A stretch of DNA of 64,000 nucleotides from Parerythrobacter jejuensis. Its GTDB lineage: Bacteria; Pseudomonadota; Alphaproteobacteria; Sphingomonadales; Sphingomonadaceae. The position numbers and the translations under genes are program-made. The notes under the pieces are model-generated. The model searched no databases. It saw only the letters and a list, made by a program, of their open reading frames with translations, and was not told the DNA's origin. The stretch lies in assembly GCF_039536765.1 (NCBI RefSeq), contig NZ_BAAAZF010000001.1, positions 2,501,501 to 2,565,500 of the forward strand. The letters are read 5' to 3'. Position 1 is the first letter of the stretch, and each line of letters starts with the position of its first letter. Positions 1-64,000 of the stretch are shown here, in pieces.

Positions 1-777
1 CCGCAACTTGGTGCCGGGCTGGATGAAGGCGGCGCCGGGAATATGCAGCCCCATCATTTCCATCATCATCTGGTTGGAATTGGCGGTGCCAAAGAAGGTG
101 CAGGTGCCAGGTGAATGGTAACTGCCCATTTCACTGGCCAGCAGTTCGGTGCGGCCAACTTTGCCCTCTGCATAGAGCTGGCGGACGCGTTGCTTTTCCT
201 TGTTGGGTACGCCGCTGGGCATCGGACCGCTGGGCACGAACAGCGCGGGCAAATGGCCAAAGCGCAGTGCCCCCATCAGCAAGCCAGGCACGATCTTGTC
301 GCAAATGCCCAGCATGGCCACACTGTCATACATCGCATGGCTGAGCGCGACGCCGGTGGAAAGGGCGATGGTGTCGCGGCTGAACAGGGAGAGTTCCATC
401 CCGTCTTCGCCCTGGGTTACGCCGTCACACATCGCGGGTGTACCCCCTGCGACCTGGGCGGTGGCCCCGGCTTCGCGGGCGTAGACCTTCATCCGTTCGG
501 GGTAGCGGCCATAGGGCTGATGCGCGCTGAGCATGTCGTTATAAGCAGAGACGATCCCGATATTGGGCGCGCCACCGGCTTTCATGGTCGCCTGATCATC
601 GGTCGCCCCGGCATAGGCGTGCGCGAGATTGGAACAGCTGACCGAGCTTTTCTCCGGCGCGCGGTCCGCCTCGATATCCATCAGCTCGAGATAGGCATCG
701 CGGCTCGGCTTGGAGCGTTCGATCACTCGCCGTGTGACGCGATGGATGGTGTCGTTGAGATGTGGTTCTGTACTCAT
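1..777 (-). CDS. edd: Phosphogluconate dehydratase (partial, N-terminal 259 residues)
   Basis: Converts 6-phosphogluconate to 2-keto-3-deoxy-6-phosphogluconate in the Entner-Doudoroff pathway; a cytosolic iron-sulfur enzyme of the IlvD/Edd family. Only the first 259 codons are present; the gene runs off the left edge, while the family is about 600 residues long. The start ATG is at 777. Family signatures read on the minus strand are [20 protein letters not shown] near residue 117, a cysteine in [10 protein letters not shown] near 159, and [13 protein letters not shown] near 226; these three cysteines are the expected cluster ligands. zwf lies upstream on the same strand, as usual for this pathway. 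The pgl gene often found between them is absent here. Confidence 0.95.
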
Positions 778-903
778 GGTCCCCTCATGCCGTGACGGTG
801 CTGAATTGGGCGAGAGGCAAGGCGCAAGGAGGGAGCGATGAGTATTCATCGTGACCGACGAGCAACGCCGCGTCTCGCCCAATTCGGCCCGCCGCTTTCG
901 CGG

Positions 904-1000
904 TCGTTTGTAAAAGCCCTTCGGCCCGCGTCCCACCGCTGGTCCGGGCAACCAGCCCGGCCTGCACGGCGCTTCTTGCCGAGCGAACTTTTACAAGCGA
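904..1000. repeat. Long inverted repeat between zwf and edd
   Basis: Two 13-base arms, TCGTTTGTAAAAG at 904-916 and CTTTTACAAGCGA at 988-1000, are inverted copies with 12 of 13 matches, separated by 71 GC-rich bases. They lie in the 254-base gap between zwf and edd. The arms could be paired operators, the stem of a processing or attenuation structure in a zwf-edd transcript, or the ends of a small intergenic repeat element. The sequence alone does not decide. Confidence 0.5.
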
Positions 1001-1031
1001 TCCCGGCACGAGGGGGCCATCAGCACAGAAC

Positions 1032-2474
1032 CTATTCATCGTGCCAGCTCACTCCGTCACGTTCGGCCAGGGCAATGGCTGCGCTGGGGCCCCAATTGCC
1101 GGCATTGTAGGTCTTGGGCGTCAGCCCGCTCTCATTCCAAGTGGCGCGGATGGCATCGATCCATTCCCACTGCGCCTCGACTTCGTCGCGCCGCACAAAC
1201 AGCGTCTGGTCGCCTTCGATCAGGTCCAACAGCAGGCGCTCATAAGCGATCCGGCGATGCTGGCCGACAAAGGCATCTGGCATGGCAATGTTGAGCGGAA
1301 CTTCGCGCAGCCGAACTCCGTCCCGACCAAGGCCCGGGACCTTGGTCATCATGTTCAGCGTGATATTCTCTTCCGGCTGGATGCCGATCACCAGCCTGTT
1401 GGGCTGGGTTGTCGCGCCGAGCGATCCGAAAATCGAATGCGGAATGCAGCGGAACTGGACCACAATCTCCGTCACGCGCTCGGGCAGGCGTTTGCCGGTC
1501 CGCAGATAGATCGGCACACCTTTCCAGCGCCAATTGTCGACATGGGCCTTGATCGCGACGAAAGTCTCGGTGTCGCTGTCCTCTCCCAACTCATCGTCAT
1601 AGCCGGGGACGGACTGACCATCGATGGCGCCGCTGCGATACTGGCCGGTTACGGTTTCGTCCGCTGCAACCTGGCGCAGCGCGCGCAGCACTTTCACCTT
1701 CTCGTCGCGAATGGCAGTCGCGTCGAAATCGGTCGGTGGCTCCATGCAAACCAGCGCCAGCAGCTGGAGCATGTGGTTCTGCACCATATCGCGCAGTGCA
1801 CCTGCATCATTGTAGAAGCCCACACGCCCTTCCAGTCCGACAGTCTCGGCAACCGTGATCTGGACATGCTCGATGTAATTCGAGTTCCAGATCGGTTCGA
1901 ACAGGATATTGGCAAAACGCAGGGCGAGCAGGTTCTGGACGGTTTCCTTGCCCAGATAATGATCGATCCGGAAAGTGCGGTCCTCGCTGAAGGCGGCCGC
2001 TACTGCATCATTGATCTCGCAGCTTGTCTCCAGCGAGGTGCCAAGTGGCTTCTCCAGTCCGATGCGCACGTCACCATCCGCCAGACCCGCGCTTTGAAGG
2101 CCCGCAATGGTGGGCTCGAACAGGCTCGGGGCGGTCGACAGGAAAATGGCCAGACCATTGCCTGTCCGGTCCGCTTTCTTGGCGAGATCCTGATAGCCTT
2201 CCAGCGTTGTCGCATCGAGCGGCTGGTAGCTCAGTCGGTTGAGGAAATCAGCCATCCCGCCGCGCCGGTTCGCCGGGAGATACTTCTCCAACGCCTCACG
2301 CGCAAAATTGCGAAAGCCATTATCGTCGAGGTCCGAGCGGGCCGTTCCCACGATCTTCAGATTGTCGTCGATCAGGCTGTCTGCGTGCAGCGCCGCGAGC
2401 GATGGCAGCAGCATGCGCTGCGACAGATCGCCGGTGGCCCCAAACAGAAGCAAGCGGTCGGCAGTAAAGCTCAT
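1032..2474 (-). CDS. zwf: Glucose-6-phosphate 1-dehydrogenase
   Basis: Oxidises glucose 6-phosphate to 6-phosphogluconolactone with NAD(P)+, feeding the Entner-Doudoroff pathway in the cytosol. At 480 residues it has the usual family length. It shows the nucleotide-binding motif GATGDLSQR at residues 12-20, EKPLG at 141-145 and the active-site signature RIDHYLGKE at 169-177, with the catalytic His in the middle. The stop lies 254 bases upstream of edd, with an inverted repeat between. A transglutaminase-like gene precedes it on the same strand with a gap of 78 bases, which is probably unrelated in function. Confidence 0.97.
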   Translation of the reverse strand: MSFTADRLLLFGATGDLSQRMLLPSLAALHADSLIDDNLKIVGTARSDLDDNGFRNFAREALEKYLPANRRGGMADFLNRLSYQPLDATTLEGYQDLAKKADRTGNGLAIFLSTAPSLFEPTIAGLQSAGLADGDVRIGLEKPLGTSLETSCEINDAVAAAFSEDRTFRIDHYLGKETVQNLLALRFANILFEPIWNSNYIEHVQITVAETVGLEGRVGFYNDAGALRDMVQNHMLQLLALVCMEPPTDFDATAIRDEKVKVLRALRQVAADETVTGQYRSGAIDGQSVPGYDDELGEDSDTETFVAIKAHVDNWRWKGVPIYLRTGKRLPERVTEIVVQFRCIPHSIFGSLGATTQPNRLVIGIQPEENITLNMMTKVPGLGRDGVRLREVPLNIAMPDAFVGQHRRIAYERLLLDLIEGDQTLFVRRDEVEAQWEWIDAIRATWNESGLTPKTYNAGNWGPSAAIALAERDGVSWHDE

Positions 2475-2552
2475 GCGGGTTCAGACTCCTCGCTCGTTGG
2501 CCCGCAGGGCTACCAGCGGTGGACGGCAGGCGCCAGTGCTGCGCATAGCTAT

Positions 2553-3401
2553 TCAGTCCGCGCCGTGACGCTCCACCTGCACGTGCTGACCATGGAAGTC
2601 GACCAGACCGAAACTGGTCATGAAACTCACATCGGCAGCATCGCGCCCGACGCCGATCTTGGCGATTTCGCTGGCCTTGGCCATGCCAGTCGCGTCGACG
2701 AGATACCACGCCCCGCCGCCCGGGACGGACGCGTCGTCCAGGAACACTTCGGCGACGGCATGAAAATCCTGCGGTGTTACATCCGGCCCGTATCCGCTGA
2801 CATAGCGCGCCGGGATGCCCGATGCGCGAGCGAAGGCAATCATCACATGGGCATAGTCGCGGCATACTCCGCGCCGTTCGATAAAGCTGTCGCGCGCCGT
2901 CGTGGTTGGCCCGCTGCTACCCGGTGCATAGGTGAAATGCTGCGCAATCCAGTCCCGCATGGCGACAATCCGCGCCCCGCCTTCATTCTCGCCGAATTCT
3001 GCTTCAACAAAGGACTGGAACTTGTCCGCCGCGCAATAACGGCTGTCGAACAAATACTGGACTGTTGCGCCCGGCAGGGCATGGGGTTCCACCCGTCGCA
3101 GCGAGGCGATGTCTGGCAGGATACGCTCGACGCCGACTTTGGCTTCGTAGCGAACCTCGAACGCACCCTCCGCCCTGATCCAGAACCGCTCCCCGATATC
3201 GTCCTGCGCTGGCACTCGCACGCAATGCGCGCTCTCGCTCAGCGTGGTTTCGCAAGAAAGGACGCGCTGTTCAGGAATATCGGCCGCCTCGAATTGCAGC
3301 AGGCAATCGGTCGCTTGCTGGGCAGTGAAGGAGAAATGCGTGGAAATGGCGAGGGGCATGAGCAGAGAAGCGCTTTCCCGGATTTGTGCACGAAGTCGCA
3401 T
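2553..3401 (-). CDS. Transglutaminase-like family protein
   Basis: A protein of about 270-282 residues with the transglutaminase-like fold: Cys180 in RRGVCRDYAHV, His214 in DFHAVAEVF and Asp236 in YLVDATG form the expected papain-like triad (numbering from position 3401). The family contains cysteine proteases and amide-hydrolysing enzymes, and the true substrate cannot be told from sequence. The N-terminal half is the beta-sandwich often found before this domain in bacterial transglutaminase-like proteins. A second start at 3359 (MPLAIST) is equally possible; neither start has a clear ribosome-binding site. No signal peptide is evident, so it is probably cytosolic. Confidence 0.85.
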   Translation of the reverse strand: MRLRAQIRESASLLMPLAISTHFSFTAQQATDCLLQFEAADIPEQRVLSCETTLSESAHCVRVPAQDDIGERFWIRAEGAFEVRYEAKVGVERILPDIASLRRVEPHALPGATVQYLFDSRYCAADKFQSFVEAEFGENEGGARIVAMRDWIAQHFTYAPGSSGPTTTARDSFIERRGVCRDYAHVMIAFARASGIPARYVSGYGPDVTPQDFHAVAEVFLDDASVPGGGAWYLVDATGMAKASEIAKIGVGRDAADVSFMTSFGLVDFHGQHVQVERHGAD

Positions 3402-3517
3402 GGCTCTGTCAGAGTTTTCTCAATTTTTCGAGTTGTTTGTCCCATCTGGGATATTCTGCCTCCGTTCGCCGGTGCCTAACGAGCGGTCACTTCAATTTTC
3501 CAGAAGGGATCGTCACC

Positions 3518-4366
3518 ATGAAGACTGCCATTTTCACCGCCATCGGCCTTGCTTTGGCCGCCACCACAATCGCAGCGCCAGCCGAAGCCGGCCCGTTCAG
3601 CAAGCTCAAGAAAGCTGCCAAGAAGGTCGAACGAACAGCAGAAGATGCACAGGATGTGGTCGAAACTGTCGACTCGGTTTCCAAGGGTCAGTTGCCCAGA
3701 AGTCAGCGCAGCCGCAAGCGCGGGTCGAAGGGGTGTTTCGCAAACCGCGGCAGCACATCTGCCTCGGCCTGCACCGCAGCTGCGCCCGATCATGTTGGCG
3801 GTGCCGGTCCCGTACCGGCGCGCTTCAGTGGCCAGCTGCAATGCGCCAATCTCAATGTCGGCAATGCCTTTGTCGCACGCGACGGCAATTACACGTTCAG
3901 CCAGGGGATCAGCACGGAAACACGATCCGGATTGATTGACCGCAGGAATGTCCAGGCAAGCAATGGCTGCCTCTATTCCGGTCTGGGCGTGGGCGATGTT
4001 CTTTACGTCGAATTCGACAAGTCCCGGTACAAGAAATACGACTACGAAATGCAGTGCGTCTCGTATGACGGCTCCGAACAGCTCGACAACACCAACGGGC
4101 CAAGCGTGGGGAACTACAAGGGCAAGTCCGTGATGTTGCACACGGGCAATTCGCTTGGTTACACGCCCACTGCCACGGGCAGCAATTCGGATCGTAGCCG
4201 GGCCTATGATGCCCATCTCGACGGGCGCGGGCGGACCATGCTGACATTCAATTTCGGCGCGCTGCATACCGACAAGTCGGGGACGGACTTCTTCTGCCAA
4301 TGGTTCAACAAGAATACCGGCAAAAGCGCAGTTGCCCTCACCTTCCGGCGCGGCCCGCGTGGCTGA
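3518..4366 (+). CDS. Secreted protein of unknown function
   Basis: A 282-residue protein with a clear Sec signal peptide (MKTAIFTAIGLALAATTIAA, cleavage near AEA-GPF). The first mature 30 residues are rich in Lys, Glu, Asp and Val and look helical or coiled. A basic stretch with Arg, Lys and Ser follows, then a C-terminal domain of about 190 residues with four to five cysteines and many Gly, Asn and Tyr residues that suggest a beta-rich extracellular fold. I do not recognise a named domain. The ATG at 3518 is chosen because the signal peptide begins there; the reading frame is open upstream. The next gene also codes for a small secreted protein, so the two may be expressed together. Confidence 0.8.
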   Translation: MKTAIFTAIGLALAATTIAAPAEAGPFSKLKKAAKKVERTAEDAQDVVETVDSVSKGQLPRSQRSRKRGSKGCFANRGSTSASACTAAAPDHVGGAGPVPARFSGQLQCANLNVGNAFVARDGNYTFSQGISTETRSGLIDRRNVQASNGCLYSGLGVGDVLYVEFDKSRYKKYDYEMQCVSYDGSEQLDNTNGPSVGNYKGKSVMLHTGNSLGYTPTATGSNSDRSRAYDAHLDGRGRTMLTFNFGALHTDKSGTDFFCQWFNKNTGKSAVALTFRRGPRG

Positions 4367-4479
4367 CCAGCAATAGGGATGGGCAGGTCCACGCACCTGC
4401 CCATTCTAGCGAGCGTGCTGGAATACGGCGACCCTTCCGGCACGCTCGCGATTATCCCGAAATCACAAAGGAGCATCCC

Positions 4480-4782
4480 ATGCGTATTGCCTTTCTCACT
4501 TTGTCCGCCGCCCTCGCGCTCAGCGCCGGTCCTGCCCCAGCCTTCGCGCAATCCAGCAGTTCCGAAGTGGAACGTGACGGGTCCTGCCCAACCGGGTTCA
4601 AGTCATCCGGTTCCAGCTGCAAGTCGAGCGGCAAGGTTGCGATCATCAAACTCGGCAGTTGTCCGACCGGTTTCAGGGCGTCTGCGAAATACTGCGTGGG
4701 CGACAAGGATGACTATGCCGAAGTGCGCAGCGGTTCTTGCCCCGGCGGACTGAAAGCCTCTGGCCGATATTGCGTAAAATAG
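4480..4782 (+). CDS. Small secreted protein with three C-x10-C repeats
   Basis: A 100-residue protein with a signal peptide ending at about AFA-QSS (residue 23). The mature part carries three copies of a GSCP-x-G-[FL] unit, each followed by a second cysteine: Cys36/47, 61/72 and 87/98, always with ten residues between. Six evenly placed cysteines suggest three small disulfide loops in the periplasm or outside the cell. AAAGGAG lies just before the ATG. A rho-independent terminator follows the stop. I know no function; a cysteine-rich surface or stress protein is only a guess. Confidence 0.8.
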   Translation: MRIAFLTLSAALALSAGPAPAFAQSSSSEVERDGSCPTGFKSSGSSCKSSGKVAIIKLGSCPTGFRASAKYCVGDKDDYAEVRSGSCPGGLKASGRYCVK

Positions 4783-4812
4783 TCACTGGGGCTGAAAGGC
4801 ATTCGAATGCCG

Positions 4813-4850
4813 GACGGGGCGTGCCTGCATGGCGCGTCCCGCCTTTTTTA
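4813..4850 (+). terminator. Rho-independent terminator after the cysteine-repeat gene
   Basis: A stem of about 11 pairs (arms near 4815-4825 and 4831-4841, two G-T wobbles) closes a five-base loop and is followed by six T residues at 4844-4849. It ends transcription of the secreted-protein genes before the LuxR-type regulator. Confidence 0.8.
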
Positions 4851-4928
4851 CTGGAATGTCATTGAGATAGTGGGCATTCCCGCATTCCGGGCCAGGAAGT
4901 TGGTGCGTTAAGGGAGTGGGCCAGCGCA

Positions 4929-6605
4929 GTGGAAGACGGCGAGCCAGATCTGGAGGCAATTGTCGCGCGTGCCTATGCGGCTGTCACTCGGCCAGGTGTC
5001 TTCGTGGACATCCTGCAAGACCTGAGCGAGTTCGAGAAATCTGCTGGCGAGATTGGCGAAAATACCGGGCTGCACTTCGCCAATGCGGCAGACATTATCG
5101 ATAACGTCTATCCCAATGACAGGGTCGATCACAATTTGCTGGACACGCAGAAGGCGGACCACCTCGATTGCGATCTTGCCTTGGATAGCAGCCTTAGGGT
5201 GGTTCATCGTAACTCGGCAATATTCTATCCGGCCGGGTTTCCCGAGAACCGAGATATTCCCGACTGGCTGTTCGAGCCGGGTCAGGAAAGCGAGGATCGC
5301 GGGCGTCTTGCCGCTCTCTTCAAGGATGAAAGCGGTGGAGACGATTTCGGCGGGTTCTATCATCTCTATACCTCTGAGGATGACGAAAAAGGCTGGTGGT
5401 TCACCGCCCGGCTGGACCGTACGCAGGAAGAGCCCCGAATAACATTCGATGCTGTCCGTTTGCGCTGGAGCGAGCGCAGCGGAAAAGCGTTCAGCGAAGC
5501 GCTGAGACTGACCGAGACCGAAACGTCCTTGGTGCGCCATATGGTCGGGGGCGGAACGCTTCGCCAATTCGCCGAAGCGCGCAGCCGTTCTCTCGGCACT
5601 GTGCGCAACCAGATGAAGGCATTGCAGCGCAAGCTTTCGGTAAATTCCAAAGAGGAATTGCTCCTGCTCTATGCAGGATTCCTCCATTCGCTTGAGCTTC
5701 CTGTCGAACGCCCGGGTGTCGAGCCGCACCGCTGCAATCGGCATTTTGAAGGACCCGAGGGCGAAACAATTGCCTGGGAGGAGCATGGCGACCCTGCGGG
5801 TGTGCCGGTGCTGTTCTTTCATCCGATCGAGGGCGCTTTGCTCACGCCGGAAGTGGCCAATGCGGCGCGGCGGATGTCGCTGCGCATCATCGCTCCATGG
5901 CGCCCGCATCACGGCGGCACAACGGCAAAGGCCCATGGCCTGAAAGCCGCCGATGAATTCGCGGATCGCCTGCCAGCCTTTCTCGATCATCTCGGAGTGT
6001 CGCGCTGTGCCGCGATGACGACCCATGCCGGTGCACCCTACATGCTGGCCTTTGCCAAGCGCCAGCCAGACAGGGTCAGCATCGCTGTCGGTATTGGCAG
6101 CTTCCTGCCCCTTTATGACGCCGAGAGCATGGCATCCTTGCGCCCGGCGCATCGGCGCCAGATCCGTCTCGTTCGTCTCGCCCCGACTTTTGCCAAGGTT
6201 TACCAGAGGGCAATGCTGGCGACCATCGGCACGGGTGAATTTCATCGCTTTGTCGAGGAGTTCTATCAGGGCTGCGACCGCGAATTGCGGGCCATACAAA
6301 AGCCGTCCATGGTCCGGATGTTGAGAAGCTCGGCCACCTATGTTGTACGCGGACGCTTTGTCGGAACGGCTGAAACGATGATCACCTGGGCGGCGGACTG
6401 GAGCGCATCCTGCCGTGATGTGCCGGTCCCGGTTCACATGCTGTATGGCCGCGAGGATTCGACGATCAGTAGCGAAGAGGCTATCCGGAGCTGCCGCAAT
6501 TTCGGCTTTAACGCTCCGGAATTCGTCGCGGATGCAGGCAGCTTTCTTCTCCAGGACCAAGCCGAGATTGCATTGGCGCGCGTGAAAGAGCTGGCAAGCG
6601 ACTGA
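4929..6605 (+). CDS. LuxR-type regulator fused to an alpha/beta-hydrolase-fold domain
   Basis: A 558-residue cytosolic protein. Residues 1-185 form an uncharacterised N-terminal sensor-like region. Residues about 191-250 are a LuxR/GerE-type helix-turn-helix (LTETETSLVRHMVGG, then TVRNQMKALQRKL). Residues about 275-555 follow the alpha/beta-hydrolase pattern: HPIEG in place of the oxyanion HG, a nucleophile elbow, LYGREDSTIS with the acid Asp510, and GSFLLQDQ at the end. The nucleophile Ser is replaced by His366 (TTHAGAPY), and the usual catalytic His is replaced by Ser538. The domain is therefore probably not a normal hydrolase and may bind a ligand to control DNA binding. It is transcribed alone. 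The start is the first ATG after the upstream terminator. Confidence 0.85.
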   Translation: MEDGEPDLEAIVARAYAAVTRPGVFVDILQDLSEFEKSAGEIGENTGLHFANAADIIDNVYPNDRVDHNLLDTQKADHLDCDLALDSSLRVVHRNSAIFYPAGFPENRDIPDWLFEPGQESEDRGRLAALFKDESGGDDFGGFYHLYTSEDDEKGWWFTARLDRTQEEPRITFDAVRLRWSERSGKAFSEALRLTETETSLVRHMVGGGTLRQFAEARSRSLGTVRNQMKALQRKLSVNSKEELLLLYAGFLHSLELPVERPGVEPHRCNRHFEGPEGETIAWEEHGDPAGVPVLFFHPIEGALLTPEVANAARRMSLRIIAPWRPHHGGTTAKAHGLKAADEFADRLPAFLDHLGVSRCAAMTTHAGAPYMLAFAKRQPDRVSIAVGIGSFLPLYDAESMASLRPAHRRQIRLVRLAPTFAKVYQRAMLATIGTGEFHRFVEEFYQGCDRELRAIQKPSMVRMLRSSATYVVRGRFVGTAETMITWAADWSASCRDVPVPVHMLYGREDSTISSEEAIRSCRNFGFNAPEFVADAGSFLLQDQAEIALARVKELASD

Positions 6606-6726
6606 GTCGGCTGGCGCTGTCCTACACGATCGAGATTATCTAGGCCGACATGGTGCCCGAAATTGGCGCACGCGGCTCTTTCTCCGGTCCATAATCCACA
6701 CGTATGCAGCTTGCTTTCTGCAATCT

Positions 6727-6801
6727 GCGGAAAGTCACACATCTTGGCTTTTGGAGCCGAACTCAGGTAATCTTTACAGTGATTTGCGCGGAAGGTCACA
6801 C
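6727..6801. repeat. Direct repeat pair between two convergent genes
   Basis: GCGGAAAGTCACAC at 6727-6740 and GCGGAAGGTCACAC at 6788-6801 match at 13 of 14 bases and start 61 bases apart, about six helical turns. They sit between the 3' ends of the LuxR-type gene and rimO, so they are not in an obvious promoter. This could be a protein-binding pair, part of a small RNA gene, or chance. Confidence 0.4.
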
Positions 6802-6824
6802 TCTCGCAAACCGGTGTTAGTGTG

Positions 6825-8207
6825 TCAGGGGATGGCCCCGAACAGGTCATGTGCGTCGGCGTCTTCGACTTTGACATTCACAATGTCGCCCGCAACCAGC
6901 GTCGCGGCGACATTGCGGAGGTAAACCGCACCGTCGATCTCAGGGGCATCTGCCTGGCTGCGGCCGGTGGCACCGATATCGCCGTCTTCATCGGGCTCAC
7001 CGACCTCGTCGATGATGACGGGCAAGGTCTTGCCGATCTTGGCCTGCAGCTTCTCCGCACTGATCCGCTCGGTGACTTCCATCACGCGGGCATACCGCTC
7101 TTCCTTCACGGCCTCGGGCACATGGTCGGGCAGGGCATTGGCTTGCGCGCCCTCCACCGGTTCGAACCGGAACGCTCCGACGCGGTCCAATTGGGCTTCT
7201 TCAAGCCAATCGAGCAGGTACCGGAAGTCCTCTTCGGTCTCTCCGGGGAAACCGACCACGAAGCTGGAGCGGATGGCGATTTCGGGGCAGATCGCACGCC
7301 ATTTCTTGAGCCGTTCAAGCACCTTGGCCTCGTTGGCAGGGCGCTTCATGGCCTTGAGGACTTTGGGGCTGGCGTGCTGGAATGGAATGTCCAGATACGG
7401 CGTCAGCAAACCCTCCGCCATCAGCGGGATCACCGCATCGACATGGGGGTAGGGGTAGACATAGTGCAGCCGGACCCAAGGTGGGGTTCCATTACCAATG
7501 TCGAGCTGGCCCAATTCGCGCGCCAGATCGGTCATATGGGCGCGGACCGGATGGCCCTTCCAGTCGCGCTCCTCATGCCGGGTGTCGACGCCATAGGCGG
7601 ACGTGTCCTGGCTGATGACCAGCAATTCTCTGGTGCCTGCAGCGACCAGCTTTTCAGCTTCGCGCAGCACGGCATCGACCCGGCGGCTGGCCAGTTTGCC
7701 ACGCAGGTCAGGAATGATGCAGAACGCGCAGGAGTGATTGCAGCCCTCCGAGATTTTCAAATAGCTATAGTGGCGTGGCGTCAGCTTGATATCGGCTTCG
7801 CTGGGCTGCGGGATCAGGTCGACAAACGGGCCCTGGCTGGGCGGGGCATGTTCGTGGACGGCCTCCACCACTTGCTCATACTGGTGCGCGCCCGTGACGG
7901 CGAGAACCGCAGGATGTGCGGCGCGGATGGCATCTGCCTCCTCGCCCATGCAGCCGGTCACGATAACCCGGCCATTCTCGGCAATGGCTTCACCGATCGC
8001 GGCCAGGCTTTCTTCCTTGGCACTGTCCAGGAAGCCGCAAGTGTTCACCAGCACCACGTCGGCACCGGCATAGTCGGGAGACATGGCATAGCCATCGGCG
8101 CGCAAACGGGTGAGGATACGTTCTGAATCGACTAGCGCCTTGGGGCAGCCGAGGGAAACCATGCCGACCTTCTTCTGGTCGGGGAGGGAGGTAGTGCTGG
8201 TAGCCAT
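6825..8207 (-). CDS. rimO: Ribosomal protein S12 methylthiotransferase RimO
   Basis: A radical-SAM enzyme that adds a methylthio group to the conserved Asp of ribosomal protein S12 (Asp88 in E. coli). The 460 residues are in family order: an N-terminal UPF0004 domain with its own cluster cysteines ([30 protein letters not shown]), a radical-SAM core with CNHSCAFC in [19 protein letters not shown], and a C-terminal TRAM domain (about 390-455). The LGCPKA and CIIPDLRGK forms favour RimO over MiaB. It is a single gene, convergent with the regulator to its left. Confidence 0.96.
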
Positions 8208-8281
8208 TGTTGGGCGCGCCTACACCCCCAACTGCAATTGTGCTACTACGAAGGTGATTTGAAGCAGGCAGGGGACCAACA

Positions 8282-8572
8282 ATGCTGGAAGCACTCGTTC
8301 TGATAGTTGCTACCGCCGCGGGGAGCAATCCGGGCTTGGACATCAGCAAGCATGCTCTGGATCCGAAACAGATCATGGCGAGAAACGTTTCTAGAGCGAT
8401 CCGGTTGGCAGAAGAGAATCCGGGCCGGACAATTTGCACCCGGGTCAAGAAGACGGGATCGCGCCTGAAGTGGGAGAAAGTCTGCATGACGGCAGAGGCG
8501 TGGCGCGAAGCGTCCCAGCAGAAGGAACAGCTCAAGAGCGACCTTTTGATGCGGGGCGGTCTGCAAGGGTAG
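8282..8572 (+). CDS. Small two-cysteine protein, paralogue 1
   Basis: A 96-residue protein with a hydrophobic N-terminus (MLEALVLIVATAAG) that may be a signal or anchor. Its core reads IC-x-R-x4-GSR-x-K-x3-VC-x5-W, the two cysteines 16 residues apart. The same core occurs in the genes at 9087-9434 and 9564-9887. AGGGGA precedes the ATG at 8282. The spaced cysteines suggest a disulfide in the periplasm. The function is unknown. Confidence 0.75.
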   Translation: MLEALVLIVATAAGSNPGLDISKHALDPKQIMARNVSRAIRLAEENPGRTICTRVKKTGSRLKWEKVCMTAEAWREASQQKEQLKSDLLMRGGLQG

Positions 8573-8648
8573 AGCCTGCTTATGTCGCAGCAAACGACGC
8601 TTTGATCATGCGGATGACCAAGGCGTTTGATCAATGGGAGGGATCGAA

Positions 8649-9062
8649 ATGTTCGATGTGAACTGGATTGGCGTAGTGCTGGCGGCACTGGCTGGATTTG
8701 TCGTCGGTGGAATCTGGTACGGGCCGATAATGGGCAAAAAATGGATGGGCGCAGTCGGCCTGACTGAAGATCAGATCAAAGAAGGCAATATGGGCCTGAT
8801 CTATGGCGGAGCCTTCGCCTTCTCGCTTCTTGCCAGTTGGACTCTCGCGCACACCTTCGGGAGCTACTCCGACCTCGGATCGGATCTAAGCGTCCTGGCG
8901 AAGGTGATGACGGCATTCGGAGTGGCGATAGGCTTCATCATCCCGGCGCTGGGGACCAATTACCTGTTCTCACAAAAGGGTAAGGCGCTGTTCTTTATCG
9001 ACGCAGGATATTGGATGCTATTCTATATCGCGATGGGCCTCGTTCACGCCTATATGCCCTGA
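8649..9062 (+). CDS. DUF1761 family membrane protein
   Basis: A 137-residue inner-membrane protein with four predicted membrane segments, roughly residues 5-25, 48-70, 80-103 and 110-133. The N-terminal pattern WIGVVLAALAGFVVGGIWYG followed by a short GKKWM loop is typical of DUF1761, a family without an assigned function. The ATG at 8649 is preceded by GGGAGGG at the right distance, so the in-frame upstream ATG at 8634 is not preferred. It lies between two paralogues of the two-cysteine family, which may be chance. Confidence 0.85.
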   Translation: MFDVNWIGVVLAALAGFVVGGIWYGPIMGKKWMGAVGLTEDQIKEGNMGLIYGGAFAFSLLASWTLAHTFGSYSDLGSDLSVLAKVMTAFGVAIGFIIPALGTNYLFSQKGKALFFIDAGYWMLFYIAMGLVHAYMP

Positions 9063-9086
9063 TTTCAGGGGCTTGGTAGGCGCGCA

Positions 9087-9434
9087 TCAGCTTCCGACTG
9101 GCCCGACAAACTCTGTTTCGGGCGGGAACCCTTTGCCGACCATGTCCCATTCCCGGTTCATGGCTTCCTGGGCCTCGACATAGGCTTTCCAGGCCGCTTT
9201 GTTCTGGCACACGGTTCTGGCTTTGACCCGGCTGCCCGGGACCAGGGATCGGACGCAGATCTCGAGATCGGGATTGTCGCTCTCGATCCGGGCGGCCTTG
9301 CTTGTGTCCTGAACATACACCCTTTGCGGTGCCGCCTCACGCGCGACGGCAGGCTCCGGTTGCGGCGGCAGGTCGGCAGGTGTGGCCGGTGTAGATTGCG
9401 CCAACATTGCGATCGGCAGAAAGAGCTCAAGCAT
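9087..9434 (-). CDS. Small two-cysteine protein, paralogue 2
   Basis: A 115-residue protein. The N-terminus (MLELFLPIAMLAQ) looks like a short signal peptide and is followed by a Pro/Ala-rich linker. The C-terminal part has the core ICVR-x4-GSRVK-x3-VC-x5-W. AGGAGA lies just upstream of the ATG at 9434. It is nearest in sequence to the divergent neighbour at 9564: both share a [VR]-[DQ]-[TS]-S-K-A-A-[RK]-I-E lead-in. The two look like an inverted duplication sharing a promoter region. The function is unknown. Confidence 0.8.
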   Translation of the reverse strand: MLELFLPIAMLAQSTPATPADLPPQPEPAVAREAAPQRVYVQDTSKAARIESDNPDLEICVRSLVPGSRVKARTVCQNKAAWKAYVEAQEAMNREWDMVGKGFPPETEFVGPVGS

Positions 9435-9563
9435 CGAAGAATCTCCTGATATGGCCAAGATATCCGTCAATCGGATCGATGTGCAACAGGAATCAGCAGG
9501 CTCGCGAAGTTGAAAATGCCCGGCTTTTGTGCGTAACTGGCTTCGAGAAGGAGATGCTCACCC

Positions 9564-9887
9564 ATGTTTGAACTCGCGCTGTCACTGGCACTGTCGATCC
9601 AGTCGCAACCTACCACCCGCACGGATCTTCCTCCTGCTCCGCCACCGGCGCGGGCGCAAAGCACACCGAAGCGGAAGAAGATCTATGTGCGTGATTCGTC
9701 CAAGGCTGCAAAGATCGAGGTTGATGATCCGATGCAGGAAATCTGCGTCAGGACACCTGTTGTCGGTAGCCGGGTAAAGGTGCGCACCGTGTGTCAGGAC
9801 CAGGCCGCGTGGAAAGCATACCTGCTGGCGCAGGACGCGATGGCACAGGAATGGGACAAGGCCGATCCCGGCGTGCCCGTTATTTAA
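9564..9887 (+). CDS. Small two-cysteine protein, paralogue 3
   Basis: A 107-residue protein with a hydrophobic N-terminus (MFELALSLALSIQ), a Pro-rich linker, the lead-in VRDSSKAAKIEVDDP, and the core ICVRTPVVGSRVK followed by VC and W at the family spacing. GAAGGAG stands upstream of the ATG. It is divergent from paralogue 2 with about 130 bases between, and its 3' end lies next to that of the channel gene on the other strand. It is probably exported. The function is unknown. Confidence 0.8.
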   Translation: MFELALSLALSIQSQPTTRTDLPPAPPPARAQSTPKRKKIYVRDSSKAAKIEVDDPMQEICVRTPVVGSRVKVRTVCQDQAAWKAYLLAQDAMAQEWDKADPGVPVI

Positions 9888-9894
9888 GCCGCGA

Positions 9895-10965
9895 TCAGTC
9901 GCCGTTTGGAGAGGGGACGACTTCAACTACAACGTCACCCTCTTCCAGCGCGTCGCATTCCTTTTCCCAGTACCCGCGCGCTTCGCCCTTGCGATAGATT
10001 CGCAGGCCGATCCCGCGCCCGCAGCTTTCTGACAATGGCTTGCCAACCTCTTCCGAGGTGATCTTGCGCTCCACCAGCTGGACTTTGCCGGTTACGCTGG
10101 CGAGATCGCCCAGATAATCCGCAATATGCGCGCCCTTGGCGCTCCCCGCGAGCAACAGTCCGGTGAAGCGGACCGGGTTAATGACATTATTGGCGCCGGC
10201 CTGTTTGGCGAGGAATTCGTTGTCGTCCGCCCGCACGACCACGCTGATGGGAACGTCGGGCGCAAGGTGGCGCACAGTGAGCACAATCAGGATCGAGGTG
10301 TCGTCGCGGCCCGCAGACACCAGCACATTCTGCGCCTCGCGGATGCGCACAGCCTCCAACGTATCGTCGCGTGTGGCATCGGCTGCCATCACGTTGCAGC
10401 CCAATTTCTCGGCTTCCGTCAGTCGGTCCTCGCTCGGGTCGATGACAACGATCGTATGCGGGTCGGTGCCCCGTTCGATCAATTCGCCGACAGCTTCGGA
10501 TCCGGATATGCCGTAGCCGAGCACCACGACGTGCTTCGATAGCTGGTCCTGGATGCGGGCCATGCGAAACTTCTCCCAGCTGCGCTTGATGATGAAATTG
10601 TAGGCGGTGCCGACAAAAATGAAAAAGACGGCGAAACGGATCGGCGTCACGATCACCGCCTCGACCAACCGCGCGCGATCGCTGATCGGGGCGATGTCGC
10701 CAAAGCCGGTGGTCGTGATCGAGATCATTGTGAAATAGATCACGTCGAGAAAGCTGACTTCGCCGTCGAGATTGTCGACCAGGCCTTCGCGGTCCCACCA
10801 GTGGACCATAATCACAATGAAGATCAGGAAAAGCGCGAGGCCAATGCGGATGCCCAGATCGCCCCATACAGGAATCCTGACCGCCCGGCGCAATGGCTTG
10901 AACCGCGGTCCGCGCATCCTGCGACGCGTCCCGCCGGATACAATTCGGTCAATCTGATCAGTCAT
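9895..10965 (-). CDS. Potassium channel with RCK (TrkA-N) domain
   Basis: A 356-residue inner-membrane ion channel. An N-terminal two-helix pore module (membrane segments near 38-57 and 106-125) holds the selectivity filter TTTGFGD at about residues 85-91; the form GFGD instead of GYGD is found in several prokaryotic channels and still fits K+ conduction. From about 145 follows a Rossmann-type RCK domain (VVVLGYGISGSEAVGEL, then VVIDPSEDRL) that binds nucleotide or ions and gates the pore. The C-terminal 80 residues resemble a TrkA-C region. It is transcribed alone, about 35 bases from the stop of the LysM/M23 gene. Confidence 0.9.
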   Translation of the reverse strand: MTDQIDRIVSGGTRRRMRGPRFKPLRRAVRIPVWGDLGIRIGLALFLIFIVIMVHWWDREGLVDNLDGEVSFLDVIYFTMISITTTGFGDIAPISDRARLVEAVIVTPIRFAVFFIFVGTAYNFIIKRSWEKFRMARIQDQLSKHVVVLGYGISGSEAVGELIERGTDPHTIVVIDPSEDRLTEAEKLGCNVMAADATRDDTLEAVRIREAQNVLVSAGRDDTSILIVLTVRHLAPDVPISVVVRADDNEFLAKQAGANNVINPVRFTGLLLAGSAKGAHIADYLGDLASVTGKVQLVERKITSEEVGKPLSESCGRGIGLRIYRKGEARGYWEKECDALEEGDVVVEVVPSPNGD

Positions 10966-11000
10966 CCAGCGGTGTGCCCAGGCATTTTTGGGCGATTAGC

Positions 11001-11783
11001 CTATTTGTTGCGCGGCGGCAATTTGCTCGCCGGATCAACGTCCTCGCCATCCTTGCGGATCTCGAAATGCAATTCTGGCCGGGTGGCAATGCCAGCTTGG
11101 CCCGCAAGGCCAATCCGTTCGCCGGTCTTGACCACATCACCTTTCTTGACCGTGATGCGGGCAAGATGGCCGTAAGACGTCTGCCAGCCATTGCCGTGAT
11201 CGATCAGGACCTGGCGTCCGAACCGGGTCTTCTCTTCATCAGCGAAAACAACGGTGCCACTGGCCGAAGCACGAATCATGTCGCCCAGTTCTACATCGAT
11301 ATCGATCCCGTCATGGCCGCCGCCATCGGGCCGCTTGCTAAAGCCATACAGAACTGGCCCATCATGAGGGCGACGGAAGAAAGGAGAACCGGGTATCGAA
11401 CGACGCGCCACACGGCGCGGGGTGAACACTGCGGGGATGATCAGTTTCTGGCCGACCCTTACTGTCCCGTCATCATCCAGCCCGTTGGCGATGGCAATGT
11501 TTTCGAACGGCACGCCATATTGCAGCGCAATCGCGAAGCCGGTCTCGCCCGGCTTGACCGTGTGGTTACGCTGGCGCGGGATGACCAGGACTTCACCGAC
11601 CTGTACGGAATAGGGTTCGGGAATGCCGTTCGCGGCTGCGATTACAGCTGCAGGAACCCCTGTCCGGTTGGAAATACCGCCCAGCGTATCGCCGCTTTCG
11701 ACTTCATATTCGGTGGCGGTTCGGGGATTGCCGGCCGCCAGCAGAACAGGCGCGGCGAGGATGAGAAAAGCCGCGCGCCGCAT
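11001..11783 (-). CDS. LysM/M23 peptidoglycan-associated protein (NlpD/DipM-like)
   Basis: A 260-residue envelope protein with a signal peptide (about residues 1-18) and two LysM motifs (YEVESGDTLGGISNRTGV and HTVKPGETGFAIALQYGV) for peptidoglycan binding. A C-terminal M23/LytM domain follows. The zinc ligands appear kept (HDGID, and His of LHFE), and so does the His of YGHL, but the first His of the HxH motif is Glu (PELHFEI). E. coli NlpD also departs from the motif and activates an amidase instead of cutting peptidoglycan, so an activator role is likely here. Its start overlaps the surE stop (ATGA), making it the last gene of serS-surE-M23. Confidence 0.9.
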   Translation of the reverse strand: MRRAAFLILAAPVLLAAGNPRTATEYEVESGDTLGGISNRTGVPAAVIAAANGIPEPYSVQVGEVLVIPRQRNHTVKPGETGFAIALQYGVPFENIAIANGLDDDGTVRVGQKLIIPAVFTPRRVARRSIPGSPFFRRPHDGPVLYGFSKRPDGGGHDGIDIDVELGDMIRASASGTVVFADEEKTRFGRQVLIDHGNGWQTSYGHLARITVKKGDVVKTGERIGLAGQAGIATRPELHFEIRKDGEDVDPASKLPPRNK

Positions 11784-12541
11784 CAGTCGAACCTCTCGCC
11801 AAGTGTCGAGAGCAATGAATAATGGGTCAGATCCAATTGCAGCGGTGTCACAGAAACAAACCCCTCATCAATGGCTTCCAAATCGGTGCCATGGTCGAGC
11901 GTGTGCTCGATCGAATGGAGCCCAAACCAATAGTATGTCAGGCCGCGCGGGTCACGCCCCTCTACTACCGATCCACGCGAATAATCGTGGAAACCTTGCC
12001 GTACAGCGCGAATTCCTCGCACTTTCTCGGCCGGAACAGGCGGGAAATTGACATTGACCAGGGTCCTGTCGCCAAACGGAGCATCGATCAGGCGCTTCAC
12101 GACTTCGCCGCCAAAGCGGCGTGCGGCCTCGAATGCTTCGTGGTCGGTGTCGCGCTTCAGGACCTGGCTGAGGGCGATCGATTTGATGCCGCCCAGTGCG
12201 CCTTCCATGGCGGCAGATGCGGTTCCGGAATAGGTGATGTCATCACCCAGATTGGCGCCGCGGTTGACGCCGGACAGGATCAGGTCGGGCGTCTTGTCCT
12301 CCAGAACCGTGCGCAGAGCCAGCATCACACTGTCAGTCGGCGTGCCGGTCACAGAGTAGCGCCTTTCACCCAGTTTGCGTAGGCGGACAGGGTGATTGAG
12401 GGTGAGTGAATGGCCTGCACCGGATTGCTCTTCGGCCGGGGCGCAGATCCAGACATCGTCCGAAATTTCGCGTGCGATTGCCTCCAGCACCTCAAAACCG
12501 GGGGCATGGATGCCGTCATCGTTGGTCAGGAGGATACGCAT
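11783..12541 (-). CDS. surE: 5'/3'-nucleotidase SurE
   Basis: A metal-dependent nucleotidase of stationary-phase survival that dephosphorylates nucleoside monophosphates. At 252 residues it is full length. Signatures are the N-terminal LLTNDDGIHAPG with the metal-binding Asp pair, the SGxxHSLT region (QSGAGHSLT), and SGVNRGANLGDDITYSGT with the metal-binding Asn. It overlaps serS upstream and the LysM/M23 gene downstream by ATGA, so the three are translationally coupled. The pairing of surE with an NlpD-like gene is widely conserved in proteobacteria. Confidence 0.97.
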   Translation of the reverse strand: MRILLTNDDGIHAPGFEVLEAIAREISDDVWICAPAEEQSGAGHSLTLNHPVRLRKLGERRYSVTGTPTDSVMLALRTVLEDKTPDLILSGVNRGANLGDDITYSGTASAAMEGALGGIKSIALSQVLKRDTDHEAFEAARRFGGEVVKRLIDAPFGDRTLVNVNFPPVPAEKVRGIRAVRQGFHDYSRGSVVEGRDPRGLTYYWFGLHSIEHTLDHGTDLEAIDEGFVSVTPLQLDLTHYSLLSTLGERFD

Positions 12542-13821
12542 CAGAGGGCCGGTTCCAGTCGTGTGATGCCGCCCATATAGGGGTGGAGTGCATCGGGAAT
12601 GCGTACGCTTCCGTCGGCTTGCTGGTATTGCTCCATGATCGCCACCAGCGTGCGGCCAACCGCAAGGCTGGAACCGTTGAGCAGATGGAAAAACTCCGTC
12701 TTCTTCTCGCCTTCAGGGCGATAGCGGGCATTCATCCGGCGCGGCTGGTAGGTTCCGCCATTGGAGCACGAGCTGATCTCGCGATAGGCGCTTTGCCCGG
12801 GCAACCAGACTTCGAGATCATAGGTCTTCATCATGGTTGCACCCAGATCCCCAGCGCAAAGCTGCATGACCCGGTAATGCAGCCCGAGCTTTTGCAGAAT
12901 GCTTTCGGCACATGCAGTGATACGCTGCAGTTCGGCTTCACTGTCCTGCGGCAGGGCGGCGCTTATCAGTTCGACCTTCTCGAACTGGTGCTGGCGAATG
13001 AAGCCCCGCGTGTCGCGACCGGCCGACCCGGCCTCGGACCGGAAACAAGGGGTCAATGCCGTCCGACGCATCGGGAAGTCACTCTCTGCGAAGATCTGTT
13101 CGCGGAAGGAATTGCCCAGTGACATTTCGGAGGTTGAGATCAACCAGCGGCCATCTGTCGTTTGAAACAGGTCTTCGCTGAATTTGGGAAGCTGCCCAGT
13201 GCCGATCGCTGCTTCGTCTCGCACCAACAGCGGCGGATTGCATTCCGTGTAACCGTGCTCGCTGGTGTTGATATCGAGCATGAACTGTCCCAGTGCGCGA
13301 TGGAGCCTCGAGATGCCGCCGCGCAGGAACGTGAATCGGGCTCCGGCAATCTTCGCTGCAGTCTCGAAATCCATGCCCAAAGCCGGGCCGATGTCGGCAT
13401 GCTCTTTGGGATCAAAATCAAAATCCGGCTTGGTGCCCCATTCGCGGATATAGACATTGTCGTCTTCGCTTTCCCCGTCAGGCGTTTCCTCCGCGGGGAT
13501 ATTGGGCAGACGCGCCATCAAGGTGTCGAATGCGGCAGACGCCTCGCGTTCGGCGTCTTCGAGAGCAGGCATATTGTCTTTCAGTTTGGCGACAGCGGCT
13601 TTGAGCGTTTCCGCCTTTTCGGTATCGCCCTGGCCCATGGCCTGACCGATCTGTTTCGAGGCGGCATTGCGCTCGGATTGCGCTTCCTGCGCCGCGGTTG
13701 CAGCGGCGCGTTTGCGCGCATCCAACGCCAGCAATTGCCGGGCGACTGGCTCATGCCCGCGGCGTGCGAGGGCGGCATCGAAACCTTCGGGGTTGTCTCT
13801 GATTTCTCGTATGTCGTGCAT
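12541..13821 (-). CDS. serS: Serine-tRNA ligase
   Basis: Class II aminoacyl-tRNA synthetase charging tRNA-Ser (and tRNA-Sec where present). The 426 residues comprise an N-terminal coiled-coil arm (about 30-110, rich in Ala, Glu, Lys) and a catalytic core with motif 2 (PCFRSEAGSAGRDTRGFIRQHQFEKVE, written here in shorthand as FRSEAG to HQFEK) and motif 3 near NGSSLAVGRTLVAIMEQYQ. It is the first gene of the serS-surE-M23 unit, and its stop overlaps the surE start. Confidence 0.98.
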   Translation of the reverse strand: MHDIREIRDNPEGFDAALARRGHEPVARQLLALDARKRAAATAAQEAQSERNAASKQIGQAMGQGDTEKAETLKAAVAKLKDNMPALEDAEREASAAFDTLMARLPNIPAEETPDGESEDDNVYIREWGTKPDFDFDPKEHADIGPALGMDFETAAKIAGARFTFLRGGISRLHRALGQFMLDINTSEHGYTECNPPLLVRDEAAIGTGQLPKFSEDLFQTTDGRWLISTSEMSLGNSFREQIFAESDFPMRRTALTPCFRSEAGSAGRDTRGFIRQHQFEKVELISAALPQDSEAELQRITACAESILQKLGLHYRVMQLCAGDLGATMMKTYDLEVWLPGQSAYREISSCSNGGTYQPRRMNARYRPEGEKKTEFFHLLNGSSLAVGRTLVAIMEQYQQADGSVRIPDALHPYMGGITRLEPAL

Positions 13822-13986
13822 GGCGCAGCGCTATGCCGATTTGCCCATGCAAATGCCAGTGGCAATGGGCAACTTGCATGGGGAGAGCAGCCAAAGCGGC
13901 CCTTGCGCGGCTGCCCGCAAACGGTAAACCCGATGTTCAACATGCGGAATATGCGGTTGTATTCGGGCTGAACGGGGTGGTGATAC

Positions 13987-15297
13987 TTGGCAATTTCTCT
14001 CGACACACCGCCGCGTCGTACAGCCTTTATCGATATTGCAGAAAAGATTGTCAGGGCGGGGCGCAAGCTGGGCCGGATCCAGCCTGCCCGGTTGGAAAAA
14101 GACTATCTGCTGGAACAGGCGGCCAAGCAGGTCGGGATGGATGATTTCGGCGATCCGTGGTTTCACCAGCCGCTCGATATTCTGTTGCAATCGATCCGCG
14201 ACGAGGCGCGCCTCAATGCCGCCGGCGACTTCTCGGCCATGCTCCAGTTCAACCAGGTACTGATGCACCGGTTGCTGTCGGAATATTGGTACAAACGGCA
14301 CCCCGAGATACTCGAACGCACATTGAAGCGCCCGGTTGTGATCGTTGGTCCGATGCGATCTGGCACCACGCGCCTGCACCGGCTTCTGGCCAGTGATCGC
14401 CGCTTCAGCCATATGCGCAGCTTCGAAACCATCAGCCCGGTCCCGCGGCTTGATTTCGAAGAGGTGCTGGCGGGCGAGAGAGAAGACTTCCGGCCCATTC
14501 TGGCCAAGCGGATCATGCGGGTCGCACGGCTTGCCAATCCGCGCACGCTTTCGATCCATCCGACCGGCCCTATGGAGCCGGAGGAAGAGCTCGGCCTGCT
14601 GGTTGCCAGCATGTATGGCATGAAACACGAGGCGCAGTGGCATGTGCCCTCCTATGCCGCATGGTGCGAGGCTAGTGATGCTACGCCTGCCTACGCGTAT
14701 ATGGCCGATCAATTGCGCCTCATCGGCTGGTCGCAGCAGGCGTCGGAATTGCGGCCCTGGATTCTCAAGACACCCCAGCACATGCTGGACCTGACTGCGC
14801 TGCTGAATGTGTTCCCCGATGCGCGGTTGATCTTTACGCATCGCGATCCCCAGCAGGTGGTTGGCAGTGCCGCCTCGCTCGCCTGGAACCAGACCATTAT
14901 CTATTCCGACCATGCCGATCCGCACCAGGTCGGGCAGGAATGGCTGCGCAAGTCGCACTTGCAGGTGGAGCGCATGATGCGCGCACGGGAAACCATCCCG
15001 GCAGAGCGGATGATCGATGTCCAGTATGACGATATGGACAGCGATTGGCGCGGGACCATGGAACGGGTCTACCGGTTCCTCGAGCTGGATATGGAACCTG
15101 CTGTCCCGGCGATGGAGGATTATCTGGAGCGGGCCAAGGACCTGAAACGGCATCCGCATCGTTACAGTCTGGAGATGTTCGGATTGAACGCAGGCGAAGT
15201 GCGCGAACGGATGGGTGATTACATCAACCGCTTCGACGTGCCGATGGAGAAGCCGATTGGCAGTGCAGCACCCAAACGGGCCGGGGGGTCACGCTGA
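13987..15297 (+). CDS. Sulfotransferase family protein
   Basis: A 436-residue protein of the large bacterial PAPS-dependent sulfotransferase family. The 5'-phosphosulfate loop GPMRSGTTRLHRLL lies near residue 120, and a 3'-phosphate-binding region is seen in LIFTHRDPQQVVGSAASL. The substrate is unknown; in related bacteria candidates are lipids, glycans or small metabolites. An in-frame stop at 13981 forces a start after it, and the first start codon is TTG at 13987 with GGGGTGGTG upstream. A small reading frame overlaps its 3' end. An alkyl sulfatase, the opposite chemistry, lies about 34 kb away. Confidence 0.85.
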   Translation: MAISLDTPPRRTAFIDIAEKIVRAGRKLGRIQPARLEKDYLLEQAAKQVGMDDFGDPWFHQPLDILLQSIRDEARLNAAGDFSAMLQFNQVLMHRLLSEYWYKRHPEILERTLKRPVVIVGPMRSGTTRLHRLLASDRRFSHMRSFETISPVPRLDFEEVLAGEREDFRPILAKRIMRVARLANPRTLSIHPTGPMEPEEELGLLVASMYGMKHEAQWHVPSYAAWCEASDATPAYAYMADQLRLIGWSQQASELRPWILKTPQHMLDLTALLNVFPDARLIFTHRDPQQVVGSAASLAWNQTIIYSDHADPHQVGQEWLRKSHLQVERMMRARETIPAERMIDVQYDDMDSDWRGTMERVYRFLELDMEPAVPAMEDYLERAKDLKRHPHRYSLEMFGLNAGEVRERMGDYINRFDVPMEKPIGSAAPKRAGGSR

Positions 15298-15544
15298 CGC
15301 CAGCACTTCGCGCGATGCGTGCCTGCTGCATTTCGTTGGCTTTCGCGACGATCGGTACTGGAACGCCGTGCGGGTGTTCGGCCTGCCCGACATGATCCAC
15401 CGCAATTGGGATGTCTATGCCGCCCAGGATGTCGCGCCCTGGGATATTGTCGTCCATGCCGACGGCTCATGGGACCGTCCACCGCGCAGCTTTTCAACGG
15501 AAGCGGAATTGAGCCGGCGATCTCGCCGTCGAATGAACAGTTAA
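15263..15544 (+). CDS. Small conserved hypothetical protein overlapping the sulfotransferase end
   Basis: About 93 residues from a GTG at 15263; an ATG at 15215 is possible. After an uninformative start, residues about 20-75 read like a real compact domain (LLHFVGFRDDRYWNAVRVFG, then PDMIHRNWD) with high Trp, Phe and Asp/Arg content, a pattern I have seen in small sphingomonad proteins without an assigned role. It overlaps the sulfotransferase gene by about 35 bases, which suggests coupled translation. It ends 30 bases before the tRNA on the other strand. The start is uncertain. Confidence 0.55.
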   Translation: MQHPNGPGGHADASTSRDACLLHFVGFRDDRYWNAVRVFGLPDMIHRNWDVYAAQDVAPWDIVVHADGSWDRPPRSFSTEAELSRRSRRRMNS

Positions 15545-15574
15545 GACCTAAATCTCGCGGACTGGCTGAAAAAA

Positions 15575-15649
15575 TGGTGGGCGCGGCAAGGATTGAACTT
15601 GCGACCCCACCCGTGTGAAGGGTGTGCTCTACCACTGAGCTACGCGCCC
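15575..15649 (-). tRNA. tRNA-Val (CAC)
   Basis: A cloverleaf reads on the minus strand: acceptor arms GGGCGCG and CGCGCCC with encoded CCA, a D-arm with AGCTCAGTGGTAGAGC, the anticodon stem-loop CACCC-TTCACAC-GGGTG with anticodon CAC, and a T-arm with GGTTCAATCC-type bases (AGTTCAATC). It decodes GUG. It is flanked by the small hypothetical gene and sppA. Confidence 0.95.
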
Positions 15650-15720
15650 GCCGGATGTCGCTATCACCGACGAAGGCGGCGCCAATGCCACCATCACTGC
15701 CGATCTGCAAGCGCTGCGTG

Positions 15721-17598
15721 TTAGCGGATCAACGAAACCATCCGCGCCAGCCAGCCGCGATTTTCCTCGGCTTGCGCGACTGCGACCGACGAAGGCGGAC
15801 ATTCTAGGCAATAGGCTTGCATGCCGCGCGTGCCCACAAGTCGCTCCGCATCGATCCGGACCTGGCCCAAGAGAGCCTGTTGGCGACCGGCGATCATTGC
15901 AAAAAGATCGCCGTTGCGCGTCGCTTCGCCTTCGGACAGTAGCATCGAGCGAAGCAGATTGTCATAAGGTGGCGGCTCGGTTCCGAGGAACTTGGCGTGC
16001 CAGTCTCCCTCTTCCAATTCGGCCTGTCCCGCGACCCATGCGAGTGCCTCGTCGAGACCACCATATTGGTCGACAAGGCCGATTTGCCGCGCTGTGCCAC
16101 CATCCCAGACGCGCCCTTGGGCGATGGTATCGACCTGTTCGGTCGGTAGCTTGCGCGCTTCCGACACGCGCGTCAGAAAGTCGCGATAGCCGTCTTCAAT
16201 CGAGCTTTGAAGGATGGCATCCACTTCCGGCGTGAAGCCGCCGATCAGATCGGGCTGACCCGACAATGGAGTGGTCGCAACGCCATCAGCATCGACGCCA
16301 TACTCATTGGCGAGGTCTTCGAAAGTCGGGATGACGGCAAAAATGCCGATCGAGCCGGTGATGGTCTCGGGCTCGGCGAAAATCCGGTCGGCGGGAGTTG
16401 AAACCCAATAGCCGCCGCTGGCCGCAACATTGGCCATGGACACGGCGATCGGGATGTCATTCGCTTTGTGACGCAGGATAGCGTCGCGAATGGCTTCGCT
16501 AGCGAGGACGGAACCACCCGGAGAATCGACGCGAACTACCAGTCCGGAAATCTCATCATCAAGTGCATCGTCGAGCAAGGCTGCGATCCGGTCTCCGCCT
16601 GCCGTTCCCGGGCCTGCTTCGCCATCGACGATTTCACCGGCAACCGTGACCACTGCGATGGTGCTGCCGGGAGTGTCGCGCGGATTGTCGGCGAGCCATG
16701 GGCCCAGATCGGTCGAGGCAAAAGCGCCGGGCGCTTCGTCCCAGCTATCCTCGCCCACGATCTCTGCCACCCGCTCGCCGAATTCGACACGATTGCCGAG
16801 CTTGTCGACAAGGCCTGCTTCCAGAGCTGCCTGCGCGAAGTCGCCATTCTGCGCCTCGATCCACTCGACCGGACGGGTCGTCACTTGCTCGAGATCGAGG
16901 GCAGGGCGGGCCTTTTTCACATTGGCCTGCCATTCTTCCCACAGCGCCCCGTACAGCGCCTGGGCATTCTCGCGCGCTTCGGGTGACATCGAATTGCGAT
17001 CATAGGGTTCGACAGCCGATTTGTAGGTGCCGACCTTGTAGATCCGGGCATTTACATTCAGGTTTTCGAGCAGCTCGCCATAATAGAGGCGATTGCCACC
17101 AGGCCCGGCAATGATTGCGCCGCCCAGCGGGTCGACCCAGACTTCGCTGGCATGGGCGGCCAGCATCATGCCGTCATCGGCATAACCAAGAGCGTAGGTC
17201 AGAACCGGCTTTTCAGCGGCCTTAGCCCGATCCAGTGCCTCGCCGATTTCCTGCAAATGCACCTGGCCTCCGCCGACAAAGCCCGAGAGATCGAGCACGA
17301 TGGCTTTGATCCGCTCATCGCCAACTGCAGTATCAATCGCGTGGACAACGTCCTGCACATCGAATTCGCCGACCGGAGCGCTGCCGCTCAGGAAGGCCTC
17401 GATGGGATCGATGACGCTCTTTTCCTCGACGACGATCCCGGACAGATCGAGCAAGAGTGCACCCTCGCGAACCTGGGCCGGGCTTGGGCGCGCCGTGAGG
17501 ATAGCAAACAGCAAGGAGAAGAATAGCAGCAGGAACAGCAGGCTGAGCCCGTCCTTGATCCCGACCAACAATTTCCAGACACTTTTTGCGAACGCCAT
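15721..17598 (-). CDS. sppA: Signal peptide peptidase SppA, 67-kDa type
   Basis: An inner-membrane serine protease that cuts leftover signal peptides in the periplasm. At 625 residues it is the long form made of two related halves. A membrane anchor spans about residues 17-36. The catalytic Lys193 lies in the N-terminal half (YKVGTYKSAVEP) and the nucleophile Ser394 in the C-terminal half (VAASGGYWVS), the split Ser/Lys arrangement known for E. coli SppA. It is a single gene, divergent from pyrB with about 110 bases between. Confidence 0.95.
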   Translation of the reverse strand: MAFAKSVWKLLVGIKDGLSLLFLLLFFSLLFAILTARPSPAQVREGALLLDLSGIVVEEKSVIDPIEAFLSGSAPVGEFDVQDVVHAIDTAVGDERIKAIVLDLSGFVGGGQVHLQEIGEALDRAKAAEKPVLTYALGYADDGMMLAAHASEVWVDPLGGAIIAGPGGNRLYYGELLENLNVNARIYKVGTYKSAVEPYDRNSMSPEARENAQALYGALWEEWQANVKKARPALDLEQVTTRPVEWIEAQNGDFAQAALEAGLVDKLGNRVEFGERVAEIVGEDSWDEAPGAFASTDLGPWLADNPRDTPGSTIAVVTVAGEIVDGEAGPGTAGGDRIAALLDDALDDEISGLVVRVDSPGGSVLASEAIRDAILRHKANDIPIAVSMANVAASGGYWVSTPADRIFAEPETITGSIGIFAVIPTFEDLANEYGVDADGVATTPLSGQPDLIGGFTPEVDAILQSSIEDGYRDFLTRVSEARKLPTEQVDTIAQGRVWDGGTARQIGLVDQYGGLDEALAWVAGQAELEEGDWHAKFLGTEPPPYDNLLRSMLLSEGEATRNGDLFAMIAGRQQALLGQVRIDAERLVGTRGMQAYCLECPPSSVAVAQAEENRGWLARMVSLIR

Positions 17599-17708
17599 AA
17601 ATCTTCCAGACTTCCTCTAATATGCGCCTTACATAGGCATGGCTGCGTGGCATCGCCAGCCGAAAGCGCTTGAGCCGCCGACACTGCTCGATTAGGGGCT
17701 TGGCTTTA

Positions 17709-18752
17709 ATGACATCGACCGGCTCTTCTTCGCATTCCGGCCGCTACCCAGCGGGCGGGCAAGCCTTTCCGCACGCCAGCCTGACCGGCATCGCGCAACT
17801 GGAACGGCATGAAATCCTCTATCTGCTCGACGAGGCGGAACAATGGGTTGAATTCAACCGCCAGCGCGACAAGCATTGTGACCTTCTGGGCGGGCTTACT
17901 GTCATCAATGCCTTCTTCGAAAACTCGACCCGGACGCTGCTGAGCTTTGAAATCGCCGGGAAGCGGCTGGGCGCGGATGTGGTCAATATGCATGCCGCAC
18001 AGTCGAGCGTGAAAAAGGGCGAAACCCTGATCGATACGGCGATCACGCTCAACGCGATGCGGGCCGATGCGATTGTCATCCGGCACGGTTCGAGCGGCGC
18101 CGTCGACCTGATCGATAGCAAGGTCGATTGCCCGGTCCTCAACGCAGGTGACGGGCAACATGAGCATCCGACTCAGGCATTGCTCGATACGCTGGCGCTG
18201 AGAAACGCGCTGGAAGAGCGGGGCGAGGGTGCCGAGGACTTTACCGGCCTTACTGTCACGATCTGCGGTGATATCCTGCACAGCCGCGTGGCCCGTTCCA
18301 ATATTCTATGCCTGCAAGCTATGGGCGCGAGTGTGCGTGTGTGTGCGCCGCCAGCGCTGATGCCCGATGGGGTCGAGCGCATGGGTGCAGAGCCTTTTTC
18401 CGACTTCGACGCTGCGTTGCAGGGCTGCGATGTGGCGATGATGCTGCGCCTGCAGACGGAGCGGATGAGCGGACAGTTCATCCCCTCGGCGCGTGAATAC
18501 CATCACCTGTATGGCCTTACCCAAGCCCGGCTTGATCGGGCTGCGCCTGATGCGCTGGTGATGCATCCTGGACCGATGAACCGCGGGGTCGAAATCGACA
18601 GTGAAGTCGCCGACATGCTGGATCGATCTATCATTACGCGACAGGTGGAGATGGGCGTCGCGGTGCGAATGGCCTGCCTCGATATCCTGACCCGCAAGGC
18701 GCGCGGCGTGCCCGGCTGGAGCGGATCCTCCGGCGGAGGGCAATGGGTATGA
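17709..18752 (+). CDS. pyrB: Aspartate carbamoyltransferase catalytic chain
   Basis: Joins carbamoyl phosphate and aspartate, the committed step of pyrimidine synthesis. The 347 residues include the carbamoyl-phosphate motif [13 protein letters not shown], the SVKKGET loop, [14 protein letters not shown] and HPGPMNRG near the end. The ATG at 17709 is chosen; 13 upstream in-frame codons look unlike the family. The stop overlaps the start of the pseudo-dihydroorotase gene, as in the pyrBC' pairs of Pseudomonas, where the two proteins form one complex. Confidence 0.97.
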
Positions 18753-19975
18753 AAACGCAGCAACCCCTCATCATTACCAACGGCCGCCTGATCACTCCGG
18801 ATGGGCTGATCGACGGCGGCGTGGCGTGTGAGAACGGGATCATTACCGAGATAGGCGACATATCCGGGATCGAAGGCGCCGAGACTATCGATGCAAGGGG
18901 CCAGTTGATCGGCCCCGGTCTGGTCGATCTGGGCGTTTTCGCGATCGACAAACCCGCGCTTCATTTCGGGGGTATAACCCGGGCGGCGTTAATGCCGGAT
19001 CAGACGCCAATCCTCGATCTGCCCAGCCGAGTTTCTTACATCGCCAAGAGCGGGAAGCCGGACCTGTGGGTCCATCCCCTGGCCGCCGCAACGCGCGAGT
19101 TGGCGGGGGCCGACCTGGCGGAGTTTGCATTGATGCGCGATGCGGGAGCGCGCGGCATTGCCACCGGACGCAATTGGATCGCCGATAGCGGGGTCATGCT
19201 GCGCGTGCTGCAATACGCAGCCATGCTGGATCTTGTGGTGGTGAGCCATGCCGAAGACAGCGGCATTGCTGGCGATGCAGTGGCGACAGCAGGAGAAATG
19301 GCCACAAGAATGGGGTTACCCAGCGCACCGGCGGAAGCAGAAGCTCTGGCCGTTGCGCGCGACATTGCACTGGCCGAAATGGCCGGCGCACGTTTGCATA
19401 TCCGCCAGGTAACGACTGCTGCAGCTCTCGATCTGGTCCGCGCAGCCAAGGCGCGCGGCGCAAGGGTTACCGCAGGCGTTACGCCGGCGCATTTCATGTT
19501 GTCGGACCTTGCCACCGGCGATTTCAGAACGTTCGCCCGTCTCTCTCCGCCATTGCGAGCGGAAAGTGACCGGCAGGCCGTGATCGCTGCGATTGGCGAT
19601 GGCACGATCGATGTCATCTCAAGCGGCCATGATCCGCGTGGACCAGAAGACAAACGCCTGCCGTTCAGTGATGCAGAGCCCGGCATGGCGGGGGCGGAGA
19701 CGCTGCTGGCCACTACGCTCACCCTGGTTCGGGACGAGGTGATCGCGATGGACCGCGCTTTTGCGCTTTTGTGCACAAATCCGGCACAACTGCTCGGCGT
19801 CAACGCTGGTCGACTCATAGTGGGGGCGGAGGCCGATATCGCAATTGTCGATCCCGACAAGCCTTGGATTGCCAGCAGCGCCAAGATGGCTGCAAGAGCC
19901 GGGAATACGCCATTTGACGGCCAACCGATGCAGGGACGGGTTACGCACCTCTACAAGGGTGGCGTCAAAGCGTGA
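18749..19975 (+). CDS. pyrC': Inactive dihydroorotase-like subunit (PyrC')
   Basis: A 408-residue amidohydrolase-fold protein of the dihydroorotase family, but without the active site. The metal motif normally HxHxR after PGLVD is Gly62, Phe64 and Ile66 here (LGVFAID). The usual catalytic Asp before HAP is Gly293 (ISSGHDPRG). His167 and His217 remain. In Pseudomonas, such PyrC' proteins are structural partners that aspartate carbamoyltransferase needs for assembly; the same role is inferred here. The ATG at 18749 overlaps the pyrB stop (ATGA) and has GGAGGG eight bases upstream; an ATG at 18743 is less well spaced. A catalytic dihydroorotase must lie elsewhere. Confidence 0.9.
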
Positions 19976-20039
19976 TGTGTTGCATATTATGCGATGAAGC
20001 CCCAAAGGGCGCTGCGGTCGCTGCACAAAAGATAGTATA

Positions 20040-20396
20040 ATGACGGGACGGGGCTGCGTGGAAGAATCTGGTTTCAACAAGAGGCGGGGCGAACGGAAAA
20101 ACACCGGCATTGCCGGCCGATACCGTACCGGCTCCGGCACGCCGCGAGATGTCTGGATTACCGACCTCTCGCAAACGGGTTGCCGATTTTATGACCGGTT
20201 CGGCACGATGCAACCGGGCAAAGCGCTAACGTTGCGGATCGGAACCTTCGGACCGGTTCCGGCCAAGGTTCGGTGGTGGGAAAACCACACCAATGGCGTG
20301 CAGTTCGAGGAACCCCTCCATGAGTCGGTTTTCGAACATATCTGCGAGAATTTGAGCGAAACGGTACCCGACGGTCTTGAAACCGGGGACGAGTAA
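20040..20396 (+). CDS. PilZ domain protein
   Basis: A 118-residue single-domain protein with the PilZ signatures: a cluster of arginines at the N-terminal side (KRRGERK, GRYRTG) and DLSQTGCRF, matching [DN]-x-S-x-x-G. PilZ domains bind cyclic di-GMP. With no second domain it probably acts as an adaptor on motility, polysaccharide or division proteins; the partner is not visible here. No strong ribosome-binding site precedes the ATG, and a GTG at 20058 is an alternative. The 3' end faces the SPOR lipoprotein gene across a terminator. Confidence 0.85.
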   Translation: MTGRGCVEESGFNKRRGERKNTGIAGRYRTGSGTPRDVWITDLSQTGCRFYDRFGTMQPGKALTLRIGTFGPVPAKVRWWENHTNGVQFEEPLHESVFEHICENLSETVPDGLETGDE

Positions 20397-20428
20397 AGAA
20401 AACCCCTCCCGACCGAAGTCGAGAGGGG
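20395..20428 (-). terminator. Rho-independent terminator of the SPOR lipoprotein gene
   Basis: The minus-strand transcript forms CCCCTCTCGAC, loop TTCG, then GTCGGGAGGGG (20403-20428, one mismatch), followed by TTTTCTTT. The stable tetraloop and the T-run place it at the end of the minus-strand gene. Confidence 0.8.
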
Positions 20429-20465
20429 CAGTCGCTCGCTAGAGTCTTTCCAAATTCTGAAGGTG

Positions 20466-21854
20466 TCAGCGACGCGCCATGCGCACGCCGCGATCCACGG
20501 CGCCCGGCAGAGGGCGACCTTCGGCCCAGGCGATGCATCCTTGGCCGCGTGATTTGACTGTCCCGCACATGCTCTTGGCGGACGCCTGCTGGAAACCGCC
20601 AGCGTTGACGCGGTAATAGGTTTTGCCGCGGACCTTCGCCTGCGTGATGACCATGTTGTAGTCACTCAGGTTGGGGTAGCGCTTGGCATAGATGCCCCAC
20701 GCCCGGCGTGCACCGGCTTCGGAGCGGAAGCTGCCAAGCTGGACGAGGTGCGAACCGTCGGCCGAGACATTGCGCTTCGCCACGCGGGCAGGCTTGGGCG
20801 TTGCACCTTGACGTGCCGGCATGGCCTGAACGACCGGGCTGGATACGAATTTGATCGCGCTGGCGGCCACCTGGGCGACGGTTACGCCGCTCGGTGCAGG
20901 GGCCTTGAAGGCATCTTCGAAGCTTTCCGGCGACTTTACGTTCGGTGCAGCAACGGCGACTTGCGGTGTCGGCTTGGCCGGAGCGGTTCCTACCGGAACA
21001 CTATCCAGTGGCGGCAATTCGCGCGGAGCAGGTGCTGCTGCGGCAAATTCTGCGACTGGGGGCAATTCCCCTGCCGCAGGAGCGCGGGCGACCTGAGGAG
21101 CAGATGCAGCGGCTTCGGCAGCGAGCTGCTGTGCATTCGGGTTGCTGGAAAGTGCCAGCTGGACCGGTTGCCCGGCATCGGCGCGAACCGGTACATTCAA
21201 CAATCCGGCGACACGCTGCTGGAAATCTTCCGGCTTGGCCGAACGGGCCCAGTCGCTGATCCGTTGATCCAGTTCGACCGGAGCAACGTCTTCGGCAGCC
21301 ATGATCCGTGCTGCTTTCCAATTGCCCTGGAGGGCATAGGCGTAGGCCAGGTTCTGACGCAGCTTTGCCGTATTCTCGCCGCCACGAAGGGCATTGCCAA
21401 GAACATGGACACCGCGATCTGCTTCGCCAGCCAGCGCAAGCGCGAGGCCAAGATCGGAAGCGGGAATATCGTCGCGCCAGTCATCAAGGACGGCGACAGC
21501 GCGGGCATTGTCACCCTTGCCGATAGAGGCAAGCGCAAAGCCGAGTGCCGTGCGACCCGAGGTATCGCCCAGTTTCATCGCATCATCGAAGCTTGTAGCT
21601 GCCGACTGGAAACGACCTGCATCGAGATAAGCAGCACCCAGAACCCCACGATAGGCGGCATTCTGCGGCTCGGCGAGGACTGCAGCCTCGGCATTGGCGA
21701 TCGCCTTGCCCGACTGGCCTTTCTCAAGAGCGACCTGCGCTTTGTTGGCAGACAGGTCTGCACGCGGTGCCCCCTGGGCCGAGCAGCCGGTAATGGCGAG
21801 CGCGCCAAGCGCGGTCGTCAGGGCCAGTGCGGCAGTTTTCTTCGAGCGAGCCAT
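20466..21854 (-). CDS. TPR and SPOR domain lipoprotein
   Basis: A 462-residue envelope protein. The N-terminus is a signal sequence with lipobox-like ITGC at about residue 24, so it is probably a lipoprotein. Residues about 35-230 contain tetratricopeptide-like helical repeats. A Pro/Ala-rich linker follows (about 230-360), and a C-terminal SPOR domain (about 370-445, starting HLVQLGSFRSEAGARRAW) should bind denuded glycan strands at the division septum. It is followed by a terminator and lies downstream of the ribbon-helix-helix and parA genes on the same strand; the short 25-base gap suggests a shared transcript. Confidence 0.88.
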   Translation of the reverse strand: MARSKKTAALALTTALGALAITGCSAQGAPRADLSANKAQVALEKGQSGKAIANAEAAVLAEPQNAAYRGVLGAAYLDAGRFQSAATSFDDAMKLGDTSGRTALGFALASIGKGDNARAVAVLDDWRDDIPASDLGLALALAGEADRGVHVLGNALRGGENTAKLRQNLAYAYALQGNWKAARIMAAEDVAPVELDQRISDWARSAKPEDFQQRVAGLLNVPVRADAGQPVQLALSSNPNAQQLAAEAAASAPQVARAPAAGELPPVAEFAAAAPAPRELPPLDSVPVGTAPAKPTPQVAVAAPNVKSPESFEDAFKAPAPSGVTVAQVAASAIKFVSSPVVQAMPARQGATPKPARVAKRNVSADGSHLVQLGSFRSEAGARRAWGIYAKRYPNLSDYNMVITQAKVRGKTYYRVNAGGFQQASAKSMCGTVKSRGQGCIAWAEGRPLPGAVDRGVRMARR

Positions 21855-21879
21855 GGTATTTCCCCTTTAAGGTCAGGCT

Positions 21880-22470
21880 TCAGTGCCGCTGAACTTGTGC
21901 GGCGAGTGAATCGATATCCGGCATATCGTCGAGCAAGCCGTCGAGGGCTTCCGTAACGATTTGCTGGGCGCTGCGTCCTTTGACCGTGCAGGCCAGACGC
22001 AGTTTGAGATGACGGTCGGCATCAAGCCGCAGCGTGAAAGCTGCGCGCTTGCCGCGCTCGAGAGCCGAACGACGCTTACGCGTCTTGGGCTTGCGTTCCT
22101 GTGCAGGCTCGGGCGTTGCCTTGGTTTGATCGGTCGCGACCACGCGCTCGGCCAATTCCTCGCGCTGGCGATGAACTTCGGGGCGGGTTGCCTGGGCCAG
22201 TGCCTCGTCAGCTGCGCGGGCGAGCTGGCGTGCTTCCTGCTCTGCCGCTTCGTTTGCCGGTTCAGGCGTCAGATGCAGCACGTCGGCCTCCGACTGGCGC
22301 GGTGCGGGGGCTTCTTCACCCATATCGTTCCAGCCCAGATCTTCGAGATGGTCATGCGATTCGGCAGGGCCCGGCTCGAGCGGGGTCAATTGCGGGCGCA
22401 TGGCCGGCTTGGCCCCACCCTTGCGGGCGAGAAGGCTCGGATTGAGCGAGGCGAAGGAAGCTTCGGACAT
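21880..22470 (-). CDS. ParA-associated ribbon-helix-helix protein
   Basis: A 196-residue protein with an acidic and Ala-rich disordered N-terminal part, a basic stretch (KPKTRKRRSALERGKR) and a C-terminal ribbon-helix-helix-like domain (about 142-182: AAFTLRLDADRHLKLRLACT, then an SAQQIVTEALDGLL helix). The gene lies 16 bases downstream of parA. ParA partners such as ParG and omega also combine a mobile tail with a ribbon-helix-helix fold, so this may be the DNA- or cargo-binding partner. That role is inferred. The ATG at 22470 is preferred; the upstream extension would overlap parA. Confidence 0.8.
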   Translation of the reverse strand: MSEASFASLNPSLLARKGGAKPAMRPQLTPLEPGPAESHDHLEDLGWNDMGEEAPAPRQSEADVLHLTPEPANEAAEQEARQLARAADEALAQATRPEVHRQREELAERVVATDQTKATPEPAQERKPKTRKRRSALERGKRAAFTLRLDADRHLKLRLACTVKGRSAQQIVTEALDGLLDDMPDIDSLAAQVQRH

Positions 22471-22486
22471 GGTTTCGATGCCCCGC

Positions 22487-23257
22487 TTACTGGGCCACCC
22501 GGCGGCCGAAACCACCGGTCGGACGATGCGTGCCCGGCACCTGGGATACAGAACCCGGAGCAGCAAACACCGTGCGGCGGAAATTCTTTTCAAGCCGGTC
22601 CGCGATATAGCCCCACAACGCTGTCACTTCGGCGGCACTGCGGCTGTCGGGATCGACTTCCATCACCGTGCGGCCATCGATCATCGAGGCGGCGAAATCG
22701 GTGCGGTGGTGAAGTGTAATCGGTGCCACGGTGCCATGCTGGCTCAGCGCGACGGCGGCTTCCGATGTAATCTTGGCTTTGGGCGTGGCTGCGTTGACCA
22801 CGAATACGAGCGGCTTGCCGGCACGCTCGCACAGATCGACTGTGGCCCCGACGGCGCGCAGATCATGCGGGCTGGGGCGTGTCGGGACAACAATCAGCTC
22901 TGCCACCCCGATGACGGACTGGATCGCCATTGTAATGGCTGGCGGCGTATCGATCACGGCAAGTTTGAAACCCTGCTGGCGCAAGACCTGCAGGTCGCTG
23001 GCCAGCCGTGCCACGGTGGTCTGGGCGAAGGCGGGATACTCCGCTTCGCGCTCGTTCCACCAATCGGCGAGCGACCCTTGCGGATCGATATCGATCAGAA
23101 CAACCGGTCCGGCTCCGGCGCGTTGCGCCTGGACGGCCAGATGGCCGGAAAGCGTGGTCTTGCCCGATCCGCCTTTTTGCGATGCCAGTGCCAATACGCG
23201 CACAGGACGGTCCCCCTGAATTGCTTCTATTGACCCACGCCAATCGCGGGTCGTCAT
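22487..23257 (-). CDS. parA: ParA family ATPase
   Basis: A 256-residue deviant Walker ATPase. The P-loop is QKGGSGKTT with the signature Lys, Walker A' is LIDIDPQGS and Walker B is AVIDTPPA. Such proteins position DNA or protein cargo on the nucleoid or cell pole. No parB or parS-type operon is visible nearby, so this is a lone chromosomal ParA with a ribbon-helix-helix partner directly downstream. Its promoter region is shared with a divergent SPOR protein and holds a near-consensus CtrA box. The symbol names the family; it need not be the chromosome-segregation ParA. Confidence 0.9.
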   Translation of the reverse strand: MTTRDWRGSIEAIQGDRPVRVLALASQKGGSGKTTLSGHLAVQAQRAGAGPVVLIDIDPQGSLADWWNEREAEYPAFAQTTVARLASDLQVLRQQGFKLAVIDTPPAITMAIQSVIGVAELIVVPTRPSPHDLRAVGATVDLCERAGKPLVFVVNAATPKAKITSEAAVALSQHGTVAPITLHHRTDFAASMIDGRTVMEVDPDSRSAAEVTALWGYIADRLEKNFRRTVFAAPGSVSQVPGTHRPTGGFGRRVAQ

Positions 23258-23278
23258 CGGGGGGATCGCAGGATACCC

Positions 23279-23294
23279 CTAATTTTGGGTTAAC
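23279..23294. promoter_or_regulatory. Candidate CtrA box in the parA divergent region
   Basis: CTAA-TTTTGGG-TTAAC differs by one base from the CtrA consensus TTAA-N7-TTAAC. It lies 22 bases upstream of the parA start, in the 188-base region between parA and the divergent SPOR gene. Further CTAAC and GTTAG motifs follow at 23302-23306 and 23353-23372 (GTTAG-N10-CTAAC). Regulation by the cell-cycle factor CtrA is inferred; ChpT, which phosphorylates CtrA's pathway partner, is coded in this same window. Confidence 0.5.
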
Positions 23295-23445
23295 GTTGGT
23301 CCTAACAAGAGGGCCTCGCGTCCGTCGGGGAATGGGCGGTGCTGCCGCCGCAGGTTAGAAAATCTTTGCTAACGGCCTGTTCACTATGTCACTCTATGTC
23401 CCACAGAGTTGAAGTAGAGTTACCGAGAGGGTTCGCGAGACGATC

Positions 23446-24630
23446 ATGGCATTCGCACGAGCAATGAAGGCGCTGGCTGCGCTGTCGCTTCTGGCGACAC
23501 CGGTTGCGGTGTGGGCCGACGTAAAGACCGGCGTCGATGCATGGAGTGCGGGCGACTATAGCCGCGCGGTGCGCGAATGGCGCGATCCGGCGGCCAAGGG
23601 CGATCCTGATGCGCAATTCAATATGGCGCAGGCCTATCGCTTGGGCCGCGGCGTCGAACAGAACCTGAAGCAGGCCGAGGTATTCTATGCCAAGGCGGCG
23701 GCGCAAGGCCATTTGAAGGCGGCAGACAATCTGGGGCTCTTGCTGTTTCAGAGCGGCCGACGCGAAGAAGCGATGCCTTATGTCCAGGCCGCCGGCGAAC
23801 GCGGAGATCCCCGCGCGCAATATCTGTTGGGCATTGCCCATTTCAACGGGGATCTGGTCGAGAAAGACTGGGTCCGCGCCTATGCCTTGCTGACATTGGC
23901 CAATTCTGCGGGCCTTCCGCAAGCGGCCCCGGCGATCAAGCAGATGGATGACTTCATCCCGCTCGATCAGCGCCAACAGGCCCAGCCCCTGGCGCAGAGG
24001 ATCAAGCGTGAGGCCGATGCCCGGCGGTCGAGCCAGCTAGCCGCAGCCGATCTTGGCGGCACGCCTCCTCCCCGTGTCGCGGCGGCAGTGCCCGCACGCG
24101 CCGTACCCAAGCCAAGCGACGCCCAGCGTCTGCCAACAGCGGCGACCCGTATTCCACAACCCATCGCACAAACGCCTGTCGCGCCTTCCGTGGCTGCGGC
24201 CCAAGCCGCGATTTCGGAGGCTCAACGGGTGACGGGGACGCAAAGCCCGGCCGAGGCCGGCGCAACGTTTGCAGCCCGGCAGGCTCCTGCGCGCACGACC
24301 ACGCCGCGCCCGGCGGTCGATCAACCGGTTCGCGTCGCGGCAGCGCCAACGGCAAGGGTTGCGCCTGCGCCCAGGCCCGCTCCCCGCGCTGCCACGACGA
24401 CGAGTGGGCCATGGAAAGTCCAGCTCGGCGCTTTTTCGGTCAAATCCAATGCCAACAAGCTCTGGTCGAGGCTTTCGGGCCGCAGTGCCCTGTCCGGCAA
24501 ATCGAAACTCCTGGTTCCGGCTGGCCGGCTGACCAAGCTGCAGGCGGGTGGCTATGCAAGCCGCAATGCTGCGCAGACCGCTTGCAACGCGCTGAAGCGT
24601 AGCGGCCAGGGGTGCCTCGTCACTCGCTAG
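23446..24630 (+). CDS. Sel1-repeat and SPOR domain protein
   Basis: A 394-residue exported protein with a signal peptide ending near AVWA-DVK (residue 24). Sel1/TPR-like repeats span about residues 25-170 (AKGDPDAQFNMAQAYRLGRG is a typical unit). A long Pro/Ala/Thr-rich linker follows, then a C-terminal SPOR domain (about 320-394, starting GPWKVQLGAFSVKSNANKLW) expected to bind septal peptidoglycan. It is divergent from parA. With the lipoprotein at 20466, two SPOR proteins of the same design flank the ParA pair, suggesting a joint role at the septum or in envelope remodelling. Confidence 0.88.
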   Translation: MAFARAMKALAALSLLATPVAVWADVKTGVDAWSAGDYSRAVREWRDPAAKGDPDAQFNMAQAYRLGRGVEQNLKQAEVFYAKAAAQGHLKAADNLGLLLFQSGRREEAMPYVQAAGERGDPRAQYLLGIAHFNGDLVEKDWVRAYALLTLANSAGLPQAAPAIKQMDDFIPLDQRQQAQPLAQRIKREADARRSSQLAAADLGGTPPPRVAAAVPARAVPKPSDAQRLPTAATRIPQPIAQTPVAPSVAAAQAAISEAQRVTGTQSPAEAGATFAARQAPARTTTPRPAVDQPVRVAAAPTARVAPAPRPAPRAATTTSGPWKVQLGAFSVKSNANKLWSRLSGRSALSGKSKLLVPAGRLTKLQAGGYASRNAAQTACNALKRSGQGCLVTR

Positions 24631-24729
24631 TCGGGCCTGATCGCTGTTTCTGGCATATAACGATGGGTAAACGGGCTTTGGCTCGTGCGCTCTGCATGAT
24701 ACCCCCTGCCGGGACAGGGAGGATTATCG

Positions 24730-26025
24730 ATGGCTACAGAACAACCCGAGATGGACGGAGATGCTAGCACACCCGATCAGGTTGTACCGGTTTCCGCCAA
24801 TGACGGGCAACGGCTTGCGAGCCTCGATTTCATCCGCGGGATAGCCGTGATGGGCATTCTGGCAGCGAATATCGTCGCGTTTGGCCAGCCATTTTCGGCC
24901 TATATGTACCCAGATGCCTTTACGGTGCCGCATTCGGCCACTGAGGACTGGCTGTGGGTCGGGCAGTTCGTGCTGATCGACAGCAAAATGCGCGGGCTGT
25001 TCTCGCTCCTGTTCGGCGCTGGCATGATGCTCTTCATGGAAAAGGCCTGGGCGAGGGGCGCGACACGCTGGCTGCAGGCACGGCGCCTGTTCTGGCTCGG
25101 TCTGTTCGGCCTGATCCACTATTTCCTGATCTGGCGCGGCGATATCCTGTTCTCCTATGCCTGTTGTGGCATGCTGGCGCTGCTGTTCCTGAAAGTCAGT
25201 GCCAAGTGGCAATTGCGTCTCGGTATTCTGGGATATCTGCTCGGCGCTGTCATGTACGGCTCGATGATGGGCTTCCTCTATATGGCGTCCGAGACCGATG
25301 CGGCCCGGTCTGATCCGCAGATGGCCGAGATGGTCACCCAGCTTGAAACAGACAAGCAGGACCAGCTGGCGGATGGCGTCATCCAGACCGAGTTGATTTC
25401 GAGCGGGGATTACCCTGGCTGGGTCAACCACATGTGGGTCGAACACGCGAGCGACCTTGGTTTCTTTATCTTCCTCTGGCTGTTCGAAACCTTGCCGCTG
25501 ATGCTGATGGGGATGGCGCTTTATCGTATGGGGCTGTTCAGTGGCGGCTTCGATCCGACCAAGCAGCGCATGTGGGGCTGGGCCGGAGTGCTCAGCGGCG
25601 GTGCGCTTAGCCTGTGGTTGGCTCTATGGATCAAGGGCGAAGGGCTGACATTCTACGGCACGCAGTCGGCGATGGTCGGTTTCAGCTTCCTGCCGCGCGT
25701 GTTCATGATCCTGGGGCTTGCCGCGCTTCTGGCACTCTATGGGCCCAAAGCGGTCGGATGGCTGGGTGAGCGGATCTCCTATGCCGGCCGGGCAGCTTTC
25801 ACCAATTACCTCGGTACGTCGATCGTGATGCTGTTCGTGTTCCATGGCTGGGCGTTGGGGCTGTTCGGCAAGCTGGGCCGGATCGAGCTCTACGGTGTGA
25901 TGCTGCTCGCCTGGGCGCTGATGCTGCTGTGGTCCAAGCCTTGGCTGGAGCGGTTTCGCTACGGCCCGCTCGAATATCTGTGGCGGTGCTTGACCTATAT
26001 GCGCGTGTTCCCGCTCCGGAAGTAG
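24730..26025 (+). CDS. DUF418 family membrane protein
   Basis: A 431-residue inner-membrane protein with about nine to ten membrane segments. RLASLDFIRGIAVMGILAAN is the typical N-terminal signature of the DUF418 (YeiB-like) family, and GRAAFTNYLGTSIVMLFVF matches the C-terminal signature. The role is not established; a transport or acyl-transfer function has been suggested for related folds. GGGAGG precedes the ATG. It appears to be transcribed alone. Confidence 0.9.
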   Translation: MATEQPEMDGDASTPDQVVPVSANDGQRLASLDFIRGIAVMGILAANIVAFGQPFSAYMYPDAFTVPHSATEDWLWVGQFVLIDSKMRGLFSLLFGAGMMLFMEKAWARGATRWLQARRLFWLGLFGLIHYFLIWRGDILFSYACCGMLALLFLKVSAKWQLRLGILGYLLGAVMYGSMMGFLYMASETDAARSDPQMAEMVTQLETDKQDQLADGVIQTELISSGDYPGWVNHMWVEHASDLGFFIFLWLFETLPLMLMGMALYRMGLFSGGFDPTKQRMWGWAGVLSGGALSLWLALWIKGEGLTFYGTQSAMVGFSFLPRVFMILGLAALLALYGPKAVGWLGERISYAGRAAFTNYLGTSIVMLFVFHGWALGLFGKLGRIELYGVMLLAWALMLLWSKPWLERFRYGPLEYLWRCLTYMRVFPLRK

Positions 26026-26082
26026 CTTGGCGGGGGAGGGTGTCGACAAATAGCACCTCCTCCCCCTTTTTGCTCTTGCTAT

Positions 26083-26124
26083 TGAGAATAATTCGCATAT
26101 TCTCGCTCTTGCGAATCAGTCGCA
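26083..26124 (+). promoter_or_regulatory. Two candidate Fur-type boxes before bfd
   Basis: Box 1 is TGAGAAT-A-ATTCGCA (26083-26097) and box 2 is TGCGAAT-C-AGTCGCA (26110-26124). Both are 7-1-7 inverted repeats of the Fur type, 12 bases apart, ending just before the GGAG ribosome-binding site of bfd. Occupancy of both would block transcription when iron is plentiful. An Irr-type regulator is an alternative. Confidence 0.6.
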
Positions 26125-26139
26125 GGAGACAGCTGACCG

Positions 26140-26328
26140 ATGTATATCTGCATCTGCAACGCCATTCGGGAAACCGAGCTGCGCCGCATGGCGATCAAGA
26201 CCCATGGTGATGCTGAAGCGGTTTACGCGGCGATGGGCAAACGTCCGAATTGTGGCCAATGCCTGGCAGAAGCTGACGAGATCGTGATGGAAGAGCGCGT
26301 GATGGGTTGCGAACCCGTCGCAGCTTGA
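26140..26328 (+). CDS. bfd: Bacterioferritin-associated ferredoxin
   Basis: A 62-residue [2Fe-2S] protein that gives electrons to bacterioferritin so that stored iron is released. The four ligands fit the family pattern: Cys4 and Cys6 (CICN), Cys38 and Cys41 (PNCGQC). Two candidate Fur boxes overlap its promoter, matching a gene needed in iron shortage. bfr follows after a terminator, so the two are separately controlled. Confidence 0.96.
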   Translation: MYICICNAIRETELRRMAIKTHGDAEAVYAAMGKRPNCGQCLAEADEIVMEERVMGCEPVAA

Positions 26329-26362
26329 GCGGATTATCCGCTAACGCAAATCGCTCGCAACT

Positions 26363-26383
26363 GGCGGAAATCCGCCGATTTTT
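26363..26383 (+). terminator. Rho-independent terminator after bfd
   Basis: GGCGG-AAAT-CCGCC (26363-26376) is followed by GATTTTT and more T-rich sequence. It separates bfd from bfr. The palindrome AGCGGATTATCCGCT lies just upstream, at the bfd stop. Confidence 0.65.
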
Positions 26384-26458
26384 CGCCTTTTTGACCTTGC
26401 CGCATCTGTGTTTGCACGCTTATGTCTGCCCGCAATTTCCATTCAAAGGAGCTGGGCC

Positions 26459-26950
26459 ATGAAGGGCGACGCAAAAGTCATCGAATTTCTCAACAAGGCG
26501 CTTACCAACGAGCTAACCGCCATCAACCAGTATTGGCTGCATTATCGCGTGCTGGACGATTGGGGCCTCCACAAGCTGGCAGCCTATGAGCGCAAGGAAT
26601 CCATCGAAGAGATGGAACATGCCGACAAGCTGGCGGCGCGAGTGCTTTTCCTCAACGGTTTGCCCAATTTCCAGGCGGTCCATAAATTGCGTGTGGGCGA
26701 GACGGTCGAGGAAATCCTGAAAGCCGATATGGCGGTGGAAGAGGACGCGATTCCTCTGTTGCGGGACGCCATCGCATATTGCGAAAGCGTGCGCGACTAT
26801 GTCAGCCGCGATTTGTTCGCCCAGATCCTCGACAACGAGGAGGAGCATGTCGACTTCCTCGAGACCCAGTTCGACATGATCGAACGCATGGGACTGGAAA
26901 ACTACGTCCAGTTGCAGAGCGTCGCCGCAGGCGAAGGCGGCGAGGGCTAG
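26459..26950 (+). CDS. bfr: Bacterioferritin
   Basis: A 163-residue subunit of the 24-mer haem-containing iron store. Ferroxidase ligands are at the E. coli positions: Glu18, Glu51, His54, Glu94, Glu127 and His130; Met52, which ligates the haem between subunits, is kept (IEEMEHADKL). The ATG at 26459 has AAAGGAG seven bases upstream; the upstream in-frame extension is not supported. The bfd gene just before it codes for its electron donor. Confidence 0.97.
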   Translation: MKGDAKVIEFLNKALTNELTAINQYWLHYRVLDDWGLHKLAAYERKESIEEMEHADKLAARVLFLNGLPNFQAVHKLRVGETVEEILKADMAVEEDAIPLLRDAIAYCESVRDYVSRDLFAQILDNEEEHVDFLETQFDMIERMGLENYVQLQSVAAGEGGEG

Positions 26951-27447
26951 CTTCCTTCGTCGGGGCCGTGTTGGGTCGCCTTTTGGCCCTGGGCGGCGAT
27001 CACGGTCTCGGCCGCGAACAGCACTAGCCCGCTGATCAGGAATATCATGGCCGCGATCCATGCAAAGGCGACCATGCTACCGATCTGCGGCTCCACAAAC
27101 GCGCTGACGAACAGCAAGGCGATCACCACGCAAATGGTGAGCGCCGCGCCGGTGCTCAACATGATCGCACGTTGGGCATAGCGCCTGCGCCGGCGCAGGC
27201 GGGCAAGCTCGATCCGCTCCCTGGCAGTCTGCTCGTCTTCCATCCGGACCTCCAGCCGTTCGATCCGGTTGGCAATCCAGATCAGCCGCGCCATCATCAC
27301 ATTCATGACAGCCCCGATCCCTGCGAGCAGGAACGCCGGGGCGAGGCTGAGCCGGACGATTTCCTGGACCCGCGTCGTGCTCGACGTTTGCTCCAGCAGG
27401 TCTGCGGCAATGTTCCCACCGCCGACAGTGAGAAGGTCGAATAACAT
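26947..27447 (-). CDS. DUF2721 family membrane protein
   Basis: A 166-residue inner-membrane protein with three membrane segments (about 32-55, 100-123 and 128-150) and a basic, arginine-rich loop between the first two (LARLRRRRRYAQRA). The pattern of the first segment followed by R-L-x-W-x-x-R is typical of DUF2721, which has no assigned function. Its ATG at 27447 overlaps the last base of the der stop (TGATG), so it is probably translated with der. Its 3' end overlaps that of bfr by four bases on the opposite strand. Confidence 0.85.
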   Translation of the reverse strand: MLFDLLTVGGGNIAADLLEQTSSTTRVQEIVRLSLAPAFLLAGIGAVMNVMMARLIWIANRIERLEVRMEDEQTARERIELARLRRRRRYAQRAIMLSTGAALTICVVIALLFVSAFVEPQIGSMVAFAWIAAMIFLISGLVLFAAETVIAAQGQKATQHGPDEGS

Positions 27448-28907
27448 CACCCGCGCTCCGAGCCGCCGCTGTAATTGCCGCCGCCGCCTTTGTTGGCGTT
27501 GTAGGGGTTCTTCGGGCTTTTGAGCACCACGCGCACCGGCACTGCATCGAAACCCAGCTTGGCACGGATGCCATTGACCAGATAGCGCTCATAGCTTTTG
27601 GGAAGCGCATCGAGCCGCGTCCCGAACACCACGAAACGAGGCGGGCGGGTCCCGGCCTGTGTGATGTAGCGCAGCTTGATCCGGCGGCCACCCGGCGCTG
27701 GCGGCGGATTGGCCTCCATCGCATCATCAAACCAACGGTTGAGCGCGGCAGTCGGCACGCGTTTGGACCAGCTCTCGCGGATTTCGAAGGCCGCGTGCAG
27801 CATGGTATCGAGGCCCTTGCCGGTTTTGGCGCTGACAGCGAAGAGCGGCAGGCCGCGAACCTGCGCCAGCCCGTCATCCAATGCACCGCGAATGCCGTTG
27901 AACAGCGAGGATGCGTTTTCCGCGACGTCCCATTTGTTGATCGCGATCATTAGCGCGCGCCCTTCTTCGAGCACGTGACTGGCGATTTTCAGGTCCTGGT
28001 GCTCGAGACCCTGGGTCGCGTCGAGGAGCAGGACGACAACTTCGGCGAAATCGACCGCACGGCGGGCGTCGGCAACGCTGAGCTTCTCCAGCTTCTCGGT
28101 CACATTGCGCTTCTTGCGCATCCCGGCAGTGTCGACGAGATGGATGTCGCGTGGTTCGCCGGTTTGCGGATCGGTCCAGGTGTAATCGATTGCGATCGAA
28201 TCGCGGGTAATGCCGGCTTCCGGGCCCGTCAGCAGTCGATCCTCGCCCAACAGACGGTTGATCAAAGTCGACTTGCCAGCATTGGGACGCCCCACAATCG
28301 CCAACTTGAGCGGGCCGAGGGGAACATCTTCTTCGTCCTCTCCGTCATCGAGCCCCTGCTCCTTGGCAGCGGCTGCGGCGGCTTCGGCCTCTTTCTCGAA
28401 ATGGCCGATATGGGGCCACAGGCCCTCGAACAGATCGGCGACCCCTTCGCCATGTTCGGCTGACAGGGGTACCGGGTCACCCAGCCCCAGCGAGAAGGAT
28501 TCGTACAGGCCAGCATCGCCAGCTTTGCCCTCCGCCTTGTTCGCAACCAGCACGATCGGCACATCGACGGTACGCAGCCAGCGGCCGATCTCTTCGTCCA
28601 ACGGTGTAATGCCGGCGCGCGCATCGATCACGAACAGAACCGCATCTGCGCCTTCGAGGCTCACCTCGGTCTGCGCGCGCATCCGGCCCGGCAGGCTCTC
28701 GGCGTCCTCGTCTTCCCAGCCTGCGGTATCGACAATGTCGAATTTCAGCCCAGCCAATTCTGCATCACCGACACGGCGATCGCGCGTAACGCCGGGTTGG
28801 TCGTCGACCAGGGCAAGCTTCTTGCCCACCAGCCGGTTGAACAGCGTGGATTTACCGACATTGGGTCGACCGATGATGATCACGGTTGGTTTTGCTGGGG
28901 CAGACAT
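27447..28907 (-). CDS. der: Ribosome biogenesis GTPase Der (EngA)
   Basis: A double-GTPase protein needed for 50S subunit assembly. The 486 residues contain two G domains: the first with GRPNVGKST, DTAGW and ANKAEG (the usual NKxD is NKAE here), the second with GRPNAGKST, DTAGM and NKWD. A KH-like C-terminal domain (about 365-470) follows. An acidic linker separates the G domains. The ATG at 28907 (MSAPAKPTV) is preferred over an upstream start at 28946. A Gly-rich tail (KGGGGNYSGGSERG) ends the protein. Confidence 0.96.
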   Translation of the reverse strand: MSAPAKPTVIIIGRPNVGKSTLFNRLVGKKLALVDDQPGVTRDRRVGDAELAGLKFDIVDTAGWEDEDAESLPGRMRAQTEVSLEGADAVLFVIDARAGITPLDEEIGRWLRTVDVPIVLVANKAEGKAGDAGLYESFSLGLGDPVPLSAEHGEGVADLFEGLWPHIGHFEKEAEAAAAAAKEQGLDDGEDEEDVPLGPLKLAIVGRPNAGKSTLINRLLGEDRLLTGPEAGITRDSIAIDYTWTDPQTGEPRDIHLVDTAGMRKKRNVTEKLEKLSVADARRAVDFAEVVVLLLDATQGLEHQDLKIASHVLEEGRALMIAINKWDVAENASSLFNGIRGALDDGLAQVRGLPLFAVSAKTGKGLDTMLHAAFEIRESWSKRVPTAALNRWFDDAMEANPPPAPGGRRIKLRYITQAGTRPPRFVVFGTRLDALPKSYERYLVNGIRAKLGFDAVPVRVVLKSPKNPYNANKGGGGNYSGGSERG

Positions 28908-29027
28908 ATCGAGCGCGCAAGTGGGCCTTAACGGCGCGCTTGGCAAGGCGAAGCGGGTTTCATGGTAAATTCGTGTTTACCACAGGGTTGAGGGTCATCG
29001 TAAGGTTACCCGGCAAATAAGCGCGGC

Positions 29028-29798
29028 ATGATTTTGCCGCTCCCTCTACGCTCCATCATGGTTGCGTCTGTCGCTCTCGGCCTTGCCGCCGGGCAGCCTG
29101 CATCTGCTCGCAGCGGAGAGTTCTCCGCATCAAGTCGCAGTGAATTGCCTGCTTACCTGCAGTGCGTGCCCTATGCCCGCGAAGTTAGCGGCATTCGCAT
29201 TTTCGGTGATGCGCATACGTGGTGGGAGCAGGCTGCGAGCCGGTACCAGCGTGGCAACCAGCCCAAGGTTGGCGCCGTGATGGCGTTCAAGCCAAACGGC
29301 AAAATGCGCCTCGGTCATGTGGCTGCTGTCAGCCAAATCATCGATTCGCGCACTGTTCTGCTCGATCATGCCAACTGGTCGCCGATCAACGGCCGCCGTG
29401 GCCAGATCGAGCGTAATGTGCGGGCGATTGATGTTTCGCGAGCCAATGACTGGAGCCAGGTGCGCGTCTGGTATCATCCGCTGCAGGCTCTGGGTAAGAC
29501 CGCATGGCCGGTCCACGGCTTCATCTATGGCAAGGGCAAGGTCAATCGCGCGCCATTCCGGCAGGAAAGCCGCCCGGCGGCCCCCGTCCGTATCGCAGTC
29601 AGCAAGGATCCGTCCAAGGCGTTTCTCAGCGCATTCTCTGGTCTTGGGCCGGCGAAGGCTACACGTCCTGCACCAGCGCGCCAGAATGTGAGCCAGCGCA
29701 ATTCCTATCGCAAGGCACCACCTTTGCCGCCACGTGCCACTGCGACAGCATCGCGTGCACGCGATCCGTTTGCGGCCGTGCTGTCGAAATACGATTAA
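29028..29798 (+). CDS. Secreted CHAP domain hydrolase
   Basis: A 256-residue exported protein with an N-terminal signal (cleavage near ASA-RSG) and a CHAP domain (about 45-150) of the NlpC/P60 superfamily. The catalytic residues appear as Cys in LQCVPYAREVSG, His in RLGHVAAV and Asn in DHANW. Such enzymes cut peptidoglycan amide bonds. The remaining 100 residues are basic and Pro/Ala-rich and probably disordered or wall-binding. It is transcribed alone. Confidence 0.88.
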   Translation: MILPLPLRSIMVASVALGLAAGQPASARSGEFSASSRSELPAYLQCVPYAREVSGIRIFGDAHTWWEQAASRYQRGNQPKVGAVMAFKPNGKMRLGHVAAVSQIIDSRTVLLDHANWSPINGRRGQIERNVRAIDVSRANDWSQVRVWYHPLQALGKTAWPVHGFIYGKGKVNRAPFRQESRPAAPVRIAVSKDPSKAFLSAFSGLGPAKATRPAPARQNVSQRNSYRKAPPLPPRATATASRARDPFAAVLSKYD

Positions 29799-29828
29799 GC
29801 CTTAGCCCTGAGCAAGGCGTGAGGAACT

Positions 29829-30128
29829 TCAGGCTTTCGCGATGGGTGCGTCGTCGCCCAGATCTTCGAACCAGGCCTCGACCGGACCTTTGAGCTTGAG
29901 CGTCAGGGGTTGGCCCTTGCGGTCAACGGTCTTGCCCGCCTGCACGCGGACCCAGCCCTCGGAAATCGAATATTCCTCGATGTCCGTGCGTTGCTTGCCC
30001 TTGAACCGGATACCGACACCGCGCTGGAGCGCTTCGCCATCGAACGCGGCGTTGCGCGGATTGACCGACAGGTGATCGGGCGGGGTGTCTGCTGCAGTGG
30101 CAGCCTTGGGGGTGTCATTCTCGCTCAT
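29829..30128 (-). CDS. DUF3297 family protein
   Basis: A 99-residue cytosolic protein. The segment DHLSVNPRNAAFDGEALQRG, then GIRFKGKQRT, EEYSISEGWVRV and AGKTVDRKGQPLTLKLKG are the marks of DUF3297, common in alpha- and gammaproteobacteria without an assigned function. A disordered Thr/Ala/Pro-rich N-terminus precedes it. The ATG at 30128 is preferred (MSENDT); the 10 extra upstream codons look unrelated. Confidence 0.88.
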   Translation of the reverse strand: MSENDTPKAATAADTPPDHLSVNPRNAAFDGEALQRGVGIRFKGKQRTDIEEYSISEGWVRVQAGKTVDRKGQPLTLKLKGPVEAWFEDLGDDAPIAKA

Positions 30129-30199
30129 GGCGCTGGCCGATAAAGATGCCGGGCGCACCTGACAATATCATTTGATCGCGCAGCCAGCATTGACGGGGT

Positions 30200-30361
30200 T
30201 CAGGTCTCGTCCGGATGTTGCCCCGGATCGCCAATATCGGGGCTGGGCGGCTCGATCTCGTCGGGCCGCGGGTCGGGCTGAACCGGCGCCGGTGTAGTCG
30301 GTGTTTCAGGCGGTGCCGCGGGCTCGATCGTATCGGGACGCGGTTCGGGGGTAGTGGCCAT
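30200..30361 (-). CDS. Small proline-rich acidic protein
   Basis: A 53-residue protein made almost entirely of Pro, Glu, Asp, Thr and Ala, with the repeated unit R-P-D-[TE]-I-E-P. AAGGAG lies nine bases before the ATG at 30361, which supports translation. It has no signal peptide and should be disordered. Similar short Pro/Glu-rich proteins are known from other sphingomonads. The function is unknown. Confidence 0.6.
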   Translation of the reverse strand: MATTPEPRPDTIEPAAPPETPTTPAPVQPDPRPDEIEPPSPDIGDPGQHPDET

Positions 30362-30524
30362 GCGACTGCTCCTTGGGCAGGTCGCAACCATACCATTGTC
30401 AGCGAAGCGGGTCGAGCAGGCGCGATTGGCGCGCACTGATGCTTGCCCTTTGCCTCACATGGCATTAGAGGCGCGCGTTCAAACGCGGGCGGCTGCGGCT
30501 TCCCGCGCGACTTCGTTCGAGCTA

Positions 30525-30609
30525 GCGGGCGTGGCGGAATTGGTAGACGCGCTGGTTTTAGGTACCAGTATCGCAAGATGTGGGGGTTCGAGTCCCTTCG
30601 CCCGCACCA
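30525..30609 (+). tRNA. tRNA-Leu (UAG)
   Basis: A class II tRNA of 85 bases: acceptor arms GCGGGCG and CGCCCGC with encoded CCA, a D-arm with GGAATTGGTAGACGC, the anticodon stem-loop CTGGT-TTTAGGT-ACCAG with anticodon TAG, a variable arm, and the T-arm GGTTCGAGTCC. It decodes CUA and other CUN codons. It lies 58 bases upstream of tig. Confidence 0.96.
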
Positions 30610-30667
30610 AACCGTCGCGGTTGGCTCATCGCACAATGAATTTGTCAGAAAGCGCAAAGACTTACCC

Positions 30668-32266
30668 ATGCAGACCAAAGAGACCACCAACGAGGGCCTC
30701 AAGCGCGCCTATGAGTTGACGCTGACCGCCAAGGAAATCGATAACAAGATCGAATCCGAAGTGAAGAAGGTCGCGCCGCAGGTGCAAATGCCGGGCTTCC
30801 GTCCAGGCAAGGTTCCGGCCAATCTCGTGCGCAAGATGCATGGTGAGCAGCTTCACGCGCAGGTCCTCAACGATTCGATCCGCGAATCAGTGGATGAGCT
30901 GATGAAGGAAAAGGAACTGCGTCCAGCGATGCAGCCTGCCATCTCGCTCGATGAGAAATACGAGCAGGGCAAGGACGCGGTCGTTTCGGTCAGCCTTGAA
31001 ATCCTGCCCCAGGTCGAAGCACCTTCGACTGATGGTCTCAAGCTGGAACGCCTGACAGTTCCGGTGTCCGATGAGGCTGTGATGGAAGCGATTGAGAACA
31101 TCGCCTCGGGCAACAAGAGCTACAAGGACGCTGCGAAGTCGAAGAAGGCTGCCGATGGCGACCAGCTGATCATCGATTTCGTCGGCTCGATCGACGGTGT
31201 CGAATTCGAAGGCGGCAAGGCCGAAGATGCCCCGCTGGTGATTGGTTCGGGCACATTTATTCCAGGCTTCGAAGAACAGCTCCAGGGCGCCAAGACCGGT
31301 GACGAGAAAACCATCACGGTCACGTTCCCGGCCGAATACCAGGCCGAAAATCTGGCTGGCAAGGAAGCCCAGTTCGACGTCAAGGTGAAGCAGGTGAAGG
31401 TAGAGACCGACACCACGATCGACGACGAGTTCGCCACCAATCTCGGGCTGGAAAGCCTCGACAAATTGAAAGAACTGCTGCGCGGCCAGCTGGAGCAGGA
31501 AACCAACGGTCTGACCCGTACGCAAATGAAGCGTGCGCTGCTCGACCAGCTCGCTGCGGGCCACGACTTTGCCGTGCCGGAAGGCATGGTAGACGCCGAA
31601 TTCGAACAGATTTGGGCCCAACTCCAGCAGGAAGCCCAGAACGAGGCTGATCCTGCCAAGGCCTTGAAAGAGATCGAAGCCGAGAAGGACGATTACCGTT
31701 CTATCGCCGAACGCCGCGTGCGCCTCGGCCTGCTGCTGTCCGAAATCGGCCAGGCCAACAATGTCGAGATTTCCCAGCAGGAAATGAGCATGCTGATGGC
31801 CCAGGCCGCCCAGCAATATCGCGAAGAGGACCGCGAGCGTTTCATGCAGTTCATCCAGCAGGACCCGATGGCTGCCGCCCAGCTGCGTGCTCCGCTGTAT
31901 GAAGACAAGGTTGTCGACTTCCTGTTCGACAAGGCCGAGGTAACGGATCGTGAAGTGACGCGTGAAGAGCTCGAAGCTGCGATCGAAGCTGACGCCGAGG
32001 AAGAGAAGAAGCCGGCCAAGAAGAAGGCTGCCGCCAAAAAAGCACCTGCCAAGAAGGCCCCGGCCAAAAAGGCACCTGCGAAGAAACCTGCCGCCAAGGA
32101 AGACGCCAAACCGGCGGCCAAGAAAGCTCCGGCCAAGAAGCCTGCCGCGAAGAAAGCGCCAGCCAAGAAAGCCGCAGCCGACAAGAAGCCCGCAGCGAAG
32201 AAGGCACCTGCCAAGAAGCCTGCTGCAAAGAAGGCCCCGGCGAAGAAACCGGCAGCAAAAAAGTAA
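30668..32266 (+). CDS. tig: Trigger factor with a lysine-rich C-terminal tail
   Basis: A ribosome-bound chaperone with peptidyl-prolyl isomerase activity. The N-terminal domain has the ribosome-docking loop GFRPGKVP, the FKBP-type domain lies at about 160-245 ([20 protein letters not shown]), and the helical chaperone domain follows to about residue 445. It is then extended by 86 residues (32006-32263) made of [10 protein letters not shown] units, with 35 Lys and only three acidic residues, resembling histone H1 tails. At 532 residues it is about 100 longer than E. coli Tig. The ATG at 30668 is used; the frame is open through the tRNA upstream. clpP and clpX lie downstream beyond three other genes. 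Confidence 0.96.
32006..32263 (+). repeat. [10 protein letters not shown] repeat tract in tig
   Basis: 258 bases encoding short near-repeats of AAGAAGGCNCC-type and AAGAARCCNGC-type units. The third codon positions vary, so the protein repeat is kept more strictly than the DNA repeat, which argues for selection on the basic tail. Confidence 0.8.
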
Positions 32267-32288
32267 CCCGGGCTCGCATCACCTGCTA

Positions 32289-32326
32289 GAAAAGGCCGCT
32301 CCTGCTTTTGCAAGGGCGGCCTTTTT
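32289..32326 (+). terminator. Rho-independent terminator after tig
   Basis: AAAAGGCCGC (32290-32299) pairs with GCGGCCTTTT (about 32316-32325), with a 13-base loop that can pair further, and is followed by a T-run. Confidence 0.85.
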
Positions 32327-32345
32327 CATGGATGGCAGGAGGTCG

Positions 32346-33701
32346 TCAGCCTTTTCGCTCGACTTCCAGTTTTTCCCGCTCCTTACGGGGAGCCAACGAC
32401 GCCATCGCGCTGTCCTGGCCACGGTGGATATGGGCGCCTTCGCGTTCTACAAGCTGCATCAGCCACGCGCTGGAAATTCCGTGGATTATGATCGAAGCGA
32501 GGATCGCAAAGCTGACGGTGGCCCATAACACGTCGAGTTCCCCGAATTGTGCGTTGTTCTGGCCATAGGCCAGATAATAAATCGACCCCATTCCTCGAAT
32601 GCCCAAGAACGCGACAGTAAGCTTGCCGAAGAAGGGCAGGTCACACTGGGATTCGGCGATCAGGCCGGCCATGGGCCGGATCACCAGGATCAGCGCAAAA
32701 GCAGTGGCGGCCATGGGCCAGGTCAGCGCATCGAGAACCCCGCTTGCGAGCATGCCGCCGAAAGCAAACAAGACAGCCACCAGGACGATCTTTTCGATCT
32801 GGTCGATGAAGTGGTGGCTGATCCGGTGATAGCGGCTGGCGTTCTCGCGCTGCCGCGCTGTCACTGCACCGACAAACACGGCCAGAAATCCGTATCCGTG
32901 AACAAGTTCAGCTGCGCCATAAGCAGTGAGCAACGTGCCCAAGACGATAAGCCCTTCCGAAGTAGAGTATTTTTGCGGTCCGTCGCCGTCCTCGCCGGTT
33001 TCATCCATTTGACGCTCGAAGACATACCAAGCGCCGGCGCGGCCGATCAACCAGCCCACCAATACCCCGGCCACCGTGCGCCAGATTACATCGATCGCGA
33101 ACCACTCCACCGTCCAAGTGCCAAGCGCAGTCATCCCGACAGCTGCGATGGCCAGATAGGTGAAAGGGAATGCGAGCCCATCGTTAAGTCCGGCCTCTAC
33201 TGTCAGGCTGAAGCGGACATCGTGGCGTTCCTCATTTCCCGGCGGTCCGACTTGAACGCTGCGCGCCAAGACCGGGTCGGTCGGAGCAAGCGCTGCGCCG
33301 AGAAGAATGGCGCTCGCCGGGGCAAGTCCCAGACCCCACCAACCAAGCAACGCGACTGCAATAATGGTGAGCGGCATTGCGATGACCAAGAGCGGCCAGA
33401 TCTGGCGCCAATTGGCCCAGCTGACCGGCCGATCAATGGCAATGCCTGCGCCTGCGAGTGAAGCGATGACGATGAATTCCGTGACATATTCCAGTGTTAC
33501 GCCATCGAGCATGTCACCGGCCGGATTGATCGATGGCAGCCCGAGCGGGAGCGAAAAGGCTGCATAACCGAGCGCAACGTAGAGAATGGGGAGCGAAAGG
33601 TATTTACCGGCAAGCCACCGTTCGAGGCCGACCGAAAGAACCAGGCCGAGCCCGAAGAGCAAAAGTGCGATCAGGCGAGGATCGGAATCGAGCACCGTCA
33701 T
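32346..33701 (-). CDS. Cation:proton antiporter (CPA1/NhaP type)
   Basis: A 451-residue inner-membrane protein with about twelve membrane segments. LAPTDPVLARSVQVGPP and the following EAGLNDGLAFPF are the signatures of CPA1 exchangers, with the Asn-Asp pair expected to bind the ion. The likely role is Na+ or K+ efflux in exchange for H+ and pH control. The C-terminal about 40 residues are charged and cytosolic. A second antiporter, nhaA, lies near 60 kb, which would suit a marine organism. Confidence 0.9.
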   Translation of the reverse strand: MTVLDSDPRLIALLLFGLGLVLSVGLERWLAGKYLSLPILYVALGYAAFSLPLGLPSINPAGDMLDGVTLEYVTEFIVIASLAGAGIAIDRPVSWANWRQIWPLLVIAMPLTIIAVALLGWWGLGLAPASAILLGAALAPTDPVLARSVQVGPPGNEERHDVRFSLTVEAGLNDGLAFPFTYLAIAAVGMTALGTWTVEWFAIDVIWRTVAGVLVGWLIGRAGAWYVFERQMDETGEDGDGPQKYSTSEGLIVLGTLLTAYGAAELVHGYGFLAVFVGAVTARQRENASRYHRISHHFIDQIEKIVLVAVLFAFGGMLASGVLDALTWPMAATAFALILVIRPMAGLIAESQCDLPFFGKLTVAFLGIRGMGSIYYLAYGQNNAQFGELDVLWATVSFAILASIIIHGISSAWLMQLVEREGAHIHRGQDSAMASLAPRKEREKLEVERKG

Positions 33702-33714
33702 CCCTCAACCCCAC

Positions 33715-35226
33715 TTAGCGCGCGGGCTGCCAGCGGGTGAATGTGGGCACGGGTAGCTGTGCCGTCCGTGCCTTTTCATAGGCGCGGCCAGCTTTCAGAA
33801 CGGCGTGATCCTGCCATTTGGCCCCGATGATCGAGAGGCCAACCGGTAGCCCTTCGATATGGCCCATCGGGACGGTCAGGTGCGGATATCCGGCCACGGC
33901 GGGCGGCGTGCCGAAGCCGATACTGCCGTTGAAATTGTCCCCTACTACCAGATCGCTGACCCAGGCCGGCCCCCGGGTTGGCGCAACCAGGAACTGGACA
34001 TTGTACTGTGCCAGAAGGGCGTCGATTGTTTCCTTGCCCGCGATCCTGATCGCCTTGGAACGGGCAGTCTCATAGGCTTCACGATCTGTCGTCCGCTCGG
34101 CAGTCTGGAAGATGCCCTGGCCAAACCAACGCATTTCCGCATCAGCGTTGGCCTCGTTAAAGGCAATCAGGTCGGCGAGCGAGCGGGGCAAGCCATCGCC
34201 CGGCAGGCTCCTCAGGTATTTGCCCATTTCTTCACGCAGTTCGAACAGGAGGACGGTGAAGCTGGCACCGTAGACTTCGGAATCGATATCGAATGCAATG
34301 TCGACCAGTTCTGCGCCGGCGGTTTCCATATCGGTCAGCGCCTGGTTGAATACAGCTTCGACATCATCACGATTGCCAACCTGGTTTCGCATCACTCCGA
34401 TCCGAACCCCCGCAAGCGAGGCGTTCTCCAGACCGGCGGTGAAATCGACTTTGCGCGCGTCTGCTTCTGTGGTGGCATCATCGGCCGGATCGCTGCCGGA
34501 GATCGCATTCATCAGCATGGCCGCGCTGGCCACGTCACGGGTCATCGGGCCGGCGGTGTCCTGTGTGCTGGAAATCGGCACCACATGGGTGCGGCTGACG
34601 AATCCCACCGTCGGCTTGAACCCGACAACACCATTGATGCTGGCCGGGCAGGTTATCGACCCGTTGGTTTCGGTACCAATCGCGGCCCAGGCAAATCCGG
34701 CCGCAACCGCTGCGCCGCTGCCAGAGGAAGAGCCGCAGGAATTGCGATCGATCGCATGGGGATTGCGGGTCAGCCCGCCTACCGCGCTCCAGCCGCTGGT
34801 GGAGGCATTGTCGCGGATATTGGCCCATTCGGAGAGGTTGGCCTTGCCCAGGATTACCCCGCCTGATGCACGAATGCCCGCAACGAGCGGTGCATCACGA
34901 CCGGTACGGTTCGCCGCCAGGGCAAGACTGCCTGCGGTCGTCGGCAGCTCGCGCGTTTCAATGTTGTCCTTGATCAACACAGTTCGGCCACCCAGCGGCA
35001 GGCCAGCGCTTTCGGCGGCGCGCGCTTCGTCGGGCGCATCGGGATTGACGGCAATCACCGCATTGAGCTGGGGCCCGCCATCGTCGAAGATTCTGATACG
35101 CGACAATTGCTCCAGCGCGCGCGTCTCTGCCGCGCTGGCCGGGCCGGGGCTGATGGCAACGGTCTCTTGAGCCATCGCAGGGGCGGCAGCAAAGGTGAGG
35201 GCGACAAGCGAAGTGAGCGTTTTCAT
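33715..35226 (-). CDS. Exported amidase (amidase signature family)
   Basis: A 503-residue protein with a Sec signal peptide (cleavage near AMA-QET, residue 19), so a periplasmic enzyme. The Ser-cisSer-Lys triad of the family is visible: Lys86 in LIKDNIE, the Gly/Ser-rich segment NSCGSSSGSGAAVAAG with the cis-Ser, and nucleophile Ser190 in TNGSITCPAS. It hydrolyses an amide bond, but the substrate is unknown; periplasmic members may act on peptides or amide metabolites. The ATG at 35226 starts the signal peptide; a GTG nine bases upstream is possible. It is followed within 14 bases by the antiporter gene. Confidence 0.9.
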   Translation of the reverse strand: MKTLTSLVALTFAAAPAMAQETVAISPGPASAAETRALEQLSRIRIFDDGGPQLNAVIAVNPDAPDEARAAESAGLPLGGRTVLIKDNIETRELPTTAGSLALAANRTGRDAPLVAGIRASGGVILGKANLSEWANIRDNASTSGWSAVGGLTRNPHAIDRNSCGSSSGSGAAVAAGFAWAAIGTETNGSITCPASINGVVGFKPTVGFVSRTHVVPISSTQDTAGPMTRDVASAAMLMNAISGSDPADDATTEADARKVDFTAGLENASLAGVRIGVMRNQVGNRDDVEAVFNQALTDMETAGAELVDIAFDIDSEVYGASFTVLLFELREEMGKYLRSLPGDGLPRSLADLIAFNEANADAEMRWFGQGIFQTAERTTDREAYETARSKAIRIAGKETIDALLAQYNVQFLVAPTRGPAWVSDLVVGDNFNGSIGFGTPPAVAGYPHLTVPMGHIEGLPVGLSIIGAKWQDHAVLKAGRAYEKARTAQLPVPTFTRWQPAR

Positions 35227-35268
35227 GCCCGGCACACTGCCAGCCTGTTGCGCGGATGCAAGCGCGGG

Positions 35269-37377
35269 TTAGAAATTCCCGCTCACGCGGAAGCGGAAGA
35301 TCGGCCCAATGCGACGGTCTGCCGCTTCCACGAATTGCACCGGGGTTTCCGTGCGAAAGCCGTCATAGACTGTGCGGTCGAACAATACGCGCCCACCCAG
35401 CAAATTGCCGGCAAGCGCTTGTATGGTCAGGCCGAAGACATCCTTATGCTCGACAAAGAGCCAAGCGAAGGTTGGACCGTCCTGGTCGCGTCCGACCTCC
35501 GCAGTGCGGAAATAGGGGCGGGACCGGTTGTATTCGAATCCGCCGCCATAGGCGAAATTGGTCCCCGGTATGTCGTGCCGGAAATCCACTTCTGCTTCCC
35601 GATCGCGCCCGCGCGAGAAATCGCGCAGCTGGCCGGTCAGCGGATCGCGCACCTCGCCCTCTTCATATTCGAAGCGGATATCGAACTGCGCGCCTTTCCA
35701 GCCGATCGGGTCCATCCGCAGTGTGGTGTTCCATTCCATTTCGGTTCGGCGCGCGGTGGGGATGTTGCCGCGCGATTCTCCGCCGCCGATTAGCGGGACG
35801 ATATCGATAATGTCCTCGATCCAGCGCTGTTCGAACATGAAAGTGGTCGAGCCCCAGTCACCCAAGGACTTGTTGAATTCGACTGTCGCCTCCCAGGTCT
35901 GGGAAGGGACCAATTCATTGTTGCCGGCATTGGCGTTCTCGTTGTCCAGAAACACACGGGCGAGGAAATCACCAAAGGAGAGTTGGCCTACGCGGCGCTC
36001 CATCCCGACCGTGATGTCGAATCCCTTGCCGTTATTCCATGCCAGCGAAACCGAACCCTTGGGCCGGGCGAAGCTGCGCTGGTTGGCTGCGCTGCCAGTC
36101 TGTTTGAGGGTCGAAAACTCGTAAGCGCCGGTCGCTTGCAGGCTGAGCCTGTCAGTCAGTCCCTTGCTGAAACTGGCGGCAATCTCGTAGCGGTCTTCTT
36201 TGACGCCGCCGGTTCCTTCAGGGAAATCAATCGCGGCAAATTCGCCCTGGGGATCCAGCTCGAACAGGCCAGAGACGCGATCGAGCCGGTTGAAGGCAGC
36301 CTCTCCCGAGACTTGCCAGTCTGCATCAAGGAGCGGGAAGTTGTATTCGGCGCGCGCGATCCGTTCGCCAGAGCCGTCGAGGCGCGTGAAGCGGCTGCCG
36401 GTCGACAGCAAGGCAGGATCGTCAAAATCGCTGATAACGCCCTGGGAGAAATCCTCGTTATCGTAGGACTCCACGCCGATCAGCTTCAACTGGCCCGCCC
36501 CGACCGGGAAAGTTATGTCGCCGCTGATCTCGTACTCGTACCCGTCTTCGCGGGTGCGGATAGCCCGCAGGTTGGGGAGGATCAGCGGGCCCGATATCGC
36601 CTCGTCCTGATTGCGACGGAAATAGCTCCGCGCGTAGGAGAGGTTGAGAGTGGCAGTAATTTCATTTCCGAAATCATAGCCGAGATTGGCCGTCAGCGTC
36701 GGCTTGTCGAACGCCCCGACAAAGACGGTCTCCTCTTGTTGCAGGAGCGTGCCGGCCCCATCGACGATTACGGTCGGCCCCTCCGCGCCGAAGCGGTTAT
36801 TGTCATTCTGCAAAGCAAGAGTGAAGTTGAGATCGCCTGTCGTGCCCGCAACCGAGATTTCTCCGCCATACCATTCCGGATCGACGGCCGTAGTCCGGAA
36901 CCGGGCTTTCCAATTGAACGTGCCCGAAATGCCGGCCAGGTCCACAATCACATTGGCGACCTGGCCAGACAGGCCGGGCAGGTCGAGGCTGGTGCCATCG
37001 ACGATTTCGATCCGCACGACGTCGCCTGCGGGAATACGTTGCAGTTGGTCACGGACGCTGTCGCTCTTGCTCGAAAGCCGTTCCCCGTTAACCAGCACAT
37101 TCTGGTCTGCCTGGCCGAGCCCGCGCGACCCGCCACCTCCGCCGCCATTGATGCGAAAGCCGGGGACTTCGTCCAGCATATCGAGGGCATTGCGGGGTGA
37201 GACCCGTTCGAAGTAGGCCGGTTCGTAAACCTGCCCCTGCGTCGTGCGGGCAACCGACCCCTGAATCGTCTGATCGTCTTCAGGGGCGGTTTCCGAGTCC
37301 TGCGCGTAAACGGGAACCGGGCTAAGGCCCAGGGTGCCAGCGAGAAGGCCACAGATTTTCAGGCATTTGGGTCGCAA
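35269..37377 (-). CDS. TonB-dependent receptor-like outer-membrane protein
   Basis: About 702 residues from a TTG at 37377 that starts a signal peptide (cleavage near VYA-QDS). A plug-like domain follows (about 45-160: NALDMLDEVPGF, a run of six Gly, NVLVNGERLSSKS, IEIVDG), then a beta-barrel of many alternating aromatic strands ending in Phe (FRFRVSGNF). It should take up a substrate through the outer membrane with TonB energy; the substrate is unknown. The in-frame ATG at 37482 would add 35 residues before the signal peptide and is less likely. It is divergent from clpP. Confidence 0.85.
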   Translation of the reverse strand: MRPKCLKICGLLAGTLGLSPVPVYAQDSETAPEDDQTIQGSVARTTQGQVYEPAYFERVSPRNALDMLDEVPGFRINGGGGGGSRGLGQADQNVLVNGERLSSKSDSVRDQLQRIPAGDVVRIEIVDGTSLDLPGLSGQVANVIVDLAGISGTFNWKARFRTTAVDPEWYGGEISVAGTTGDLNFTLALQNDNNRFGAEGPTVIVDGAGTLLQQEETVFVGAFDKPTLTANLGYDFGNEITATLNLSYARSYFRRNQDEAISGPLILPNLRAIRTREDGYEYEISGDITFPVGAGQLKLIGVESYDNEDFSQGVISDFDDPALLSTGSRFTRLDGSGERIARAEYNFPLLDADWQVSGEAAFNRLDRVSGLFELDPQGEFAAIDFPEGTGGVKEDRYEIAASFSKGLTDRLSLQATGAYEFSTLKQTGSAANQRSFARPKGSVSLAWNNGKGFDITVGMERRVGQLSFGDFLARVFLDNENANAGNNELVPSQTWEATVEFNKSLGDWGSTTFMFEQRWIEDIIDIVPLIGGGESRGNIPTARRTEMEWNTTLRMDPIGWKGAQFDIRFEYEEGEVRDPLTGQLRDFSRGRDREAEVDFRHDIPGTNFAYGGGFEYNRSRPYFRTAEVGRDQDGPTFAWLFVEHKDVFGLTIQALAGNLLGGRVLFDRTVYDGFRTETPVQFVEAADRRIGPIFRFRVSGNF

Positions 37378-37539
37378 GAGGTGCAGTCCGCGCGAAGTAA
37401 TGGGGGATCGGCCTATTGACTGGCCAATACGGTTACAAAAGTAATCATCGACCGATGGTTCCCGCTGGCAGACCAATTGCATGCAATTTTCGCAATTCGC
37501 GGCAGGCCGTGGCTGTTCACAGTCGAAGGGTTAAGGGGG

Positions 37540-37568
37540 TTGAACATCGCCCCGCCACTCGCGACATA
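37540..37568 (+). promoter_or_regulatory. Candidate clpP promoter
   Basis: TTGAAC (37540-37545), a 17-base spacer and GACATA (37563-37568) lie 35 bases before the clpP start. The -35 element resembles heat-shock sigma-32 promoters of alphaproteobacteria, and rpoH is in this window. The match is partial. Confidence 0.35.
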
Positions 37569-37602
37569 GGCGGTCACTGCATTTACGAGAGGAAACTCCC
37601 CC

Positions 37603-38307
37603 ATGATCGATCTGTCCGAACAGCTTGGCGAAACCTACGGTGCCCAAGGCCAGTTCACGCGCGATCCGCTGACCGGCGCCCTGGTGCCGATGGTGGTCGA
37701 ACAAACCAGCCGCGGCGAGCGCAGCTTCGACATTTTCAGCCGCCTGCTGCGCGAACGCATCGTTTTTGTTACCGGCCAGGTCGAAGATGGCATGGCCTCG
37801 CTGATCACAGCACAGTTGCTGTTTCTGGAGAGCGAGAATCCGTCCAAGCCGATCAGCATGTATATCAACTCGCCCGGCGGCGTGGTGACGGCCGGCATGG
37901 CGATCCATGATACGATGCAATACATCAAGCCACGCGTTTCCACCGTGTGCATGGGGCAAGCTGCTTCGATGGGTTCTTTCCTGTTGGCTGCGGGCGAACC
38001 CGGAATGCGGATCGCATTGCCCAATGCGCGGATCATGATCCACCAGCCATCGGGCGGTGCCCGCGGGATGGCATCCGATATCGAGATCCAGGCACGCGAG
38101 ATCCTGCGCATCAAGAAGAGCATGAACGATCTCTATGTGAAATATACCGGCAAAAAGCTGGACGAGATCGAGAAGGCAATGGACCGCGACACTTTCCTCG
38201 AAGCCGAAGAAGCGATGAAGTTTGGTCTGGTCGACAAAGTCTTTGAAACCCGTCCGGAATCGGATGGCGAAAAGGATGAAAAGGGCTCTGGCGGCGCGCC
38301 CGAGTAA
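37603..38307 (+). CDS. clpP: ATP-dependent Clp protease proteolytic subunit
   Basis: A serine protease that assembles as two heptameric rings and degrades proteins unfolded by ClpX or ClpA. The 234 residues contain the catalytic Ser122 (GQAASMGSF), His147 (IMIHQPSGG) and an Asp near 196. The C-terminal about 20 residues are charged and Gly-rich, a common extension in alphaproteobacteria. A GAGAGGAAA ribosome-binding site precedes the ATG. clpX follows with a gap of 192 bases containing two small inverted repeats, so it may have its own promoter. In Caulobacter, ClpXP degrades CtrA, which links it to the ChpT pathway. Confidence 0.98.
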
Positions 38308-38330
38308 CCTTTTCACTAAGGAATTGCGCG

Positions 38331-38399
38331 TGTCCCGCCCCGTGGTGGGACATGCTATCGCAATAAGTGGGAAACCTTGACCTTTCAGCCGGGGTCAAG
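38331..38399. repeat. Two small inverted repeats between clpP and clpX
   Basis: TGTCCCGCC-CCGT-GGTGGGACA (about 38331-38352, one wobble) and CTTGACC-N10-GGTCAAG (38376-38399). Neither is followed by a T-run. They may be a weak terminator or RNA stabiliser and an operator before clpX. Confidence 0.45.
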
Positions 38400-38499
38400 C
38401 TCCCTCACTTATACGGCAATGGTTGTAATACCAGCCATGGACGATACATTCCGACGAATCCCTGCGGTTGGCGGGGCGAAGGGTCGGGAAGCCTAGGAT

Positions 38500-39771
38500 A
38501 TGACGAAATTGAGCGGAACGGATAGTAAAAGTACGCTGTATTGCAGCTTCTGCGGCAAATCTCAGCACGAGGTCAGGAAACTGATCGCCGGCCCGACCGT
38601 GTTCATCTGCGATGAATGCGTGGAACTGTGCAACGATATCATCCGCGAAGAAACCAAGGCCGGGCTGACCGGTCGCAAGGAAGGCGATGTTCCGGCACCG
38701 TCTGAAATCTTCGGTACGCTCAATGATTATGTGATCGGCCAGGATCGTGCCAAGCGCACGCTCTCCGTCGCGGTTCACAATCACTACAAGCGCCTCAAGC
38801 ACTCCGCCAAGGCGGGTGATGTAGAGCTTGCCAAATCCAATATCCTGCTGGTCGGCCCGACCGGTACCGGCAAGACGCTGTTGGCCCAGACGCTGGCGCG
38901 CACTTTCGATGTGCCGTTCACCATGGCCGACGCGACGACTTTGACCGAAGCGGGCTATGTCGGTGAAGATGTTGAGAACATCATCCTCAAGCTGCTGCAG
39001 GCTTCTGACTACAATGTCGACAAGGCGCAGCACGGGATCGTTTATATCGACGAGATCGACAAGATTACCCGCAAAGCGGAAAACCCCTCGATCACGCGCG
39101 ATGTGAGCGGCGAGGGCGTCCAGCAGGCCCTGCTCAAGCTGATGGAAGGCACCACCGCCAGTGTTCCGCCGCAGGGCGGGCGCAAGCATCCGCAGCAGGA
39201 GTTCCTGCAGGTCGACACAACGAACATTCTGTTTATTTGTGGCGGCGCCTTTGCGGGTCTGGACAAGATCATCGCGGATCGTCTGCAGAAGCGCAGCATC
39301 GGTTTTGGCGCGCATGTCGCCGACCCGGACAAGCGCCGCATCGGCGAGTTGCTGGAGAAGAGCGAGCCGGAAGATCTGCTGAAATTCGGCCTGATTCCGG
39401 AATTCGTCGGTCGTTTGCCGGTGATCGCCACGCTGCATGATCTCGATGTCGATGCCTTGGTCACGATCCTGACCGAACCGAAGAACGCCATCGTCAAGCA
39501 GTATGGCAAACTGTTCGAGCTCGAAGATGTCGAACTGACCTTCACTGACGAAGCGCTCAAAGCCATTGCCGAGCGCGCAATCAAGCGCAAAACCGGCGCC
39601 CGTGGCCTGCGCTCGATCGTGGAGGGCATGTTGCTCGATACAATGTTCGACCTGCCTGATCTCGATGATGTCAGTGAAGTGGTTGTCGATGCCGACGTGG
39701 TCGAAGGTCGCAAGGAACCCGTGCGCGTCGTCTCCAACGATGATGACGGCAAGAAGGAAGCGGCGGCTTAA
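38500..39771 (+). CDS. clpX: ATP-dependent Clp protease ATP-binding subunit ClpX
   Basis: A hexameric AAA+ unfoldase that feeds substrates to ClpP. The 423 residues start with a C4 zinc-binding domain ([11 protein letters not shown] and CDECVELC), then show Walker A GPTGTGKT, Walker B (VYIDEIDK), the sensor regions, and the RSIGFGA loop that docks on ClpP. It is full length. The start is the ATG at 38500. A small membrane-protein gene begins three bases after its stop. Confidence 0.98.
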
Positions 39772-39774
39772 GGC

Positions 39775-40119
39775 ATGCCTGGCATCTTCGCACTGGCGGT
39801 GATGCTCCTGGCAATTCTCGCCTTGTGCGGTTCGGCCCTTTGGACTGATCGCCATTACCAGCGGTTCGACCAGATTCCTGCGCATTACGATTTTCGCGGT
39901 AAGGCGACACGCCTTGCCCCGCGCACCACAATGGCCTGGCTTCTACCTGGCATCATGGTGGCGATGCTGCTCGGATTTCTCATCCTGCTCACCGTTATTC
40001 CCGCGGAGCTTCAGAATGGGGACCCGTCTTCAGGGTTGATCCTCATGAGCGTGATATTCGTTCTCACACAGGGTCTTATCCTCTGGTTGCTGCACCGTTG
40101 GGCGCGCGCTCAGGCTTAG
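39775..40119 (+). CDS. Small membrane protein, DUF1648-like
   Basis: A 114-residue protein with three hydrophobic segments (about 3-20, 53-73 and 86-105). Between the first two, DQIPAHYDFRGKATRLAPR resembles the IPxHFDxxGxPD loop of DUF1648 and SdpI-type proteins; this is a weak match. It starts three bases after clpX and is probably cotranscribed. The function is unknown. A strong terminator follows. Confidence 0.75.
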   Translation: MPGIFALAVMLLAILALCGSALWTDRHYQRFDQIPAHYDFRGKATRLAPRTTMAWLLPGIMVAMLLGFLILLTVIPAELQNGDPSSGLILMSVIFVLTQGLILWLLHRWARAQA

Positions 40120-40191
40120 CGTTCTAGCGACCTCGGTTACGGGTGAGGTCACGGCACGCAATACGTGCTGCAATCGTCTCTAAAAGCACAA

Positions 40192-40225
40192 AACCCCGCC
40201 TGGCAGGAGGACGCCAGGCGGGGTT
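40192..40225. terminator. Perfect 13-pair terminator hairpin
   Basis: AACCCCGCCTGGC and GCCAGGCGGGGTT pair without mismatch around an eight-base loop, between the convergent clpX-side genes and the fasciclin gene. T-rich or A-rich flanks on both sides suggest that it works in both directions. Confidence 0.8.
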
Positions 40226-40287
40226 CATTGTGCGCAGCCAGTTACCTATGGGGGATGGCGATGGCTGCGGGCCTGAGCTGAAGGGGA

Positions 40288-40848
40288 TCAGCCCGGCAGG
40301 AAAACGCCGTCTGTGACGTGGATCACGCCATTGCTGGTATTCACATCGGCCTGGGTGACTGCGGTAGCGCGGCCTGCGCCATCGGTGATCACGATATTGT
40401 TGCCCGAAAGGCGCGCGGTCAGTTTGTTGCCAGCCAGCGTCGTAATTTCGAAGCTGCCATTATGGCGCTGGATCGCTGCCGTCAGATCGGCTGCCGATAC
40501 CCGGCCGTCGACAACGTGATAGGTCAGGATGCTGGTCAGCGTGCCCTTGTTTTCCGGCTTCACCAGATTGGCCACGGTGCCATCGGGCAGCTTGTTGAAG
40601 GCAGTGTCGGTCGGCGCGAACACCGTGAACGGCCCGCCTGTTGAAAGCGTACCGCCCAGATCGGCGGCGGTAACAGCAGCGACCAGCGTGTTGTGGACCC
40701 CGGTGCTTTGCGCGGTCTGGACAATGTTCGGCTGCGATGCGGCGCGGTTGGTGTGATGGGCCATGGCCGGCTGGCTCAGGGCAATTGCTCCGCCGCCCAG
40801 CATGGCGATGGCGGATACAGCGGCGAGGGCATTCTTGGTGATGGACAT
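40288..40848 (-). CDS. Secreted fasciclin domain protein
   Basis: A 186-residue exported protein with a signal peptide (cleavage near AMA-HHT) and one FAS1 domain (about 42-186) showing the H1 motif FTVFAPTDTAFNKLP and the H2-like ILTYHVVDG, ending NGVIHVTDGVFLP. FAS1 domains mediate adhesion or surface interaction. AGGAGA precedes the ATG at 40848. It stands just downstream of an ECF sigma and anti-sigma pair on the same strand, as in the sigK-rskA-mpt83/mpt70 arrangement of mycobacteria, so it is a likely regulon target. Confidence 0.92.
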   Translation of the reverse strand: MSITKNALAAVSAIAMLGGGAIALSQPAMAHHTNRAASQPNIVQTAQSTGVHNTLVAAVTAADLGGTLSTGGPFTVFAPTDTAFNKLPDGTVANLVKPENKGTLTSILTYHVVDGRVSAADLTAAIQRHNGSFEITTLAGNKLTARLSGNNIVITDGAGRATAVTQADVNTSNGVIHVTDGVFLPG

Positions 40849-40959
40849 TGGTATTCTCCTCAAACTCAGCCAACGGCCCCGTCCTGCCTGGCATGTGAGA
40901 AGATACGGACGCATCCGAGGCGCGGATGCATCGGATGCGAAACTTTTTTCGGCAGGAGC

Positions 40960-41682
40960 CTAGATGGCCGAAAATTCGCCGCTGGCGACAACCGGGCCTG
41001 CGTCGCCCCCGGGTACTGCACCGCCCAGGGGTTCGCGCGTCAAGACGAGCTGCGATCCATCTGCCAGTTGCGCAGCGAGAGCGTCGTCGAGGCTCGATTT
41101 GCGAACCTCACCCGGCGCGACCAAACCGAGTGATTGTGCTGCACCCTCCGCCGGAACGACCCACAATTCATGATCATGCACGCCATCTGCGGCCAGACCC
41201 GTCGCGGAAACCAGCAATTCCTGCTGCCCAGCCAAGTACGTCACTTCGAGACGGAGCCCGCTATCACCGACCGGAATGGAAGATACCAGCGGAGCCTGGG
41301 CAATCTGAGGTTGATCGACAGGCGCTGGATTGGAACCACCGGGCAAAGCGAGGAAAGCCAACGCCAGGGCTGCTGCAGCCGATGAAATGCCCGTGGCCCA
41401 TTTCCACCGGGCCAGCCGTTTTTCGAAAGCGACGACATTGCTGGCAATATCGGATGGTTCGTGGGTCGCTCCAGCCAACTCCGCTTCAATTTTCGCCCAT
41501 AAATCCGAACGTGGCGTAGCGGGGCTGATATCGTCGAGGAGCGGCCCGAGCTCGCTTTCCCAGCGCGTGACCTGGGCCGCAAAGCTGGCATCGCTGGCCT
41601 GCAGGCCACGGGCGCGCAGCAGGTCTTCCCCTTCGAGGAGACCCATGGCGTATTCCGCAGCAAGGCGTTCGGTGTCGGTCAT
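40960..41682 (-). CDS. Anti-sigma factor (RskA type)
   Basis: A 240-residue single-pass inner-membrane protein. The N-terminal cytosolic part (1-90) begins LAAEYAMGLLEG and has the ADSLWAKIE-type segment (RSDLWAKIEAEL) that binds the sigma factor; a membrane segment lies at about 94-112, and the periplasmic C-terminal domain (about 130-225) has the DGxHDHELWVVP pattern of the RskA C-terminal region. It should hold the ECF sigma factor inactive until regulated proteolysis. Its start overlaps the sigma gene by four bases (ATGA). Confidence 0.9.
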   Translation of the reverse strand: MTDTERLAAEYAMGLLEGEDLLRARGLQASDASFAAQVTRWESELGPLLDDISPATPRSDLWAKIEAELAGATHEPSDIASNVVAFEKRLARWKWATGISSAAAALALAFLALPGGSNPAPVDQPQIAQAPLVSSIPVGDSGLRLEVTYLAGQQELLVSATGLAADGVHDHELWVVPAEGAAQSLGLVAPGEVRKSSLDDALAAQLADGSQLVLTREPLGGAVPGGDAGPVVASGEFSAI

Positions 41683-42269
41683 GATGGATCGGTTTCGAGG
41701 CAGGCTTTCAATTTGGCAAGGCCGCGGCGGATGCGGCTCTTCATCGTGCCGAGCGGTGTATCGGTGGATTCGGACAGTTCAGCATAGGTCTGCCCCTCCA
41801 GAAAGGCACTACGGATGGAGGACTGTGTCGGTTCTTCGAGGGCGCCGAGGCAATGGTGAATGCGTGCCGATTGTTCTGCATCTTCCAGTAAGGCATCGGC
41901 CCTTGGCTGCACGTCAGCAACATCGGAAGCCTCTTCCACTGGCACCGCGCCTTTGCGCACTTTGCCCGTGCGCAGGCGATCCACCGCGCGGTTGCGGGCG
42001 AAGATAGCGAGCCAGCTGATCGGGCTGCCGCTGCTGGGATCGTAGCGGTCGGCCCGGCGCCAGAGCGTGAGATAGACGTCCTGCAATGCGTCCTCGGCTT
42101 CCTTGCGGTCATTCAAGATACGCAGGCAAATCCCGAAAAGTTTCGCATGGGTCGCAGTATAGATTTCGCCCAGGGCAGACCGGTCGCCTCCGGCCAGCCG
42201 GATCATGGCAGCGCGCAGGGCCTCACGCGCGATGTAGGCTGGATCGTTACTCAACAGCCGCCGCCGCAA
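41679..42269 (-). CDS. ECF sigma factor (SigK-like)
   Basis: About 191-196 residues with sigma-70 region 2 (LFGICLRILNDRKEAEDALQ, then DVYLTLWRRADRYDPSSGSP and SWLAIFARNRAVDRLR) and region 4 with its helix-turn-helix (EGQTYAELSESTDTPLGTMK, SRIRRGL). The RYDPxxGSPxxW pattern is typical of the SigK group. The frame opens at a TTG at 42269 inside the CDF gene; a TTG at 42254, overlapping the CDF stop, is an alternative. Region 4 passes control to the anti-sigma gene and, by inference, to the fasciclin gene. Confidence 0.92.
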   Translation of the reverse strand: MRRRLLSNDPAYIAREALRAAMIRLAGGDRSALGEIYTATHAKLFGICLRILNDRKEAEDALQDVYLTLWRRADRYDPSSGSPISWLAIFARNRAVDRLRTGKVRKGAVPVEEASDVADVQPRADALLEDAEQSARIHHCLGALEEPTQSSIRSAFLEGQTYAELSESTDTPLGTMKSRIRRGLAKLKACLETDPS

Positions 42270-43195
42270 TTGGCATCGCGCTCGATCTGGATAGTGGCAT
42301 GATTGATGCCGAAGCGTTGCTTCAGCTCGGTCGAGAGCTGCGACAGGAATGTATCGCCAGTCTCGCCTTCAGGTACGACCAGATGGGCAGTCAGCGCGGT
42401 TTCTGTCGTGCTCATCGGCCATATATGAAGGTCGTGCACCAGGGTGACGCCGTGCTGCCCGGACAGGAAGCTCTCCACCTCGGTCTCGCAGATACCGTCC
42501 GGCACCGCGTTGAGGCCCATCTTGATGCTGTCTTTCGCCAGCCCCCAGGTGCCCCAGCCGATTACGGCAACAATCACCAGGCTGGTCAGCGGGTCGACCC
42601 ACACCATTCCGGTCAGCAGGATTACAATACCTGCAACCACCACTCCGACCGAAACCAGTGCGTCAGCTGCCATATGCAGGAAGGCGCCGCGGATATTGAT
42701 ATCGTCCTGCCCCTTTACGAATAGCAGCGCGGTCGCGGTGTTGATGATCACCCCGATCCCGGCGACGATAATCATGGTCCAGCCCTCGACTGGGGAAGGG
42801 TCTAGCAGACGATGGAAGGTCTCGAACAGGATTGCACCGATCGCGACAAACAAGAGCGCCGCATTGGCGATCGCGGCGAGAATGGTCGAACTCTTGTAGC
42901 CATAGGTGAACCGGCCCGAGGGCGGCTTCTTCGCAGCGACTGCCGCAGCCCAGGCCAGCAGCAAGGCCATCACATCGGAAAGGTTGTGCCCGGCATCGGC
43001 CACCAGCGCCATCGATCCCGACAGAAAGCCATATGTCGCCTCGACAATGACAAAGGCGGTGTTGAGGACAATCCCGATCAGGAAGGCACGGCCAAAATCC
43101 TTGGGCGCATGTGAATGGCCATGGCCATGGCCCTGACCATAATCATGGTTATGCCCGTGACTGTGGCTGTGCGTATGGTGGTGTCCCGCGCCCAT
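42251..43195 (-). CDS. Cation diffusion facilitator (CzcD/ZnT type)
   Basis: A 314-residue inner-membrane metal/proton antiporter, probably for Zn2+ and related ions. The N-terminal about 30 residues are His/Gly-rich (HHHTHSHSHGHN) and bind metal. Six membrane segments follow, with the transport-site pairs HNLSD and HMAADALVS, then a C-terminal cytosolic domain with a further CGGGC end. The ATG at 43195 is chosen; a GTG nine bases upstream is possible. It lies five bases after mtgA and overlaps the sigma gene. Confidence 0.93.
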   Translation of the reverse strand: MGAGHHHTHSHSHGHNHDYGQGHGHGHSHAPKDFGRAFLIGIVLNTAFVIVEATYGFLSGSMALVADAGHNLSDVMALLLAWAAAVAAKKPPSGRFTYGYKSSTILAAIANAALLFVAIGAILFETFHRLLDPSPVEGWTMIIVAGIGVIINTATALLFVKGQDDINIRGAFLHMAADALVSVGVVVAGIVILLTGMVWVDPLTSLVIVAVIGWGTWGLAKDSIKMGLNAVPDGICETEVESFLSGQHGVTLVHDLHIWPMSTTETALTAHLVVPEGETGDTFLSQLSTELKQRFGINHATIQIERDANCGGGC

Positions 43196-43200
43196 CGTTT

Positions 43201-43869
43201 TCACTGATAAACGCAGGAATCCAATCCGTCACGCCGGACCACCCCGATACGCGCGGTTATTGTGTTGCCATGGCGACGCAGCCAACCCGAAGGGCTTACG
43301 ACCGCGCGTTGCTTCGGCAAGGGCAATGCCACCGCCATACGAGCGGCTTCAGCGGGTGTCAGATTGGCCGCAGACTTGTTGTAATAACGCTGGGCCCCGG
43401 CCTCTGCGCCATAAGTGCCGATGCCTGTCTCTGCGACATTGAGATAGACTTCCATGATCCGGCGCTTGCCCCAGATCTTCTCGATCAGGAACGCAAACCA
43501 GGCTTCGAATCCCTTGCGGACATAGCCGCCACCCTGCCACAGAAACACGTTCTTGGCGGTTTGCTGTGTGATCGTGGAACCGCCCCGGATGCGGCCACCG
43601 CGCGCATTGCTCGCGGCAGCGGCGGCAATCGCTTCGGCATCAAAACCGCCATGCTCGCAAAATTTGCCATCTTCCGCAGCGATAACGGCCCGTACCATGT
43701 CGCGATCGATATCGGACAGGGGCTCCCAATCCTTGGTGATTGCATTCTCGTCCATCAGCATCGTCGCAGTCACCGGCACCGGAACGAACTTGAACAGCAC
43801 GACCAGCACCAGACTGAGCGCGATGAAGGCGAGTATGATCTTGGCCAGCAGCTTGGCAATCCACAGCAT
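43201..43869 (-). CDS. mtgA: Monofunctional peptidoglycan glycosyltransferase
   Basis: A GT51 enzyme that polymerises lipid II into glycan strands. The 222 residues have an N-terminal membrane anchor (about 5-27) and the GT51 motifs EDGKFCEHGG (catalytic Glu), RGGSTITQQTAKNVFLWQ, RKGFEAWF and EKIWGKRRIMEVYLN. It lacks a transpeptidase domain, as expected for MtgA. It begins a minus-strand run followed closely by the metal exporter. Confidence 0.95.
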   Translation of the reverse strand: MLWIAKLLAKIILAFIALSLVLVVLFKFVPVPVTATMLMDENAITKDWEPLSDIDRDMVRAVIAAEDGKFCEHGGFDAEAIAAAAASNARGGRIRGGSTITQQTAKNVFLWQGGGYVRKGFEAWFAFLIEKIWGKRRIMEVYLNVAETGIGTYGAEAGAQRYYNKSAANLTPAEAARMAVALPLPKQRAVVSPSGWLRRHGNTITARIGVVRRDGLDSCVYQ

Positions 43870-43938
43870 TGCTATCCGATAGCATTGCTGCGAGCGAGTG
43901 CAATTGACTGCGAGACGAAGTCACCACAAGGCGCAGTT

Positions 43939-44565
43939 ATGATTATCGTGGTCGAAGGGATCAGCGCGGTCGGCAAGACGACCTATGCGCGCCAGTTTGG
44001 CGAAGGGCGCTGGTTGCCGGAAATACCGGCGAAAGCTGAGCGGCCTCCTTATGATGCCCCGGCTGAAGACCACGCGCAGTTCTGGGCTGACCACAATAGT
44101 CGGCGGTTCCAGATGGCACTGGAGATCGAAAAGGCAAACGGCTTCGTGGTTTGCGACACCGACCCGCTCAAGATCCATTACTCTTGGTGCATGGAGCAAG
44201 CGGGCTTTGATTGGCCCGACAGATTCGACAGTGCCCGCGTGCCTGTTCGTCGGGCGATTGCGGAACGCAGATTGGGCTTTGCCGATCTGTATCTGGTGAA
44301 GACGGTCGAGCCAGCCGTCGCGCGACGACAGAAAGAGGGCGATCAGACTCGGCGGCGTGGCAACTTTGATCAACACCTGGCCCTCCAGCCTCATTTGATG
44401 GCTTGGTTCGCAGCAATGTCGGATGTTCTCCCCGGATTGGTCAAATGGAGTTTCCCTGTTTCGGAAGACGTCATGGCTACCGCTACTGCCAGCTCGAATA
44501 ATCCCGGGTCTCACCGGTTCGACGCCTCGGTCTTTGATGCCCTGGTTTCGCGACTGGATCGCTAG
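43939..44565 (+). CDS. P-loop kinase-like protein
   Basis: A 208-residue protein with a Walker A motif GISAVGKTTYARQF at the N-terminus and an otherwise unrecognised body. VVCDTDPLKIHYSW is a plausible catalytic Asp region, and RRQKEGDQTRRRGNFDQHL may be the lid. It resembles small nucleotide or antibiotic kinases of the AAA/thymidylate-kinase group; the substrate is unknown. The ATG at 43939 begins the P-loop strand; the much longer upstream open frame lies antisense to mtgA and the metal exporter and is not used. The next gene codes for an oxygenase 40 bases downstream. Confidence 0.8.
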   Translation: MIIVVEGISAVGKTTYARQFGEGRWLPEIPAKAERPPYDAPAEDHAQFWADHNSRRFQMALEIEKANGFVVCDTDPLKIHYSWCMEQAGFDWPDRFDSARVPVRRAIAERRLGFADLYLVKTVEPAVARRQKEGDQTRRRGNFDQHLALQPHLMAWFAAMSDVLPGLVKWSFPVSEDVMATATASSNNPGSHRFDASVFDALVSRLDR

Positions 44566-44604
44566 AATGGTCAGACTGTTTGGCCTTGGCTATATCGATC
44601 AATC

Positions 44605-45129
44605 ATGAGCGAGATTGCATTCTTTGACGAAGCCCTTGATCCGGCCTTTGCGCGCGCCCTGGTATTGGACGCACGGCGCCAGCTGGACCAAGGATCGCGC
44701 GAATGGTTCACCAATTTCACCTGGTCCGAGAAGATCAGGCGGGCCAGCCATCCGGTGCTGATCCGCACCTACGACCCGCGCCAGGTGGCGATGATATGTC
44801 AGCAGCTGGAGGCCAAGGGTGTTATCGAACCGGGCCACGAATGGCGCGTCACCAACACCGCCTGGACGCGCCTGGCCTATATCCCCTGGCACAATGACAC
44901 CAAACATGCCGAGGCCGTGACCGTCTATCTCAACGAGGAGTGGGATCCGGACTGGGGCGGGCTGTTTTTATGGCGGGATGGCGCGAATGGGGCGATTCAC
45001 GCCAAGGAACCGCTATTCAATACTGCTTTACGCAATTCGGGGGCGGTGCTTCACGCAACCACCCCCGTCATGCTTGATGCGCCGGAGCCGCGCTTTACAG
45101 TGCAGCTATTCCGGCAGGATCGGGATTAG
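44605..45129 (+). CDS. 2-oxoglutarate/Fe(II)-dependent oxygenase
   Basis: A 174-residue protein of the prolyl-4-hydroxylase-like family. The facial triad is His96, Asp98 (IPWHNDTK) and His150 (VLHATTP), with Arg163 (RFTVQLF) for 2-oxoglutarate. The fold WDPDWGGLFLWRDG between them is the usual jelly-roll strand. The substrate is unknown; small members often hydroxylate a protein side chain. Its 3' end overlaps that of rpoH by four bases on the opposite strand. Confidence 0.88.
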   Translation: MSEIAFFDEALDPAFARALVLDARRQLDQGSREWFTNFTWSEKIRRASHPVLIRTYDPRQVAMICQQLEAKGVIEPGHEWRVTNTAWTRLAYIPWHNDTKHAEAVTVYLNEEWDPDWGGLFLWRDGANGAIHAKEPLFNTALRNSGAVLHATTPVMLDAPEPRFTVQLFRQDRD

Positions 45130-46031
45130 GCCCCGGCTGGCATCAGCCGGTCGCCTGCGATCCGCTGCATCGCCTTCTGCAGTTTTTCAAACGCGCGCAC
45201 CTCGATCTGACGGATGCGTTCGCGGCTGACATCGTAGACCTGCGAAAGCTGTTCCAAGGTCTGCGGGTTTTCCGTCAAACGACGCTCGGTCAGGATGTGC
45301 TGTTCCCGCTCGTTGAGCGCGTCCATAGCCTCCACCAGCATCTCATGGCGAACTTCCGCTTCCTGTGCTTCGGCAACGGTCTCGTCCTGCAAGGGACGAT
45401 CATCGGTCAGCCAGTCCTGCCATTCGCCAGAACCGTCTTCGCCATTGCGCATCTGCGTGTTCAGCGATCCGTCACCGCCCATCATCATGCGGCGGTTCAT
45501 ATTGATCACTTCCTGCTCGGGTACGCCGAGATCGGTTGCGATCTTCGCCACATCATCGGGATGCAGGTCTGAATCTTCGTAAGCGTCGAGCTGCTTCTTC
45601 ATCCGGCGAAGGTTGAAGAACAGCTTCTTCTGCGCTGCGGTGGTGCCCATTTTCACAAGGCTCCAGCTGCGCAGGATGAATTCCTGCATGCTCGCCTTGA
45701 TCCACCACATCGCATAAGTCGCGAGGCGGAAACCGCGATCGGGCTCGAATTTCTTTACGCCCTGCATCAGGCCGACATTGCCCTCCGAAATGAGGTCGCT
45801 GACCGGCAGGCCGTAACCGCGATAACCCATCGCAATCTTGGCCACGAGGCGCAAATGGCTGGAAACCAGCTGTGCGGCCGCATCCGGGTCTTCATGTTCG
45901 GCATACCGCTTGGCGAGCATATATTCCTGCTCGGCGGTGAGAACGGGGTATTTCTTGATTTCCGACAAATAGCGGTTGAGGCTCTGCTCTCCGCCCAGTG
46001 CGGGAATGGCTACTGCCTTGGTTTTACTCAC
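45126..46031 (-). CDS. rpoH: RNA polymerase sigma-32 factor
   Basis: Directs transcription of heat-shock genes. Regions 2 and 4 are complete; the RpoH box QKKLFFNLRR identifies it as sigma-32, not sigma-70. Region 2 shows DLISEGNVGLMQGVKKFEPD and FRLATYAMWWIKASMQEFIL. Region 4 has the helix-turn-helix at LSQVYDVSRERIRQIE. The GTG at 46031 is preferred because GGGAAGAA lies before it and the product then begins VSKTKAVAIPALGGEQ, as in relatives; an ATG at 46085 would add 18 atypical residues. clpP and tig in this window are expected targets. Confidence 0.95.
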   Translation of the reverse strand: MSKTKAVAIPALGGEQSLNRYLSEIKKYPVLTAEQEYMLAKRYAEHEDPDAAAQLVSSHLRLVAKIAMGYRGYGLPVSDLISEGNVGLMQGVKKFEPDRGFRLATYAMWWIKASMQEFILRSWSLVKMGTTAAQKKLFFNLRRMKKQLDAYEDSDLHPDDVAKIATDLGVPEQEVINMNRRMMMGGDGSLNTQMRNGEDGSGEWQDWLTDDRPLQDETVAEAQEAEVRHEMLVEAMDALNEREQHILTERRLTENPQTLEQLSQVYDVSRERIRQIEVRAFEKLQKAMQRIAGDRLMPAGA

Positions 46032-46152
46032 TTCTTCCCTAACCTTTCTAGCGTCGACCCAAAGTGCCGGACCCCTGATGGGCATCCGTGCGGGCGGGCC
46101 ACGTGGTTACATATAGACTGCTCTTTTCGGATTTGCAGTGCTGTTCACCATA

Positions 46153-47097
46153 TCAACGCATGGTTTCGTCGATTAGTTCCTGCATATCGGCGGGTAAATC
46201 CGCGGTAAATGCGACCCTTTGTCGCGTTACGGGATGCTCGAAACCGAGAGTCGCTGCATGCAGGGCCTGTCTTGCGAATCCCATGTCCTTGAGGAGCGGC
46301 CTGAGGCGCTTTGGATCTCGCCCGTAAACCTGATCTCCTACTAGCGGATGGCCGATTGATGCACAGTGAACGCGAACCTGGTGGGTTCTACCGGTTTCCA
46401 GCCGACATTCGATCAAGGCGCATTCCTCGAGCTTCTTGAGAGTCTTGTAGTGCGTAACGGCATGTTTGCCACGCGAGGAATCCTTGGCCAGCACGGCCAT
46501 TTTCTTGCGGTCGCGGTCGCTGCGACCCAGCCGCGCCTCGATCGTTCCTTCTGCAGGCAGCGGGTGGCCGGCACAGACGGCGTGATAGCGCCGCTCGATC
46601 GAGTGGTCAGCGAACTGCGAAGCAAGCCCTTCATGCGCCGCATCAGTCTTGGCGACGACCAGCAAGCCCGACGTGTCCTTGTCGATGCGATGGACAATAC
46701 CGGGCCGCGCCACACCGTTGATGCCCGAAAGCTGACCCCGGCAATGGTGCAGCAGCGCGTTGACGAGCGTGCCATCCTGGTTCCCGGCGGCGGGATGCAC
46801 CACCATGCCTGCTGGTTTGTTGACCACTAGCAGGTGTTCATCCTCGAAGACGATGTCGAGTGGGATATCTTGTGGTTGCGCTGTGGGTTCGACGGCCGGC
46901 GGCACGGCGATGGCAAATGTCTCGCCTCCGGTGACTTTGGCAGAGGGGTTCGTGGCTTGCTTGCCAGCGACCTTTACGGCGCCGTCTGCCATCAGGCCTT
47001 TGATCCGTTCTCGCGACAGGTTTGACGCTTGTGCCAACGCCTTGTCGAGGCGGCCGGGCACCGCAATTTCTCCAGAGATGATTTCCCGTTCTGACAT
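46153..47097 (-). CDS. rluD: 23S rRNA pseudouridine synthase RluD
   Basis: Makes pseudouridines in helix 69 of 23S rRNA (1911, 1915, 1917 in E. coli). About 314 residues: an S4 RNA-binding domain at about 15-60 (RLDKALAQASNLSRERIKGL), then the RluA-type catalytic domain with GIVHRIDKDTSGLLVVAK, whose Asp is the nucleophile, and ETGRTHQVRVH. The start is the ATG at 47097 (MSERE) or that at 47121; neither has a clear ribosome-binding site. It is divergent from the JAMM protease gene with 16 bases between the starts. Confidence 0.95.
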   Translation of the reverse strand: MSEREIISGEIAVPGRLDKALAQASNLSRERIKGLMADGAVKVAGKQATNPSAKVTGGETFAIAVPPAVEPTAQPQDIPLDIVFEDEHLLVVNKPAGMVVHPAAGNQDGTLVNALLHHCRGQLSGINGVARPGIVHRIDKDTSGLLVVAKTDAAHEGLASQFADHSIERRYHAVCAGHPLPAEGTIEARLGRSDRDRKKMAVLAKDSSRGKHAVTHYKTLKKLEECALIECRLETGRTHQVRVHCASIGHPLVGDQVYGRDPKRLRPLLKDMGFARQALHAATLGFEHPVTRQRVAFTADLPADMQELIDETMR

Positions 47098-47113
47098 GCT
47101 AGGGTCATGGGAG

Positions 47114-47509
47114 ATGCCCATCGAAGTCTCAAGCCAATTGATCGAATTGCTCCGGCTGGAGGCGGACCGGACTTACCCTGAGGAATGCTGCGGCATCCTG
47201 TTGGGGCAGGGCGGCCGCTTGACCGGGATACAGCCTACGCGCAACGTGCATGCGAGCCCGACAACGCATTTCGAAATCGACCCCCAGACCCTGATCGACT
47301 GCCATCGCACGGCCCGGCACGGCGGACCACAGGTGATGGGGTATTTCCATTCTCATCCGACCACCGCGCCGCGCCCGTCTCCGACCGATGCAGCGATGGC
47401 CCCTGGCGACGGAATGGTCTGGGCCATTGTCGGCAGGAACCAGATCAAATTGTGGCGAGATGAACCCTCTGGATTTGCCCCTCTGTCCTACACCATCGTG
47501 GGGATCTAG
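47114..47509 (+). CDS. JAMM/Mov34 zinc metalloprotease
   Basis: A 131-residue single-domain JAMM protein. The catalytic Glu is in PEECCGILLG, and HSHPTTAPRPSPTD fits HxH-x10-D with the zinc ligands in place. Bacterial members such as Mec release cysteine from a sulfur-carrier protein; others act on small modifiers. No ThiS/MoaD-like carrier or E1 gene is next to it. The ATG at 47114 is preceded by GGGAG. It overlaps the longer rluD start option. Confidence 0.88.
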   Translation: MPIEVSSQLIELLRLEADRTYPEECCGILLGQGGRLTGIQPTRNVHASPTTHFEIDPQTLIDCHRTARHGGPQVMGYFHSHPTTAPRPSPTDAAMAPGDGMVWAIVGRNQIKLWRDEPSGFAPLSYTIVGI

Positions 47510-47635
47510 GCCCGTGCGCGATGCCCATACGCCAGCGCCATTTCGACATTGTTTTCACAGGCGGGTGGCGAGACCGGTTTTTTGGTTTAGAACCCTGTTC
47601 CAGGTGTTCCATCGAGTAGGATTTGAACCGCGACC

Positions 47636-48280
47636 ATGCATGATAACGACGCCGTAACCCTCGCCAGCCAGCTTTGCTCGCGCTTGTGTCATGATCTTCT
47701 CAGCCCGGTCGGCGCGCTGACCAATGGGCTGGAGCTTCTGGCGGACGAGGAAGACCCGGAAATGCGCCAGCGCTGTTTCGAATTGCTGGAGCAAAGCGCG
47801 AAGACGAGCGCAAACAAGCTCAAATTCTTCCGCTTGGCTTTCGGTGCTGCCGGTGGATTTGGCGAAAAGGTCGGAATCGAGGAGCCGAAGGCGGTAATCG
47901 AAGCGCTGGCCGAGGATGCCAAGCGCGTTGAAGTCAACTGGGCGCTTGCAGTCGATGCACTGCCCAAACCGGCAGTGAAGGTTCTCCTCAACTTTGCCCA
48001 TATGGCGCTTGAGGCACTGGTGCGCGGAGGCACACTGGATATCGGGGCTGAGCGTCGCGACGGGGCGAGCGAAATCGTGGTCCGTGCCACCGGGCCCAAG
48101 ATCGCATTCGATGCGACTGTCGGCAATGCACTGGAGGGGACCTTGCCCGAAGACGGGCTGAGCGGTCGTACCGCACCAGCGCATATGCTGGCTCTGTTGG
48201 CCGAGCAGGTTGGCGGCAATCTGCAATTCCAGCAGTCGGACGAAGCGTTGGTGCTGGGGGCGATGCTGCCCGAGGGATGA
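47636..48280 (+). CDS. chpT: Histidine phosphotransferase ChpT
   Basis: Relays phosphate from the hybrid kinase CckA to the response regulators CtrA and CpdR in the cell-cycle circuit of alphaproteobacteria. The 214 residues show the signature LASQLCSRLCHDLLSPVGAL with the phospho-accepting His19, and a C-terminal domain that mimics a kinase ATPase domain without the ATP-binding motifs. It is 645 bases long including the stop. Its stop overlaps the next gene (ATGA), a peptidoglycan amidase, giving a possible link between cell-cycle control and the wall. Confidence 0.93.
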   Translation: MHDNDAVTLASQLCSRLCHDLLSPVGALTNGLELLADEEDPEMRQRCFELLEQSAKTSANKLKFFRLAFGAAGGFGEKVGIEEPKAVIEALAEDAKRVEVNWALAVDALPKPAVKVLLNFAHMALEALVRGGTLDIGAERRDGASEIVVRATGPKIAFDATVGNALEGTLPEDGLSGRTAPAHMLALLAEQVGGNLQFQQSDEALVLGAMLPEG

Positions 48281-48981
48281 GCGAACTTGTTCATCATGAA
48301 CGGCTGTCGCCCAACTGCAATGATCGCAAGCTGCCGATCAGCATGGTGGTGCTGCACTATACCGAGATGAAGCCGGTCGAGACCGCGTTCGAGCGGCTGT
48401 GCGATCCCGATGCCGGGGTCAGCGCGCATTACCTGATTACCGAGGAAGGCGAAGTGACCCGCCTGGTGCCGGAGGAGAAACGCGCCTGGCATGCGGGGGT
48501 TTCGTATTGGCGTGGTCACAAGGATGTAAATTCGGCCAGTATCGGCATCGAACTCGACCATCCCGGCCACGCGCTGGGCTATCGCGATTTTGCCGAAGCC
48601 CAGATCGACGCGCTGGTGCCGCTCTTGCACCGGATCGTGCAGCAATATGACATTCCGCGCGCCAATGTGGTGGCGCATTCCGACGTAGCGCCGGCCCGCA
48701 AGACCGATCCAGGTGAATTGTTCCCATGGGACCGGCTGGCAGAATATGGCCTGTGCCTGGCGAAGCCCGACAAGATCGAACAGGGTGACCCGTTCGACAA
48801 TGACGCCGCCTTCTACCTCGCGCTCGAGCGGTTTGGGTATGACATCACGGATGGCCACAAGGCGGTGGAGGCGTTCCAGCGCCGATGGCGACCGGAATTG
48901 ATTGACGGCAAGGTCGATTTCCAGATCCGCGCGATCTTGTTCCAGTTGCTGCTGGACCGCGACCGGGGTGTCTCGCGCTAA
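48277..48981 (+). CDS. N-acetylmuramoyl-L-alanine amidase (amidase_2 type)
   Basis: A 234-residue protein with an N-terminal amidase_2 domain (about 20-155) and a C-terminal peptidoglycan-binding helix bundle (about 175-230). Zinc ligands are His in VVLHYTE and His in VVAHSDVAPARKTDPG, whose Lys-x-Asp also fits. It resembles AmiD or AmpD, which cut the amide between MurNAc and the peptide. No signal peptide is visible, so a cytosolic AmpD-like recycling role is more likely than AmiD. It overlaps chpT by four bases. Confidence 0.9.
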   Translation: MSELVHHERLSPNCNDRKLPISMVVLHYTEMKPVETAFERLCDPDAGVSAHYLITEEGEVTRLVPEEKRAWHAGVSYWRGHKDVNSASIGIELDHPGHALGYRDFAEAQIDALVPLLHRIVQQYDIPRANVVAHSDVAPARKTDPGELFPWDRLAEYGLCLAKPDKIEQGDPFDNDAAFYLALERFGYDITDGHKAVEAFQRRWRPELIDGKVDFQIRAILFQLLLDRDRGVSR

Positions 48982-49012
48982 AGACTATAATCGAGGTTTT
49001 CGGGAGGATGGA

Positions 49013-50956
49013 ATGAGAAACGTCGCGAGGCTGGCCATGGCGCCGCTGGTCGCTGCTTTGCTGGGCAATGCACCGCCGCAGGGTTCCGCGACCCAGGAAA
49101 CAGCAACCCGAAACCAGGCGGTCGCCGCAAAATTGCCACTGGCAGACCAGGCCGACTTCGCGGATGCACGTAGAGGACTGCTGGCCCAGCACGATAGCGA
49201 TATTCTCAATCCCGATGGCAGTGTTGCCTGGAGCGTGGATGCGTTCGATTTCCTTGCCAGTGAAGCTCCCGATACCGCCAATCCTTCGCTTTGGCGGCAA
49301 AGCCAGCTGGCTGCGATCCACGGCCTGTTCGAGGTCGTACCGGGGATATACCAGGTCCGGGGCTATGACCTGTCAGTCATGACCTTGATTGCTGGCAAGA
49401 CCGGCTGGATCGTTATCGACCCGCTTCTTTCTGCAGCTCCGGCAAAGGCATCGCTCGAACTGGCCAACCGGACACTGGGTGAGAAACCAGTTGTGGCCGT
49501 GCTGTATACCCACAGCCATGCCGACCATTTCGGAGGCGTTCTTGGCGTAACTAGCAAGGAAGACCTCCAAAGCAGTAAGGTCGCTATCTATGCTCCCAAC
49601 GGCTTTATGCGAGAGACCGTCGGCGAAAGCGTTCTCGCGGGCACTGCGATGGGCCGTCGTGCGCAATACCAGTTCGGCGCCAAGGTTCCTGTCGGGCCGG
49701 GCGGCGTGGTCGGAGTCGGGCTGGGTCCGAAGCTTTCGACCGGTGCGATCGGCTTGCTGCCTCCGACACGCGAACTTTCGACCGACGGAGAGACGCTCGA
49801 TATCGATGGCATCATCTTTGAATTCATCGACGCGGGCCAGACCGAAGCGCCTGCTGAATTCGTATTCTACCTGCCGCAATTCCGCGCTTTGCACACCGCC
49901 GAGGTGGTCACACGGAATTTTCACAACATCCTGACGCCACGCGGGGCGATTGTGCGCGATAGCCTGGAATGGAGCCGCAAGATCGACGAGATCCTCACGC
50001 GGTTCGGCACCAAGAGCGATCTGATGCTGGCCTCGCATCACTGGCCGACCTGGGGTGCCGGCGAAGTGATGCGCAAACTGCGCAACCAGCGCGATACCTA
50101 TCGATTCACTCACGATCAGACCCTGAGGCTTGCCAATCAGGGCAAGACGATGGACGAGATAGCGGTCGCGATTGGCGAGCCCGACTTCGCCGCCACGGAT
50201 TTCGGCACGCGCGGATATTACGGGACCTTCCAGCACAATTCCAAAGCGGTCTATCAGCACTATTTCGGCTGGTGGAACGCGGTGCCGGCCGATTACGACG
50301 CCTTGCCCAAAGTGGAGGAGGCAAAGCGCTGGATCGATGCACTGGGTGGAGCCGATGTGGCGCTCGCCCAAGGCCGGGCGGCGTTCGAGGCGGGCGACTA
50401 CCGATGGGCTTCGCGGCTCCTGCAGATGCTGGTCTTCGCCGATCCAGCCAATGAGCCGGGCAAGGAATGGCTCGCGGCCAGCTACGAACAGCTCGGGTTC
50501 CAGTCCGAGGGCGGTACCTGGCGCAATATCTACCTGTCGGCAGCGCAGGACCTGCGCGATCCACCCGATACCACCGCCTTGACGACGACGACCGCAGAAG
50601 TGCTGGCGGCGATCCCTACAATCGACTTGTTCAATTCGCTCGCCGCGCGGTTCAATCCGGCAAAAATGCAATCGCCAGAAGCTGTGCTGGCCTTTGAATT
50701 CAGCGACACGGGCGAAGCGATCACGGTCGATTTGCGCAAAAGCGTGCTGTTTCCGCGAAAAGGCGCGCCCGCAGATCCGGCGATGAAGCTGACGATTGCG
50801 CGCTCAGACATGAACCGGTTGCTGGCCCGGCAGGTGACCATTCCTGAATTGATCGGTGCCGGGGCGGCATCATTCGAAGGGAACCCCGGAGCGTTGCAGG
50901 CGATGTTTGCCGCGTTGGACGAGCCCGACCCGCTATTCGAAATTGTCGAACCTTGA
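49013..50956 (+). CDS. Alkyl sulfatase (SdsA1-like)
   Basis: A 647-residue exported hydrolase. A signal peptide (about 1-26) is followed by a metallo-beta-lactamase domain with THSHADH (His167, His169, Asp171, His172), Glu in HTAEVVTRNFHN and His in ASHHWPTWG as the other metal ligands, and then an alkyl-sulfatase dimerisation domain (about 420-530) and a SCP2-like C-terminal domain (about 540-647). Such enzymes release sulfate from long alkyl sulfates such as SDS. GGGAGG precedes the ATG at 49013; an ATG five bases earlier meets a stop at once. It starts 31 bases after the amidase stop. Confidence 0.93.
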   Translation: MRNVARLAMAPLVAALLGNAPPQGSATQETATRNQAVAAKLPLADQADFADARRGLLAQHDSDILNPDGSVAWSVDAFDFLASEAPDTANPSLWRQSQLAAIHGLFEVVPGIYQVRGYDLSVMTLIAGKTGWIVIDPLLSAAPAKASLELANRTLGEKPVVAVLYTHSHADHFGGVLGVTSKEDLQSSKVAIYAPNGFMRETVGESVLAGTAMGRRAQYQFGAKVPVGPGGVVGVGLGPKLSTGAIGLLPPTRELSTDGETLDIDGIIFEFIDAGQTEAPAEFVFYLPQFRALHTAEVVTRNFHNILTPRGAIVRDSLEWSRKIDEILTRFGTKSDLMLASHHWPTWGAGEVMRKLRNQRDTYRFTHDQTLRLANQGKTMDEIAVAIGEPDFAATDFGTRGYYGTFQHNSKAVYQHYFGWWNAVPADYDALPKVEEAKRWIDALGGADVALAQGRAAFEAGDYRWASRLLQMLVFADPANEPGKEWLAASYEQLGFQSEGGTWRNIYLSAAQDLRDPPDTTALTTTTAEVLAAIPTIDLFNSLAARFNPAKMQSPEAVLAFEFSDTGEAITVDLRKSVLFPRKGAPADPAMKLTIARSDMNRLLARQVTIPELIGAGAASFEGNPGALQAMFAALDEPDPLFEIVEP

Positions 50957-51045
50957 GGACACGCGGTTTCGCCAAGGATCGGCCGTGATTTGCACTGCCC
51001 GGTTTGTTGGCGCATTCTGGCACGGTTAACTGGGAGGGTAATCAC

Positions 51046-51768
51046 ATGATGCGTAAACTGTGCGCCGAGGCATTCGGCACTTTCTGGCTGGTCTTTGGCG
51101 GCTGCGGCTCTGCCGTACTCGCCGCCGGATTTCCTGAATTGGGTATCGGCTTTGTCGGTGTTTCGATGGCGTTCGGTCTTACCGTCCTGACCATGGCCTA
51201 TGCTGTCGGAGGCATCTCGGGCGGGCACTTCAATCCGGCAGTTTCGCTTGGTTTGGCTGTCGCCAACCGGTTCTCCTGGGGTGAACTGATCCCCTATTGG
51301 GCAGCACAGGTTCTCGGGGCATTTGCCGCCGGCCTGGCGCTCTTGATTATTGCGTCCGGCGCCGAGGGCTTCGTTGCTGGCGGATTCGCTTCCAACGGAT
51401 TTGGCGATCTTTCACCGGGTGGCTATTCGATGCAGGCAGCCTTGCTGATCGAGATTATCCTCACGGCATTTTTCCTGATCGTGATCCTGGGGTCGACATC
51501 GGCGAAGGCGCCAGCAGGTTTCGCACCAATTGCGATTGGCCTGTGCCTGACCTTGATTCACCTCGTTTCGATCCCGGTCACCAACACATCCGTAAATCCT
51601 GCCCGTTCAACCGGCGTTGCTTTCTTCGCCGAGACGGGCGCGGCGGGGCAGCTGTGGTTGTTCTGGGTCGCGCCTCTGGTCGGGGCTGCCATCGGCGCCG
51701 TGATCTGGCGCTATCTGCTGTCGCCTGATGATACGCTCGAGAACATCGGCGGTGACGCGCAAGAGTAG
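51046..51768 (+). CDS. aqpZ: Aquaporin Z
   Basis: A 240-residue water channel of the MIP family with six membrane segments. Both NPA boxes are present, at residues 63-65 ([11 protein letters not shown]) and 184-186 ([12 protein letters not shown]). The Phe, His, Arg type of constriction (Arg after the second NPA) fits a water-selective AqpZ, not a glycerol channel. GGGAGGG precedes the ATG at 51046. A perfect hairpin follows the stop. Confidence 0.96.
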
Positions 51769-51776
51769 GGCTTGCA

Positions 51777-51803
51777 GGTGCCGGGTTTCCTAAACCCGGC
51801 ACC
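51777..51803 (+). terminator. Perfect hairpin between aqpZ and rnpB
   Basis: GGTGCCGGGTTT and AAACCCGGCACC pair at all 12 positions around a CCT loop. No T-run follows, so it may be a weak terminator or an mRNA-stabilising end. Confidence 0.6.
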
Positions 51804-51816
51804 CACTCTATACGGG

Positions 51817-52227
51817 GCGAGCCAGGGGGCCGGGCAGCCGCGAGGAAACTCGAGGAAAGTCCGGGCTCCACGAAACGAGGGTGGCGGGTAACGCCCGCCG
51901 GGGGAAACCCCAGGGAAAGTGCCACAGAGAGTATACCGCCGATGGAGGTCGAGACCTCACAGGCATGGGTGAAAGGGTGCGGTAAGAGCGCACCGGGGGG
52001 CTGGCGACAGTCTCCGCATGGCAAACCCCACCCGGAGCAAGGCCAAATAGGGGCGGCGCGCCAATCTCTTCGGAGTGCGGCAGGGATGTTTTGTCCCGTG
52101 ATCGCCCGGGTTGGCTGCTTGAGCGCGCAGGAGCAATCCTCCGCCTAGATGAATGGCTGCCCCTGCGGCGCTGGTCGAAAGATACCGGTTGCAGGACAGA
52201 ACCCGGCTTACAGGCCCCCTGGCACCT
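51817..52227 (+). ncRNA. rnpB: RNase P RNA, bacterial class A
   Basis: The catalytic RNA that cuts the 5' leader off tRNA precursors. The 5' segment AGGAAAGTCCGGGCTCC and the 3' segment ACAGAACCCGGCTTACAGG are the diagnostic conserved regions. Helix P1 forms between GCCAGGGGGCC (51821-51831) and GGCCCCCTGGC (52213-52223), which fixes the ends to within a few bases. Its length of about 410 bases is normal for an alphaproteobacterium. The reading frames seen across it on both strands are not genes. Confidence 0.96.
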
Positions 52228-52277
52228 GACGCAGCCCGTTGGCGGGAACATCGCGTCCTGCCCCGGATTGAAGGGGC

Positions 52278-53063
52278 ATGACTGCCCTTCGCGCCAACCG
52301 CTCGCCCGTCCAAATTGTCGCCATTCTCTTGGCTGTCATCATCCAGATCGGGGCGACATTCCTTCCCCAGCTTGGCTTCGGGGAGCCGATTGGTGACCGG
52401 TCCGACAGCGTACGGACCTTGATCACGCCTTCGGGATGGGCGTTTGCGATCTGGGGACCCTTGTTCTTAGGCTCAGCCTTGTTCGCAATCTGGCAAGCAT
52501 TGCCCAAACAGCGAGACAGTGAACTGGTGGACCGGATCGGCTGGTCTGCAGTCGGGGCCCTGTCAGCGCAGGGATTGTGGGCAACCTACACCCAATTTGC
52601 GAACCTGACTGTCATATCCGCGATCATTATCGCGTTTTCGCTGATGTGCTTGCTGGCGATTTTGCGCGTCATGGTCAGTTTTGAGCGTCCGTTTACTGCG
52701 GGAGAGCGTTGGATTGTGGCACTCGTGTTCAGCGCACTTGCGGCGTGGCTAACGGCAGCAACGATCGTCAATATCTCCGCGACACTCGTCTACTATGGCG
52801 TCGCAGGCGGCTTTGAATACCCTCTCATTGCAGCGGCAATTATCCTGGTCGGCGGAGCAATCGCAGCGACCGCTGTAGCCCGCAGCAAAGGCAACCCCTG
52901 GTACTCGCTGGTTTTCCTATGGGCTTTATTGGCGATTTATTTTCGTGGCGGGCAAGAAAGCGGCGCTATTGCCATCGCCACAGCAGTATCAGGGGTGGCG
53001 GTTGCCGCTGCGTGTCTCGGGGCCTTGCGTCATCGGGACAATCGCGCACGCTGGTTTGGCTGA
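52278..53063 (+). CDS. TspO/MBR-like membrane protein
   Basis: A 261-residue inner-membrane protein with seven to eight segments. ITPSGWAFAIWGPLFLGSAL is close to the FTPAGYVFSIWG pattern of long tryptophan-rich sensory (TspO-like) proteins of bacteria. TspO proteins bind porphyrins and steroids, but the link here is weak beyond the N-terminal part. It follows rnpB by about 50 bases. The start is the ATG at 52278. Confidence 0.75.
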   Translation: MTALRANRSPVQIVAILLAVIIQIGATFLPQLGFGEPIGDRSDSVRTLITPSGWAFAIWGPLFLGSALFAIWQALPKQRDSELVDRIGWSAVGALSAQGLWATYTQFANLTVISAIIIAFSLMCLLAILRVMVSFERPFTAGERWIVALVFSALAAWLTAATIVNISATLVYYGVAGGFEYPLIAAAIILVGGAIAATAVARSKGNPWYSLVFLWALLAIYFRGGQESGAIAIATAVSGVAVAAACLGALRHRDNRARWFG

Positions 53064-53122
53064 TCTGTCTTTGGTGATCTGGCATCCTGTGGCACTATCT
53101 GGTGTGACATAGGAGGGATGAC

Positions 53123-54643
53123 TTGGGCTTGATACAAACTGTGATGGGTGGGGCCATCGCGGCAGTGGGTTTCTGGTGCGCAGTTGCAGCAGCGGCGCCG
53201 CCTGAAGCGGGGCTGGGTGACTACACTTCTGAAGCAGCGCGTAGCATGTGCGAGATGGCTGACCCCGAGGCCGCCATTCCAGTCATTGCCGGAGCGGACT
53301 ATCAAAATCTGAAAGACGCCCTGGCCCGTGGAAGCGGCGGCGTCATCATTGTCGGAGGGAATTTTCAAGGCGCGGGGCCAGCCGATTTCGCTGGCATCGC
53401 CGCGGGCACATGCTTTGTTGAAACCGACCTTTCCTCGAGCGCCTGGGGCAATGCGAAGATCGAGAAGTTGACCCTGGTTAGAGTAGACCTGTCGGGTGGC
53501 GACCTTTCCAATACGGCTTTGCAAGAAGCAAAGATGATCGGTGTGAACGCCAGCGGCACCAGCTTTGCTGACGCCGATCTTTCCTACGCAAGCTGGGTGG
53601 GCCGCTATTGGACAAGCAATCTGGAGAATGCCGACTTCAGCGATGCCACAATGCGGGGGTTTCGGTTCCGCTGCGGGATCACGATGGATGAGGCCTGTGG
53701 CGGCAGCAGCGGCGCCGATTTCTCCGGTGTCGATCTGACAGGTGCCAGCCTGTCGAGCTTCCCGGTCTGGGGTTTCGACAATTTCGAGGGCGCAAGGATC
53801 GATCAGGCCATTCTCAGCCCTCGTGCCATACCCTATCTGCGTGGCATTGTGCTGGATGGTCCGCTCATCCTGGGTTGGCCGAATGACGCGCCGGATCAAC
53901 GGTATCCGCAGGAGCGCGTGTCGACGGAAGACTTCCGTCTGCTGCAGCAAAGTGCCCTATCCGCAAAGATTGACGTCCCGTCCTTCGATTGCGGCCTCGC
54001 GCAGAACACGGCGGAAAAGCTGGTATGCGGTGAGTATGAAAGCAATTTGAGACGGCTCGATCGTGACGTGGCGCAGCTTTACGCAGTGGCCAAGCAGGCA
54101 GGCCGAACGACGCTGCGCGACCAACGGGCCTGGTTGCGTCAACGCGACCAGTGCGAAGATCGGGACTGCGTCGAGCAAGCCTATGAAGATCGCAAGACCG
54201 GGCTGCTGGCATCCATCGATATCCCGATCATCCTGGCCCCTGACCAATCGCGCCAGTTTGAGGAGGACGTGTTGCCCGTGGGAAAACCGATGCGTAACTC
54301 TCCACTTTACAAGCGGCTCCGCAAAGTCCTCGAAAGCGCATCGCGCCAGGGGGTCACGTTGGTAGGGCTTGAGAACGGTAGGATCGCGGCAATCGGAGAA
54401 GCGGTTGGCGCCAACGCGCATCTTTGTACGCTATCCGTATCCAGTGCAGCCTATGATCCAGAGACCGGCTGGTACGGCGCCGAAACTGATGACGGCGAAC
54501 AAATTCCGCTTTTTCGTATCTGGAACGAAAGGCTCGAGTTCCGCTATTCAGGCAACATGGGCGACACGCCAGATGCCGCGAGCAGCTTTATCACATGCGG
54601 AGCGCGCGCAGCGTTCGCGGATCTCGTCGCGCTGGGCGAATGA
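53123..54643 (+). CDS. Pentapeptide-repeat protein with an LprI-like domain
   Basis: A 506-residue exported protein. A signal peptide (about 1-25) is followed by a pentapeptide-repeat region (about 90-235, for example VDLSGGDLSNTALQEAKMIG), predicted to form a right-handed beta-helix. Next comes a four-cysteine LprI/DUF1311-type domain (about 285-365: SFDCGLAQNTAEKLVCGEYE, then CEDRDCVEQAYEDR), known from lysozyme-inhibitor-like proteins. The C-terminal 130 residues are unassigned. The start is TTG at 53123, placed five bases after GGAGGG; the ATG in that region meets a stop after four codons. Confidence 0.82.
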   Translation: MGLIQTVMGGAIAAVGFWCAVAAAAPPEAGLGDYTSEAARSMCEMADPEAAIPVIAGADYQNLKDALARGSGGVIIVGGNFQGAGPADFAGIAAGTCFVETDLSSSAWGNAKIEKLTLVRVDLSGGDLSNTALQEAKMIGVNASGTSFADADLSYASWVGRYWTSNLENADFSDATMRGFRFRCGITMDEACGGSSGADFSGVDLTGASLSSFPVWGFDNFEGARIDQAILSPRAIPYLRGIVLDGPLILGWPNDAPDQRYPQERVSTEDFRLLQQSALSAKIDVPSFDCGLAQNTAEKLVCGEYESNLRRLDRDVAQLYAVAKQAGRTTLRDQRAWLRQRDQCEDRDCVEQAYEDRKTGLLASIDIPIILAPDQSRQFEEDVLPVGKPMRNSPLYKRLRKVLESASRQGVTLVGLENGRIAAIGEAVGANAHLCTLSVSSAAYDPETGWYGAETDDGEQIPLFRIWNERLEFRYSGNMGDTPDAASSFITCGARAAFADLVALGE

Positions 54644-54652
54644 AGGAGCTGG

Positions 54653-55963
54653 TTAGCTCCTGCCAATGCTTGTGTAATCAAAGCCTTTGCTTCGCATATC
54701 GTCTGGCTGGTAGATATTTCGCAGATCCACCATCACGGGTGCCTTGGCCAGTTCCTTGACCCGCCCGAGATCGAGCGCCCGGAAAGCATCCCATTCGGTC
54801 ACGATCGCAACGACATCGGCATTCTTGATCGCCGCATAGGGATCATCGACCATGGTCACCTTCGGCATCAGTGGTTTTGCGAGCTCCATTCCCTCGGGGT
54901 CGTAGGCTTCCACCATGGCTCCAGCATCGGTCAGGGTCTGGGCGACCGCAATGGCCGGGCTGTCGCGCATATCATCGGTATTGGGTTTGAAAGTGAGACC
55001 CAGCAGCGCAACTTTCTTGCCCCGTGCAGCTTCCATTCCGCCAAGCGCGTCGAGCACTTTGCGGCCCATCGCACGTTTGCGGCTTTCATTAACCTTGACC
55101 ACCGACTCCACAATCCGGACGGGACTTTCATAGTCCTCCGCCGTCTTGAGCAAGGCCAGCGTGTCCTTCGGAAAACACGATCCGCCATAGCCGGGGCCGG
55201 CATGGAGGAATTTCGCCCCGATCCGGCCATCCATGCCGATCCCGCGCGACACGTCCTGCACATCGGCACCCACTTTCTCACACAGATCGGCCATCTCGTT
55301 GATGAAAGTGATCTTGGTGGCGAGAAATGCATTGGCAGCATATTTGATCAGTTCGCTGGTGCGGCGGCTGGTGAAGAGGATGGGCGATTCATTGAGGAAA
55401 AGGGGCCGATAGACCTCGCTCATAACCTCGCGACCGAAATCATCCTCGGCCCCGATGACGATGCGGTCAGGCCGCTTGAAGTCACCAATGGCGGCCCCTT
55501 CGCGTAGGAACTCGGGATTGGAAACCACGGCAAAACGTTGGGTCGTGCCGGTCTCCCGGATAATTCGTTCGACTTCATCCCCGGTCCCGACCGGGACTGT
55601 CGATTTGGTGACGATGACAGCTTCGTTGTCCAAGGTTGCGCCTACTTCGCGCGCGACTTCGTAAACGAATGTCAGGTCGGCATGGCCATCGCCGCGGCGG
55701 CTGGGTGTGCCCACAGCAATGAAGATGGCGGATGCATCCTTGATGCCCTCGGCCAGATCGGTGGTGAAACTCAGGCGCCCAGCTTTGACATTGCTTTCGA
55801 CCAGAGCATCCAGGCCGGGTTCGTAGATTGGCATGATCCCGTCATGCAGTCGGTCTATCTTGGACTGGTCCTTGTCGATGCACACCACATCGTGGCCGAA
55901 ATCGGCAAAGCAGGCCCCCGATACCAAGCCGACATAGCCTGATCCCACCATCGCAATCTTCAT
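54653..55963 (-). CDS. ugd: UDP-glucose 6-dehydrogenase
   Basis: Oxidises UDP-glucose twice to UDP-glucuronate, a precursor of acidic polysaccharides and some lipid A modifications. The 436 residues have an N-terminal NAD domain (GSGYVGLVSGACFADFGHDV), the catalytic Cys in GYGGSCFPKDTLAL near residue 260, and a C-terminal UDP-binding domain. It is full length. Its start overlaps the stop of the upstream phosphatase gene by four bases. The NfrB-like glycosyltransferase system at 60.6 kb is a possible, unproven user of sugar nucleotides. Confidence 0.97.
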   Translation of the reverse strand: MKIAMVGSGYVGLVSGACFADFGHDVVCIDKDQSKIDRLHDGIMPIYEPGLDALVESNVKAGRLSFTTDLAEGIKDASAIFIAVGTPSRRGDGHADLTFVYEVAREVGATLDNEAVIVTKSTVPVGTGDEVERIIRETGTTQRFAVVSNPEFLREGAAIGDFKRPDRIVIGAEDDFGREVMSEVYRPLFLNESPILFTSRRTSELIKYAANAFLATKITFINEMADLCEKVGADVQDVSRGIGMDGRIGAKFLHAGPGYGGSCFPKDTLALLKTAEDYESPVRIVESVVKVNESRKRAMGRKVLDALGGMEAARGKKVALLGLTFKPNTDDMRDSPAIAVAQTLTDAGAMVEAYDPEGMELAKPLMPKVTMVDDPYAAIKNADVVAIVTEWDAFRALDLGRVKELAKAPVMVDLRNIYQPDDMRSKGFDYTSIGRS

Positions 55964-56763
55964 TGCAGCTTGTCCTTCTTTTCGATCTTGATCTTGCCGT
56001 CTTCCTCGACGGCTTGAATCATGCGGCGCTCATTTCCTTCCAGCACCAAGGCTGTGAGTCGGCCGAAACGGAATGCACCAGTGTCTACGCCGATGCGGTT
56101 GGGGCGTTCTTCAACTTCTTCGAAAATTGTGTGCCCGTGAACCACTACCCGCGGATGCGGCTGGTCGTGGGACAAGAATTTGTCCCGGATCCAGAGCAAA
56201 TCGTCGCGGCTCTGATCTTCCAGTTCCACGCCAGGGGCTATACCCGCATGCACGAATACATAGTCGCCAGCGATAATCATCTCTTCGAAATTGCTGAGGA
56301 ATTTGCGATCTTTCTCCGGCACTTTTGCCGTGATCAGGGCCTGCAACTCTTCCAGCGAAGCCTCGTTGTACTGCTTCTTGGAGATATCATAGCTGAGAAT
56401 GGTTTCGCGTCCGCCATGGCGCAGGAAATGACGCAAGACCTTCACATCATCGAATGACTGGAGGAACATCTCTTCATGATTGCCAGCCAGGATGCGGACC
56501 GGGCGACGTTTGCGCCACTTGTGCGCATTCTTGATCACTCCGGAACTGTCCGGTCCGCGATCCACCAGGTCGCCCAGAAGAATTATCTCGGCATCGATAT
56601 GGCTGTGCTTGTCGATTTCCTTGTCGATCGCTGCGATGAGGGCCTCAAACAGGTCGTTACGACCGTGGATATCGCCGATCGCATAGAAACGCTTGCCGTC
56701 AGGGACGGACGCAGCGGGGGCACGGTTCTTGGTGCCCATAAGTTTCTTGATCGATTTCAACAT
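55960..56763 (-). CDS. Serine/threonine-type metallophosphoesterase
   Basis: A 267-residue cytosolic phosphatase of the PPP-like family with the motifs GDIHGR, GDLVDRGPDS, GNHEEM, and His in VFVHAG and VVHGHT that bind two metal ions. The family includes protein phosphatases and diadenosine tetraphosphate hydrolases; the substrate is not clear. It is coupled to ugd by an ATGA overlap. The first 20 residues are basic and probably flexible. Confidence 0.92.
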   Translation of the reverse strand: MLKSIKKLMGTKNRAPAASVPDGKRFYAIGDIHGRNDLFEALIAAIDKEIDKHSHIDAEIILLGDLVDRGPDSSGVIKNAHKWRKRRPVRILAGNHEEMFLQSFDDVKVLRHFLRHGGRETILSYDISKKQYNEASLEELQALITAKVPEKDRKFLSNFEEMIIAGDYVFVHAGIAPGVELEDQSRDDLLWIRDKFLSHDQPHPRVVVHGHTIFEEVEERPNRIGVDTGAFRFGRLTALVLEGNERRMIQAVEEDGKIKIEKKDKLQ

Positions 56764-57033
56764 GGTTGTGTCGTGGAAGATATCGCAAATGGATGCGCCG
56801 CGACATAGGCGCAGACCCGGCTATCCGCAATCCACAACGGCCCGCCGCAACGGGGCGGTGGTGCCAAAAAGTCACGCCACTGGTGCCGATAAGCCGGTGG
56901 ATACAATTTTCTTGTGCAGTGCAGCGTAACTGTGCATGATTATGTCATATCGAGTTGAGACCACGCACCTAAAACGCTGGCCGGTCGATATGCAGGTGGG
57001 ACGAAGCGACACCCTAACTCGAGGAAGTTTGTC

Positions 57034-57954
57034 ATGCTTACGTCCATCCGCGGTTTTGCCGCGACTCTCCTTGCCGGTAGCGCCATGGTGGCGACCCCGG
57101 CTCTTGCCGCCGAAGAAACCAACGCGCCCGAAGCGGTCGAAACCATTGCGATCGATATGGTTGCAGTAGCAGACGCGCCATCGCTGGATGCAATCGCCAC
57201 GCCTGTGACGATCTCTGAAGAAGTGCCGACCGAGCTTGTCTCGCTGGATAATATCGAACGCGTATCTTACATTCCGCCTGAGGAAACTCTCAGCTCGAAT
57301 GGTGACGAAAGTGGTTTCGAGCTCTCCGGCAATGTCGCCCTGGTTTCCGATTACCGGTTCCGCGGTGTCTCGTTCTCTGACGGAGATATCGCTCTGCAAG
57401 GCGGCATCGATCTGGGCCATTCGAGCGGCTTCTATGTCGGCACATGGGCATCGTCGATCTCGGGCGGTACCGCTTTTGGTGAGCTTGAACTGGATGTCTA
57501 CGCCGGTTGGAGCGGCGATATCACCGATGGCCTGACCTTCGATGTCGGCCTGCTTTATTATATCTATCCAACCGGTGACATTCCCGGCGTGGATACCGAT
57601 TACTTCGAGCCCTATGCATCGGTTTCGACCACGATCGGTCCGGTCGGCGCGACGCTTGGTGTAGCTTATGCCTGGGAGCAGGACTCCCTCGGCAACCAGG
57701 ACAACTTCTACATCTACACCGACTTCGAAGTTGCCATTCCCGAGACGCCTGTCACTCTGACGGCGCATCTGGGCTATACTGATGGCGTCTTTGCCACCGA
57801 TCTTAGTGGCAATTCGATCGATTGGGGCATTGGCGCAAGCTACGCGGTCACGGACTCGCTCAGCGTGGGTATCAATTACGTTGATACCGAAGGGCCTTCG
57901 ATCGAAGATTTCACCGATGCCGGTATCTTCTTCACCATCGGCTACAGCATGTAA
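57034..57954 (+). CDS. TorF family putative porin
   Basis: A 306-residue outer-membrane protein with a signal peptide (cleavage near ALA-AEE) and an acidic, probably flexible stretch to about residue 90. A beta-barrel follows with the TorF/Gcw_chp marks SGNVALVSDYRFRGVSFSDG and ELDVYAGWSGDI, ending in a hydrophobic strand (FFTIGYSM). The family is thought to form channels, but the substrate is unknown. The 270 bases upstream hold no gene and presumably the promoter. A bidirectional terminator follows. Confidence 0.9.
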   Translation: MLTSIRGFAATLLAGSAMVATPALAAEETNAPEAVETIAIDMVAVADAPSLDAIATPVTISEEVPTELVSLDNIERVSYIPPEETLSSNGDESGFELSGNVALVSDYRFRGVSFSDGDIALQGGIDLGHSSGFYVGTWASSISGGTAFGELELDVYAGWSGDITDGLTFDVGLLYYIYPTGDIPGVDTDYFEPYASVSTTIGPVGATLGVAYAWEQDSLGNQDNFYIYTDFEVAIPETPVTLTAHLGYTDGVFATDLSGNSIDWGIGASYAVTDSLSVGINYVDTEGPSIEDFTDAGIFFTIGYSM

Positions 57955-57974
57955 GGCGATCGCCTGTTGCAACC

Positions 57975-58010
57975 AAAGAAGCCCGCGCCCACCACGGCGC
58001 GGGCTTTCTT
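57975..58010. terminator. Bidirectional terminator between the TorF and SIMPL genes
   Basis: AAAGAAGCCCGCGCC and GGCGCGGGCTTTCTT pair around a six-base loop. The A-rich side and the T-rich side let the same hairpin end both convergent genes. Confidence 0.85.
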
Positions 58011-58019
58011 GTATCTGTG

Positions 58020-58772
58020 TCAGCCGATCGAGAAATTGACGGTGGTTACCACGCGCACTTTCTTGAACGGCGAATCGGCAACGCCCCATCCACCAGCTTC
58101 CCCGTCGCGGGCCTCGATCGTGAAATAGCCTTGCGTCGCCTCGCGGATGGAGCCGACATCGGTGCCGCTATCCTTGGCGAATTGTTCTGCCGATGCACGC
58201 GCATCGCGCGTAGCCTCTGCGACCATTTCGGGCTTGATCTTGTTCAGCTGTGTAAAGCTGTAGGACATGCCCGACCCTTCTTCGAGGAACACGCCTTTGC
58301 TGACGAGGTCGAACTGTTGCGAGACGGCCTTGCGGGCGAGATCGATATCATTGCTGCGCAGCGCCATGCGCTGGCGGACGGTGTACTTCGTCACGCCGTT
58401 GTTTGTGTAGCTGGAGACATTGGCGCCTGTTGGTTGCAGCGCTTCGTCAGGAAAGCCGAGCTCTTCGAAAAATCCGCGAATAGTGTCAGTATCGCGGCGC
58501 ACCTTAGCCTGGGCCTGCGCAAGATCGGTCGAGCTGCTTGAATAGCTGATCGTCCACGTCGCGAGGTTCGCCGTGACATCGCGCTCTGCAAGCCCGCGTA
58601 CGGTCACAGAACGATCAGCCTCTTTGGCCCGCAACAGACCGTCACCCAGCAAATATCCGCCGGAGACCAGCCCGAGCGACACAACCGCTGCCGTGCCCAG
58701 CCAGCGTCTGGTTGTCTTATCGAAAAAACCCTTGCTGCCGGCATGCTCTTCCTGTTTGCTCTCCTCACTCAT
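58020..58772 (-). CDS. SIMPL domain (DUF541) protein
   Basis: A 250-residue protein with one membrane segment (about 27-46) after a charged cytosolic N-terminus, and a periplasmic SIMPL domain (about 55-250) with RSVTVRGLAERDVTANLATW and the C-terminal VRVVTTVNFSIG. Homologues have been tied to oxidative-stress defence or outer-membrane order, without a proven reaction. The ATG at 58772 has GGAGG five bases upstream; longer in-frame options are less well placed. Confidence 0.88.
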   Translation of the reverse strand: MSEESKQEEHAGSKGFFDKTTRRWLGTAAVVSLGLVSGGYLLGDGLLRAKEADRSVTVRGLAERDVTANLATWTISYSSSSTDLAQAQAKVRRDTDTIRGFFEELGFPDEALQPTGANVSSYTNNGVTKYTVRQRMALRSNDIDLARKAVSQQFDLVSKGVFLEEGSGMSYSFTQLNKIKPEMVAEATRDARASAEQFAKDSGTDVGSIREATQGYFTIEARDGEAGGWGVADSPFKKVRVVTTVNFSIG

Positions 58773-58851
58773 TTCATCCTCCATCTCATCGCTTACCCTG
58801 CGGTGAGTTGTGCTATTCTGTCGATGAACCGTTTGTGAAGGACAGTGCCCC

Positions 58852-59289
58852 ATGGTCAAATATCTCCACTCCATGATCCGCGTGAGCGATCCGGATGCCA
58901 CCGTTGCATTCTTCAAACTGATTGGGCTGGAGGAGGTTCGGCGCTTCGAAGTGGAGGCAGGGCGGTTCACCCTGATTTTTCTTGCAGCTCCCGGTCAGGC
59001 AGGACTTGCCGAGGTCGAGTTGACCTATAATTGGCCGAACGAGGATGGCAGCACGCCTGAAGAGTATGATGGCGGGCGCAACTTTGGCCACCTCGCCTAC
59101 CGGGTCGATAATATCTACGACACATGTCAGCGCTTGATGGATGCCGGTGTGACGATCAATCGTCCCCCGCGAGACGGGCATATGGCCTTTGTCAAATCGC
59201 CGGACGGCATCTCGGTCGAGCTTCTGCAGGATGGCAACCTGCCGCCGCAGGAACCCTGGGCCAGTATGGAGAATACGGGCAGCTGGTAG
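58852..59289 (+). CDS. gloA: Lactoylglutathione lyase (glyoxalase I-like)
   Basis: A 145-residue VOC-fold enzyme that converts the methylglyoxal-glutathione hemithioacetal to S-lactoylglutathione. Metal ligands fit His in LHSMIRV, Glu in VELTYNW, His in FGHLAYRVD and Glu in SVELLQ. The match to glyoxalase I is good, but the family is broad, so another VOC substrate is possible. It is divergent from the SIMPL gene with 79 bases between. Confidence 0.9.
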   Translation: MVKYLHSMIRVSDPDATVAFFKLIGLEEVRRFEVEAGRFTLIFLAAPGQAGLAEVELTYNWPNEDGSTPEEYDGGRNFGHLAYRVDNIYDTCQRLMDAGVTINRPPRDGHMAFVKSPDGISVELLQDGNLPPQEPWASMENTGSW

Positions 59290-59304
59290 GCCGCCCGTTG
59301 CTGG

Positions 59305-60522
59305 TCAGGGTTTGACCATCTCGACCGGCTTTTCTTCCGGATGGGTGGTCGTCAACCGCAAGACCAAATAACCCAATATGGCTGAAATCAGCGAGCCGCC
59401 GAGGATCCCGATCTTGGCTTCGTCGATCAACATCCGGCTCTCCGTGAATGCGAGGCCGCTGATAAACAGCGACATGGTGAAGCCGATCCCGGTCAAAACA
59501 CTGACGCCCCAGATTTCCATCCAGTTGGCGTTTTCAGGTGGCTTCGCGATCTTCAGCTTTACCGCTGCCACGATGATTCCGAAAATCCCCACTTGCTTGC
59601 CGACCACAAGGCCGGCCGCAATTGCGAGCGGGAGCGGAGCGAGGACTTCGTCAATGCCCATGCCTGACAGATTGACCCCGGCATTGGCGAAGCCGAAGAC
59701 CGGCACCACCAGATAGGCGCTCCACGGCGCGAGGCTGTGTTCGAGTTTTTCCAGCAGGGAATGCCCGTCGGTCCTGTGCATCGGGATCGTCAGCGCGGCA
59801 AGAACACCGGCGATCGTTGCGTGCACACCGGAAAACAGCACAGCAACCCACAATGCCAAGGCAACCAGAATATAGGGCCAGATACGGTCGACACCGAACT
59901 TGTTCATGGCCACCATGACCCCGAAAATGGCGATGGCGATGAGCAGCCACATCATCTTGAGATTGGCGGTATAGAACGCCGCGATCACCAGGACCGCGCC
60001 GATATCGTCGACAATTGCGACGGTAAGCAGGAACAATCGCAGCGATGCAGGCACCCGGCTTCCGAGCAGGCCCAGAACGCCCATGGCAAAGGCAATATCG
60101 GTTGCTGCAGGGATCGCCCACCCGCGGATCAACGGGCTGTCAAACCCGACCACAAAGGAATAGATCAGGGCCGGCACGGCCATGCCGGCGATGGCAGCCA
60201 GGACCGGGAGGCGGCGTTGTTCCGGACTGGAAAGCTGGCCACAAATCAGTTCGCGTTTGACCTCGAGGCCGACCACGAAGAAGAAAATCGCCATCAGTCC
60301 GTCATTGATCCACAAATGGAGATCATCGAGTTTGGGAATGGGTGTCCAGCGAAGCTCGCCGTAGAAGAGTTCTTCGTAGGCACCCGCGAGCGGTGAATTG
60401 GCCACCAGCATTGCAGCGGCAGCCACCAGGATCAGCAGGACACCGGCCGATGCGTCGCTGACGAACAGGGCACGGACGGGTGCAAATGCACGGGCGATAG
60501 GGGAACGGGTCGGTTCAATCAT
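59305..60522 (-). CDS. nhaA: Na+/H+ antiporter NhaA
   Basis: Expels Na+ in exchange for H+ across the inner membrane, giving salt and alkali tolerance. The 405 residues have about twelve segments. The ion-binding pair Asp172-Asp173 lies in TVAIVDDIGAVLVIAAF, and the regions GLEVKRELICGQL and AIPAATDIAFAMGVL match the family. It is a single gene, convergent with gloA and divergent from the glycosyltransferase gene. Confidence 0.97.
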   Translation of the reverse strand: MIEPTRSPIARAFAPVRALFVSDASAGVLLILVAAAAMLVANSPLAGAYEELFYGELRWTPIPKLDDLHLWINDGLMAIFFFVVGLEVKRELICGQLSSPEQRRLPVLAAIAGMAVPALIYSFVVGFDSPLIRGWAIPAATDIAFAMGVLGLLGSRVPASLRLFLLTVAIVDDIGAVLVIAAFYTANLKMMWLLIAIAIFGVMVAMNKFGVDRIWPYILVALALWVAVLFSGVHATIAGVLAALTIPMHRTDGHSLLEKLEHSLAPWSAYLVVPVFGFANAGVNLSGMGIDEVLAPLPLAIAAGLVVGKQVGIFGIIVAAVKLKIAKPPENANWMEIWGVSVLTGIGFTMSLFISGLAFTESRMLIDEAKIGILGGSLISAILGYLVLRLTTTHPEEKPVEMVKP

Positions 60523-60615
60523 GATTGCGCGCCCTTTTGATGGTTATTTCCCGCGTTGCAAGGGGAGTCTGGGTCCGATAGGCTACTTCACAGAGGACAG
60601 AGGTTTGGGGGCTAT

Positions 60616-62016
60616 GTGGAACTCGCAGGGTTTACTGCGGGCGAATGGCTGCTGCTCGTCCAGTATGAGCTGCTTCTGTTTGCAGGCTTGTTCTTTCTTT
60701 TGGGGTCAATTGATGAATTGGCGGTGGACCTTGCATGGGTCTGGCTCCGGCTGAGCGGTCGCACCCAGACGGTGCAGATCACGCCGCGACACGTTGAACG
60801 TCCGCTAAAGGGCAGGGCTGCGATCCTGATCCCGACATGGCAGGAAGAGGATGTCATTGGCACCACGATCGCGCATGCCCTTGATGTCTGGCCCCAATCC
60901 GAGTTGTGCCTTTATGTCGGGTGCTATCGCAATGATCCTGCGACGATTGCTGCAGCCGTAGAGGCTGCGCCTGGCGATCCACGCTTGCGGATCATTGTCC
61001 ATGACCGCCTCGGCCCGACAACCAAGGCAGATTGCCTGAACAGGCTGTACCAGGCGTTGGCACTGGACGAGGTTCGCTCCGGCGAGGCCTTCCGGATGGT
61101 CTTGCTGCACGATGCGGAGGACATGGTCGATGCGGCAGCTTTGAGCCTGGCGGATTCCACACTGGACGACGCTGACTTCGTACAACTGCCTGTCCTGCCA
61201 GAGCCACAAGCCCATTCACGCTGGATATCGGGCCACTATTGCGAGGAATTCGCCGAGGCACATGGCAAAGCGATGGTTGTAAGAGATGCGGTTGGCGCCG
61301 GGCTTCCTTCAGCAGGGGTAGGCTGTGCTGTTGCCCGGGAGCAGCTCGCTTTGCTTGCCGATCGTCGCGGTGACGGTGTGCCGTTTGCAGCCGATAGCCT
61401 GACAGAGGACTACGAGCTGGGTCTTGGCATCGGGCATCAAGGGGGCAGGATGCGGTTTCTTCGCGCCCGCTACGAAGATGGCCGGTTGGTTGCGACACGC
61501 GCATGCTTTCCCGCTGACATTGCCAGCGCTGTCCGCCAGAAAACACGGTGGGTCCATGGGATCGCGTTCCAGGGCTGGGATCGGCTCGGCTGGAGCCTGT
61601 CGCCCGCAGAGAGCTGGATGCGACTGCGCGACCGCCGGGGGCCATTGACCGCTCTGGTGCTGGCGATGGCCTATATCCTGCTTGTCCTGGCCGTAGCGAG
61701 TTGGATCGCGAGCGGGCTGGGGCTGGCACCAGAGATCGAGCTGACCCCTGCCTTGTGGTGGCTGCTGCTGTTAAACTTTGCCGGGCTCGTGTGGCGGGCG
61801 GTCTTCCGCTTTGCCTTCACCGCTCGCGAGTATGGGGCGAGAGAGGGCATTCGGGCAGTGCTGCGCATACCGATCGGCAATATCATCGCGATCATGGCCG
61901 GGCGCCGCGCCCTGATGGCGTATCTGCAAACATTGCGCGGGAACAGGCCGCATTGGGACAAGACGTCACATTCTGCCCATCCGGCTGCCCGCCATCAGGC
62001 CGGGGCGCTCGCGTGA
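60616..62016 (+). CDS. NfrB-like membrane glycosyltransferase
   Basis: A 466-residue inner-membrane family-2 glycosyltransferase. Membrane segments lie near 10-30, 370-395 and 405-425. The catalytic part has AAILIPTWQEEDVIG, the metal-binding DAED in LLHDAEDMVDAAAL, TEDYEL as a base region, and RQKTRWVHG as the QxxRW motif. The order resembles the N-terminal domain of E. coli NfrB, which makes an exopolysaccharide used as the phage N4 receptor. The GTG at 60616 gives the expected short N-terminus; a TTG at 60556 would add 20 residues. The stop overlaps the next gene by four bases. Confidence 0.85.
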   Translation: MELAGFTAGEWLLLVQYELLLFAGLFFLLGSIDELAVDLAWVWLRLSGRTQTVQITPRHVERPLKGRAAILIPTWQEEDVIGTTIAHALDVWPQSELCLYVGCYRNDPATIAAAVEAAPGDPRLRIIVHDRLGPTTKADCLNRLYQALALDEVRSGEAFRMVLLHDAEDMVDAAALSLADSTLDDADFVQLPVLPEPQAHSRWISGHYCEEFAEAHGKAMVVRDAVGAGLPSAGVGCAVAREQLALLADRRGDGVPFAADSLTEDYELGLGIGHQGGRMRFLRARYEDGRLVATRACFPADIASAVRQKTRWVHGIAFQGWDRLGWSLSPAESWMRLRDRRGPLTALVLAMAYILLVLAVASWIASGLGLAPEIELTPALWWLLLLNFAGLVWRAVFRFAFTAREYGAREGIRAVLRIPIGNIIAIMAGRRALMAYLQTLRGNRPHWDKTSHSAHPAARHQAGALA

Positions 62017-63152
62017 GCGGTTCGTCTGTGCGCAAGGGGCAGCCGCTTATCGTGCTCGGCGTGTTGGCACTGGCTTGGATGGTGGCCCGCATTGCTACCT
62101 GGCAGTCGCCGTTTGGCCCGATAGATCTGCCTCCAATCCTGGTCGAAGCTGGATCATCTGATCGGGTGGCAGGGGCTGAGACTTCAGGTTCCGATTTCGC
62201 AATCGGTAGGGCGCAGCACAACGTACTGCCCAAACGCAAACTGATGCAGGCCTGGAGTCCCGTTCTCAAGGGGCCATGGATGGACAATCCAGTGGCGGAA
62301 CCTGTGCCAACGCGGCACCGCAGTCCGGTCTCGGGCGATGCCTTGATATGGGCTGCGCCTGATCGAGGCATTACGCCGACAGTGGCTGGCGGTCACCAAA
62401 TCCTGTTTGCGGCTGCAATGGCGCATCTGCCGCTGGTCGATTCTGTTCGTCAGGCACTGGCAATCCCGCAGCCTTCTGGCGGTCGCCAAATCGGAGCAAG
62501 CGGGAGATGGACGCTCGATGCCTGGCTCCTGGCTCGGCAAGGCAGGGGTGGCGGCCCCCAGGCGATACGACCGGCAAGCTATGGTGCGAGCCAAGCCGGT
62601 GCAGTGCTGCGTTACCGATTGCGACCGGACAGCAAGCATCGCCCGTTTCTATATGCGCGTGCTAGCCGAGCATTGGTTGCAAACGGAGAAACGGATGTAG
62701 CGTTCGGCGTCGGGGCCAGGCCGGTGCCAGCCGTGCCGCTGGCCGCGCATGCGGAATTGCGTGTGACCCATGCCGGAAACGATACCTTTGTCCGGCCAAG
62801 CGGATTTGTCGCAACCGAGTTGCCGCCCAAGGCACTGCCAGCTGGTTTGCGCGCCGAGGCCTATGCCCAGGCAGGCTATGTCGGCGGGCGGTTCGCGACT
62901 GGTTTTGCCGACGGGCAAGTGCGGGTTGATCGCTCTCTGGCCGAGTTCGATCTGGGCGAATTGCGTGCCGGAGCGGGGGCGTGGGGCGGTGCGCAGAAGG
63001 GTGCGGAACGTGTCGACATCGGCCCGACGGCCAGCATGCAAGTCGAGATCGCCGGTATGCCCGCACGGGTCGCGGTCGACTATCGGATGAGGGTTGCAGG
63101 CAACGCGGTGCCGGGATCGGGCGTGGCGCTGACCGTTACCACCGGTTTCTGA
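62013..63152 (+). CDS. NfrA-like outer-membrane barrel protein
   Basis: A 379-residue exported protein starting with GTG at 62013, overlapping the glycosyltransferase stop (GTGA). An N-terminal hydrophobic segment (about 10-28) serves as a signal or anchor. After a linker, residues about 165-379 alternate as beta-strands and end in Phe (VALTVTTGF). The last strand region VAVDYRMRVAGNAVPGSG resembles the C-terminus of NfrA. It lacks the long TPR domain of E. coli NfrA, so it may be a short export pore for the polymer made by its partner. That role is inferred. Confidence 0.7.
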   Translation: MSGSSVRKGQPLIVLGVLALAWMVARIATWQSPFGPIDLPPILVEAGSSDRVAGAETSGSDFAIGRAQHNVLPKRKLMQAWSPVLKGPWMDNPVAEPVPTRHRSPVSGDALIWAAPDRGITPTVAGGHQILFAAAMAHLPLVDSVRQALAIPQPSGGRQIGASGRWTLDAWLLARQGRGGGPQAIRPASYGASQAGAVLRYRLRPDSKHRPFLYARASRALVANGETDVAFGVGARPVPAVPLAAHAELRVTHAGNDTFVRPSGFVATELPPKALPAGLRAEAYAQAGYVGGRFATGFADGQVRVDRSLAEFDLGELRAGAGAWGGAQKGAERVDIGPTASMQVEIAGMPARVAVDYRMRVAGNAVPGSGVALTVTTGF

Positions 63153-63202
63153 TCCACAGTGTCCTTTAATCCTTGCCCCGCCTCGGCTACGGCTGGGGAC
63201 CC

Positions 63203-64000
63203 ATGGACGTGTATCTCCCCATAGCCAATCTCTCGGTCGACGGGATCGTGATTGTCGCGTTGGGAGCGCTGACGGGAATCTTGTCCGGCCTGTTTGGTGT
63301 GGGTGGAGGCTTCCTGACCACACCATTGCTGATATTCTACGGTATACCGCCGACCGTGGCGGCCGCTTCCGCCGCTACGCAGGTAACCGGTGCAAGCGTT
63401 TCGGGCGTCCTTGCCCATAACAAGCGCGATGGGGTCGATTATCGCATGGGCGCGGTGCTCGTGGCAGGCGGCGTGGTGGGCGCGATGTTCGGTGCTGTGC
63501 TGTTCCGTTTCTTCCAGTCGATCGGCCAGATCGATGTGATCATCAATGTCCTTTACGTCTTGATGCTGGGCACGATCGGATCGCTGATGATGCGAGAGGC
63601 GCTGGATTCGATCATGGCGCGGCGCAAGGGCTCAGCCCAACCAGCGGCGCGCCGGCGGCATCATCCGCTGGTTGCCGCCTTGCCCTATCGCTGGCGGTTC
63701 TACCGCTCTGGTCTGTACATTTCCCCACTGGCGCCGCTGATCCTGGGCTTGCTGGTTGGGGTGCTGACCATGTTGATGGGCGTCGGCGGTGGTTTCATGC
63801 TGGTGCCCGCGATGCTGTATATCCTGGGAATGAGCGGCAAGGTCGTGGTGGGCACTTCGCTGTTCAACATCCTGTTTGTTACCATGGCCACCACCATGAC
63901 CCATGCGCTTACCACCAAGGCCGTCGACCTTGTCCTCGCTGCCCTGTTGCTGGTGGGGTCGGTTCTCGGCGCGCAATTCGGGACGAAGATTGCGCTTAAG
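63203..64000 (+). CDS. TauE/SafE family permease (partial, first 266 residues)
   Basis: A sulfite/sulfoacetate exporter-type permease of the TSUP family, cut by the right edge. GLFGVGGGFLTTPLLIFYGI, and later GVLTMLMGVGGGFMLVPAML, are the repeated GGG signatures of the two halves. At least six membrane segments are visible. The substrate is unknown; anions of sulfur or small organic sulfonates are typical. The start is the ATG at 63203, about 50 bases after the NfrA-like gene, so it may be read from the same transcript. Confidence 0.93.
   Translation, partial: MDVYLPIANLSVDGIVIVALGALTGILSGLFGVGGGFLTTPLLIFYGIPPTVAAASAATQVTGASVSGVLAHNKRDGVDYRMGAVLVAGGVVGAMFGAVLFRFFQSIGQIDVIINVLYVLMLGTIGSLMMREALDSIMARRKGSAQPAARRRHHPLVAALPYRWRFYRSGLYISPLAPLILGLLVGVLTMLMGVGGGFMLVPAMLYILGMSGKVVVGTSLFNILFVTMATTMTHALTTKAVDLVLAALLLVGSVLGAQFGTKIALK

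Follow-up and report, generated by a model that had tools for sequence, protein, structure and literature searches.

Gene organization and protein domains

The window analyzed here is a 64,000-nucleotide (64-kb) stretch of the Parerythrobacter jejuensis genome. It contains a gene for a ParA ATPase (P0001; 22487..23257, minus strand), followed directly after a gap of 16 bases by the gene for its 196-aa partner (P0002; 21880..22470, minus strand). Downstream lies a gene for a lipoprotein with TPR and SPOR domains (P0003; 20466..21854, minus strand). A Sel1-repeat and SPOR protein with a signal peptide (P0004; 23446..24630, plus strand) is encoded divergently. All four open reading frames and the 16-base gap are present as described in the initial annotation. 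The parA-RHH-SPOR operon is closed by an intrinsic terminator (20402..20429, minus strand) with a 12-pair stem, a TTCG loop and a T tail.

A Pfam profile search found a ParA-type ATPase domain in P0001. The true start is probably the GTG at 23203 (residue 19) rather than the ATG at 23257, because alignments of relatives begin only around residue 19 and because the conserved Shine-Dalgarno-like word CAGGGGGA sits before this GTG. From there, the protein is about 238 aa long, without an N-terminal HTH and without any further domain. The deviant Walker A motif KGGSGKTT (residues 28–35; 23153..23176, minus strand) is near-invariant across 82 ParAs, and the catalytic motifs DPQGS and DTPPA are likewise kept throughout. 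A KGGxGKT motif without an N-terminal HTH is characteristic of type Ib (ParF-like) ParAs, and in the PDB one of the top matches of P0001 is ParF (1e-14). The disordered C-terminal tail contains the motif FGRR (22499..22510, minus strand), which is seen in 131 of 146 Sphingomonadales ParAs, versus 0/10 plasmid ParAs and 0/6 ParAs of the type accompanied by a transmembrane SPOR (TM-SPOR) protein. No amphipathic helix was seen in the tail by eye.

P0001 matches NCBIfam NF041546 ("ParA family partition ATPase") over its full length with 163.2 bits, and its plasmid relatives score 158–170 bits. All these scores are below the curated cut-off of 180, and the proteins thus belong to a neighboring subfamily rather than to NF041546 itself. 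A MinD/MipZ-like regulator of the membrane or FtsZ was considered and rejected, the best full-length match being a partition ParA. The MipZ profile PF09140 passes its threshold (31.2 versus 20.7 bits) but covers only residues 21–72 around the P-loop, and ranks under the generic AAA_31/CbiA matches.

The partner consists of an N-terminal peptide, a disordered linker and a C-terminal ribbon-helix-helix (RHH) domain (residues ~143–183; 21922..22044, minus strand), the last assigned by family profile and predicted structure. The fold is weak from the single sequence and clear with the family profile, which matches ParG (1p94, E 1.2e-4) and omega (1irq, E 3e-3). The structure was predicted from an alignment without plasmid rows. 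A fold search with this model returned mainly RHH proteins; since disorder covers the greater part of it, no match reached significance by E-value. The basic tail that the initial annotation placed at the C-terminus is in fact a basic stretch, KPKTRKRRSALERGKR, on the N-terminal side of the RHH domain.

Residues 7–22 of the partner, ASLNPSLLARKGGAKP (22405..22452, minus strand), form a conserved basic peptide with the pattern ASL...LLARKGxAxP. L9, L13, K17, G18, A20 and P22 are invariant, plasmid partners included. Charged and disordered N-terminal peptides of partners are a general mode of ParA/MinD activation (PMC10241942, PMC12204374, PMC12462528). The peptide is predicted to activate the ATPase, and it is very probably the site that docks on ParA. 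Unmentioned in the initial annotation, it is the most informative feature of the locus. In the genome itself, a search with the peptide pattern found the RHH protein and two other matches. A second short motif, LEDLGWNDMG (residues 42–51; 22318..22347, minus strand), is conserved only within the family of the window. A tblastn search with P0002 gave no plasmid match, and what it has in common with plasmid partners is limited to the RHH fold and the short N-terminal peptide. These sequence features place the partner among the centromere-binding-type proteins of type Ib.

SPOR domains in general bind denuded septal glycan. The two outer proteins both match SPOR PF05036 (31.2 bits for P0003 and 55.2 bits for P0004; Pfam cut-off 21). 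P0003 has the lipobox ITGC and its SPOR domain at residues 366–441, while Sel1 repeats were detected in P0004 by Pfam. Two of the five SPOR genes in the genome are located at this locus. Both Sphingomonadales SPOR proteins are exported to the periplasm, by signal peptide or lipobox, which rules out direct contact with the cytoplasmic ParA.

Upstream of parA is a conserved 28-bp promoter element (23265..23293, minus strand) with the CtrA-like box TTAACCCAAAATTAG at 23279–23293. The box here, TTAA-N7-TTAG, has one mismatch to the CtrA sequence TTAA-N7-TTAA, and conservation peaks at a spacer of 7. TTAA-N7-TTAA is seen in 107/108, 5/6, 16/16 and 11/13 members of the Sphingomonadales sets, and in 0/10 plasmids. 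The element occurs once in the genome, with no scattered chromosomal copies. CtrA orthologs are reported for the Sphingomonadales species covered by PMC7987155. The parA promoter is probably under CtrA control, and the box agrees with a role in the cell cycle. A CenR site was rejected as the promoter element: Sphingomonadales are reported to lack CenKR, whose motif is also a different one (PMC9275681). No centromere-type (parS-like) repeat array was found upstream of parA.

Conservation in Sphingomonadales and relatives on plasmids

Of 198 sampled Sphingomonadales genomes, 180 have a match, mostly with 70–97% identity. The initial annotation suggested comparing gene neighborhoods for co-conservation of the four genes, and the comparison bears this out: among 29 loci from six other families of the order, 28 have the SPOR lipoprotein gene next to parA. 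The rest of the surroundings differs entirely in these families, with PyrB, PyrC, Der, Bfr and DUF418 retained in 0/18 cases. Co-conservation of the cluster in the order is well above what general synteny would give. Even in family f5, where the locus is rearranged, the pair is still beside the SPOR genes. In the ParA tree, the Sphingomonadales sequences cluster and largely follow taxonomic families, and plasmid ParAs fall outside the chromosomal clade that contains them. The pair is vertically inherited in Sphingomonadales. In five genomes of the order parA and the partner gene have been cleanly deleted, yet both SPOR genes and the box are retained; the SPOR genes thus do not need the pair.

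The same ParA subfamily is present on small proteobacterial plasmids, beside rep genes, with 55–66% identity. These ParAs likewise precede an RHH-type protein with the same N-terminal peptide. The pairs of Comamonas pZM22-2, Xanthomonas pXCV19, Deefgea and E. coli p2018-05-2CC_3 share the ParA subfamily and the docking peptide with the locus described here, but their ParAs are 207–216 aa long without the FGRR tail, their partners are 80–114 aa long, and both the CtrA-like box and SPOR genes are absent. What distinguishes the chromosomal loci from those on plasmids is the conserved box, the SPOR neighbors and a disordered tail of ParA that ends in FGRR.

Outside Sphingomonadales, 26 of 32 alphaproteobacterial loci, and all plasmids, have no SPOR neighbor. 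The initial annotation regarded separation of the pair from both SPOR genes in relatives as evidence against its proposal. Such evidence is half present: most pairs outside the order lack a SPOR neighbor, and the five loss genomes have the SPOR genes alone. In four other alphaproteobacterial family groups there is an FtsN-like protein composed of the same docking peptide in the cytoplasm, a transmembrane helix and a SPOR domain. The docking peptide on this TM-SPOR protein is, as far as sequence tells, a separate link between ParA and SPOR. Since the partner in these distant relatives is itself a TM-SPOR protein, DNA positioning and wall processes may be coupled.

Comparison with known systems and alternative explanations

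The absence of parB from the window, pointed out in the initial annotation, is correct. The sole TIGR00180 ParB of the genome is at 1,893,148, beside another ParA and about 630 kb away, and the locus is accordingly not the chromosomal parAB. The absence is no oddity but is expected, because the partner of a ParF/ParG-like (type Ib) pair is itself a DNA-binding protein, and close relatives lie beside plasmid replication genes.

ParF/ParG of plasmid TP228 (type Ib) shares with this locus an HTH-less ParA, an RHH partner immediately after it and a disordered, positively charged N-terminus. Here, however, the locus is chromosomal, the partner is 196 aa long (76 in ParG), the N-terminal peptide is different, and the FGRR tail, the CtrA-like box and the SPOR neighbors are present, while no centromere array was found upstream. 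MatP is known to have an RHH domain. In MatP-ZapB and ZapT-ZauP, a DNA-binding protein ties the chromosome to the division machinery (PMC7188993), but ParA is absent there, and no scattered matS-like sites are shown for the parA-RHH system. In McdA/McdB, PomZ/PomX and further ParA/MinD cargo systems, a ParA-type ATPase works with a partner whose charged N-terminal peptide is activating and whose remaining, cargo-binding part varies (PMC10241942, PMC12204374, PMC7993993). They differ in that the partner here is an RHH protein, and in relatives a TM-SPOR protein. No paper joining ParA, SPOR and RHH was found in the literature searched, nor any experiment on a member of the family.

The best explanation, held tentatively, is a chromosomally domesticated ParA/RHH pair that descends from type Ib (ParF/ParG-like) plasmid partition, is cell-cycle regulated and acts alongside septal wall proteins. 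A coupling to division or envelope growth, as the initial annotation proposed, is favored by the co-conservation, the docking peptide on TM-SPOR proteins and the CtrA-like box. Against the best explanation stand the export of both SPOR proteins, the five genomes that lost only the pair, the missing repeat array upstream of parA and the single copy of the conserved element in the genome, and the coupling could be a matter of timing only. Under this timing-only explanation, which is less likely, the genes would share a cell-cycle promoter region without a mechanistic link, the pair positioning something unrelated and the SPOR proteins acting independently. It would account for the export, for the SPOR genes and box that outlast the pair in five genomes, and for the missing SPOR neighbor in most non-Sphingomonadales relatives. 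It does not account well for the pair staying beside the SPOR genes through the f5 rearrangement, or for the TM-SPOR partner, which fuses SPOR covalently to the docking peptide of the same ParA subfamily.

RHH centromere-binding proteins such as ParG and omega autoregulate, as in plasmid par operons. The RHH protein here, whose gene is within the operon and near the divergent promoter region, could similarly be mainly a transcription factor for its own operon and for the SPOR gene on the other strand, ParA acting as its co-regulator. This is improbable: simple repression needs neither an ATPase with conserved motifs nor a docking peptide, and conserved RHH-type repeats were not found upstream of parA. 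The 28-bp element is also disfavored as an RHH operator, since L188 and L189, which have lost the RHH gene, still carry most of it. Close plasmid relatives and the occasional loss of the pair might also suggest a remnant of an integrated plasmid without present cell function. This is very improbable, given that 180/198 genomes keep a match, that the catalytic motifs are intact and that features restricted to the chromosomal form are conserved.

Possible mechanism and evolution

If the pair does act as a domesticated type Ib system, parA, the RHH gene and the SPOR lipoprotein gene would form one operon, probably with a CtrA-controlled promoter, beside the divergent Sel1/SPOR gene. ATP-bound ParA dimers would bind the nucleoid. 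An RHH dimer bound to its DNA site would present two N-terminal ASL...LLARKG peptides, and their docking on ParA would cause ATP hydrolysis and release. The resulting ParA gradient could position the RHH-bound DNA, or other cargo attached by the FGRR tail or by the linker. The positioning would be timed to the cell-cycle stage at which SPOR proteins are loaded on septal glycan.

Cargoes positioned by ParA-type ATPases include plasmids, chromosomes, carboxysomes and chemoreceptors; no account of a connection with SPOR proteins was found in the literature searched. It can be speculated, as a rather unlikely but wider reading, that a plasmid-derived ParA was recruited in Alphaproteobacteria as a coupling between the nucleoid and septal peptidoglycan, with one docking peptide serving both types of partner. 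If so, the peptide would join ParA to DNA through RHH or to the SPOR domain of the FtsN-like protein on the far side of the inner membrane, and ParA would position or release septal wall proteins during chromosome segregation.

The locus, apparently unstudied, is found almost throughout a large order. It offers a defined ATPase, partner and docking peptide, two cargo modules that are swapped in nature, RHH and TM-SPOR, and lineages in which the pair has been naturally deleted. With these defined parts and natural variants, the coordination of chromosome segregation with wall constriction becomes directly testable.

The parA pair and its SPOR neighbours

The four genes named by the initial annotation were borne out at their positions: ParA (P0001, 22487–23257, minus strand), its 196-aa ribbon-helix-helix (RHH) partner (P0002, 21880–22470, minus), a lipoprotein (P0003, 20466–21854, minus) and a divergent protein (P0004, 23446–24630, plus). 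In Pfam, the ParA domain is of the CbiA/AAA_31 type, the lipoprotein contains SPOR and TPR domains, and the divergent protein contains SPOR and Sel1 domains. Two of the five SPOR genes of the genome are found here. Because the genome is a single 2.9-Mb contig, the locus is chromosomal. As also annotated, the cluster contains no parB; the sole ParB (TIGR00180) is encoded ~630 kb away, next to another ParA. A terminator at 20402–20429 closes the parA-RHH-SPOR operon. A small PilZ-domain protein is encoded convergently (20040–20396) and shares the terminator region; among compared relatives, few have its gene next to the cluster.

Co-conservation of these genes across Sphingomonadales, proposed as a check, was found. 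In six other sampled family groups (f2, f4, f5, f6, f7 and f8; 29 loci), the SPOR lipoprotein gene adjoins the pair in 28/29 loci and the Sel1/SPOR gene is at the pair in 21/27. The genes bordering the locus in the window's family (PyrB, PyrC, Der, Bfr and DUF418) are seen there in 0/18. For the two SPOR genes, the counts in the window's family are 67/69 and 58/72. The order in f5 is changed to parA, RHH and a divergent SPOR pair, with adjacency retained. Separation of the pair from SPOR genes, which the initial annotation had held against a link, is seen outside the order (SPOR neighbours at 0/8 measurable plasmids and at none of the RHH-type alphaproteobacterial loci).

ParA and its variable partner

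The alignment of P0001 homologs begins around residue 19, and the word CAGGGGGA is conserved upstream of this codon. ParA thus likely starts at the GTG at 23203, judging from sequence conservation; the shift leaves the main finding unchanged. The disordered ParA tail contains FGRR (K and a few neighbours tolerated) at 131/146 Sphingomonadales loci and 12/32 other alphaproteobacterial loci. FGRR is absent from every plasmid ParA compared and from every ParA whose partner has a transmembrane segment and SPOR instead of RHH (TM-SPOR); four of the latter end with GAA in its place. FGRR ends the tail only in RHH-type chromosomal ParAs (window 22499–22510; loci L134, L138, L153 and L155). It presumably has a loose likeness to the FLRR end of FtsZ.

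From one partner sequence alone, the RHH signals were weak (E 0.06 for ParG in Pfam; E 0.15 for 1p94). A profile of 23 partners matched SvtR (1.5e-5), ParG (1.2e-4) and omega (3e-3) in PDB. In the AlphaFold model, two helices (151–164 and 168–182) are predicted with confidence and a short helix covers the N-terminal peptide; the remaining chain is of low confidence. This peptide, A-S-L-x-x-x-L-L-A-R-K-G-x-A-x-P, starts within ~25 residues of the N-terminus. A protein with it is encoded after ParA in nearly all subfamily members of at least ~57% identity, and it is absent next to the compared ParAs below 47%. L9, L13, K17, G18, A20 and P22 are invariant in the 23-sequence alignment, plasmid partners included. 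Across 43 diverse loci, where L and G partly served as anchors, conservation is 93% for A at −2, 95% for K, 93% for A and 97% for P. Degenerate versions are seen at a few loci (e.g., L155, L168, L171 and L209). Because the charged, disordered N-terminus of published ParA/MinD partners binds and activates the ATPase (PMC10241942, PMC12204374, PMC12462528), we read this conserved peptide as a putative ParA-docking and activating element.

Beyond the peptide, the partner is variable, with RHH at most loci. At six alphaproteobacterial loci in four family groups (L151, L154, L157, L166, L167 and L172), a hydrophobic segment comes after this same peptide, then a Pro/Ala-rich linker and, at the C-terminus, a SPOR domain (30–55 bits against a Pfam cut-off of 21 in five tested), the same layout as FtsN. 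By the topology inferred, the docking peptide is cytoplasmic and SPOR is periplasmic. The data are compatible with this form having arisen once (p-AU 0.67). Three genomes (G204, G288 and G350) each combine a single TM-SPOR pair with a single RHH pair.

Other variations were observed. The linker motif LEDLGWNDMG (window 22318–22347) hardly varies across most of the window's family and is missing in other Sphingomonadales families. By eye, the peptide is joined to another, helical C-terminal module at L133 and to an HTH-looking one at L139. At five loci (L137, L141, L143, L144 and L145), the RHH partner gene is followed by a third gene, whose product has a PAS-like domain, also by eye. This product carries its own N-terminal ASLARIxVRK-like stretch and is perhaps a second ParA adaptor.

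Distribution and ancestry

P0001 has a match (E < 1e-20) in 180/198 sampled Sphingomonadales genomes, close orthologs nearly throughout; the weakest few are different ParAs (e.g., in G100, G162, G180 and G077). In 290 genomes of Alphaproteobacteria, a second ortholog band of 57–67% identity is scattered among families, and the next matches are at most 47%. Among 299 sampled Pseudomonadota genomes, no match at E < 1e-45 was found outside Alphaproteobacteria. The subfamily is also present on plasmids of Beta-, Gamma- and Alphaproteobacteria (48–66% identity). Seven plasmids have an annotated 80–114-aa protein in the partner position with the same peptide, in most followed by an RHH-like segment, and replication, recombinase or toxin-antitoxin genes adjoin most of these pairs. 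At the other three plasmid loci, the peptide is seen only in reading frames without an annotated gene.

In the ParA tree, the Sphingomonadales sequences cluster and largely mirror the families, which fits vertical inheritance. The one outside sequence among them, L152, has a long branch. Plasmid sequences are placed outside the chromosomal clade containing this group.

Promoter, natural deletions and interpretation

The box TTAA-N7-TTAA, sought in the 220 bp upstream with up to one mismatch allowed, is present in 107/108 (7 expected from Markov shuffles), 5/6 (0.6), 16/16 (6.9) and 11/13 (3.6) sequences of four Sphingomonadales sets, in 13/32 (4.5) of other Alphaproteobacteria and in 0/10 (1.2) plasmids, counts that are not independent because the sequences are related. 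Spacers of 6 and 8 gave clearly lower counts, save partial excesses in three sets; diverged genomes retain the half-sites with an altered spacer. We take the consensus to match the Caulobacter CtrA site. CtrA is reported in Sphingomonadales (PMC7987155). The CtrA-like box, the FGRR tail and the SPOR neighbours are the chromosome-only features. GGGGTANNCTGCGAT (window 23265–23278) adjoins the box and is conserved almost as strongly in the window's family.

parA and the partner gene are lost in G111, G162, G189 and G192 (f1) and in G083 (f5). Both SPOR genes are still divergent neighbours in these five genomes, and no ParA or docking peptide was found in the sequence around them; the SPOR genes are therefore not dependent on the pair. 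A TTAA-N7-TTAA-like box lies between them in 5/5, and two deletion loci (L188 and L189) retain more of the longer promoter element. Because the box persists, it probably belongs to the promoter, not to an RHH operator. The RHH protein could be chiefly a transcription factor of the operon and the divergent SPOR gene, a reading we consider improbable. That the pair and the SPOR genes share a cell-cycle promoter region as a matter of timing only, with no mechanistic link, is less doubtful, if still rather unlikely. In this organism, both SPOR proteins are exported and cannot contact ParA, so physical coupling would need an extra membrane link; in the TM-SPOR form, the link between ParA and SPOR is built in.

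Taken together, these data suggest a type Ib-like partition pair that was captured by the chromosome, came under a probable cell-cycle promoter and was retained beside septal wall genes.
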